IMG/VR virus record: IMGVR_UViG_3300025879_000051
Location: 1-35,628 of that record
Length of the DNA stretch: 35,628 nt
Source of the DNA: a virus
Reading direction: 5' to 3' (one strand)
Shown: piece by piece, positions 1 through 35,628 of the stretch
Position numbering within the stretch: position 1 is the stretch's first letter
How the letters are laid out: every line of letters begins with the position of its first letter
Notes under the pieces: generated by a model
The model's database searches: none
Told to the model about the DNA's origin: nothing
What the model saw: only the letters and a program-made list of their open reading frames with translations
Made by a program: the position numbers and the translations under genes

Positions 1-6
1 GGCTAT

Positions 7-33
7 AAAAAAAGGGGACTTTATGTCCCCTTT
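7..33 (-). terminator. Rho-independent terminator closing the leftward gene pair
   Basis: On the minus strand a perfect 9-bp stem (11-19 pairing with 25-33, core GGGGAC/GTCCCC) with a 5-nt loop is followed by a run of seven T (13 down to 7). It lies 6 bases beyond the stop codon of the 40-906 gene, the right place to end that transcript. Direct sequence observation. Confidence 0.9.
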
Positions 34-39
34 GCTTTA

Positions 40-906
40 TCAGTATACTTTGAATGTGCGCTTGAAGATATCATACTCTTCAGGTCGACCGCCTTCACGT
101 TGGAAGTTCTCCTCCCACTGAGCTCGAGTCATCCATGCAACATCAGCATCTGCTGTACTGTCTTTTGGCTCTGAACCAATAAACTTACCTGGATCAGGTG
201 CGCCGTAGTACAGATCGATCATCTCAAATCCTTCTACACAGTGAGGAGCAAATACTTCACGAACCTCTGCAGCACTGAAGTCTTGTCCGTCGTGCTTAGG
301 TACACCTAGGAATACTACAGCATCAAATCTAGGTCCCTGAGGCATACGCAATCCGAACTCCTCTGCAGTCATTCCATGACGGTATTGATTGCCGCACTTA
401 ATCAAACCATCACGTAAACCATTGCTGTCGTACAACGTGTGCATAACACCACGATGTCTTGTAGCGTCTGGTGAAGTGTAACAAATCTCCCCTTTGTATC
501 CGTACATCTTAGCAACAAGTGGTACGAACTGGAACACTACGTTCATATCAGCTACAGTAGCCATATGAGCGCGCTCAGGTGGCAATGCATCAGGTATGCG
601 ATCGAAGTCGCTTTGCATTATCCACGAAGGCTGATCAGCTAGGAAATGACCAACAAACAGAATTCTTTGATGCCCTCTGTTTTTGATAGCATTCATATAC
701 ATTGGAGCACGATTGAGTGCTTCTTCTACTACATTAACGTCTTTAGTAGTGTATAATGTATCGATGCCGTGTTGTGCCCACTCGGTGTTAAGCTGTCCGT
801 TGAGACGACGAGCGATCGCTTCTTTCTCATGAGATTGTACGTACTGATATACATGCCCATCCGAAGTATCACGCAGAATTTTTTCATTTAGTAGGTTGAA
901 AAACAT
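40..906 (-). CDS. Unassigned 288-aa phage protein
   Basis: The product is a soluble-looking 288-residue protein that I do not recognise. There is no signal peptide or membrane segment. The middle (about residues 78-150) has alternating hydrophobic strands and helices such as RILFVGHF and the later DAVVFLGVPKHDG, which could suit an alpha/beta fold, but no catalytic motif is evident. The ATG at 906 is preceded by AAGGGA about 10 nt upstream. The gene lies 5 nt after the 912-1166 gene and just before a strong terminator, so the two probably form one leftward transcript. Late promoter boxes upstream of the pair suggest late expression. No structural-protein hallmarks were seen. Confidence 0.8.
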   Translation of the reverse strand: MFFNLLNEKILRDTSDGHVYQYVQSHEKEAIARRLNGQLNTEWAQHGIDTLYTTKDVNVVEEALNRAPMYMNAIKNRGHQRILFVGHFLADQPSWIMQSDFDRIPDALPPERAHMATVADMNVVFQFVPLVAKMYGYKGEICYTSPDATRHRGVMHTLYDSNGLRDGLIKCGNQYRHGMTAEEFGLRMPQGPRFDAVVFLGVPKHDGQDFSAAEVREVFAPHCVEGFEMIDLYYGAPDPGKFIGSEPKDSTADADVAWMTRAQWEENFQREGGRPEEYDIFKRTFKVY

Positions 907-911
907 TAGTG

Positions 912-1166
912 TTATTTCCCTTGGTAGATGTTAAGAATATATTCTTCAAATTCCTCGATCTTCTCTGAACGGTTCGGCCATAGGATATAGTCCTTCTCAG
1001 GATTGTCCTTTAAGTTTGCTAGCAGTGGCTGTATAGCGTTGTAAAGATTATCGAGTCGATTCTGAATCTCATCGGCCGCTGTCTCAAGCTCTTCAATCTG
1101 CTGTACAGACTCAAGATCGTGCTCATCGACTAAAGTAAAGCCAAAATCGAATAGTTCATTTTTCAT
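912..1166 (-). CDS. Conserved small phage protein, 84 aa, helical
   Basis: I chose the ATG at 1166 over a TTG at 1205 because the protein then begins MKNELFDFGF, the kind of N-terminus I associate with small hypothetical proteins of marine T4-like phages, and because a late promoter box (1172-1179, minus) sits inside the longer version. The sequence is acidic and mainly helical, with a probable coiled coil around residues 22-50, then the motif DYILWPNR and a helical end. Its function is unknown. No Shine-Dalgarno sequence precedes the ATG, and the expected late transcription start falls almost on it, so the message may be leaderless. It is followed after 5 nt by the 288-aa gene. Confidence 0.75.
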   Translation of the reverse strand: MKNELFDFGFTLVDEHDLESVQQIEELETAADEIQNRLDNLYNAIQPLLANLKDNPEKDYILWPNRSEKIEEFEEYILNIYQGK

Positions 1167-1171
1167 TGTAT

Positions 1172-1179
1172 TATTTATA
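1172..1179 (-). promoter_or_regulatory. T4-type late promoter box, leftward
   Basis: The minus strand reads ACTATAAATAATA, an exact TATAAATA box, five bases before the ATG at 1166. In T4 the transcript starts about 6 nt after the box, which would be at or next to this ATG. It shares the 12-base context TACTATAAATAA with the box at 1287-1294. Confidence 0.65.
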
Positions 1180-1193
1180 GTAAAATTAATTTG

Positions 1194-1222
1194 TTGACAA
1201 AACAAGAATGATGTTATATAAT
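1194..1222 (+). promoter_or_regulatory. Consensus sigma70 early promoter, rightward
   Basis: TTGACA (1194-1199), a 17-bp spacer and TATAAT (1217-1222) match the sigma70 consensus at all 12 positions with optimal spacing. It points into the early cluster starting at 1328. The roughly 100-nt leader before the first gene contains a second promoter. Confidence 0.88.
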
Positions 1223-1272
1223 ATACCTGTAGCCAATCCGGGAATACCCTGGAATAACGACGAAATGGTGCG

Positions 1273-1301
1273 TTGACTATTGAGGTTATTTATAGTACTA
1301 T
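1273..1301 (+). promoter_or_regulatory. Second sigma70 early promoter, rightward
   Basis: TTGACT (1273-1278), a 17-bp spacer and TACTAT (1296-1301). It is weaker than the promoter at 1194 but has the same spacing. The leftward late box 1287-1294 lies inside its spacer, so the two polymerase forms could not occupy this site together. Confidence 0.6.
1287..1294 (-). promoter_or_regulatory. T4-type late promoter box, leftward
   Basis: The minus strand carries an exact TATAAATA in the context TACTATAAATAACC. It would give a leader of about 115 nt for the 912-1166 gene and is the alternative to the near-leaderless box at 1172-1179. Confidence 0.6.
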
Positions 1302-1327
1302 AGTCTGACCAATTTAGGAGAATCATT

Positions 1328-1636
1328 ATGATACATGGCAATATGCGAACCTATTCGAGTGGTCGTAAGAAGAAATACAATGCTTGGGGCAAGAAGAGCG
1401 ACGAAGCGAAGTATAAGGATAGGCCGTTTGTTGAGTTCAAGTCGGCACAGGTATACCGTCGAGGAGACACTAGTCATATACCATCATTCGAAGGACAGGG
1501 ACATAATTGCACTCGACCAGCTAAGCACGAGTATACCGGTACGTTGATCAAAGGTATCAGCACCATGCATAAGAGTAATGCAGTTCCTATTCTAAGTCAA
1601 GAAGAAGCTAAAGAACACGCTAGTATGCGTAGATAA
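1328..1636 (+). CDS. Conserved hypothetical protein of T4-like marine phages, 102 aa
   Basis: A basic 102-residue protein with many Lys, Arg, Tyr and Ser. The ATG follows AGGAG with a 7-nt gap. The C-terminal part contains YTGTLIKGISTMHKSNAVP and a QEEAKEHASMRR tail. I associate that block with a conserved hypothetical protein of cyanophage-like T4 relatives, from memory rather than from a search. The N-terminal 30 residues (SSGRKKKYNAWGKK) are strongly basic and may bind nucleic acid, but this is inference. It is the first gene after the tandem early promoters at 1194 and 1273, so very early expression is expected. An overlapping 70-codon ORF in another frame is a shadow. Confidence 0.85.
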   Translation: MIHGNMRTYSSGRKKKYNAWGKKSDEAKYKDRPFVEFKSAQVYRRGDTSHIPSFEGQGHNCTRPAKHEYTGTLIKGISTMHKSNAVPILSQEEAKEHASMRR

Positions 1637-1653
1637 TATCAAGGAGTTACATC

Positions 1654-1914
1654 ATGTTGAGACACAATTACAGTACTACCGAACTACTTACCGTGTTGCA
1701 GGAAGAATGCGCAGAGGTTATAGTAGAGGCTTCGAAGATAAAGCGCTTTGGTCACGAGCCGGAGAATTTGGAGCGGTTTGCGAAGGAGATAGGTGATCTG
1801 CAATGTTTGATCGACCTATGCCAGGAGTATGACTTGATCTCGTTTACAGACATCGATGAGTACAGTCAACAGAAGCGCGAGAAACTGAAAATATTTTCAA
1901 ATATATTGGATTAA
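1654..1914 (+). CDS. mazG-like: MazG-like nucleoside triphosphate pyrophosphohydrolase
   Basis: This is an all-alpha NTP pyrophosphohydrolase-type protein of 86 residues. The metal-binding signature is visible: EECAE at residues 17-21 (EExxE), the lysine-rich KIKRFG segment, and EIGD at 45-48 (ExxD) followed by a helix LQCLIDL. Family members hydrolyse (d)NTPs to NMP and pyrophosphate. Phage versions have been proposed to trim unusual nucleotides or alter host nucleotide signalling, but which applies here is unknown. The single-domain length fits the short MazG group. The start is supported by AAGGAG 7 nt before the ATG. It lies 17 nt after the 1328-1636 gene in the same early transcript. Confidence 0.82.
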   Translation: MLRHNYSTTELLTVLQEECAEVIVEASKIKRFGHEPENLERFAKEIGDLQCLIDLCQEYDLISFTDIDEYSQQKREKLKIFSNILD

Positions 1915-1918
1915 ACTG

Positions 1919-1947
1919 TTGACTGTTGTAGTGACCTTTAGTATAAT
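1919..1947 (+). promoter_or_regulatory. Sigma70 early promoter upstream of the metallopeptidase gene
   Basis: TTGACT (1919-1924), a 17-bp spacer and TATAAT (1942-1947). Transcription should begin near 1954, giving a leader of about 23 nt with a GAGAAAGG ribosome-binding site before the ATG at 1977. Confidence 0.85.
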
Positions 1948-1976
1948 GCCTGTATTGATTGAGAAAGGTGTTTATT

Positions 1977-2423
1977 ATGTATAATGTGAGAATCCAAGGT
2001 ACTACTGATAAGAAGTTAATAGCTTATGTTGAGCGTGTGTATAACTACTTAGGTTTATACGAGTACCATGATTGTGATTTCGCTATTGACTTCTCTCCGC
2101 GATGTGCTGCTAATGCTGGTGGTTTCTGCAATGGCGACGATGAAGAGGTTTTTGTTGAGATCGCTCGATCTGATGCAGTTGGTCGTATTCCAATGCAATC
2201 TGTTAAAGTGAACATTGCTCATGAGTTGATTCATGCCCAGCAGATCGCATCGGGACGACTGATTAATAAAGGTTTCGTTTTTCGTAACGATACTACCCCT
2301 CACACCCTTACTACTAAACAAATATTTGATGGTCAGGAATACGTAGGAGTATCATATGAAGACCAACCGTGGGAGATCGAAGCATATGCAAATGAAAGTC
2401 AAGTGTATGAAGCGTGCAAGTAA
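1977..2423 (+). CDS. HExxH zinc metallopeptidase-like protein
   Basis: A 148-aa protein with a clear zinc-peptidase motif: HELIH at residues 82-86 (two His ligands and the catalytic Glu83), followed about 50 residues later by WEIEAYANE, whose Glu135 is a likely third ligand. This arrangement fits small gluzincin/SprT-like peptidases, but I cannot name the family. The region around residues 43-54 is Gly/Cys-rich. I chose the ATG at 1977 because GAGAAAGG lies 9 nt upstream and the promoter's predicted start (about 1954) excludes a longer form with good signals; a TTG at 1959 is the alternative. The substrate is unknown: a phage precursor or a host protein is possible. Confidence 0.78.
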   Translation: MYNVRIQGTTDKKLIAYVERVYNYLGLYEYHDCDFAIDFSPRCAANAGGFCNGDDEEVFVEIARSDAVGRIPMQSVKVNIAHELIHAQQIASGRLINKGFVFRNDTTPHTLTTKQIFDGQEYVGVSYEDQPWEIEAYANESQVYEACK

Positions 2424-2523
2424 TAGCGATCCTGTAAAGAAGAACATGGATAAGTTCACACGTCCCGCTACCCATATAGATCAGAAAAAGGAGGCTAAGA
2501 AAAATGGCGATTACTATAGTTAA
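2356..2523 (+). CDS. Small basic protein, 55 aa
   Basis: A short reading frame starting at ATG 2356, preceded by TAGGAG with a 6-nt gap. It overlaps the end of the metallopeptidase gene by 68 nt in another frame and the start of the 2504 gene by 20 nt. The product is highly basic (rich in Lys, Arg, Asn) and contains SDPVKKNMDKFTRPATH then DQKKEAKKNG. I recall similar short KNMDKF-type proteins in other T4-like phages, but cannot confirm this here. It fills an otherwise empty gap (2424-2503) in a tightly packed early cluster, which supports its being real. Alternative in-frame starts are the ATGs at 2386, 2392 and 2407. Function unknown. Confidence 0.65.
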   Translation: MKTNRGRSKHMQMKVKCMKRASNSDPVKKNMDKFTRPATHIDQKKEAKKNGDYYS

Positions 2524-2746
2524 TGTGTTCGAGATATTACTTGGTTGGTATGCACTGTTCCTTGTAGTAGATCTGTATGTGTCGTACAGAGCGAGGACTG
2601 AGTATTTGCGGTGGTATATGGATGACCTCGATGATATGTCATACATCAACATCTTTGGCAGAGCTCACTCTAAAACACTGATGGTTATGTTTGTCACTGT
2701 CTCGCTTGTATTCATTGCTGATTTTTTCTTCAATTTTATCAAATAA
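2504..2746 (+). CDS. Small inner-membrane protein, 80 aa, two TM helices
   Basis: An 80-residue protein with two hydrophobic helices, about residues 4-25 (IVNVFEILLGWYALFLVVD) and 58-78 (TLMVMFVTVSLVFIADFFFN). They are joined by a charged stretch with RARTEYLRWYMDDLDD. Basic residues after helix 1 suggest that the connecting segment is cytoplasmic. AAGGAGG about 10 nt upstream supports the ATG. It overlaps the 55-aa gene by 20 nt, so the two are probably translationally coupled. Early expression suggests a role in modifying the host envelope or in superinfection exclusion, but this is only inferred from context. Confidence 0.75.
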   Translation: MAITIVNVFEILLGWYALFLVVDLYVSYRARTEYLRWYMDDLDDMSYINIFGRAHSKTLMVMFVTVSLVFIADFFFNFIK

Positions 2747-2749
2747 ACC

Positions 2750-2778
2750 TTTACTTTTTGTAACCCCTGGAGTATAAT
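2750..2778 (+). promoter_or_regulatory. Sigma70-like early promoter overlapping a ribosome-binding site
   Basis: TTTACT (2750-2755), a 17-bp spacer and TATAAT (2773-2778). The -10 box falls between the GGAG (2769-2772) and the ATG (2781) of the next gene. Transcripts from here would start after that ATG and so probably serve the gene at 3005 and those beyond. Confidence 0.6.
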
Positions 2779-2780
2779 AT

Positions 2781-3005
2781 ATGAATGTTAGTAAAGCTGA
2801 GCGGTATGCGATTATTCGTCGTGCTGCGATGAAGGTTCAGAAGCGTAGTAAAGTTATGTCGTCTAACAGGCGTCTAGCTAAACAAGTCATTCGGCTTGAT
2901 AACGATACTACGAATAAGGACGTTAGTTATGAGACTAATGATGCTTATATCAAGGCCTACTTTTCTGATGTAATTAATGCCAATAACCAAGAGGAAACTT
3001 TATAA
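2781..3005 (+). CDS. Unassigned small basic early protein, 74 aa
   Basis: A 74-residue protein with a strongly basic N-terminal half (RYAIIRRAAMKVQKRSKVMS, then NRRLAK) and an acidic C-terminal half. It is helical by composition, and nucleic-acid or RNA-polymerase binding is conceivable but unsupported by a motif. The ATG at 2781 has GGAG 8 nt upstream. The stop overlaps the next ATG by one base (TAATG at 3003-3007), so the two genes are coupled. The promoter at 2750-2778 cannot supply a message with this start codon, so this gene must be read from upstream transcripts. Confidence 0.72.
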   Translation: MNVSKAERYAIIRRAAMKVQKRSKVMSSNRRLAKQVIRLDNDTTNKDVSYETNDAYIKAYFSDVINANNQEETL

Positions 3006-3298
3006 TGGCTGAACAACAAATGGAAAACCTGATCGATTTGGGCAAATACCCACGTAACGATGTAGAGTTAATCTCACGTGAATTCCTTCGAATCGTTTAT
3101 CTCGAAACCCTTGATGCGTTCGTTCAAGAGCAGCAGAAAGAAACACCAGATAAGCAAGTGATAGGTAATATGGAAGATGCTCTCAAAGGTCTCGAAACTA
3201 CTATCATCATCTTGGATGGCGGTCCTGAGTTCTTAGAGTATGTGCATGCTGATGCTGATACCTCTGTGGCTAATGATGACGAATTTGATCGTTTCTAA
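3005..3298 (+). CDS. Unassigned acidic early protein, 97 aa
   Basis: A 97-residue acidic, mostly helical protein that begins MAEQQMENLIDLGKYP and ends with a run rich in Asp and Glu (DDEFDRF). No catalytic or binding motif is visible. GAGGA about 10 nt upstream and the one-base overlap with the preceding stop support the ATG at 3005. It is followed after 10 nt by the DUF2693-like gene, all in the same early transcript. Function unknown. Confidence 0.75.
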   Translation: MAEQQMENLIDLGKYPRNDVELISREFLRIVYLETLDAFVQEQQKETPDKQVIGNMEDALKGLETTIIILDGGPEFLEYVHADADTSVANDDEFDRF

Positions 3299-3308
3299 GG
3301 AGAATGTG

Positions 3309-3566
3309 ATGGGTGATTATACTTTTGAGTCGTTAGTTAACCAGTTGAAGTCAGCTGTGTATGAGGTAACCTTCACCAAGGTTAATGGGGAGAAGCGTGT
3401 GATGCCTTGTACGCTTGTCGAAGAATATCTACCACAATCTGATACTGCCAAAGCTCACAATGACGGTGAAGTCAATAAAGCTGTTATCAGAGCATATGCT
3501 ATCGATAAGCAGGCATGGCGTTCTTTCCGAGTGGAGAACGTAGTCTCAACGAGCCTGGTAGATTGA
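3309..3566 (+). CDS. SH3-like beta-barrel protein (DUF2693 type), 85 aa
   Basis: The 85-residue product has the pattern of the small phage SH3-barrel family often labelled DUF2693: VTFTKVNGEKRVMPCTL at about residues 20-36, then a variable stretch, then AYAIDKQAWRSFRVENVVS near the end. The conserved K-x-x-G-x-x-R-x-M-x-C-T-L and W-R-S-F-R-V elements are both present. The role of the family is not established. I used the ATG at 3309 rather than an upstream ATG at 3240, since AAGGAG lies 7-12 nt before it and the longer form only adds an out-of-character hydrophobic stretch overlapping the previous gene. Its stop overlaps the next ATG (TGATG). Confidence 0.75.
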   Translation: MGDYTFESLVNQLKSAVYEVTFTKVNGEKRVMPCTLVEEYLPQSDTAKAHNDGEVNKAVIRAYAIDKQAWRSFRVENVVSTSLVD

Positions 3567-3802
3567 TGGCCGATGAAACTGAAGTTTTTCTCACTAAGAA
3601 AACCTTTTCTAGAATGGTTGAAAATTTAGTTAGGGAAAGTCGTCATGTTTCTTATATGGATGCCATAGTCCATATTTGTGAGAAAAACAGTATGGAGATT
3701 GAAGATATTAAAAAGTTTCTTACTCCTTCAATTGTTGGTCAATTGGAGGCTGAGGCAAGAAACTTAAACTATCTACCGAGAGTGAATACGTTAGATGTAT
3801 GA
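3566..3802 (+). CDS. gp33: Late-transcription co-activator gp33
   Basis: The 78-aa product aligns by eye with T4 gp33. Residues about 17-70 match in spacing the T4 segment containing KMVEEFGMSYLEA and FLEENS: here RMVENLVRESRHVSYMDA, ICEKNSMEIE, IKKFLTPSIV, EAEARNLNYL, and a shared NTLD near the C-terminus. In T4, gp33 bridges RNA polymerase and the sliding clamp so that gp55-directed transcription starts at TATAAATA sites, which are abundant in this window. T4 gp33 ends in a clamp-binding LDFLL motif; here the chain stops at TLDV, so that motif looks shortened. The start is the ATG overlapping the previous stop (TGATG at 3564-3568). An extended frame back to 3515 is unlikely. Confidence 0.75.
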   Translation: MADETEVFLTKKTFSRMVENLVRESRHVSYMDAIVHICEKNSMEIEDIKKFLTPSIVGQLEAEARNLNYLPRVNTLDV

Positions 3803-4301
3803 GATAGCTAAAATAATACCCCTTGACATAATACAAGATGTTCTTGATTATGGTGATACTGCTTATCAGTATCGTACTGGTGTAACCACTAAAGGTAAAA
3901 ACACTTATGATCCAAGTATGCGTAAGACTACAGGTGTACGTATTGATCCTAAGTTGTTTCCGGAGATTGGGGATATTATTGAGGCTCGTATAGATGACGG
4001 CACCATGGTTAATCAGTTCGACTTCCTGATCTATAATCAAGGTGACTATTTCAAACGTCACCGAGATACTTTCCGTGAGGAACATCTGAAGTACCATCGA
4101 ATTTGGACTACGGTCACTCTTCTTGATAAGACGGATGATCTACGTGGTGGTGCATTACAGGTCGGGGATAGTGAGCCAATCAATTTGCAGGTAGGCGAGA
4201 CTATTATCTTCAAATCAAATATTAATCATGAAGCACAAAAAGTCGAATTGGGCACAAGAAAGGTTCTAGTTGCCTGGTTAGGAATGTATAAATATAGTTG
4301 A
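3795..4301 (+). CDS. 2-oxoglutarate/Fe(II)-dependent oxygenase
   Basis: A 168-aa prolyl-4-hydroxylase-like dioxygenase. The iron ligands are visible as H89-R-D91 (in YFKRHRD) and H145 (in SNINHEAQKV), with R155 in GTRKVLVAW placed to bind 2-oxoglutarate. The GGAL turn at 118-121 and the jelly-roll strand pattern also fit. Such enzymes are common in cyanophage-like T4 relatives, where substrates are generally unknown. Protein or nucleic-acid hydroxylation is possible. The ATG overlaps the end of gene 33 by 8 nt without a strong ribosome-binding site, implying coupling. The end of the gene contains a late promoter box for gene 32. Confidence 0.85.
   Translation: MYEIAKIIPLDIIQDVLDYGDTAYQYRTGVTTKGKNTYDPSMRKTTGVRIDPKLFPEIGDIIEARIDDGTMVNQFDFLIYNQGDYFKRHRDTFREEHLKYHRIWTTVTLLDKTDDLRGGALQVGDSEPINLQVGETIIFKSNINHEAQKVELGTRKVLVAWLGMYKYS
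4287..4294 (+). promoter_or_regulatory. T4-type late promoter box upstream of gene 32
   Basis: An exact TATAAATA lies within the last codons of the oxygenase gene, 87 nt before the gene 32 start and just upstream of the early promoter at 4298. It suggests that gene 32 is transcribed both early and late. Confidence 0.65.
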
Positions 4302-4326
4302 CTTATTAGTCAATATACAATATAAT
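4298..4326 (+). promoter_or_regulatory. gp32: Sigma70 early promoter of gene 32
   Basis: TTGACT (4298-4303), a 17-bp spacer and TATAAT (4321-4326). It would give an AT-rich leader of about 50 nt before the ATG at 4382. In T4 the gp32 message leader is an autoregulatory site bound by gp32; the A/T-rich, poorly structured leader here (4333-4380) would suit that, but this is inference. Confidence 0.85.
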
Positions 4327-4381
4327 ACAACTGTTATACAAAAATATTTAAGCACATACAATACATACGAGGTTATACAAT

Positions 4382-5329
4382 ATGTCTTTTGCAAATCTAA
4401 AGTCCAAGTCTATGGACATCAACTCTTTAGTATCAGCTGCCCAAGAAGCATCAGGTGCTAATCAAACATCTACTAACAAATACCAAGACGATCGTAAATG
4501 GAAGCCAACTGTTGATGACAGTGGTAACGGCTATGCTGTATTGCGTTTCTTGCCTGCAGGTGAAGGTCAAGATCTTCCGTGGGTACGATACTGGGATCAC
4601 GCATTCAAAGGTCCGACCGGTCAGTGGTATATCGAGCGCTCACTAACAACTATTGGTCAAGCTGACCCACTAGGTGAAATGAACTCTCGTTTGTGGAATA
4701 GTGGTAACGAAGAAGATAAAGAAACTGTACGTCGTCAGAAGCGTCGACTGCACTATATCGCCAACGTTCTAATTGTCAACGATCCTGCTAACCCAGCAAA
4801 TAACGGTAAAGTTATGTTGTATGAGTTTGGTAAGAAGATCTTCGATAAGATCATGGATATGATGCAGCCAGAATTCCCTGGAGAGACTCCTGTCAATCCA
4901 TTCGACTTCTGGAAAGGTGCTGACTTTGAATTGAAGATTCGTAAGGTGGAAGGCTATCGTAACTATGACAAGTCTGGGTTCAAAGCTCCAGCTGCATTGT
5001 TCGAGGGCGATGATGCTCGATTAGAGTCTACCTACAATTCGATGTATGATCTCAATGAGTTCGTTACTCCTGACTTCCCTGGAGCACATGATCCTAAGTG
5101 GTTCAAGAGCTACGAGGAATTGAAGTCTCGATTGGAAACTGTTCTAGGTATGGCTACCGGTACAGGTGCTACGCTGAGAAACGAAGCGATTGCTCAATCA
5201 GCAGAAGTGGCTCCTATTCGTGAAGCTAACGAACCGACCATAGTATCAGCTGAACCTGCAGCGGCTATTGCATCCGCTGACGAAGACGACACCTTGTCAT
5301 ACTTCGCTCAGATGGCTCAGCAAGACTAA
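4382..5329 (+). CDS. gp32: Single-stranded DNA-binding protein gp32
   Basis: A 315-aa homologue of T4 gp32 (301 aa), which coats ssDNA during replication, recombination and repair. Visible features are an N-terminal basic LAST-like segment (LKSKS near residues 6-10), the OB-fold core with QKRRLHYIANVLIVNDP, GKVMLYEFGKKIFDKI and FELKIRKVEGYRNYDKS, and an acidic Asp/Glu-rich C-terminal tail (ADEDDTLSYF) for partner binding. The T4 zinc site (His plus three Cys) is missing: the equivalent region WYIERSLTTIGQADPLGEMN contains no Cys, and I see none in the protein. That matches what I recall for cyanophage gp32. A late and an early promoter lie just upstream and a terminator just downstream. Confidence 0.95.
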   Translation: MSFANLKSKSMDINSLVSAAQEASGANQTSTNKYQDDRKWKPTVDDSGNGYAVLRFLPAGEGQDLPWVRYWDHAFKGPTGQWYIERSLTTIGQADPLGEMNSRLWNSGNEEDKETVRRQKRRLHYIANVLIVNDPANPANNGKVMLYEFGKKIFDKIMDMMQPEFPGETPVNPFDFWKGADFELKIRKVEGYRNYDKSGFKAPAALFEGDDARLESTYNSMYDLNEFVTPDFPGAHDPKWFKSYEELKSRLETVLGMATGTGATLRNEAIAQSAEVAPIREANEPTIVSAEPAAAIASADEDDTLSYFAQMAQQD

Positions 5330-5355
5330 CAATTCAGTCCCCCCTGATGTCCTTT

Positions 5356-5380
5356 AGCCACCTTCGGGTGGCTTTTTTTT
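5356..5380 (+). terminator. Rho-independent terminator after gene 32
   Basis: GCCACC (5357-5362), a TTCG tetraloop, GGTGGC (5367-5372) and eight T (5373-5380). It ends rightward transcription from the early cluster. The stop codon of the convergent tape-measure candidate (5379-5381) overlaps the T-run. Read leftward the hairpin lacks a T-run, so it may only weakly stop the opposing transcript. Confidence 0.92.
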
Positions 5381-6944
5381 ATCTGGTACCTTGGTCGAAA
5401 GAATCCATAGTAGAAATACCACCACCCCAAGAGACTGCCATTGAGCCATTGCTAACATTGGTGGTTGATGGAGCGCTAACTACTATTGGTGCTTGATTAT
5501 TTGATACAGAATTCATCTCTGTAGTAGAGTTGTTGATTGTCTGTCCTGACTGATTAGGTTGTACACCAGCAATCTTACTAATACCCGTTAGCTTAGCAGT
5601 AACGTCGTCGATCTGACCTGACTTCAATCCAGGCTTGAAATCCATCTCTGGCAATCCGTCAAACCAACCTGAGCCGACTGTACTTCCTTCCCACATGGCA
5701 TTCATCAAATATATCGTCTTAGCTGTTGCTTTGGCGAACGACTCCATTTGATCTGAATAGTGATCGAAGTTTACATTGTTAATTGCATTGATGCCTGAGC
5801 CAAGATTCATGAACGAGCTAGCCAGTCTATCAACGTTTTGTATGGTAGCGTCACCGATGTTGAGTTTCTTTAAGTTGTTCGCTGTTTGAGTGAAGATGTC
5901 ATCGTCTTCGCTTTTACCAAATATAAAGTCTAATGCTTTGCCTGCTAGGTCACCTATAACGCCAATCCCTTTAGCGCCATATAACAATGCCATACCAGCT
6001 CCAATGGCAGACATACCAGCACCAACAGCTATTAGGTTTGCACCGTCAAGTTCCGTTAACGGATTGAGTCCGTCGGCAACATTTTTCAGTAGAGGACCAA
6101 GTTCTTCGCCAGTGATACCCATCTTAGAGATTAATTCACCTATACCAGCAAACCCACCAAAGAATGCTGCGGTAGCTGCGCCCATATTGGCCATCATTGG
6201 TACTAATAAAGGGTTAGCTCCAATCACCGCTCCTGCTGCGAATAATGCGCCCAACGCAATTAATGACTTACCAGAGAAAGCATTGAGTCCTTCACCGAGA
6301 GCTATCATCGTAGTTTTAAGCGAGGTACCGTCAGTATTCAAGAAACTCATGCCTTTGTCGCCAAGAGCTAGACCAGCAAAGAAACCGCCGATACCAGCAC
6401 CCATTGCCGTCATACCAAGAGCAGCTTTAGCCGCATTGCCAACACCTGCTAGCGCGCCGAGGATACCACCACCAGCCATGATACCGCCCATGATCATAAG
6501 ACCGCGCTCTGGAGTTTCATCGAACGCTTCACCAAGAGTAATCATATTTCTCTTGGTCGCCTGCATGTCAGTACCAATCAATGCTTGAGCTTTATCGCCC
6601 AAAGCAAGACCGGTAAAGAACCCACCAATACCAAAGCCCATCGCAGCGAGCCCAACGCCCATTCCGACACCTTTAGCCGCAACTCCAACACCAGCAGCCA
6701 GAGCTTTTTTCATGCTGCCTTCTGGTCTTGCACCTCCACCTGAGGAACCAGATCCAGAGGACGCACCGCTACCCCCGGATCCTTCACCGGCGTCGCGTTG
6801 ATTCTCTAAGTCGTCGAGTCTATTTTGCTCTTGCTTTATAGACTCGCTTTGAAGGTGTTCATGTATATTGCCGATAATATGATTATTCTCAGCAGCAATA
6901 TAATTAGACTCCTTCATCTCCTCGACTAGTTTTGAGAATGACAT
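5379..6944 (-). CDS. Candidate tail tape-measure protein, 521 aa
   Basis: A 521-aa protein with a helical, coiled-coil-like N-terminus (residues 1-50), a Gly/Ser linker (about 53-77), and then hydrophobic Gly/Ala-rich segments. These include at least two clear and one weaker repeat, each with the pattern MG-x-G-I-GGFF-x-GLALGDK, then T-x-x-M-I-x-LGE, then a second hydrophobic hairpin. A polar, Ser/Asn-rich C-terminus follows (after about 440). Membrane-insertable segments between coiled coils are typical of tape-measure proteins. The gene follows gp26 and the gp51-like frame directly, the position tape-measure genes take after frameshifted chaperones. T4 gp29 has a comparable length (590 aa), but I cannot align the two. 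The ATG is 3 nt after the preceding stop. The name is inference. Confidence 0.55.
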   Translation of the reverse strand: MSFSKLVEEMKESNYIAAENNHIIGNIHEHLQSESIKQEQNRLDDLENQRDAGEGSGGSGASSGSGSSGGGARPEGSMKKALAAGVGVAAKGVGMGVGLAAMGFGIGGFFTGLALGDKAQALIGTDMQATKRNMITLGEAFDETPERGLMIMGGIMAGGGILGALAGVGNAAKAALGMTAMGAGIGGFFAGLALGDKGMSFLNTDGTSLKTTMIALGEGLNAFSGKSLIALGALFAAGAVIGANPLLVPMMANMGAATAAFFGGFAGIGELISKMGITGEELGPLLKNVADGLNPLTELDGANLIAVGAGMSAIGAGMALLYGAKGIGVIGDLAGKALDFIFGKSEDDDIFTQTANNLKKLNIGDATIQNVDRLASSFMNLGSGINAINNVNFDHYSDQMESFAKATAKTIYLMNAMWEGSTVGSGWFDGLPEMDFKPGLKSGQIDDVTAKLTGISKIAGVQPNQSGQTINNSTTEMNSVSNNQAPIVVSAPSTTNVSNGSMAVSWGGGISTMDSFDQGTR

Positions 6945-6947
6945 TTG

Positions 6948-7133
6948 TTATTGACCTTTTCGTTTTGACCTTTCGGTTCGTTCTTTAATATCTTCTATTA
7001 ACATCGTGAGATATATCTCCCTCTCCCAAGGCATCATCATTTCAACCTCTTCTAGCGAATAATTGTAATTATTCATTAGCTGGAAATTGACCTGATAATA
7101 ATTCGCCAAGTTATCATGGGAGAGGTTGATTAA
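6948..7133 (-). CDS. gp51: gp51-like hub assembly protein, probably made as a gp26-gp51 frameshift fusion
   Basis: Open frame between a TGA at 7140-7142 and a TAA at 6948-6950. From 7133 it encodes about 61 residues, including LSHDNLANYY, a YSLEEVEMMMPWEREIYLTML core and a basic end KERTERSKRKGQ. The MMPWEREIY motif is what I recognise from gp51 (baseplate hub assembly catalyst) annotations in cyanophage-like phages. There is no ATG with a ribosome-binding site: the first ATG is at 7076 (42-aa product, no SD, cutting off the conserved-looking N-terminal part) and a TTG lies at 7109. The frame is -1 relative to gene 26 and joins it at a run of eight T (7132-7139), so translation as a C-terminal extension of gp26 is the best explanation. 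Confidence 0.65.
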   Translation of the reverse strand, partial: LINLSHDNLANYYQVNFQLMNNYNYSLEEVEMMMPWEREIYLTMLIEDIKERTERSKRKGQ

Positions 7134-7837
7134 AAAAAATCATCCATCCCCTTCAACGTTCTCACGTTGTCGTGTCCACAGCTTTTACACTTGTATTCAA
7201 TATCTTTGTATACAAACGGTATGCCGTTAATAAAAGAAGCTAGCATTTCATACTGTGATGTAGTCATAGATTCAACGAAAGACACTACATCTTCACGCGA
7301 CTCTTGTTTCAAATCAATCCGCTCATCATCAGTGTGTACCGAATCCATGCAAATCAACATCAATTCAAAAATAATCTCAGCTTGGGATTTTGCTCCCACT
7401 AAAGCAGCATTATCCAAAAACTCTTCGTAAGTAGGGTATCGCATTTTAATCGCGATGCTCTGACTAACCTGTACAATAGGATCTACTACAGGATTAGCGA
7501 TCTGTACACTATCAAGCTCAACCTTCATTACATTGTCAGCTTGACATTCTGAGCAAGGCAATTGAATCTCGATTGTCTCACCTACCGACTTAGATCGGAT
7601 CATCGTAAATAGATAATCCACGTCAAATGTCGTCAGCTGTGTCTTTACATCGACCTCAACACACGCCTTAATAGTTCGTGTAATTGCTCGAAGCAAATCC
7701 TTGCGATCTTGTGTCTCAAGTGCAATCAATAAGTTCTTTTGTTCCTTCACTAAAAACGGACGGTATGTCACTAGTTGTCCAGTAGAAGGAATAGTCACTT
7801 CATAACTCGGTGTCGAGTTTAATATCGGTAATGCCAT
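7130..7837 (-). CDS. gp26: Baseplate hub subunit gp26
   Basis: A 235-aa protein (T4 gp26 is 208 aa) with the family features YRPFLVKEQKNLLIALE (residues 25-41), a helix ending in KACVEV, FDVDYLFTMIRSKSVGE (71-87), and two CxxC pairs, C95/C98 and C217/C220 (YKCKSCGHDN), that may bind one zinc. In T4 gp26 belongs to the baseplate hub assembly pathway. The ATG has AGGG 9 nt upstream. The chain ends GMDDFF at a T-run that overlaps the gp51-like frame. The gene lies 18 nt after the tube-like gene in the same leftward late operon. The CxxC pairs and the position before a tape-measure candidate also fit a chaperone-like role. Confidence 0.85.
   Translation of the reverse strand: MALPILNSTPSYEVTIPSTGQLVTYRPFLVKEQKNLLIALETQDRKDLLRAITRTIKACVEVDVKTQLTTFDVDYLFTMIRSKSVGETIEIQLPCSECQADNVMKVELDSVQIANPVVDPIVQVSQSIAIKMRYPTYEEFLDNAALVGAKSQAEIIFELMLICMDSVHTDDERIDLKQESREDVVSFVESMTTSQYEMLASFINGIPFVYKDIEYKCKSCGHDNVRTLKGMDDFF
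7132..7139 (-). other. Putative -1 frameshift site (T8) linking gp26 and gp51
   Basis: The coding strand reads GATGA then eight T then AA. In the gene 26 frame this is GAT-TTT-TTT-TAA. A -1 slip on T-TTT-TTT leads to TTA-ATC-AAC and on through the gp51-like frame to 6948. A run of eight T can also cause RNA-polymerase slippage with the same result. A weak 6-bp A/T-rich hairpin (7111-7116 with 7093-7098) lies downstream. Confidence 0.6.
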
Positions 7838-7855
7838 TTTATAACCCTATTGTTG

Positions 7856-8488
7856 TTAAATGTCGAACTTCAATCCTCGGTTCAACGTTGATAATAAATC
7901 TTGCTTCACTTTCCAGTTTGTATAAGAGAACTGGACCGTCATCTCAACCAACCCATCTGGATCGTTCGATAACTCAATTGCTGATAATGACGTTGGAAAT
8001 GCATCGTTTAGCTCGACCGTATATATCGAGTTTGCGAAGAAGTCAAATCCGATGTTGAATATACCACCAATACTTATTTCTTTGCTATACTCTTGACCGA
8101 GGATACCTGTGCCATCTGGTTTACGTAGTTGGTGGATAGTAACGCGTTTAGCGTAGTCCTTTTTATACCCCACCTCTCCTCGCTTCTCATCAACCATCAA
8201 TTTACGCCATTCATCGAAATACAGCTTAGTATGATAATCGTTGAGAACGTAGAACGTCATTGATACGTCATCGACTAAGAAACCATCTACGATCTTCTCG
8301 TTGAACAACCCAATAGGCAGCTCTTTAGTGGTAATCTGCTTACCAGGCATAGTAACACTCTTACACATCAAGTTAAGAGTACGGCCGGTAAACCTACCGA
8401 TGCTAGGTAGTTGCACAGCAAACTGATTGGTCATTGCTAGACCTTTTGCTCTGCTAACCTGTGTTTTTAGTTGTTCTATACTAGCCAT
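7856..8488 (-). CDS. gp54: Tail-tube-fold baseplate protein, probable tube initiator gp54
   Basis: The 210-aa product looks like a member of the gp19/gp48/gp54 tube fold: N-terminal residues 20-60 read TNQFAVQLPS and LMCKSVTMPGKQITTKELP, followed by VDDVSMTFYVLNDYHTKLYFDEWRKLMVD, the strand-helix pattern with the W that tube proteins show. The C-terminus ends with a strand pattern, MTVQFSYTNWKV. gp48 is encoded separately at 9677, and this gene sits among baseplate genes rather than next to a sheath gene, so gp54 (the tube initiator) is the best guess. It is shorter than T4 gp54 (320 aa). A second tube protein is the alternative. The start overlaps the upstream gene by 8 nt. Confidence 0.6.
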   Translation of the reverse strand: MASIEQLKTQVSRAKGLAMTNQFAVQLPSIGRFTGRTLNLMCKSVTMPGKQITTKELPIGLFNEKIVDGFLVDDVSMTFYVLNDYHTKLYFDEWRKLMVDEKRGEVGYKKDYAKRVTIHQLRKPDGTGILGQEYSKEISIGGIFNIGFDFFANSIYTVELNDAFPTSLSAIELSNDPDGLVEMTVQFSYTNWKVKQDLLSTLNRGLKFDI

Positions 8489-9071
8489 TGATCATTCTCT
8501 TACTGTCGCTGTATACTTTAAAGTTACTTGCCTTACGGAAATCAGCTGTTGGAAGAAATGTAGCAATCTCCCACTCTGGAGCAGGCACCAACGCAAATTG
8601 ACCTTGCACATGATCGCTGAGGTAGTGCTTAACACACGGCTTGAAATACTTCAACTTTGCTGATGCTGCCAATAACTTATACGAGGCTTTGAACCTGGTT
8701 GAGTTAGTGAACTTCTTATCCGTTGTGATATCCATCAATCCATCAAGTAGCTTTGCTCTCAGTTGTGGAGGCAGGTAATGTAGGTTCAACCCCAGGAACC
8801 CACCCTCAGCTGGACCAATCACTACTACTAGTGGAAATCTATCGTAGTACGGCAGCGTGTCTTTATGCTTAGGGTCATAGAAGAACATATACATTGAGCC
8901 GACTACTTCACTACCCTTAGGTTTAAGAGGATCAGTCTTCATCAGCTGCTCACGGTTGATACTACGCATGTTCTTGATTTTATTCATGAACCACTTACGC
9001 GACTCTTGTGTTCGCGGAGTAATACCAGCGCGGAATGCTTCTATCTCTAGCTTGTTAAAAAGATTAGACAC
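8481..9071 (-). CDS. Conserved virion or assembly protein of T4-like phages, 196 aa, unassigned
   Basis: A 196-aa protein with conserved-looking blocks: GSMYMFFYDPKHKDTLPYYD (about 58-77), RFPLVVVIGPAEGGFLGLNL then HYLPPQLRAKLLDGL, KPCVKHYLSDHV and PAPEWEIATFLPT. I remember this block order from unnamed structural or assembly proteins of cyanophage-like T4 relatives, but I cannot give it a T4 gene number. It is not gp53, which is encoded at 10869. The start is a GTG at 9071 with GGAG 6 nt upstream, 28 nt from a late promoter box. It is first in the leftward late operon leading to the tube-like gene, gp26 and the tape-measure candidate, so a tail or baseplate role is likely. Confidence 0.75.
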   Translation of the reverse strand: MSNLFNKLEIEAFRAGITPRTQESRKWFMNKIKNMRSINREQLMKTDPLKPKGSEVVGSMYMFFYDPKHKDTLPYYDRFPLVVVIGPAEGGFLGLNLHYLPPQLRAKLLDGLMDITTDKKFTNSTRFKASYKLLAASAKLKYFKPCVKHYLSDHVQGQFALVPAPEWEIATFLPTADFRKASNFKVYSDSKRMING

Positions 9072-9098
9072 CAGTGTCTCCGTTAGAAATTATAAAGG

Positions 9099-9106
9099 TA
9101 TTTATA
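9099..9106 (-). promoter_or_regulatory. T4-type late promoter of the leftward tail operon
   Basis: The minus strand reads GGTATAAATACC with an exact TATAAATA. Transcription should start near 9093, giving a leader of about 20 nt before the GTG at 9071. Confidence 0.75.
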
Positions 9107-9107
9107 C

Positions 9108-9626
9108 CTATTTTTTAGGTTTCTTTCGCGAGAACTTTCTTAGTGGTTTGAGAGCAGCCCTTCCTTTAGGCTTCTGAGTCGACTTTGGCATGATCCCCAA
9201 AGCAGTCAATTCCTTTTCCGTCCATATCTCAAAATGCCATCCACGATCGAGTGCATACTGTTGTGCTGCATGCCATTTAGACTGGTTCTTAATATAAGTC
9301 ATACTCTCGTTGAGTAAGGTTTGGCGACGCTTACCTTGTTTGTTTTCTGGTCGTTGTGTTTCTTTAAATGGCTTAACTTCAACAAGGATCTTCTTACCGT
9401 CAGTAAACTGAATAGCAAAGTCCATAAAGTACCGATGGGGTCTTTTGTCGGTTTGACATATGTACGGTATAACAACTTCTTCTGACACCCAACCCGAAAC
9501 ATTGGAGTTGTCGTCGCACCACTTCATAACGTGACGTTCCCACATGCTTCTATAAACAATTGTGTTAACGTCACCTACATACTTGTCCGGGTTCTTTGGC
9601 TTGTACCTACCTTTATATGTTCTCAT
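9108..9626 (-). CDS. gp4: Head completion protein gp4
   Basis: A 172-aa homologue of T4 gp4 (150 aa), which completes DNA-filled heads before tail joining. It begins RTYKGRYKPKNPDKYVGD and continues with YRSMWERHVMKWCDDN. A nuclease-like PD-(D/E)xK arrangement is visible: E30, D69 in RYFMDFAIQF, then E83-x-K85 in KKILVEVKP. A very basic C-terminal tail (KPLRKFSRKKPKK) may contact DNA. The ATG at 9626 has only a weak ribosome-binding site. Its own late box lies at 9657-9664. The stop codon is almost on the late promoter of the next leftward gene, so the two have separate promoters. Confidence 0.88.
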   Translation of the reverse strand: MRTYKGRYKPKNPDKYVGDVNTIVYRSMWERHVMKWCDDNSNVSGWVSEEVVIPYICQTDKRPHRYFMDFAIQFTDGKKILVEVKPFKETQRPENKQGKRRQTLLNESMTYIKNQSKWHAAQQYALDRGWHFEIWTEKELTALGIMPKSTQKPKGRAALKPLRKFSRKKPKK

Positions 9627-9639
9627 TCTTATTTTTAGT

Positions 9640-9647
9640 TATAAATA
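9640..9647 (+). promoter_or_regulatory. T4-type late promoter of the rightward baseplate block
   Basis: Exact TATAAATA, with a predicted start near 9653 and the gene 48 ATG at 9677. It is part of a divergent late promoter pair. Confidence 0.8.
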
Positions 9648-9656
9648 GTTAACAAG

Positions 9657-9664
9657 TATTTATA
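9657..9664 (-). promoter_or_regulatory. T4-type late promoter of gene 4, leftward
   Basis: Exact TATAAATA on the minus strand, with a predicted start near 9651, giving a leader of about 25 nt before the ATG at 9626. The two divergent boxes are 9 bp apart and face each other, so their transcripts begin with overlapping antisense leaders. Confidence 0.75.
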
Positions 9665-9676
9665 GCGAGATCTACT

Positions 9677-10867
9677 ATGGCATTAGAAGCTGAAAAAGAT
9701 GCGGGTACTCCTGCAGCTGCAGAGGGCGATACTCAAGCCGAACAGGAACAAGAGATCCTGAACAAATCGTCTGAGCCCCCTCTCAATCCAGATGACATTC
9801 TAAATGGTCCACTAAGATATCCTGTCGAACATGTCGACCGGTATCAAGGGTTCATAAAGTTTAGTCAGTACGAAATTGAAGCTCCTACTTTTGGAGAGGC
9901 TACCCAACAAGCATTGAAAGATGGCGTAAGTGCATCTACTGAAAAAGTTAAAGCTGCTAGCGAAGAGAGTGGTGGCGGGTTCTTCGACACTTTATCAAGC
10001 CTTGGTGGTGATCTGATTGATGCGGTGGTGGACGTATTTACTGGTGATGGCGACAACACAGACACAGCTAGTATTGACGGTGAGGATCCAACTCAAGAAG
10101 GTGTTATCACTCCAAGACGTGTGATCGGTAAAGGTGATCCTGTTACTCTATACCTGCCAACAGCATTAACATTCAACGATGGTCTACAATACGATACTCC
10201 TTCGCTCGGTGCTGTTGGAGCTCTCGGTGAGACTATGGTTGGACAAGGCGGCAATATACTCAACGCATTAGATGCAGCCGTTACCCAAGGATTCAAGTCA
10301 GTATCTGATACATTTAGTGGCGGCGCTAAAACTGGAGATTTAGCTAGATTAGCATTAATTCGTGGGTTGAGTAAGGTTCCTGGAGCGGGAGCTATCCAAG
10401 AGGGTGCTTCTATTGCTGCCGGCGTAACCATCAATCCCAATGTGCGTTCTTCATTCAAAGGGGTAGCTTTACGAGAATTTACCTTCCAGTTTAAATTTAT
10501 ACCAAAGTCTAAAGAGGAATCCAAAGTAGTTGAAGACATTATAAGAAGATTCCGCTTCGCTGCATACCCAGAGACTCTAGGTGCAGAGGGCAGTGTTGAT
10601 GTCGGCGGTGAGTCTGTTGGGGCTTCGGTTGCGTTGGGGTACAAGTTCCCCGACTTATTTGATATCCAAGTTAAGTATAAAACTAAAACAGGGGAAGTTC
10701 AGGTTGGACATAAATTCCAAAAATGCTTCCTGAGAGGTATCGCTACTAACTACAATCCAGGCTCGATGGCATTTCACAAAGATGGTAAGCCGGTCGAAAT
10801 AGATCTAACGTTGACCTTCATCGAAGAGAAGACATTAGACCGTCGTTCTATTACTCAAGGATATTAA
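9677..10867 (+). CDS. gp48: Baseplate tail-tube cap gp48
   Basis: A 396-aa homologue of T4 gp48 (364 aa), which caps the baseplate where the tail tube begins. The recognisable elements are RYPVEHVDRYQGFIKFSQYE (about 47-66), DPVTLYLPTALTFNDGLQYD (about 154-173) and the tube-fold REFTFQFKFIPKSKEESKVV followed by RRFRFAAYPE. Near the C-terminus KCFLRGIATNYNPG and DLTLTFIEEKTLDR complete the fold. The first 40 residues are acidic and Ala/Glu-rich, and a low-complexity Gly/Ser/Asp insert lies around 90-145. It is the first gene after the late promoter at 9640; the gp53 gene follows after 1 nt. Confidence 0.88.
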   Translation: MALEAEKDAGTPAAAEGDTQAEQEQEILNKSSEPPLNPDDILNGPLRYPVEHVDRYQGFIKFSQYEIEAPTFGEATQQALKDGVSASTEKVKAASEESGGGFFDTLSSLGGDLIDAVVDVFTGDGDNTDTASIDGEDPTQEGVITPRRVIGKGDPVTLYLPTALTFNDGLQYDTPSLGAVGALGETMVGQGGNILNALDAAVTQGFKSVSDTFSGGAKTGDLARLALIRGLSKVPGAGAIQEGASIAAGVTINPNVRSSFKGVALREFTFQFKFIPKSKEESKVVEDIIRRFRFAAYPETLGAEGSVDVGGESVGASVALGYKFPDLFDIQVKYKTKTGEVQVGHKFQKCFLRGIATNYNPGSMAFHKDGKPVEIDLTLTFIEEKTLDRRSITQGY

Positions 10868-10868
10868 T

Positions 10869-11624
10869 ATGCCATACTTCAGTTTCTTTCCAAAGACTCT
10901 ATATTCATTCGGCGACGGTAAGATTGCACGGACTCAAAACCTTGCCGTATACGCTCAAGTGATGGATGATATCAAGAACAATGGAGCGTTCTACCAGAAG
11001 TATCATATTATAACAGGGGAGCGACCTGACCAGGTAGCTTTCAAGCTGTACAAAGATCCAAACCTATATTGGGTTCTGTTTATGATCAATGATGACCTTC
11101 GTGAAAAGGGATGGCCTCTAGATCAATTCGAGCTTCTAGCTAAAGCTAAAAAAGACTTCCCAGACTTTGTTATTCATACTCATGACGTGGTTCATGACAA
11201 GCTCACAGTGGGCGAGACAATTAAGTGTAATAGATCTGGGTTGCATGCAGATATAATTTATCGCAACCTCAAGCTAGGAGATATCACTATTGGTAATCTG
11301 CGAAAGAAGCAGGGTGATGAGTATGTTCCTGTTGCATACGCTTCAAGCGATATAGTCAACGGAGACCTAATTACGTCTGTCGATACCAATGAAACTATCA
11401 CCGCAGAGTACTATACCCCTGAACACTTAGCTGCCCGCTATCATGCTATAGACGGAGAGTTGGTAGACTATTTACCGTTTACTGGAGAAGGTGAAGGTCA
11501 GGTTCGTGTGACCAACTTGGAATATTATGTGCAGGAAAACGATAAGCTCAAACAGATAAATGTTCTAAAACCTTCTGCGGTCAGCAGGGTAGTATCTCTG
11601 TTTAACCAAGCCGTGAGCTCATAA
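10869..11624 (+). CDS. gp53: Baseplate wedge subunit gp53
   Basis: A 251-aa homologue of T4 gp53 (196 aa). The signature is near the N-terminus: YFSFFPKTLYSF (3-14), YHIITGERPDQVAFKLYKDP then NLYWVLFMINDDL with GWPLD, matching T4 residues around GSPRPEELANAIYGNP and YWVLLMCND. The C-terminus shares the pattern ENDKLKQINVLKPSAVSRVV. The central region (about 100-185) has a LysM-like look (DKLTVGETI ... LKLGDITIG). In T4 gp53 joins the wedge to the hub and to neighbouring wedges. It starts 1 nt after gp48 and its stop overlaps the gp27 start. Confidence 0.88.
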   Translation: MPYFSFFPKTLYSFGDGKIARTQNLAVYAQVMDDIKNNGAFYQKYHIITGERPDQVAFKLYKDPNLYWVLFMINDDLREKGWPLDQFELLAKAKKDFPDFVIHTHDVVHDKLTVGETIKCNRSGLHADIIYRNLKLGDITIGNLRKKQGDEYVPVAYASSDIVNGDLITSVDTNETITAEYYTPEHLAARYHAIDGELVDYLPFTGEGEGQVRVTNLEYYVQENDKLKQINVLKPSAVSRVVSLFNQAVSS

Positions 11625-12940
11625 TGAGTAGTGTTGCTATAGAAAAAGCCACCGCTATACTGATAGAAGGGGTGGTGCTAAAGAGTCCTTCAAACCCGAC
11701 TCAAGTCGATATAAAGAACGTTGTTTCTGATATTGATATATTTGAGCATGTGGATAAACCATATGTCTCTGCAGTACTGACATTCACTGATGGCGACAAC
11801 ATCATGTCGTCTCTTAATATTAGTGGCGCGGAAACCGTCGACATTACTATCAAGGCTAATACGGATATAGCGGTTCCTGTAGAAATTCAATTCTATATTG
11901 ACAAAGTGATAACAACAGCTAAAGGCAATGAGACGAACGAGCTAGTAGCACTACACTTAATTCAGACCGTTAACTACCGCTCTAACCTACAAAATGTTAA
12001 TAAGGCATATAGTGGTAAACCAACGTCGATCATGGCTAAGATAGCTACTGAGTTCCTTGATACCACGATACGAGCCAGTACTGAACCTCCGCAAAAGATG
12101 AAGTTGATTGTTCCTAATCTCACTCCACTCAATGCTATTTCTTGGATTAAGAACAAGCTAAGTACGGAGAAAGGATATCCATTCTACTTGTATTCGTACT
12201 TTGGTGGAGAAGAGCTGTTCCTAGTCGACCTCAAGACTATGCTGGAAAAACCAGCAATCAATGCTGGCGCGCCATATACATTTACAGAATCAGCAATACC
12301 TTCACCAGATGAAAATTACGATGACACATCCCGTCGACGAGTTATATTAGATTATCAAGTGAAAGATACTGATAACTTATATAGCTTAATCGATCGTGGT
12401 CTTGTTGGAGCCACTCATCAGTTCATTGATGTCACTTCTAATAAGGTGGTTAATCATGAGCACAATATGAGTGAAGTGACTGATACATTGGTAGGGGACG
12501 ATTTGATTAAAAAGAATCCGTTGTTTACCACAGACTATAAAGACAACGGTACTCCGTACGGCAAGATTCAGAGTCGTCTCATAACACAGATAATGAGTAG
12601 TGAAGCATTTGACGGATTCGATTCATACAGTCAAAGCTCAAGCGCTGGAGAGTATAAACTAAACTCGACCCAACGAGCGATGGATGGTCTGATCAAGAAG
12701 CAGCCGTTGAGTATCATTGTTAATGGTATTGACTTCCTACAAATAGAAGGCAACAGTACTATAGGAAATAAACTGGAAGTTAAATTTCCAGCTAATTTAA
12801 ATGATGAAGGTAAGAGCAAAAATAGGTTCGATAAAAAGAAGTCTGGCGACTACTTGATATATTCCGCCAAGCATTCTATCTCTAGAGATTCGTATACTAT
12901 AGCTTTAACGTGCGTTAAAATATCGAATGGTGATGTATGA
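11624..12940 (+). CDS. gp27: Baseplate hub protein gp27
   Basis: A 438-aa protein of the gp27/P2 gpD hub type (T4 gp27 is 391 aa), which forms a trimeric ring joining the tube to the spike. The start has the first beta-domain (VVSDIDIFEHVDKPYVSAVL with GDNIMSSLNISGAETVDITI). There is a middle domain with PNLTPLNAISWIKNKLSTEK then YPFYLYSYFGGEELFLVDL, and a last domain with NGIDFLQIEGNSTIGNKLEV then GDYLIYSAKHSISRD. That order is what I expect for hub proteins. It precedes the gp5 spike gene with a 4-nt overlap, as hub and spike genes often do. ATG overlaps the gp53 stop. Confidence 0.85.
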   Translation: MSSVAIEKATAILIEGVVLKSPSNPTQVDIKNVVSDIDIFEHVDKPYVSAVLTFTDGDNIMSSLNISGAETVDITIKANTDIAVPVEIQFYIDKVITTAKGNETNELVALHLIQTVNYRSNLQNVNKAYSGKPTSIMAKIATEFLDTTIRASTEPPQKMKLIVPNLTPLNAISWIKNKLSTEKGYPFYLYSYFGGEELFLVDLKTMLEKPAINAGAPYTFTESAIPSPDENYDDTSRRRVILDYQVKDTDNLYSLIDRGLVGATHQFIDVTSNKVVNHEHNMSEVTDTLVGDDLIKKNPLFTTDYKDNGTPYGKIQSRLITQIMSSEAFDGFDSYSQSSSAGEYKLNSTQRAMDGLIKKQPLSIIVNGIDFLQIEGNSTIGNKLEVKFPANLNDEGKSKNRFDKKKSGDYLIYSAKHSISRDSYTIALTCVKISNGDV

Positions 12941-13557
12941 TACCCAAGACTTATGTTGATTATTATGGCGACTCCGTACGTTGGTTCGTAGGTCATGTTG
13001 TCGACGTTAAAAATGATCCACTGAAGCTCGGTCGCGTTAAAGTTCGTGCGCTCGGTGTGTACGATAATATAGATGATGAGTACTTACCGTGGGCTCAGAT
13101 AACTGTTCCTGTGACAACTGGTATTCATAAGGGAGTAGGACAGAATTTAGGAATCTTAGTTGACACCCAAGTATTCGGCATATTCCTAGACGGACAAAAC
13201 TCGCAGCTACCGTTGGTGCTTGGATGCATTCCTAAAAAGGAAGACACTAATTCGAAAGCAGTAGATAACTATCCACTGAACAAAGTGTACGAAACACAAT
13301 CCGGCCACTATAAAGAATACGATGATACAGAGGGCAGTGAGCGCATCCGTGAACAACATCGCTCAGGTACTTTCTATCAATTGCAGGCTGATGGCTCGCG
13401 AGTTACAGTAATAGAAAAAGATGATGTCCTCATAGTTAGAGGAGACGTTTCTATTCTAGTACAAGGTAATGCGGCTATTAATTGTCTTAAAGATGTTACA
13501 GTCACCGCTAAGAATGTTGATATCAACGCTAGCGAAAACATAAAATTAAACTCATAG
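12937..13557 (+). CDS. gp5: Baseplate central spike protein gp5, without lysozyme domain
   Basis: A 206-aa gp5/VgrG-type spike. Residues about 14-100 form the OB fold (RWFVGHVVDVKNDPLKLGRV, DEYLPWAQITVPVTTG, GIFLDGQNSQLPLVLGCIP). Next comes the typical TQSGHYKEYDDTEGSERIRE and HRSGTFYQL linker, then a triple-stranded beta-helix needle of short alternating strands (GDVSILVQGNAAINCLKDVT). T4 gp5 (575 aa) carries a lysozyme domain between these parts; here it is absent, so wall digestion must come from another protein. The start overlaps gp27 by 4 nt. Confidence 0.85.
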   Translation: MIPKTYVDYYGDSVRWFVGHVVDVKNDPLKLGRVKVRALGVYDNIDDEYLPWAQITVPVTTGIHKGVGQNLGILVDTQVFGIFLDGQNSQLPLVLGCIPKKEDTNSKAVDNYPLNKVYETQSGHYKEYDDTEGSERIREQHRSGTFYQLQADGSRVTVIEKDDVLIVRGDVSILVQGNAAINCLKDVTVTAKNVDINASENIKLNS

Positions 13558-13565
13558 GATAAATT

Positions 13566-13757
13566 ATGGCTCAATTAAGTTTTGACATTATGGCAGTAGA
13601 AGCTGATGTAGTAAAGGATCAGAATCCTAACGCTACCGGTGCTATCTACGGTGGCGCTAAAGGTATCTGGACTGGTACTCAGGCAGAGTATGACGCTTAT
13701 GATGAGCACGACGATCAGATATTGTATTTCATTGTCAGTGAGTCCGAGCAACCCTAG
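13566..13757 (+). CDS. Small tail/virion-associated protein, 63 aa
   Basis: A 63-aa protein whose second half reads KGIWTGTQAEYDAYDEHDDQ then ILYFIVSE. The pattern W-x-GTQAEYDA-x...LYFI occurs in many small phage tail or capsid-associated proteins and domains, though I cannot assign a specific role. It lies 8 nt after gp5 and its TAG overlaps the GTG start of the next gene by one base (TAGTG), so the two are coupled. A position between spike and wedge genes suggests a baseplate accessory protein. Confidence 0.7.
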   Translation: MAQLSFDIMAVEADVVKDQNPNATGAIYGGAKGIWTGTQAEYDAYDEHDDQILYFIVSESEQP

Positions 13758-15136
13758 TGGCGGCAATCAATAAAATCTATCTCGGCAATCGACCTGTCGA
13801 AAGTCTCTATATGGGAAACAAGCCTGTTAGAATGTTGACAGGTAGCACCGGAATAGATCAAAGCGAGATAATATTAAAAAACCTCCCTACTATCGCTAAT
13901 CCGGTAGACTCCATCGTACCTAAAATTCCTCAAAATAATTTTAAATCAACTAGTCCAGACGGTCTTGCTGCTCTTGCTGCACTAGGGTTTGATACTTCGA
14001 TCCTGACAATAGAAATAGAAGTACCATGCGATCGCCTACCTACCAAGGCTGATATTACCAACGTATTCAATCAGATCGCACAGATCCCCGCAAAACTTAA
14101 ACAGCAGCTGATCGAGCGAGCTGAAGAGTTAGCGGAAGATGTCGTCGAGCAAGTAAATGCTTTGATAAAAGACATCGAAGACTTGATGGATATGTTTGCC
14201 GAAGTATTGTCGCCATACTGGGAAAAGGGTAAGATCCGCAATTGGCAGAAGGAAGCTAAGGATTGTTGGGATGAGTTGATACAAGACTTCCATATCTTTA
14301 TTCCTGTTAAAATGCTTGAAATGATTAGCAAGCTAATCCCAATCGACTTCAATATTGTTGTCCTTGGCATTGAAATAAACGTTCTTAAAATATTCACTGA
14401 AGAAGAACAGCAGCGAATTAAAACCCAGATTATAGAAAAGATCCCTGAGTTACCCGAACCATTTACAGATCTATTTAATGGCAGGTGGCAAACTAAATGT
14501 GATGAGTGGAGAGCCAAATACACTTGGCAGTATATCAAGAACGAGATCATGGAGTGGTGTACTAATGCTTTGTGGAAGGCATTTGAGAAACTGATCGATA
14601 AGTTCAAGGAGATATGGGAAGCGTTAGGGCTGCCCGACCTACCTGCGTTACTAGATTTCGATCTGGAAGAATTTATCCAGATGCAGATAGAAAGACTGGA
14701 ACAGGAGGCGCGAGACTTCATTCAAGACCTTGAGAATCAACTCAATGAGCTCGTGGAGCAGGTCGAAGGAGAGATCGAAGATTTTGAAGCTAAAGTAAAA
14801 CAGCTGGAGGAAGATATAAAGAACTTCAGTATAACTGGCTACATCATTGGTGAGCTCGAACAGGTAGAGATCTTCGGCAAGAAACTTATTGATATAATAG
14901 GTGGTCCGATTGACGAAAATGTCTTAAACGGCGAGGAACGAATTGCTGATCTAATGAGACAGGCTAAAGAGTGGTTTGCTCAGTGGCAGAAAGAGTTGAT
15001 CAATGCGTGGATTAGAAAGATCAAGAAGTTTTTAGAGAAGATTGGTTTGGACAAACTGCTGGCGTTATTAGATCTCGATTTTTGCGAGGTATTAAAACTG
15101 CTAGGGATACCAACCACCTTCACTTTATCAGTATAA
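13757..15136 (+). CDS. Trp-rich helical structural protein, 459 aa, unassigned
   Basis: A 459-aa protein starting with GTG, which overlaps the previous stop. Residues 5-25 hold two short repeats, KIYLGNRPVESL and YMGNKPVRML, a beta-motif seen in phage tail proteins. After a proline-rich linker the rest is mostly alpha-helical, with many Trp residues in helices (PYWEKGKIRNWQKEAKDCW, DEWRAKYTWQYIKNEIMEW, KEWFAQWQKELINAWIRKI) and a coiled coil about 325-370 (LEQEARDFIQDLENQ onwards). I do not recognise it. Its place between gp5 and gp25 suggests a baseplate or spike-associated role. T4 has no clear counterpart here. Confidence 0.75.
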   Translation: MAAINKIYLGNRPVESLYMGNKPVRMLTGSTGIDQSEIILKNLPTIANPVDSIVPKIPQNNFKSTSPDGLAALAALGFDTSILTIEIEVPCDRLPTKADITNVFNQIAQIPAKLKQQLIERAEELAEDVVEQVNALIKDIEDLMDMFAEVLSPYWEKGKIRNWQKEAKDCWDELIQDFHIFIPVKMLEMISKLIPIDFNIVVLGIEINVLKIFTEEEQQRIKTQIIEKIPELPEPFTDLFNGRWQTKCDEWRAKYTWQYIKNEIMEWCTNALWKAFEKLIDKFKEIWEALGLPDLPALLDFDLEEFIQMQIERLEQEARDFIQDLENQLNELVEQVEGEIEDFEAKVKQLEEDIKNFSITGYIIGELEQVEIFGKKLIDIIGGPIDENVLNGEERIADLMRQAKEWFAQWQKELINAWIRKIKKFLEKIGLDKLLALLDLDFCEVLKLLGIPTTFTLSV

Positions 15137-15139
15137 ATA
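15132..15139 (+). promoter_or_regulatory. T4-type late promoter upstream of gene 25
   Basis: Exact TATAAATA overlapping the stop of the 13757-15136 gene. The expected start near 15145 gives a leader of about 19 nt before the ATG at 15164. Confidence 0.75.
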
Positions 15140-15163
15140 AAGAAAAAAGAGTTTAACACGATT

Positions 15164-15604
15164 ATGGCAAAAGCATTTTCTATAGAAGATGGTAACTTGT
15201 TGAACAAGCCAATCACCGCCAGTAAGTCAAGAACTTACAAGGACGTTGATTGCTCGTTCGAAAAGAGACCTTCAGGTGACGTTTACAAGAAGACGGACGC
15301 AGCTGCGGTTAAGCAGGCTGTGCGTAACCTGTTGCTCACTAATAGAGGTGAAAAGCCGTTTCAGCCATACTTTGGTTCTCGATTACAGCGACTGATCTTC
15401 TCTCTGGATACGGAGACCGATGAAAGTGATGTGGAGCAAGTGGTACGTGAAGCGATCGGTAACTATGAGCCAAGAGCAAGAGTGTTAGACGTTACAGCTA
15501 AATTTTCACCAGATTATAATTCTGCCAATGTTACTGTCAATTTCAGGGTTGTTAATACACTCGAAGACGTTTCAGTGACAGTAACTATTGCGAGGATACG
15601 ATAA
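15164..15604 (+). CDS. gp25: Baseplate wedge subunit gp25
   Basis: A 146-aa homologue of T4 gp25 (132 aa), the small wedge protein that starts sheath polymerisation and is also found in type VI secretion systems. Conserved elements are DAAAVKQAVRNLLLTNRGEK then PFQPYFGSRLQRLIFSL (about 45-80), VVREAIGNYEPRARVLDV with the invariant EPR (about 93-108), and the final strands ANVTVNFRVVNT. The ATG directly abuts the next gene: TAA at 15602-15604, then ATG of gp6. A late promoter lies 25 nt upstream. Confidence 0.93.
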   Translation: MAKAFSIEDGNLLNKPITASKSRTYKDVDCSFEKRPSGDVYKKTDAAAVKQAVRNLLLTNRGEKPFQPYFGSRLQRLIFSLDTETDESDVEQVVREAIGNYEPRARVLDVTAKFSPDYNSANVTVNFRVVNTLEDVSVTVTIARIR

Positions 15605-17374
15605 ATGTCAATTTCAACATCTGATTTAGATTTTGATAAGATCAAAAATAAACTAAAGACTTACTTTAAACAAAGTGATGAGTTCGCTGACTACAACTTC
15701 GAGGCTAGTGGTCTATCCAACATTCTTGATGTACTCGCATACAACACTCATATTAATGGCTTGACTGCCAATATGGCAATCAACGAATCGTTTCTGTCGA
15801 CTGCCCAGTTACGATCTTCTGTACTACAACATGCTGAAGCGCTTGGATATTATCCAAAGTCGTCTACCGCTCCAACTGCATACTTGAATGTAACTGTTGA
15901 AGCTCCGAGTGGACCGAGCAGAGTCGTAATGCCAGAATACACACAATTCAGAGCAGACGTTGATGAAATATCGTACATATTCCGAACAGTCAATAACGTA
16001 TCAGCTCCAAAGGTTGATGGTACGTATACGTTCGACGTTGAGGTTAAGCAGGGTGAGCCAAAAGCAAGAACCTTCGTAGTAGGCGCAGATGACGATGATC
16101 AAGTATTTGTTATTCCAGACGAGAACTTAGACAGCTCAACGGTAGTGGTCAAAGTGTTTGACAATTTCAATACCGTAAACTACACTCCTTACGTTAATAT
16201 CGACAAAGCATTAACAGTCAACGAAACCTCAACTGTATACATGTTACGCGAAGTTGCTAATGGTCATTATGAGCTATTCTTTGGTGATGGTAATGTGTTA
16301 GGTAGAGCTCCAGTAGCAGGAAATAAAATCCGAGTTGAGTATTTGTCGACTAAAGGAGCTGCGGCTAATACTGCCTCAATCTTCCTAGGAAGCCTATTAT
16401 CGATCAATGGGGTCGAATATCCTATTATAGTTAACTCGGTAATAGAGGCAGCTGGAGGGTCTAGTAAGGAGTCTACCACATCGATCAAGCGGAATGCTCC
16501 TGCGCTTCATGCTACACAAAAAAGATTAGTTACTGCGCAGGATTATGAAACTCTGATTAAGTCAACGTTCTCACAATACTTAGATGATGTTGTTGCTTGG
16601 GGTGGACAGGATAACGATCCGCCAAAATACGGATCGGTATACGTATCGTTAAAGTTCAAGCAAGGGTTGAGTGATTTAGCTCAGCAGGAAGTCAAGCAGA
16701 TTATTAATGACCAGCTAACATCCAATATATCGATCATGTCTATTGATACCGAGTTTGTTGATCCTAACGAATCTTTCCTTGAGCTGGACGTCCACTTTAA
16801 CATAGATCCTTCCAAGACAAGTACAACAGCACAATCCCTAGAGGTTAATGTTAGTCAATTGGTCCAAGATTACTTCGTGGATAACTTAAATACATTCAAC
16901 ACTACATTTAGACGCTCTAGATTGCTATCACGCATCGACGATTTTTCCCAAGCCATCCTTAACTCTAGAGTTGATGTTAAGATACAGCAACGTCTTGAAG
17001 ATATGATTGTTGGTATAGAGCGAGATTATGTATTAAATTATCCAGTAATGCTGGCTTCACCAGACAAAGATAATCATATTATCACTACGTCTACCTTTAG
17101 AAGTAATGACCAGCTAGTGTTAATTAAAAACGAACTTGGCTCTAATAGATTGCAACTATTTAATACATCCAATACCCCGATCTTGAACAACATAGGGTAT
17201 TATGATGGGGCGACAGGAACTGTTTACATTAATGCTCTTAATATACAAGAGAGCACCCTGCTGAAGGTTAGCGCTATCCCAGCTAACCCAAGCACTATTT
17301 CGCCACCAAGAAATTTCATTGTATCGTTAGACTCTAATACTCTCAACGTTAATGGTAAGAGAGAGGACGTATAA
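15605..17374 (+). CDS. gp6: Baseplate wedge subunit gp6 (J-like)
   Basis: A 589-aa homologue of T4 gp6 (660 aa), the wedge protein that forms the iris around the hub. The N-terminus has DYNFEASGLSNILDVLAYNT, HINGLTANMAINESFLSTAQ and LRSSVLQHAEALGYYPKS, followed by beta-domains (GDGNVLGRAPVAGNKIRVEY), then ALHATQKRLVTAQDYETLIK and VYVSLKFKQGLSDLAQQEV, all typical of gp6/P2 gpJ. It directly follows gp25 and its stop overlaps the next ATG by one base, giving the 25-6-7 order of wedge genes. Confidence 0.92.
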   Translation: MSISTSDLDFDKIKNKLKTYFKQSDEFADYNFEASGLSNILDVLAYNTHINGLTANMAINESFLSTAQLRSSVLQHAEALGYYPKSSTAPTAYLNVTVEAPSGPSRVVMPEYTQFRADVDEISYIFRTVNNVSAPKVDGTYTFDVEVKQGEPKARTFVVGADDDDQVFVIPDENLDSSTVVVKVFDNFNTVNYTPYVNIDKALTVNETSTVYMLREVANGHYELFFGDGNVLGRAPVAGNKIRVEYLSTKGAAANTASIFLGSLLSINGVEYPIIVNSVIEAAGGSSKESTTSIKRNAPALHATQKRLVTAQDYETLIKSTFSQYLDDVVAWGGQDNDPPKYGSVYVSLKFKQGLSDLAQQEVKQIINDQLTSNISIMSIDTEFVDPNESFLELDVHFNIDPSKTSTTAQSLEVNVSQLVQDYFVDNLNTFNTTFRRSRLLSRIDDFSQAILNSRVDVKIQQRLEDMIVGIERDYVLNYPVMLASPDKDNHIITTSTFRSNDQLVLIKNELGSNRLQLFNTSNTPILNNIGYYDGATGTVYINALNIQESTLLKVSAIPANPSTISPPRNFIVSLDSNTLNVNGKREDV

Positions 17375-18294
17375 TGGCTGTGTTTAGAAATAATACAAGG
17401 CGACTTTCGACCAAGTTTCATCGCAGTATTGTTTCTCATATATTGCCTGAATTTTATGCTCAAGAGTACCCATCGTTAATTTCGTTCCTAGAAACTTACT
17501 ACGAGTACACTGGTGAGGAATCTGTATCATTCGATGAGACCATTCGTAGTCTATTCGACATTCGAGACATATCATCTACCTCTGTCGAATATCTAGATTA
17601 TCTTCTATATGAGATCGGCAACGGTTTAGACCATACTCAATTTGGCGCTAACCCTAGACTAATGACTAAATTGGTATGTGCATTATACCGAGCCAAAGGA
17701 ACCCAGATATCAGCTGAGCAGTTCTTCAAGTCGTTCTACAAAGAAAATGTTGAGATCCAATATCCGAAGAGAAATATATTTGTACTCAATAGTACCAGTC
17801 AGATCGGACCACAGCATTTAGACTTTATACAAGACGATAAAAAATATCAGATATTCTCCATTCTTATTAAGACTGGATTATCGTTAGCTGATTACGAAGC
17901 TCTATACAAGAAGTTTATACATCCAGCTGGTTGGCATCTGTCAGCTGAGGTTGTAACGCAGTCGGATGCTGATATGCAAGTTAGCGCAGGGGCTCCTAGT
18001 GATCCACTAGAAATACCTAACTATCCTATTGTTATAGGTAATGCTGTTGAGATCGATGTAGATCCAGAATATGCCTTACTTACCATGAGAGAAACTGATG
18101 TTGCAGATGCTGATATTATCATTAGCTCGGTTCCATTAATGTCAGATTATCAAGATGAATCCTTCGAGACTCTACAAGTCCTTGGATTTAATACATTAGC
18201 TGATTTGGTTGATTTGAATACCCCAGCCACACTAGATGCATTCTTAGATGCGTCGAGCGACTTAACTACCTTAGACGAAGATACCCATAATTAA
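17374..18294 (+). CDS. gp7-like: Baseplate wedge protein, gp7 / P2 gpI-like
   Basis: A 306-aa protein with the gpI-type start HILPEFYAQEYPSLISFLET then YYEYTG (about 22-48), a helical SLFDIRDISSTSVEYLDYLL segment, and RAKGTQISAEQFFKSFYKE followed by HPAGWHLSAEVV. T4 gp7 (1032 aa) contains a similar gpI-like core but is far longer; here the protein is close to the minimal form. The C-terminal 90 residues are acidic, with PLMSDYQDESFETLQVLGF. Its place after gp6 and before the large fibre and gp8 fits a wedge subunit that links to tail fibres. Confidence 0.75.
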   Translation: MAVFRNNTRRLSTKFHRSIVSHILPEFYAQEYPSLISFLETYYEYTGEESVSFDETIRSLFDIRDISSTSVEYLDYLLYEIGNGLDHTQFGANPRLMTKLVCALYRAKGTQISAEQFFKSFYKENVEIQYPKRNIFVLNSTSQIGPQHLDFIQDDKKYQIFSILIKTGLSLADYEALYKKFIHPAGWHLSAEVVTQSDADMQVSAGAPSDPLEIPNYPIVIGNAVEIDVDPEYALLTMRETDVADADIIISSVPLMSDYQDESFETLQVLGFNTLADLVDLNTPATLDAFLDASSDLTTLDEDTHN

Positions 18295-18305
18295 AGAGAA
18301 TTAAA

Positions 18306-21300
18306 ATGGCCAGACTTATTCTTAACGCAGGGCAAGGTTCTAATGACGGAAGCGGTGATACGCTACGTGAAGCTACCCTCAAGATCAACCAAAACTTTTC
18401 CGAACTGTACGGGTTAGTATCACTGGGTGATGGCATCACGCCTGAAGCACTGTCTACTTTAATACTTGATACAGTTAATCAACAAATATCCCAACCAGGA
18501 GCAATCGATATTGCTGGTGATCCTAGTGTCACTCAATTGGGTAATCGGATAACTCAGCATGACTCTATATTGGTGCAACTGCAACAAGATGTTGTAGGTA
18601 CTGATAGCGACCTTGCAATGATTGATAGCGATATTGCGGTCAACGCTTTTCAGGTAGCTCAATTAGCCGCTACTCTAGAGTTAAACGAACAACAACTTTC
18701 TGATATAGCTGCTACCGTCACCACGTTACAGAATGCTGAGACGGGTGTTAGTGATTCTGATGTCCAAGCTGCTGTTGCTGTTGCTGTTGTAGAGCTCAAT
18801 GCTAGACTGGCAGCTGATAGCGATCTGCTTCAAGCGCTTACTAATAATTTCAACACTCTGTCTTCTCAGGTAGTAGCCACCGACTCATCAGTAAGCACAC
18901 TATCCCAAGATATCGTGGCACTTGGTGCAGCATTAGATCTAATCGATTCTGATTTCATAGTATCCGCTACCAATAGTGCAATCGCTGCTCTCACCTCGCG
19001 TATCAACCAAGACAGCGACTCACTAGTTACTTTAGCTTCTCAGGTTACTCAGCTATCATCAGATCTCAACTCGCTTGATATCGACAGCGATGTTCTACAA
19101 GCCACCGCAGATTTATTCAATAGCGTCAACACGCGTATAGATCTCGACAGCGATTCGCTAGTAGCCCTATCCCAACAAGTTACCTTATTACAAACTCAAG
19201 TCAGTAATGACATTGTTGCTGCTACTTCTAATGTAGAAAGTACGTTAACTAGCCAAATAACGGCTACGGATAGCGACGTCCAAGTATTAGCACAAGATAT
19301 ACTTAATCTAGAAGCTACTTTATCGGGCGATATTACATCATCAGTAGCTACTGCCCAACAAGCACTTACCACTCGGATCGATGATGATAGCGCTGCGTTA
19401 CAATCATTGTCGCAACAAGTAACTCAGTTAACAACCGACTTTGAAAGCCTAGACATCTCTGGCCAGGCACAACAAGCCAATGCGTCAGCGATTAACAACT
19501 TACAAACTCAGATCACATCTAATGATGGTGACCTGACGGCCTTATCACAAGATGTTACTGCACTGTCTGCTTCTCTAACGGATCAAGCGACAAACCTCAC
19601 AGCTACCAGTGATGCATTAGGATCATTGACCGCACGAGTTGATCTTGATAGCGACAGACTAGTTTCTGAATCGTCACGATTAACTCAACTAGAAACAGTT
19701 GTCAACGCCATTGATTCAGACTTCCTATTATCAGGAACAGCAGCTGCTCGTGATGAGCTGCGCACTCTAATAGAACAGGGTGACAGTGCAATTGCTATAT
19801 TAGCACAAGACATCACCACATTAGAAGCTGCTCTAGCAAATGCTGGTCTGGATTCGAGCTATGTTTCTGATTTAATTGCTACCGCCGAGCAAGCGCTCAC
19901 TACACGAATAGATGCTACCGATTCAAGTGTAGCTTCTCTAGCTTCTGATATCACAACCCTCGAAGCTAACTTGCAGGGCATTGACTTATCAGGTATTGGT
20001 GCAAACGCTACCGCGATCGATGCTTTAGAGACAGCTGTAATCCAAACGGATAGCGAGCTGACTACGTTGGCTCAAGATGTTACACAACTTGCCGTTGACT
20101 TGAATGACTTAGATGGTCGAGCAGCGTCCGCAACATCTGTTAGCTCACTAACGACTCGAGTAACTTCAACTGAAGCGAGTATCATATCTAACGCTGCTGA
20201 TATTACATCACTTCAAACTCAAGTGAATAATATAGATGTGGCGGGTGAGGCTGTTACAGCTACAGCTGGTGCAATAAACAATTTACAAACCCAGATCACG
20301 GCTACGGATAGTGATGTATCGATCATAGCTTCCGAGGTCACTCAGCTATCGGCCGATCTTCAAGGAATAGACTTATCAGGTATTACAGCAAACGCTGATG
20401 CCATTTCGTCACTGACTACACGAGTCGACGCTGATAGCGATGCTCTTAGCACAGTCGCTTCGGAAGTCACTCAACTGTCAGCTGATCTCGGTGCCTTAGA
20501 TTTATCCGGTATTGCTGCTAATGCTTCTGCTATAGACTCTTTAACAACACGCGTCGATCTAGACAGTGATTCATTATCGACAGTAGCGAGTAGAGTTACA
20601 TCATTAGAAGTGACGTTAGGAGAAGGGATTGATTCTGACGCTATATTACAAGCAGTTGGTGGAGCGTTAGCTGAGCTAGAAACTCGGGTCGATCAGGATA
20701 GTGCCTCTTTAGTTGTATTGTCCCAAGACGTCACTGCTCTAACAGCATCTCTAACAGATACTCAAAATGATGTTACGGCCAACACTTCTGCTCAAAACGT
20801 TTTAAGTAATCGCATAACCGCCACCGACAGCGATTTGATTGTAGTTGCTTCAGATGTTACTCGTTTGGAAGCTGATTTAGGGTCTATTGATCTTAGTGGG
20901 ATTGCGTCAAATGCTACCGCTATTCAAGGACTTTCTACTACAGTACAGAATAACATAAACTCTATTCATACAGTATCTCAATCGGTTACTGCTTTGGAAG
21001 CTGAGTTTGACGCACTGGACGTTTCTGGTATTCAAGCGAACGCTACAACTCTAGCTGAACTAACATCTAGAGTAGATCAAGACAGTGACTCTCTTGTAGC
21101 ATTATCCACTGATGTTGTTACATTGTCAACAGAATTACAACAACTTGATAGTAATACTGGGGCGTCGTTGTTTGCTTTGTCTGATGCCATCTCTACATTA
21201 GAAACCAGCGTAACATCTAACGATAGTGGCATTACAGCTCTTTCACAAGAGGTTACTACACTGTCTGCTGGTTTGGATGCTATCGATTTATCAGGCATCA

Positions 21301-23921
21301 CAGCAAATGCAAACGCTATTAGCTCATTGACTACGAAAGTCAATCAAGACTCTGATCGACTAACGGTTGTCGCCTCTGATGTTACCCAACTCCAAGCTGA
21401 CTTGGGCAATATTGACCTAAGTGGTATCACGGCAAATGCTACGGCTATTAACACATTACAAACAACTGTAACTCAGCAAGGCAGCGATATTACTTCGGTC
21501 GCCTCTGATGTTACTCAGTTGACTGCTGATCTAGCTGATCTGGATTTGACCGGAATAGCAGCAAACGCTGGTGCTCTGGAATCATTAGACACACGAGTCA
21601 CTTCTACAGAAGGTACTGTTACAACTCAAGCGTCTAAACTTACTCAACTGGAAGCGGCAATTAACGCGGTTGACTTATCAGGCATAGATTCTAACTGGAC
21701 TGCTATCACTGCTAACGCTTCATCGTTAACCGATTTAACATCACGAGTAACCGCTACTGAAGGTGGCATAACTTCTGTATCGGAAGACATTACTCAACTA
21801 CAAACAGATCTATCTAACACAGATTCGTCATTAGCGACTACACAAACTGCTGTTGCAACTCTAACGTCTCGTGTAGATTTAGATAGCGCAAGTTTAGTGT
21901 CCGTTCAATCTGATGTAACATCTTTACAAACAAGCGTTACCACACTGAACTCCGGCAAGGCTTCGACTACTGCTGTTAACAATTTAACGTCACGTGTGAC
22001 TGCGGCTGAAGGTAGTATCACTACCGCGCAGTCTGATATCACTACTTTAGAAACTGACGTATCTAACGTTGAAGGAACATTAAGTACACAGGCTACAGCA
22101 ATCTCTGGTTTACAGTCAAGAGTTGATGCTACAGAGACCGATATTACCGCTGTTCAATCGGACATCACTACACTTGAAACTAGTGTTACCACACTGAACT
22201 CAGGTAAGGCCTCAACGACTGCAGTATCAGCACTAGAGACTCGAGTTGATGCTACAGAGACTGATATAACTGCTGCTCAATCAGATATCACAACACTAGA
22301 AACTTCCGTTACAGGATTGAATAACAACAAAGCCTCAACGACTGCAGTGTCGGCATTGGAAACGCGCGTTACAGCGACAGAGAGCGACATTACCGCAGCT
22401 CAATCTGATATTACATCATTGGGTACTACGGTTGATGGCAAGGCTTCTACCAGCGCTGTGAACGCTTTAACGACTCGTGTTACAACAGCAGAGGGTGAGA
22501 TCGATACAGTACAGACTGATGTTACTGCTCTTACAACTACGGTTAGTGGCAAGGCATCTACTTCTGCTCTTAATACTTTAACCAATCGAGTGACTGCTAC
22601 CGAAGGGTCTATTACCACAATCAACTCTGATATAACCGCTTTAGGTACAACGGTTGATGGTAAGGCGACTACTACGGCTGTCAATACATTATCTGACAGA
22701 GTTGATGCGGATAGCGATCGTTTGACTTCTACTCAACAGAGCATTACTAGCTTGACGAGTACTGTGGGAACCAAGGCTTCAACGACAGCACTCAATTCAC
22801 TAACAACACGCGTGACTGCTGCTGAAGGAGAGATCGATGTAGTTCAATCTGATATCACGCAGTTGACGGCTGATGTAGGGACCAAGGCTTCCACTACAGC
22901 TCTGAGCGCGTTAGAAACAAGAGTGGATGATGACTCCGATGGTCTAGCTACTCTACAGTCTGACGTAACAGCATTGACAACAACAGTTGGTACTAAGGCA
23001 TCTACTTCTGCTCTAAACACATTAACGAATCGTGTGACAGCAACAGAGGATGATATATCAACTGTACAATCAGATGTCACAGCATTAACTACAACTGTTG
23101 GCACTAAGGCCTCAGCTGCAGCTCTTACCGCCCTAACAAATACAGTCAACTCAGAAGCTGGTCTGTTGGATACGTTACAATCTGACGTATCTTCTCTTAC
23201 AACTACGGTCAACGGAAAGGCCTCTACTACAGCTCTCAATACATTAACGAACCGTGTAACTGCTACAGAGGGTGATATATCAACTGTACAATCTGACGTA
23301 TCTGCTCTTACAACTACGGTCAACGGAAAGGCATCTACTGCAGCTCTTACCGCTTTAACAAATACGGTCAACTCGGAAGCTGGCCTGTTGGATACTTTGC
23401 AAAGTGATGTTAGTTCGTTAACTACCACAGTAAATGGAAAGGCATCTACTACAGCTCTCAATACTCTCACTAATAGAGTGACTGTGACAGAGGGTGATAT
23501 ATCAACTGTACAGGGCAACATTGCAACATTAACATCCGACTTAGGTGATAAGGCCTCAGCTACTGCTGTTGCTGGGTTGACTCAACGTGTAACTGCTACC
23601 GAAGGAAGTCAGGCTAATGTTGAACAACGATACTTTGTAGACTTGGATGCTAACGGCCGTGTTGCTGGTGTAGAGCTATATAATGGTACTGGCGGTTCAG
23701 CGTTTAAAGTTGTTGCTGACAAATTCCAGATCTTTAATGGAACGAGTGACGTTTCACCGTTTACAGTAGCTGGAGGGGTTGTTAAATTGTCCAACGCAAC
23801 AGTCACTGGTCAGATTGATGTCAAATCAGCTGCTAGCGGTCAACGTATGGAGATTAACAACTCAACTATCACGATTTTTGACGCATCTGGAAACGTTCGA
23901 GTAAAACTTGGAGATATCTAA
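18306..23921 (+). CDS. Giant repetitive coiled-coil tail fibre, 1871 aa
   Basis: The N-terminus (about 1-40) has MARLILNAGQ, GDTLREATLKINQNFSELY, an attachment-type start seen in several phage fibres. Residues about 45-1770 consist of heptad-like repeats of 30-40 residues with recurring LTTRVDADSD, VASEVTQLSADL, LDLSGI-ANA and, from about 1200 on, GKASTTALNTLTNRVTATEG. The last 96 residues (1776-1871), starting YFVDLDANGRVAGVELYN and including VADKFQIFN, PFTVAGG and FDASGNVRVKLGDI, resemble the C-terminal domain of lambda J-type central fibres. If the repeat region is a trimeric coiled coil at 0.15 nm per residue, it would be about 260 nm long. It probably recognises the host. Confidence 0.85.
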   Translation: MARLILNAGQGSNDGSGDTLREATLKINQNFSELYGLVSLGDGITPEALSTLILDTVNQQISQPGAIDIAGDPSVTQLGNRITQHDSILVQLQQDVVGTDSDLAMIDSDIAVNAFQVAQLAATLELNEQQLSDIAATVTTLQNAETGVSDSDVQAAVAVAVVELNARLAADSDLLQALTNNFNTLSSQVVATDSSVSTLSQDIVALGAALDLIDSDFIVSATNSAIAALTSRINQDSDSLVTLASQVTQLSSDLNSLDIDSDVLQATADLFNSVNTRIDLDSDSLVALSQQVTLLQTQVSNDIVAATSNVESTLTSQITATDSDVQVLAQDILNLEATLSGDITSSVATAQQALTTRIDDDSAALQSLSQQVTQLTTDFESLDISGQAQQANASAINNLQTQITSNDGDLTALSQDVTALSASLTDQATNLTATSDALGSLTARVDLDSDRLVSESSRLTQLETVVNAIDSDFLLSGTAAARDELRTLIEQGDSAIAILAQDITTLEAALANAGLDSSYVSDLIATAEQALTTRIDATDSSVASLASDITTLEANLQGIDLSGIGANATAIDALETAVIQTDSELTTLAQDVTQLAVDLNDLDGRAASATSVSSLTTRVTSTEASIISNAADITSLQTQVNNIDVAGEAVTATAGAINNLQTQITATDSDVSIIASEVTQLSADLQGIDLSGITANADAISSLTTRVDADSDALSTVASEVTQLSADLGALDLSGIAANASAIDSLTTRVDLDSDSLSTVASRVTSLEVTLGEGIDSDAILQAVGGALAELETRVDQDSASLVVLSQDVTALTASLTDTQNDVTANTSAQNVLSNRITATDSDLIVVASDVTRLEADLGSIDLSGIASNATAIQGLSTTVQNNINSIHTVSQSVTALEAEFDALDVSGIQANATTLAELTSRVDQDSDSLVALSTDVVTLSTELQQLDSNTGASLFALSDAISTLETSVTSNDSGITALSQEVTTLSAGLDAIDLSGITANANAISSLTTKVNQDSDRLTVVASDVTQLQADLGNIDLSGITANATAINTLQTTVTQQGSDITSVASDVTQLTADLADLDLTGIAANAGALESLDTRVTSTEGTVTTQASKLTQLEAAINAVDLSGIDSNWTAITANASSLTDLTSRVTATEGGITSVSEDITQLQTDLSNTDSSLATTQTAVATLTSRVDLDSASLVSVQSDVTSLQTSVTTLNSGKASTTAVNNLTSRVTAAEGSITTAQSDITTLETDVSNVEGTLSTQATAISGLQSRVDATETDITAVQSDITTLETSVTTLNSGKASTTAVSALETRVDATETDITAAQSDITTLETSVTGLNNNKASTTAVSALETRVTATESDITAAQSDITSLGTTVDGKASTSAVNALTTRVTTAEGEIDTVQTDVTALTTTVSGKASTSALNTLTNRVTATEGSITTINSDITALGTTVDGKATTTAVNTLSDRVDADSDRLTSTQQSITSLTSTVGTKASTTALNSLTTRVTAAEGEIDVVQSDITQLTADVGTKASTTALSALETRVDDDSDGLATLQSDVTALTTTVGTKASTSALNTLTNRVTATEDDISTVQSDVTALTTTVGTKASAAALTALTNTVNSEAGLLDTLQSDVSSLTTTVNGKASTTALNTLTNRVTATEGDISTVQSDVSALTTTVNGKASTAALTALTNTVNSEAGLLDTLQSDVSSLTTTVNGKASTTALNTLTNRVTVTEGDISTVQGNIATLTSDLGDKASATAVAGLTQRVTATEGSQANVEQRYFVDLDANGRVAGVELYNGTGGSAFKVVADKFQIFNGTSDVSPFTVAGGVVKLSNATVTGQIDVKSAASGQRMEINNSTITIFDASGNVRVKLGDI
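23136..23520 (+). repeat. Tandem direct repeat with 222-bp period in the fibre gene
   Basis: The segment starting at 23136 (TNTVNSEAGLLDTLQSDV...) is repeated in frame from 23358, 222 bp (74 codons) later, with near-identical protein and many silent base changes; the second copy ends near 23515. It is the longest and most recent-looking duplication in the repeat region. Confidence 0.85.
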
Positions 23922-23930
23922 TTAAAATCG

Positions 23931-23938
23931 TATAAATA
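23931..23938 (+). promoter_or_regulatory. T4-type late promoter upstream of gene 8
   Basis: Exact TATAAATA, 10 nt after the fibre stop codon. Predicted start near 23944, with an AGGA ribosome-binding site before the ATG at 23968. Confidence 0.8.
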
Positions 23939-23967
23939 GGTTATATGATTTTTAACAGGATATCAAA

Positions 23968-25293
23968 ATGCCAGCTATAATTCGACAAACGATGAGCAGG
24001 AACCTCGCGAGAGACCTGCTCAACGATCTCATTGGTACCACTAACGAATACTATATTGGTATCGGTAAGTCTGACGTGTTCAACGACACAGACACGGTAA
24101 TCAATCCAACAGACAGTAGATTGGAAGAAAAAGAGTTTCGTAACAATCTACAATCAATCAAAAAGGTTGAGGGCGCAACATTTACTGCTGCGCGTTATAA
24201 CTGGTCATCTGGAATGGTTTACTCTGGTTGGAGTGACTCCGGTGATACCCAATACCCGTCATATGTTCTAAACGATGCTAAGGAAGTTTACATTTGTTTA
24301 GAAACTGGTATAACTGAAACTGGCGAGATCAACGTTTCTACCATCGAGCCTAACTACGGTACTCTTGGCGTAGACCACACCTTGCAGTTTAAGACTGGTG
24401 ATGGATACGTGTGGAAGTTCTTGTTCTCGTTGACTCCTGAAAATATCTACCAACATCTTTCTTCCAACTGGATCCCTGTTGATCTTCCTGAAGAGTCCCT
24501 TGCTGGCGGCGACTCAATCGAAGACTTACAGTTCCAGGTCAAGGAAGCTGCTGTTGGTGGACAGATTATACGCGCCGAGATTGTTAATCCTGGATCCGGC
24601 TTTACCACTGCACCTACCGTCACCGTTGATGGAGATGGTACTGGAGCGACAGCTACAGCGTATATCAATAACGGACAAATCACTAAAATCGAAATGACAA
24701 GTTATGGTCATAGCTACACATACGCAACTCTCACAGTTAGTGGGGATGGTGTTGATGCTAGTTTACGTGCTGTGATTACAGATACTAACGGAATCGGGTT
24801 CGATCCTATCAACGACTTAAAAACCAGCTCCATAATGTTCAACATTAAACCTAATGGTGAAGAAGGTGGAACTTTCTTTGTTGAGAACACGTTCCGTCAG
24901 ATGGGATTACTCAAGAATCCACTTACGCCAACAGGTATACAATTCACCGGTGTTGCTGCTAAAGTATTACCTACGTTGCAACTAGTTGATAGTTCACCGT
25001 TCCAGGTAGGCAAAAAGATTACTGGCATGCAAACAGGTGCTGTGGCTTACGTAAATCAATCGGAAGGCAATTTGGTACATTATCACCAAAACGAATCAAC
25101 GGGCTTTATCAGCTTTGCTAACGGCGAAAGCGTATCTCAGGAAGGCATAGTAGTCACTGGGGTTATTGATCAACAACAGATTAAAAACGGTATCGATAGA
25201 AGCTCCGGAGATGTTCTTTACATTGAGAATAGATACCGTATCAGACGTGACGCTGAACAGCAAGAAGACATTAAAATCGTGATTACAATTTAG
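23968..25293 (+). CDS. gp8: Baseplate wedge subunit gp8
   Basis: A 441-aa homologue of T4 gp8 (334 aa). The start NEYYIGIGKSDVFN, SGMVYSGWSDSG then PSYVLNDAKEVYICLETG, DGYVWKFLFSLTPEN and, in the last third, FFVENTFRQMGLLKNP and the RSSGDVLYIENRYRIRRDAE end are typical of the family. An insert of about 75 residues (196-270) consists of two Gly-rich beta-repeats, IIRAEIVNPGSGFTTAPTVT and ITKIEMTSYGHSYTYATLT, which probably explains much of the extra length over T4 gp8. Late promoter 30 nt upstream; the next gene follows after 8 nt. Confidence 0.9.
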   Translation: MPAIIRQTMSRNLARDLLNDLIGTTNEYYIGIGKSDVFNDTDTVINPTDSRLEEKEFRNNLQSIKKVEGATFTAARYNWSSGMVYSGWSDSGDTQYPSYVLNDAKEVYICLETGITETGEINVSTIEPNYGTLGVDHTLQFKTGDGYVWKFLFSLTPENIYQHLSSNWIPVDLPEESLAGGDSIEDLQFQVKEAAVGGQIIRAEIVNPGSGFTTAPTVTVDGDGTGATATAYINNGQITKIEMTSYGHSYTYATLTVSGDGVDASLRAVITDTNGIGFDPINDLKTSSIMFNIKPNGEEGGTFFVENTFRQMGLLKNPLTPTGIQFTGVAAKVLPTLQLVDSSPFQVGKKITGMQTGAVAYVNQSEGNLVHYHQNESTGFISFANGESVSQEGIVVTGVIDQQQIKNGIDRSSGDVLYIENRYRIRRDAEQQEDIKIVITI

Positions 25294-25301
25294 GATAACC
25301 G

Positions 25302-28300
25302 ATGAGCAATTTTACTAATAAGACTTTTAAAGAAACGTACCGTGACTTTTATGATAAAGCAAAGGGTTATCATCGCGTTTTATTTAACTCAGGTAAAGCA
25401 CTCCAAGCTCGCGAGCTAAATGAGCTGCAATCTATACTCCACGAAGAGATAGCGCGTTTCGGACGTAATATCTTCCGCGAAGGAGCCACTGTAAAAGCAG
25501 GTGGCTCTATGATCGACAACTCTCGTGAGTACATTAGATTACAAGCTGGTAGTGTAGTACCTGACGGTATTGTAGGACAACAATACCAGAATGCATCTGG
25601 AATTAAATTCATAATTGAAGAGTACCACGATGCTACAACACAAGATCCTCAAACAATATATGTTAAATACGTCGACACATCAACTGTAACGGATACGACT
25701 GCACCTGCTCGAGTAAACTCGAACGAGACTTTGACACCCGTAGGAGCCACAACATTTCCACTTGTTGTCGCCGCGGATGGTGATATCCCTGCTGCAGGTA
25801 CCGGAACAAGCATCTCTGTTAACGAAGGTGTTTTCTTTGTAGATGGTCACTTCGTACATGCAGCTCAGCAAAGCACCTACATTGACAAATATAATTCTAC
25901 ACCAACTGTTGACTTCGGTTTCAAAGTAGTGGAAAGTATTGTTACGGAAGGTGAAGACGAGTCTCTGTATGATAACCAGGGAGCTTTTCCAAACACTTCG
26001 GCTCCAGGAGCACACCGATTCAAGATTGAATTAACTCCTACTACACGCGACGCTCTGTCGGAAGATGAAAACTTCGTATTCGTAGCGCGTATTGTTAACG
26101 GTGTAATTACCAAAGAAGTTGATGGGCAAGACGATTACAACATCATCAGCGACTTGCTAGCTACTCGTACGAAAGAAGAATCTGGCGACTACGTAGCTAA
26201 CGAATTCAAAACTGTAATGCAAGAAAAGGATGACCTAAATCTAAGCGTAGAGGTCACTCCAGGAACGGCTTATGTAGATGGATATCGATTAGATTTCGGT
26301 ACAACTATCCTAGACATTCCACGTGCACGTGACACAGATACATTAAACAACGACAGTGTGGTTGCTCAATACGGAAATTATGTTATCATCGATCCTGCCC
26401 AAAGCACAGGATTGGCTGAACTATCTACGTTCGGTCAAGTTAGCTTGGGTAATGGTGGTACCGCAAACGTTCGTGCTATCGAAAACGTTGGCGGCGAATA
26501 TCGCTTGTATTTGTTTAATATACAAATGCCGAGTGGCGCTAACTTCAGAGACGTAACTACAATTACTGGATCAACCGGTTCTTGTGTATTACAAACTCCT
26601 GGCTTGCTAGGCGGTATCGATAACACATTATTATTCCCGCTTTCAAACCCACGTCCTCAGAGTATTGATGATACCAATTTTACCGCACAACGTACTATTG
26701 AAGCTACTCCAAATGCTCAAGGTGAAATATTAATTTCTGATACCATTAATGGATCATACTTACCAGTAATATTTGAGTCTGGAGTTGGCGTTGCTTCTGG
26801 CTGGACAGCTACATCGAACAAGATAACGGGCTTGTCACCAACGTCCCAGTATGTTGTAACGTATTATTATGAAGCATCTAACCCTAGAGTCAGATCAAAG
26901 ATCCCCGTTAATGTAGAAGAGACAGTAACAATTGGTGATGGTGTAGCTCCGGTAGAAGGACCAACTTTTATCCAAGGCACTACAATGTGGCGTGTGGAGA
27001 ATAGTACTGGTGCTGCAAGTATTGTATGGAATGGTGAGTTAATCACAACCGCTAGCGGCGCATCAAACATTACAACCATTAACGCCGAAGGATTCCAGTA
27101 TACTCGAGGAAGCGCCGAAACACCTACGTTTACTACTACATTCACGTCTCCGACTTCTACAAATTTAAATTATGTGGACTTTGTTGGTAACTACACCAGA
27201 GACTTGGATTTTAGTAGAACACGTACCAGCACGTATGCTGCAATTGGATATACACGCAACGTAACCGAAACGTATAGCAGAACAGTTTTCGTTCCAAATG
27301 CGCTGGCACCAGGTGAACCTGGCGTGTTTGAAATTCCTTTTAGTCGAACTGTAACTCAGAGTTTCTCGGCTCCGGGAACAACGACTGACTTCACTGGGTT
27401 GTATACACGAGCATCTTCATATACACGATTAAGAGCAAGCACCTATACAGGGTACTACACTCAAAACGGTAGCACTAACGGCACGAATTATACATATTAT
27501 TCGGTATCACGACAAGCGTTGGCAAGCAGCTTAGATACTTCTGCTATTACATTAGATTACGCTGATGGCATTAGACTATCTCAAGTCCTCGATGCTAGCG
27601 GTAATAACGTTACCGGATCATTCGAGTTCGATGGTGGTCAGCGTGACAACTATTACGGACCAATTAAGTTAAGACTGAAATCCGGATTAACGGCAGAAGC
27701 TGGTTCCCAGTTTACTGTTGCCTTCCAGCACTATTTCCATGGCGATGGCGACTACTTCAGTGTAGAATCGTATCCACAGAATTATAGTAACATCCAGTCG
27801 TATAAAACTTCTTCGGGTGCCGTCGTGCAATTGACGGACGTATTAGACTTCCGTCCAGTGATTTTATCTGGTGAGGTCCAAGCAGAGAGTATCAATCCTC
27901 TCCCACGGAACAAGAGTATTATCAGCGTTGACGCTACGTATTACTTGCCTCGTATAGATATGCTGGTAGCAAACACTCTAGATTCAAGAGGTAGACGCGG
28001 TACTGGTCGCCTACAAATAGTTGAAGGTGAGCCATCATTAGATCCACGTCCTCCTCAGGTACCGACTGGATCGTTGGCGTTGTTCCAGTTCAATCTCAAT
28101 GCGTATACAATAGATAAAAACGATTTATCTACTATCAAGATCCCGCACAAGCGTTTCACCATGCAGGATATAGCAAAGCTGGAAAATCGACTAGACACTT
28201 TGTATGAGCTTACTACGCTTAGCTTACTTGAAGCGGACACTGCAACATTAGCAGTATTAGATGAGAATGGCAACAATCGTACCAAATCCGGATTCATAGC

Positions 28301-30641
28301 TGATAACTTTAGCTCGTTGAACTTCTGTGATTTAGACGACCCAGATTATCGTGCTTCTGTTGAACCGCTAAGTGGCGAGCTGATGCCTTCTTTCAGAGAG
28401 AACTCAGTGCGTCTCGCTATGAGACAAAGCTCAGCAACTAGGAAAGGCGAAGTCGCTGTACTTCCTCATTCGGACCAATTGCTATCGAGTCAGTTGTTAG
28501 CAACTGGTAAGATGAACGTCAACCCGTTTGCAGTTATCACTCAAACAGGGTTCATGACCCTATCTCCAGCTTCTGATGAGTGGGTGGAAGTACGCCGACT
28601 ACCAGATGTTATGCAGAGTAATGTTCGTCGGGTTAGTACTGATAGAACTGATGTTACTTCAGGTCGTCGAATTAGACGTAGAATTGAAGAAAGATCTATC
28701 CAAGAGTTCTTGGGTGAACAAGTTGTAGATGTTGAAGTAGTGCCGTTCATGAGATCTCGTGAAGTTTATTTCCGAGTAGAAGGGTTACGACCAAACACTA
28801 AAATGTTCGCTTTCTTCGGCAACGTAGCCGTTCAGCCTTGGGTTCGTCAAGAAAGTACTTTCAAGCACTTCTCTGATAATCCAAAGGAATACGGTAGTGA
28901 GTTCGCTAATGCGACAGCTCACCCGAATGGAGCTACACCGCTACTGACGGATAATGAAGGTGTTTTGATTGGGTCGTTCTTCTTACCCAATACACCTAGC
29001 CTATCATTCCGCACTGGGCAACAAGAATTTAAATTGCTTGATGTTAGTATTAATGACGACGATATGGCAATTGCTTCATCGAGAGCTAATTACCAATCCG
29101 TTGGACGTATTGACTCTGTACAGCGCACTATTCGTACAACACGAATTGTAGAAACTATCACAGAGCGTTACGATCCTCTAGCGCAAACATTCTTCATTGA
29201 TCAAGTTGAGAATCCAAATGGATTGTTCTTAACCAAAGCTAGAATATTTATGGAGAGTAAAGACGATACTATTCCGTTGCAAGTACAGATCAGACCTGTA
29301 GAAAACGGTATACCGACTACGCGCATCGTTCCTGGATCTAACAAGTTTATATCGCCTCAACACATCAACGTGTTACCGCTGAACGATCAGACTGATATTG
29401 CAGACGTCAGATTGTTTGCTGGTACCGATGTTGAATTCGATGAGCCGGTATACTTAACACCAGGCGAAGAATATGCAATCGTACTATTGGCCGAATCGGT
29501 CGAGTACAACTCGTATGTTGCTGAGACTTATGAATTTATCCTTGGACCAAATCAACGTGAAGGTCGAGTAGATAAGCAGCCAACTCTAGGCTCTCTATTC
29601 CTATCACAGAATGGTTCTACGTGGACAGCCGATCAAACACGAGACTTAATGTTTGAGTTGTACCGTGCTGAGTTTGATTCAACAGCTAACGTAATATTGT
29701 CTAACGTTGAAGTTCCTAAAATCACATTAGGCCTAGACCCTATCTCGGTCGAGAAGAGTAGTGCGTTGGTGCACATTGCTCACCAGGGTCATGGTTTCAA
29801 CGCAAACGACGAAGTTGAGATTAGCGGTGTTCAAGGTACTATTGGTGGAATTCCAGCTGCAAATATCAATGGCAGCCATCTCATAGCAAGTGTATCGTGG
29901 GAAGGATATCAGATCAACGTAGGAACGACTGCTACCTCATCTGTATTGGGTGGTGGATCTACGGTTGTCGCTAGTGAGCAAATCATGATCGATGAGATGA
30001 CTCCTAACATTGCCAACATCACGCCAAACGGAACACGTATAACAGCAACTGTGACTCAGACTTCAGGAGCGTCTTTTGGTGGCAACCGTAACAATCCATT
30101 GTACAATGGTGCGTACTCATCTGTCGCCGCTAAGCAAGTGTTCCTTAACGATCTCAACCTAAATGATAAACCAACGATCATAGCATCATCTGATGATATG
30201 TCATTTAACATTACTTTATCTACTACTGATAACAGAGTGTCGCCGATGATCGATCTTCAACGTATTTCGGTGATGACCCTAGAAAACGTAATCGATATGG
30301 GATCTGCTGCTCAGCATATTACGACTCCCGTAATTCTTGACGAGTCTGCTGTAGGGCTTAAAGTATTGTTCTCAGCTCATAGACCTAGCTCTGCGGCTTT
30401 TGATGTTTACGTTAAGACTGCATCAGATGAATCTTCACTTGAAGTGTCTGAGTGGATTCTTGTCGACATAGACAATGACATACCTAGCGATGAGAGCAGA
30501 GATGTGTTCAGAGAGTATTCTTACACTATAAACACAGATGATCAATTTAACATATTCCAAGCTAAGATTGTTATGAAATCTAATAACAGCTCTAAGATTC
30601 CTATTATAAGCGACTTCAGAACAATAGCATTGGCGGTATAA
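25302..30641 (+). CDS. Large DUF4815-type baseplate/fibre structural protein, 1779 aa
   Basis: A 1779-aa virion protein. The N-terminal domain has YHRVLFNSGKALQARELNEL, QSILHEEIARFGRNIFREG and IFREGATVKAGGS, the opening of DUF4815 proteins, which I associate with large structural proteins of cyanophage-like T4 relatives. Residues about 629-728 form a Tyr-Ser/Thr-Arg repeat array (NYTRDLDFSRTRTSTY ... YTRASSYTRLRASTYTGYYT) like the arrays in the proteins at 32533 and 33066. Further on, about 1288 onward, comes YDPLAQTFFIDQVENPNGLF and TPGEEYAIVLLAESVEYNSY, seen in large tail proteins. It lies directly after gp8, so it is probably a peripheral baseplate or fibre-attachment protein. Confidence 0.8.
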   Translation: MSNFTNKTFKETYRDFYDKAKGYHRVLFNSGKALQARELNELQSILHEEIARFGRNIFREGATVKAGGSMIDNSREYIRLQAGSVVPDGIVGQQYQNASGIKFIIEEYHDATTQDPQTIYVKYVDTSTVTDTTAPARVNSNETLTPVGATTFPLVVAADGDIPAAGTGTSISVNEGVFFVDGHFVHAAQQSTYIDKYNSTPTVDFGFKVVESIVTEGEDESLYDNQGAFPNTSAPGAHRFKIELTPTTRDALSEDENFVFVARIVNGVITKEVDGQDDYNIISDLLATRTKEESGDYVANEFKTVMQEKDDLNLSVEVTPGTAYVDGYRLDFGTTILDIPRARDTDTLNNDSVVAQYGNYVIIDPAQSTGLAELSTFGQVSLGNGGTANVRAIENVGGEYRLYLFNIQMPSGANFRDVTTITGSTGSCVLQTPGLLGGIDNTLLFPLSNPRPQSIDDTNFTAQRTIEATPNAQGEILISDTINGSYLPVIFESGVGVASGWTATSNKITGLSPTSQYVVTYYYEASNPRVRSKIPVNVEETVTIGDGVAPVEGPTFIQGTTMWRVENSTGAASIVWNGELITTASGASNITTINAEGFQYTRGSAETPTFTTTFTSPTSTNLNYVDFVGNYTRDLDFSRTRTSTYAAIGYTRNVTETYSRTVFVPNALAPGEPGVFEIPFSRTVTQSFSAPGTTTDFTGLYTRASSYTRLRASTYTGYYTQNGSTNGTNYTYYSVSRQALASSLDTSAITLDYADGIRLSQVLDASGNNVTGSFEFDGGQRDNYYGPIKLRLKSGLTAEAGSQFTVAFQHYFHGDGDYFSVESYPQNYSNIQSYKTSSGAVVQLTDVLDFRPVILSGEVQAESINPLPRNKSIISVDATYYLPRIDMLVANTLDSRGRRGTGRLQIVEGEPSLDPRPPQVPTGSLALFQFNLNAYTIDKNDLSTIKIPHKRFTMQDIAKLENRLDTLYELTTLSLLEADTATLAVLDENGNNRTKSGFIADNFSSLNFCDLDDPDYRASVEPLSGELMPSFRENSVRLAMRQSSATRKGEVAVLPHSDQLLSSQLLATGKMNVNPFAVITQTGFMTLSPASDEWVEVRRLPDVMQSNVRRVSTDRTDVTSGRRIRRRIEERSIQEFLGEQVVDVEVVPFMRSREVYFRVEGLRPNTKMFAFFGNVAVQPWVRQESTFKHFSDNPKEYGSEFANATAHPNGATPLLTDNEGVLIGSFFLPNTPSLSFRTGQQEFKLLDVSINDDDMAIASSRANYQSVGRIDSVQRTIRTTRIVETITERYDPLAQTFFIDQVENPNGLFLTKARIFMESKDDTIPLQVQIRPVENGIPTTRIVPGSNKFISPQHINVLPLNDQTDIADVRLFAGTDVEFDEPVYLTPGEEYAIVLLAESVEYNSYVAETYEFILGPNQREGRVDKQPTLGSLFLSQNGSTWTADQTRDLMFELYRAEFDSTANVILSNVEVPKITLGLDPISVEKSSALVHIAHQGHGFNANDEVEISGVQGTIGGIPAANINGSHLIASVSWEGYQINVGTTATSSVLGGGSTVVASEQIMIDEMTPNIANITPNGTRITATVTQTSGASFGGNRNNPLYNGAYSSVAAKQVFLNDLNLNDKPTIIASSDDMSFNITLSTTDNRVSPMIDLQRISVMTLENVIDMGSAAQHITTPVILDESAVGLKVLFSAHRPSSAAFDVYVKTASDESSLEVSEWILVDIDNDIPSDESRDVFREYSYTINTDDQFNIFQAKIVMKSNNSSKIPIISDFRTIALAV
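27187..27480 (+). repeat. Y[ST]R repeat array inside the 1779-aa gene
   Basis: About 98 codons in which Tyr-Thr/Ser-Arg or Tyr-Thr-Gly triplets recur at short spacings (YTRDLDF, YTRNVTETYSR, YTRASSYTR, YTGYYTQ). The same repeat type fills two separate genes at 32533 and 33066. Protein-level repeat; the codons vary between units. Confidence 0.75.
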
Positions 30642-30642
30642 T

Positions 30643-30843
30643 ATGTTACAGAAAGTGAAAGGTCACACTCACCTCATGAGAGATAAAAGAACTGGCGCGA
30701 TCCTCAATATGGATCGTGCTGGTATTTCTCAAGCTAAGGCTAGAAAAGCTGCTCATCAACAAGAAGCAGATAGAATAAATAACTTAGAGAAAGAGATAGC
30801 AGAAATAAAGTCGTTGCTTTCTCAAATAGTGGAGAAATTGTAA
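30643..30843 (+). CDS. Small conserved phage protein with C-terminal coiled coil, 66 aa
   Basis: A 66-residue protein with KGHTHLMRDKRTGAILNMDR at residues 5-24 and a predicted coiled coil in the last 28 residues (INNLEKEIAEIKSLLSQIVE). This combination of a short RDKxTGAIxN motif and a terminal helix is familiar to me from small virion-associated proteins of marine T4-like phages, but the function is not known. It starts 1 nt after the 1779-aa gene and its stop (30841-30843) abuts the next ATG, so it is part of the late block. Confidence 0.8.
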   Translation: MLQKVKGHTHLMRDKRTGAILNMDRAGISQAKARKAAHQQEADRINNLEKEIAEIKSLLSQIVEKL

Positions 30844-32523
30844 ATGGCTTTTCAAATAATCAACTTAGCTGATCACATCAACGCTGCTGTTGATAAAATG
30901 AATGAGAACTTCGAGCTTATAAGCTGGACTGCTGATAGCGATGCTATTAACGATATCATTAATAACTATATCGATAGCAGCGTAATTAATCAATTCATAA
31001 ACAGCGATACGATCAACAACTACATCGATCAGAGTTCAATCATAGAGATTATAGACTCTGACTTCATTCAGTCTTTAATATTGAGTGTTGGTATTGACGG
31101 TACAATTGATTCTAGCCAGTTCTACGATATCTTAGCAGAGACTGGAATAGTAGCAAGGTTGGATAGTGTTGAGGGGGGCTTTGTATTACTAGCTCAAGAC
31201 TTCACCAATCTGTCAACTAGCTACACCAATCTAGACTCAGATGTATCAGCACTGTCAACCGCTTACAGTAGTCTAACCTCACAAATATCAGTGTTGGACT
31301 CTGGGGTTGAAGTGTTATCTCAAGGTCTGGTAGATCTTGAAGCCCAATTTATTGGCGGTATTGAGATAGACTCAGCTACAATTGTCCAGGCAGTCGGTGG
31401 TGCAATAACCACATTAGAAACTAGAATAAATGCTAACTCGGATGAGATCAGTGTTGTTTCTCAATCGATTACAGACCTGTCTGCTGACCTAGCATTACTC
31501 GACAGTACATTATCCCCTCTTATACAAGCAAATGCAACAGCAATTTCAAATATTGTAGCATCTGCCTCAGCTAACTCAGATGAGCTTGAAGTGCTGTCCG
31601 GACGATTTGACAGCTTCCAAGTAACTCTGCAGAATGCTATCGACAGTGGATTAGAGATTGATCCGGACGATGTCGCTGCAGCCGTAGGTGGTATTACTGA
31701 TGATTTGTACACAAGGATTTATGTCAACTCAGATAAAATCAGTGTTGTATCAGCTGATATTACGACTCTTAATTCTAAATTAACCCTGCTAGACAGTGCG
31801 GGAGCATTATTTGATGTGGTGTCTGGTGCAGTATCAGATCTCAGAACTGACGTCGAAGCTGCAGATGATAGTAACTTCAGCGCTCTTTCCCAACTAGAGA
31901 TAACTCTTAGTAATAAGATTGATAGTGACGTACAAGAAGCACTGACAACAGTATCCAACTCATACATTACAAGTGGCCAGTTAACCACAGCTATACAGAA
32001 CGCAACTACTTCTCTGCAACAAGAGATTGACGGTGACGTACAAGCAGCACTGACATCAGTATCAAACACATACGCTACTGATGGAGAGGTAACTACCGCT
32101 ATACAAAACGCAACTAATTCTCTCACTCAAACTATTAACAATACAGTAGCTACGGCTGAACAAACTCTTAATACTAGAATTGATGCGGTAGACAGTGCTC
32201 TAGGCGAGGTTACTGTCGAAGTGGGATATACTTTAAACTTAGACGCAAATGGTCACGTTGCTGGTATAGAATTTAATAATGATGGTGCTACTGCAGATAT
32301 GTCAATTATAGCTGACAAATTTGGTATAGTCAACGCTTCTGATAATGCCATCAAACCATTTACCGTTGACGGTGATCAAATTCTATTGTCAAATGCTACT
32401 GTTACAGGAACCCTAAATATAAGCTCTAGTACTACAGCCGGGTCCATGTCAATGACAAACGATTTAATGCAAATATTTGATGCTGGTGGAAATCCACGCG
32501 TTAGATTTGGCCGTCTAGCATAA
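30844..32523 (+). CDS. Second coiled-coil tail fibre with the same J-like C-terminus, 559 aa
   Basis: A 559-aa fibre protein. It starts MAFQIINLADHINAAVDKMN and has a segment of short IDSS-type repeats (about 30-90: NNYIDSSVINQFINSD). Coiled-coil-like repeats follow that resemble those of the 1871-aa fibre (ETRINANSDEISVVSQSITD) and include a tandem pair of about 35 residues (DVQEALTTVSNSYITSGQLT and DVQAALTSVSNTYATDGEVT). The final ~98 residues (about 462-559; LNLDANGHVAGIEFNN, IADKFGIVN, LSNATVTGTL, IFDAGGNPRVRFG) are clearly homologous to the end of the 1871-aa fibre. The phage therefore carries a long and a short fibre with one kind of tip domain. Confidence 0.85.
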   Translation: MAFQIINLADHINAAVDKMNENFELISWTADSDAINDIINNYIDSSVINQFINSDTINNYIDQSSIIEIIDSDFIQSLILSVGIDGTIDSSQFYDILAETGIVARLDSVEGGFVLLAQDFTNLSTSYTNLDSDVSALSTAYSSLTSQISVLDSGVEVLSQGLVDLEAQFIGGIEIDSATIVQAVGGAITTLETRINANSDEISVVSQSITDLSADLALLDSTLSPLIQANATAISNIVASASANSDELEVLSGRFDSFQVTLQNAIDSGLEIDPDDVAAAVGGITDDLYTRIYVNSDKISVVSADITTLNSKLTLLDSAGALFDVVSGAVSDLRTDVEAADDSNFSALSQLEITLSNKIDSDVQEALTTVSNSYITSGQLTTAIQNATTSLQQEIDGDVQAALTSVSNTYATDGEVTTAIQNATNSLTQTINNTVATAEQTLNTRIDAVDSALGEVTVEVGYTLNLDANGHVAGIEFNNDGATADMSIIADKFGIVNASDNAIKPFTVDGDQILLSNATVTGTLNISSSTTAGSMSMTNDLMQIFDAGGNPRVRFGRLA

Positions 32524-32532
32524 GGAATTATA

Positions 32533-33066
32533 ATGGCTGATTATACAGTATCATATTCAAGACTATTATCTTTCGCAGGAAATTTCGTTACTACGTACTC
32601 TCGCGATCGCGTATCGTCATACAGCTCCGATAGCCAAAATTCATACTCTAGAAACTTTACCCGTAATCGTGTATCATCTTATACGAGAGATAGACAAAGC
32701 ACATACTCTGGTGGTTACACTAGAAGCTTCGATGGCTTTTACAGCCGTGCTTTTGTTGGTAATTATGCACGGGATTATACTGGTTACTACAGCAGAACAT
32801 TTACTGCCTACCGATTCTCAACTTATAGTGGGGTTAGAGAGACTAACTTTACGCGAAATAGATTATCGGTAACAAGCGCTGCATTCTTCACCCAGTTGTT
32901 TAGTAGAATTCTGTCTTATACTCCATATTACTCTAGAGTGGGTAGCCAATCATACTTTGCAGCTACCTACACAGCTTACTATGGAACAAGTTATAGCAGG
33001 ACCATAACACGCACCGGTATCGTAAATTCCATATCATTTACTTCTGGTGGGGGGGTTGAGCCGTAA
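32533..33066 (+). CDS. Y[ST]R-repeat structural protein, 177 aa
   Basis: A 177-aa protein made almost entirely of short repeats of Tyr-Ser/Thr/Ala-Arg spaced about 8 residues apart: SYSRNFTRNRVSSYTRDRQS, SFDGFYSRAFVGNYARDYTG, YYSRTFTAYRFSTY. Tyr, Ser, Arg, Thr, Phe and Gly dominate, and acidic residues are few. There is no membrane segment or known catalytic motif. I recall such arrays in structural proteins of cyanophage-like viruses; their fold is unknown to me, with a regular beta structure as the likeliest guess. The stop overlaps the start of the next gene (TAATG), which carries the same repeats. Confidence 0.8.
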   Translation: MADYTVSYSRLLSFAGNFVTTYSRDRVSSYSSDSQNSYSRNFTRNRVSSYTRDRQSTYSGGYTRSFDGFYSRAFVGNYARDYTGYYSRTFTAYRFSTYSGVRETNFTRNRLSVTSAAFFTQLFSRILSYTPYYSRVGSQSYFAATYTAYYGTSYSRTITRTGIVNSISFTSGGGVEP

Positions 33067-33914
33067 TGCCAATAACATATTATTCACGAACATCCACATA
33101 CACTAGGATTAGTACTCGAGTAGGAGTTGGCAGTACAGCTGATTTTTCGGGCACACCGAGAGTTGTAGATTACAGCCGATACAGACAAGGCACTGCCAGT
33201 ACAAGGGTAGCGTCGTACGCGTCGTTTAACACTGAGCCGAGTACTGGTTACTATACAACAACTTATGTTGGCGATTTCATCGGAAACTTTGCTAGTAATA
33301 GTATACAAGCATTTGCTAGAACAAGAACTGTAGATTCTACAGGATACTATTCTAGAAACTATATTGGATACTACACCAGAGCATATCAAGGTACTTACAC
33401 CACTTCGTCGGCTGGAGTATATGCCCGTACGTTTAGCGGAACATATACCAGAACATTCATAGGAACCTATGCCAGAGGGTATAGTGGTACGTATACAAGA
33501 ACATCCGCCCAAACATTTACAGGGGAATTCACCAGAACATCTGTAGGCACATATAGCAGAACATCAACTCGAGTTAGTACTATTTCAGGTGGATCTGGGG
33601 AAACTCCTACATATACCCCACCCGTGTCTGACTCAGAGTTTGGGTTAGTTGTATATGGACCAGATGGGGTAACAGAAGTAATTAATCCTACGACGCGACT
33701 ATTAAATTTAGCGTTTTACGGAGCTGTTTCTGTTCCCGCAAATTCAAGTGCGACTGTTACTGTAATAGATGCAGGAGACCCCACCAAGGTTGCTATATCG
33801 TTTCCTGTTAGGTACTTCGGGGCAACGTTTTTTGCATCTGGAGACACTATAACAGTAGTTAACACGCGGTCAACTCCCATTTCACCAACCATCGTCGCTA
33901 TAAGGATTGCATAA
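33066..33914 (+). CDS. Y[ST]R-repeat protein with a C-terminal tip domain, 282 aa
   Basis: Residues about 1-175 form a Tyr-Thr/Ser-Arg array; its second half is a regular octad, GTYTRTFI, GTYARGYS, GTYTRTSA and similar. After a Gly/Ser/Pro hinge (GGSGETPTYTPPVSD) comes a ~95-residue C-terminal domain starting EFGLVVYGPDGVTEVINPTT, with a pattern like small fibre-tip domains (DUF6453 type) in which a YGL-x...G-DG strand pair is followed by a beta-sandwich. It is coupled to the genes on both sides by stop/start overlaps. A fibre-shaft-and-tip role is inferred. Confidence 0.78.
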   Translation: MPITYYSRTSTYTRISTRVGVGSTADFSGTPRVVDYSRYRQGTASTRVASYASFNTEPSTGYYTTTYVGDFIGNFASNSIQAFARTRTVDSTGYYSRNYIGYYTRAYQGTYTTSSAGVYARTFSGTYTRTFIGTYARGYSGTYTRTSAQTFTGEFTRTSVGTYSRTSTRVSTISGGSGETPTYTPPVSDSEFGLVVYGPDGVTEVINPTTRLLNLAFYGAVSVPANSSATVTVIDAGDPTKVAISFPVRYFGATFFASGDTITVVNTRSTPISPTIVAIRIA

Positions 33915-34657
33915 TGAGTTACGGTTTAATAGTAAAATCATTTGATGCCGGCGGCAATGAAATTATTCAGATGGATACTACCCAAGGGTTAACTAACTAC
34001 GTTATAGTTAAGATGGGGAGAGGACATTCTGTTGCCGCAGGTACACCATATGGTAAGAACAGAAGAATTTTTGTCAAGCCTATATCTGATGAAAACGGAC
34101 TGTATGTTGGAGCTGCTACATATACTGGTGGTATCAACAGTAGATACGGGATATCTATTTTATCTGGCTCACATGGAGCAACCGTCTTAAAATTTGTAAC
34201 ATCCGACTATGCTGCTTGGTCTGGCGATGGTTTTGCTTGGAATGAAGCATATAATCCTGTGACAGTCGATTATATTATTATGGAGGATGTCACCGGAGTA
34301 GAACCAGAAGGGCAATATGGTCTACAGGCGTTGTCGGCCAGCGGCGAATCATCATTCGACTCTAGAAAAATAAAATACAATGCTGGATTACGCATAACCT
34401 CTATTGTTCCACCGCGCTCCCTTGGTGGAGGCGCGAGTTCATCGGACTTGATAAATAACGACTCGTCGAAGTATATTGGCGCAGAGTGGACTAACTGGGA
34501 TTCCTTGGGAAGTCTAGCCGCCATCAACGTTGAAGGGGGAACTCAAAATACGTATCACTTAGATATGGATCGCGACGAACCGGATCCTGAACAGAATTTT
34601 TACCCGACTTATTACTATGATAATTACACGGGTATATGGATAGCAGAACAAATTTAA
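33914..34657 (+). CDS. Fibre-tip-like protein with YGL modules, 247 aa
   Basis: A 247-aa protein starting MSYGLIVKSFDAGGNEIIQM and carrying a second module near residue 135, QYGLQALSASGESSFDSRKI followed by KYNAGLRI. Both match the YGL-x...xG-x..FDS pattern of small phage tip domains (DUF6453 type) and resemble the C-terminus of the preceding protein. The rest is rich in Gly, Tyr and Asn, and the last 60 residues contain an acidic stretch (DMDRDEPDPEQNFYP). No signal peptide. It is probably a receptor-binding or tip protein in the fibre module, but this is based on context. Confidence 0.75.
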   Translation: MSYGLIVKSFDAGGNEIIQMDTTQGLTNYVIVKMGRGHSVAAGTPYGKNRRIFVKPISDENGLYVGAATYTGGINSRYGISILSGSHGATVLKFVTSDYAAWSGDGFAWNEAYNPVTVDYIIMEDVTGVEPEGQYGLQALSASGESSFDSRKIKYNAGLRITSIVPPRSLGGGASSSDLINNDSSKYIGAEWTNWDSLGSLAAINVEGGTQNTYHLDMDRDEPDPEQNFYPTYYYDNYTGIWIAEQI

Positions 34658-34675
34658 TGAGAGGAAATAAGTAAA

Positions 34676-35143
34676 ATGACACAAGTAGTGAAATATGTGG
34701 CTACAATTGAGGAAAGCACAGGCCGTATTATGTCAGTCGAATTTCCTCAATCATCTTTGCCACCAGAAGGTACAGCAGACGGCTTGACAATTGTTCATGT
34801 CACACCAGAGAGAATGACAGAAAACTTTATGGGTATAGGTTGGAATCCTATGCTTCATTTTTGGGATGGATCGTCCTTTGTATTCATAGGAAATCCGCCT
34901 AATCGTCACGCTATATATAATGGTACAGATTGGGAGTGGGATGCTGAAGCATTCATGCAAGACATTAGAGCTTTGCGCAATAGTAAACTCGGTGCGTCTG
35001 ATTGGACTCAGGTCCCAGATGCCCCTTTGACTGATGACGAGAAAAGTGCTTGGCAATCGTATCGTCAAGAACTTCGTGACTTCCCCTCAACTTTAGATAA
35101 TCCTGCTAGTTTAGCTGAGATCGTATGGCCCATGCAACCATAG
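34676..35143 (+). CDS. Tail-fibre assembly chaperone-type protein, 155 aa
   Basis: A 155-aa protein. The C-terminal part (about 98-143) has the motif RALRNSKLGASDWTQVPDAP then LTDDEKSAWQSYRQELRDF, which matches the phage tail assembly chaperone-like domain (Phage_tail_APC type: R-x-x-KL-x-x-SDWTQ-x-xDxPL...W-x-YRQxLRD) found next to fibre genes. The N-terminal part holds a beta-rich FHVTP/WDGSSFVFIG stretch. It closes the fibre module, as such chaperones usually do. GAGAGGAA upstream supports the ATG at 34676. The 3' end is overlapped by a possible antisense mini-ORF (35106-35141). Confidence 0.78.
   Translation: MTQVVKYVATIEESTGRIMSVEFPQSSLPPEGTADGLTIVHVTPERMTENFMGIGWNPMLHFWDGSSFVFIGNPPNRHAIYNGTDWEWDAEAFMQDIRALRNSKLGASDWTQVPDAPLTDDEKSAWQSYRQELRDFPSTLDNPASLAEIVWPMQP
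35106..35141 (-). other. Antisense 11-codon mini-ORF with a good ribosome-binding site
   Basis: On the minus strand AAGGGGAG (35151-35158) lies 9 nt before ATG 35139-35141, which opens a frame of 11 codons ending in TAG at 35106. It lies about 23 nt downstream of the expected start of the minus-strand consensus promoter at 35171-35199. It may be a remnant of the 5' end of a lost early gene. Confidence 0.4.
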
Positions 35144-35170
35144 TACTATTCTCCCCTTTCTAGTAGAAAT

Positions 35171-35199
35171 ATTATACCATGAAAAGTTATTGTTGTCAA
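35171..35199 (-). promoter_or_regulatory. Perfect-consensus sigma70 promoter, leftward, antisense to the fibre module
   Basis: On the minus strand TTGACA (35199-35194), a 17-bp spacer and TATAAT (35176-35171) match the consensus at all 12 positions. Expected start near 35164, running into the 3' end of the tail-fibre assembly gene. No leftward gene of normal size follows. Confidence 0.75.
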
Positions 35200-35212
35200 G
35201 GTATATTTTATG

Positions 35213-35241
35213 TTTACTTTGACTCATAAATAGCTTATAAT
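35213..35241 (+). promoter_or_regulatory. Sigma70-like promoter, rightward
   Basis: TTTACT (35213-35218), a 17-bp spacer and TATAAT (35236-35241), the same pattern as the promoter at 2750. It is back to back with the leftward promoter at 35171-35199 and immediately followed by a stem-loop. Confidence 0.55.
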
Positions 35242-35280
35242 AAGACCAGTGCATGTCGTAAAGAGATCCACTGGTCTTTT
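35242..35280 (+). terminator. Stem-loop with short T-run between fibre module and next gene
   Basis: AAGACCAGTG (35242-35251) pairs perfectly with CACTGGTCTT (35269-35278) around a 17-nt loop and ends in TTTT. It could terminate transcription from the fibre block. It begins directly after the -10 box of the rightward promoter, a promoter-plus-stem-loop layout described for mobile regulatory cassettes in T4-type phages. A second small hairpin, TTATCC-GCAA-GGATAA, follows at 35283-35298. Confidence 0.55.
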
Positions 35281-35304
35281 GATTATCCGCAAGGATAAAA
35301 CTTA

Positions 35305-35312
35305 TATAAATA
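35305..35312 (+). promoter_or_regulatory. T4-type late promoter for the last gene
   Basis: Exact TATAAATA, with expected start near 35318 and about 35 nt of leader before the GTG at 35353. Confidence 0.75.
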
Positions 35313-35352
35313 AACGCATCCTATTAACTTTTATAAAAGAGAGCGATTAAAA

Positions 35353-35628
35353 GTGTCAGCATCTAGTATCCCATTAAAAATACTGAATTCGGATGGTGAC
35401 CTAAAGGAATTTACGCCGTTAGAAGAAAATTATCTGGCGTATGCTGTAGGACAAGCATTACTAAACCCAACTGATGTTGGTGCGTTAACGCTTAGTTCAA
35501 CAGGTGTAGCTGTAGGATCTTACGTTGATACATACTTCAACGAAAGTCCTGGAACTCACCCTGCTAGCCAAATCACCTCAGGTTCAACTACTACGACTCT
35601 CCGTCAAGTAGCAGGACCAGCAAGTGAG
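35353..35628 (+). CDS. Partial structural protein (runs off the window)
   Basis: The frame opens with GTG 35353 and continues for 92 codons to the window end without a stop. The start SSIPLKILNSDGDLKEFTPL then EENYLAYAVGQALL resembles the N-termini of large virion structural proteins that I recall from cyanophage-like T4 relatives; it is followed by GSYVDTYFNESPGTHPASQ. GAGAG lies about 9 nt before the GTG, and no in-frame ATG occurs before it in the intergenic region. The late promoter at 35305 fits a virion protein. Function not assigned. Confidence 0.7.
   Translation, partial: MSASSIPLKILNSDGDLKEFTPLEENYLAYAVGQALLNPTDVGALTLSSTGVAVGSYVDTYFNESPGTHPASQITSGSTTTTLRQVAGPASE

Follow-up and report, generated by a model that had tools for sequence, protein, structure and literature searches.

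Production of two tail assembly chaperones from one gene by frameshifting is a well-known trick in lambda-type phages, and the slippery site of lambda itself is G GGA AAG. In that phage, a minority of ribosomes adds the C-terminal extension that distinguishes gpGT from gpG (PMC5009743). Tail chaperones of T4-like phages were identified by Vladimirov, Gautam and Davidson (Virology 2022, doi 10.1016/j.virol.2021.11.003), a study referred to in PMC10885494 and PMC12846349. According to these two citing papers, the study described some T4-like phages with a separate short gene and a long fused gene; poly-T slippery sequences in the TAC-N genes of T4-like phages are attributed to it by PMC12846349. 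Tail chaperones of the Vandenendeviridae and Andersonviridae are likewise made as TAC-N and TAC-NC by −1 frameshifting, in this case on the poly-T motif GTTTTT (PMC12846349).

We analyzed a sequence of 35,628 nucleotides from an uncultured marine phage of the T4 type (positions 1 to 35,628 of IMG/VR record IMGVR_UViG_3300025879_000051, hereafter the window), in which a gp26 gene ends on a T-run and is followed by a gp51-like sequence in the −1 frame. In T4, Vladimirov and colleagues are said to have assigned the chaperones to genes 26 and 51. We consider it highly probable that the gp26-gp51 locus of the window is one gene encoding two tail assembly chaperone forms by means of programmed −1 ribosomal frameshifting, with gp26 probably being TAC-N and the gp26-51 fusion TAC-NC. 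Here as in lambda, the C-terminal extension would come from a minority of ribosomes, but the slippery site is U UUU UUN with a stop codon close behind, and the gp26 domain is longer (235 residues) and carries zinc-ribbon-like cysteines. The Vandenendeviridae and Andersonviridae share the poly-T shift with this locus but are other families using another motif. The original prediction was made without knowledge of an earlier report of a frameshift in T4-type chaperones, but one exists: as conveyed by its citing papers, the 2022 study already had T4-like chaperones in short and long forms with a poly-T slippery site in TAC-N genes. The window locus is a well-supported further instance of a published idea, and the mechanism is not new. 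In the frameshift-type isolate records examined, the joined product is unannotated, so that neither these records nor proteomic searches relying on them include the long protein.

The gp26 gene ends on a slippery heptamer with gp51 in the −1 frame

The predicted short tail assembly chaperone (TAC-N) is encoded by a 235-codon open reading frame at positions 7130 to 7837 of the minus strand, the product of which matches PF12322 (E = 6e-56) and phrog_150 (E = 5.5e-58). In agreement with the original prediction, the 3′ end of this gene reads GAT TTT TTT TAA; its eight consecutive T's (7139-7132) include the heptamer T TTT TTT (7133-7139, minus strand), directly followed by the 0-frame stop codon TAA (7132-7130). 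Only one other run of at least seven T's is present on the minus strand of the window, at the contig edge. The gp51-like frame also proved to be exactly −1 as predicted: it opens after a TGA at 7142-7140 and remains open from 7139 to a stop at 6948, giving 63 codons (FFLINLSHDNLANYY...) that encode the gp51 domain (TAC-C; 6948-7139, minus strand; phrog_634, E = 2e-22). A shift at the heptamer is predicted to extend the 235-residue gp26 by LINLSHDN... (7133 to 6951), yielding a TAC-NC of 296 residues. A second match of the −1 frame peptide is to the gp26 family, phrog_150, at positions 231-282; the window gp26 stops at position 232 of this profile.

The heptamer and the −1 phase are conserved among relatives

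The junction was compared across 175 dereplicated relatives, comprising cyanophages and phages of Pelagibacter, Methylophilales, Vibrio, Aeromonas, Caulobacter and Rhizobium. Of these, 171 have an in-frame T TTT TTN heptamer at the homologous place (TTTTTTC in 126, TTTTTTT in 42 and TTTTTTG in 3), and because of this recurrence the T-run at the end of gp26 is, judging from the sequences, not a product of chance. Conservation of the T-run and of the −1 phase had been proposed as an alignment check, and both were indeed found at the gp26/gp51 junctions. The −1 frame reads on into gp51 in all relatives but one. In all 80 relatives from IMG/VR, TTT TTT is followed by a stop codon and the −1 frame runs on uninterrupted into gp51; isolate phages from all of the above host groups have T TTT TTC, T TTT TTT or T TTT TTG together with a −1 frame gp51. 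The six codons that precede the heptamer (GAT, AGT, TCT, GGT, AAT and GCT) all have T as their third base, although the amino acid varies. Codon use in the same genes gives this a naive background probability of about 1e-34, an indicative figure given that the sequences are related. A cleaner control is the contrast between adjoining Asp codons within the window group (n = 27): GAT is invariant (27 of 27) next to the T-run, and the second-last Asp codon is split between GAC (14) and GAT (12).

The heptamer is absent in four more distant phages (L093, L096, L097 and L102, namely Cygsa01, Vibrio D524 and two Ackermannviridae). These keep a −1 gp51-like frame, with NTT TTC in place of the heptamer, and in three of them the gp26 stop is in addition overlapped by an ATG. 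In the S-SCSM1 record (L087, 3200-3240), an 11-nt length change past the heptamer moves gp51 to the +1 frame and leaves the −1 frame interrupted by stops; be the change real or a sequence error, a phage with this sequence would be unable to make the fusion by the usual shift. S-WAM1 was examined as a candidate for a natural in-frame gp26-gp51 fusion and is not one.

Sequence constraints flank the slippery site

A Shine-Dalgarno (SD)-like AAGGGG is located at 7148-7153 (minus strand), with an 8-10 nt spacer to the heptamer and a predicted anti-SD pairing of −7.5 kcal/mol, and is a probable internal stimulator of the frameshift. Mean affinity for the 16S anti-SD peaks at −21 to −12 nt in all four groups of relatives, with group minima of −4.9 to −7.2 kcal/mol compared to means of −0.2 to −0.8 kcal/mol elsewhere, a peak that in part follows from a conserved Gly codon. 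The Glu codon at this place is GAG in 77 cases and GAA in 22, against a GAA:GAG background of 2764:1283. When GAA is used, the next Gly codon is GGG in 16 of 22 (background 1/48), and AGGG is therefore kept.

Downstream of the heptamer, synonymous constraint was observed in relatives over a C-rich stretch, GCC CTC TCN, corresponding to codons 4-6 of the −1 frame (about 7127-7119 of the window, minus strand). CTC is used for Leu at codon 5 in 80 of about 119 sequences, compared to a background of 5%, and GCC predominates for Ala at codon 4. No conserved stem that would explain this constraint was found in relatives, and alignments of the four groups yielded no consensus 3′ RNA structure beyond that of column shuffles. 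Two candidate structures were also rejected, as a long-range stem of the window (z −2.4) is not kept in relatives, and an upstream GAGGG pairs with the downstream CCCTC no better in its own pairs than in swapped pairs. We tentatively raise the possibility, which we regard as somewhat doubtful, that T4-type phages share a cassette made of the upstream SD-like AGGG, U UUU UUN, and a synonymous-site-constrained CCUCUC about 6-14 nt downstream without a conserved stem, in which the C-rich stretch would stimulate or tune slippage without a hairpin. No report of an SD-like stimulator or of C-rich constraint at the gp26-gp51 shift was found in the literature searched, in which Vladimirov et al. 2022 is represented by citing papers, and these two elements may be additions to the published idea.

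Alternative explanations for the junction

Both forms could also arise if RNA polymerase, instead of the ribosome, slipped on the T-run. This alternative route had been mentioned in the original prediction, and the eight consecutive T's of the window speak for it. It is nevertheless disfavored because most relatives have only seven T's and then a C, the T TTT TTC of 126 of the 171 relatives being a T-run of at most seven ended by C. Moreover, the strict in-frame placement, the NNT codon before the run and the fixed spacing of the SD-like element fit ribosomes, making polymerase slippage extremely unlikely. Homopolymers are also prone to indels, from which sequencing or assembly could have created the frame break, but the same junction is found in 80 contigs and in isolate genomes, and the 0-frame stop is variously TAA, TAG or TGA across the window group. 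Such conservation at the sequence level refutes an indel, whose probability we consider negligible.

The remaining alternative is that gp51 is an independent small protein, started from TTG 7109 or ATG 7076 or produced by reinitiation after the gp26 stop. A separate short open reading frame is its usual annotation, and an ATG overlaps the gp26 stop in seven Vibrio-, Rhizobium- and Caulobacter-type loci, for which a separate gp51 arising by coupling or reinitiation is possible. The window group does not appear to follow this scheme. The only ATG, GTG or TTG codons among the first 26 of the window −1 frame are TTG 7109 and ATG 7076, both with a poor SD (0.8 and −3.2 kcal/mol, respectively), in line with the earlier observation that this frame has no ATG with a ribosome-binding site. 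Within the window group, an ATG overlapping the stop and a good SD before any −1 frame start were each found in 0 of 27 members, and no −1 frame start position is conserved. Codon 21 encodes either M or L among close relatives, the heptamer is retained, and the T4 counterpart corresponds to the full-length fusion. Conserved residues begin at the T-run itself and extend onward, so the predicted reach of conserved gp51 sequence back to this run was correct. Given this evidence, a free gp51 is very unlikely.

T4 encodes the two forms as separate genes

In T4, gp26 and gp51 are separate genes on opposite strands. Both products belong to PF12322 and phrog_150; gp51 spans nearly the whole of phrog_150 including its C-terminal part, whereas gp26 does not. 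In profile alignments (hhalign), the predicted frameshift fusions were colinear with T4-type gp51 across the shift point, in an alignment of 243 columns (E = 4.4e-22), while their alignment with T4-type gp26 ended at the shift point (E = 9.3e-23). The T4-type gp26 genes accompanied by a separate gp51 have TTC TTT or other codons and no slippery site, and the heptamer is lacking in T4 gp26 itself, which reads TTC TTT. The proposal that frameshift logic extends to T4-type tails is thus supported for the window and its relatives, which have the heptamer and the −1 phase, but not for T4, which uses two divergent paralogous genes for the two forms. Related phages would hence have answered the same need by two solutions, a frameshift in one gene or a pair of paralogous genes. 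The predicted gp26 and gp26-51 have their N-terminal domain in common, and T4 gp26 and gp51 are their separately encoded equivalents. According to Sullivan et al. (2010, PMC3037559), cyanophage and marine vibriophage gp51 proteins lack a part corresponding to the N-terminal ~200 residues of T4 gp51; they would look truncated because the missing part is gp26, joined by the shift.

Separately, a T4-type gp51 gene in one contig (L262, 2501-3250) is broken mid-gene by a single frame change, which is probably a sequencing indel.

Predicted fold and proposed production of the two chaperones

The AlphaFold2 model of the window gp26 (pLDDT 88, pTM 0.81) has a domain in its first ~87-94 residues whose best solved-structure matches are 3fgx (Z 7.6), 2ob9, which is the tail assembly chaperone of HK97 (Z 7.4), and 3klu (Z 6.9), which is YqbN, taken here to be a chaperone-like protein of a prophage element; the next matches, to unrelated entries, have Z values of 5.0 and 3.9. 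These top values of 6.9-7.6, below 8, are modest taken alone, and the model is suggestive of an N-terminal domain that fits the chaperone reading. Foldseek alone returned no significant PDB match for the gp26 model. The structure of gp51 was addressed with a T4-type gp51 model instead of the frameshift fusion. This model (pLDDT 85) has a helical C-terminal part and gave nothing above Z 3.6 against solved structures, and the T4 gp51 sequence had no match in the PDB.

Taken together, the conserved heptamer, the fixed −1 phase, the lack of a usable gp51 start and a fusion that is colinearly homologous to T4 gp51, together with the chaperone-like fold of the model, argue for gp26 and gp26-51 as short and long chaperones of the G/GT type, as originally predicted. 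From these data we infer the slippage itself and its rate, as well as the stimulator role and the chaperone function. Most ribosomes would read gp26 and stop at TAA, producing TAC-N. The stop codon and the AAGGGG ~8-10 nt upstream would hold or slow a minority of ribosomes over the U-run, and these would move back by one base on U UUU UUU into the gp51 frame to produce the 296-residue gp26-51. The analogy with lambda gpG/gpGT suggests that the domain shared by both forms may coat the tape-measure protein and that the extra domain may recruit tail-tube or hub subunits.

Genes surrounding the locus

The gene directly upstream of gp26 (7856-8488, minus strand) encodes a tail tube or tube initiator-like protein (phrog_45, E = 1e-35). 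Directly after gp51, a gene at 5379-6944 (minus strand) encodes a 521-residue tape-measure candidate with hydrophobic Gly/Ala-rich repeats. Its product has no Pfam match and no significant PHROG match, and is weakly similar to that of the gene at the same place in phage C48C1. The original placement of the gp26-gp51 pair directly upstream of a tape-measure candidate is hence right as to position, while the tape-measure identity itself is suggested mainly by that position. Between this gene and a convergent gp32-like gene (4382-5329), another run of eight T's at 5373-5380 (plus strand) is possibly part of a terminator.
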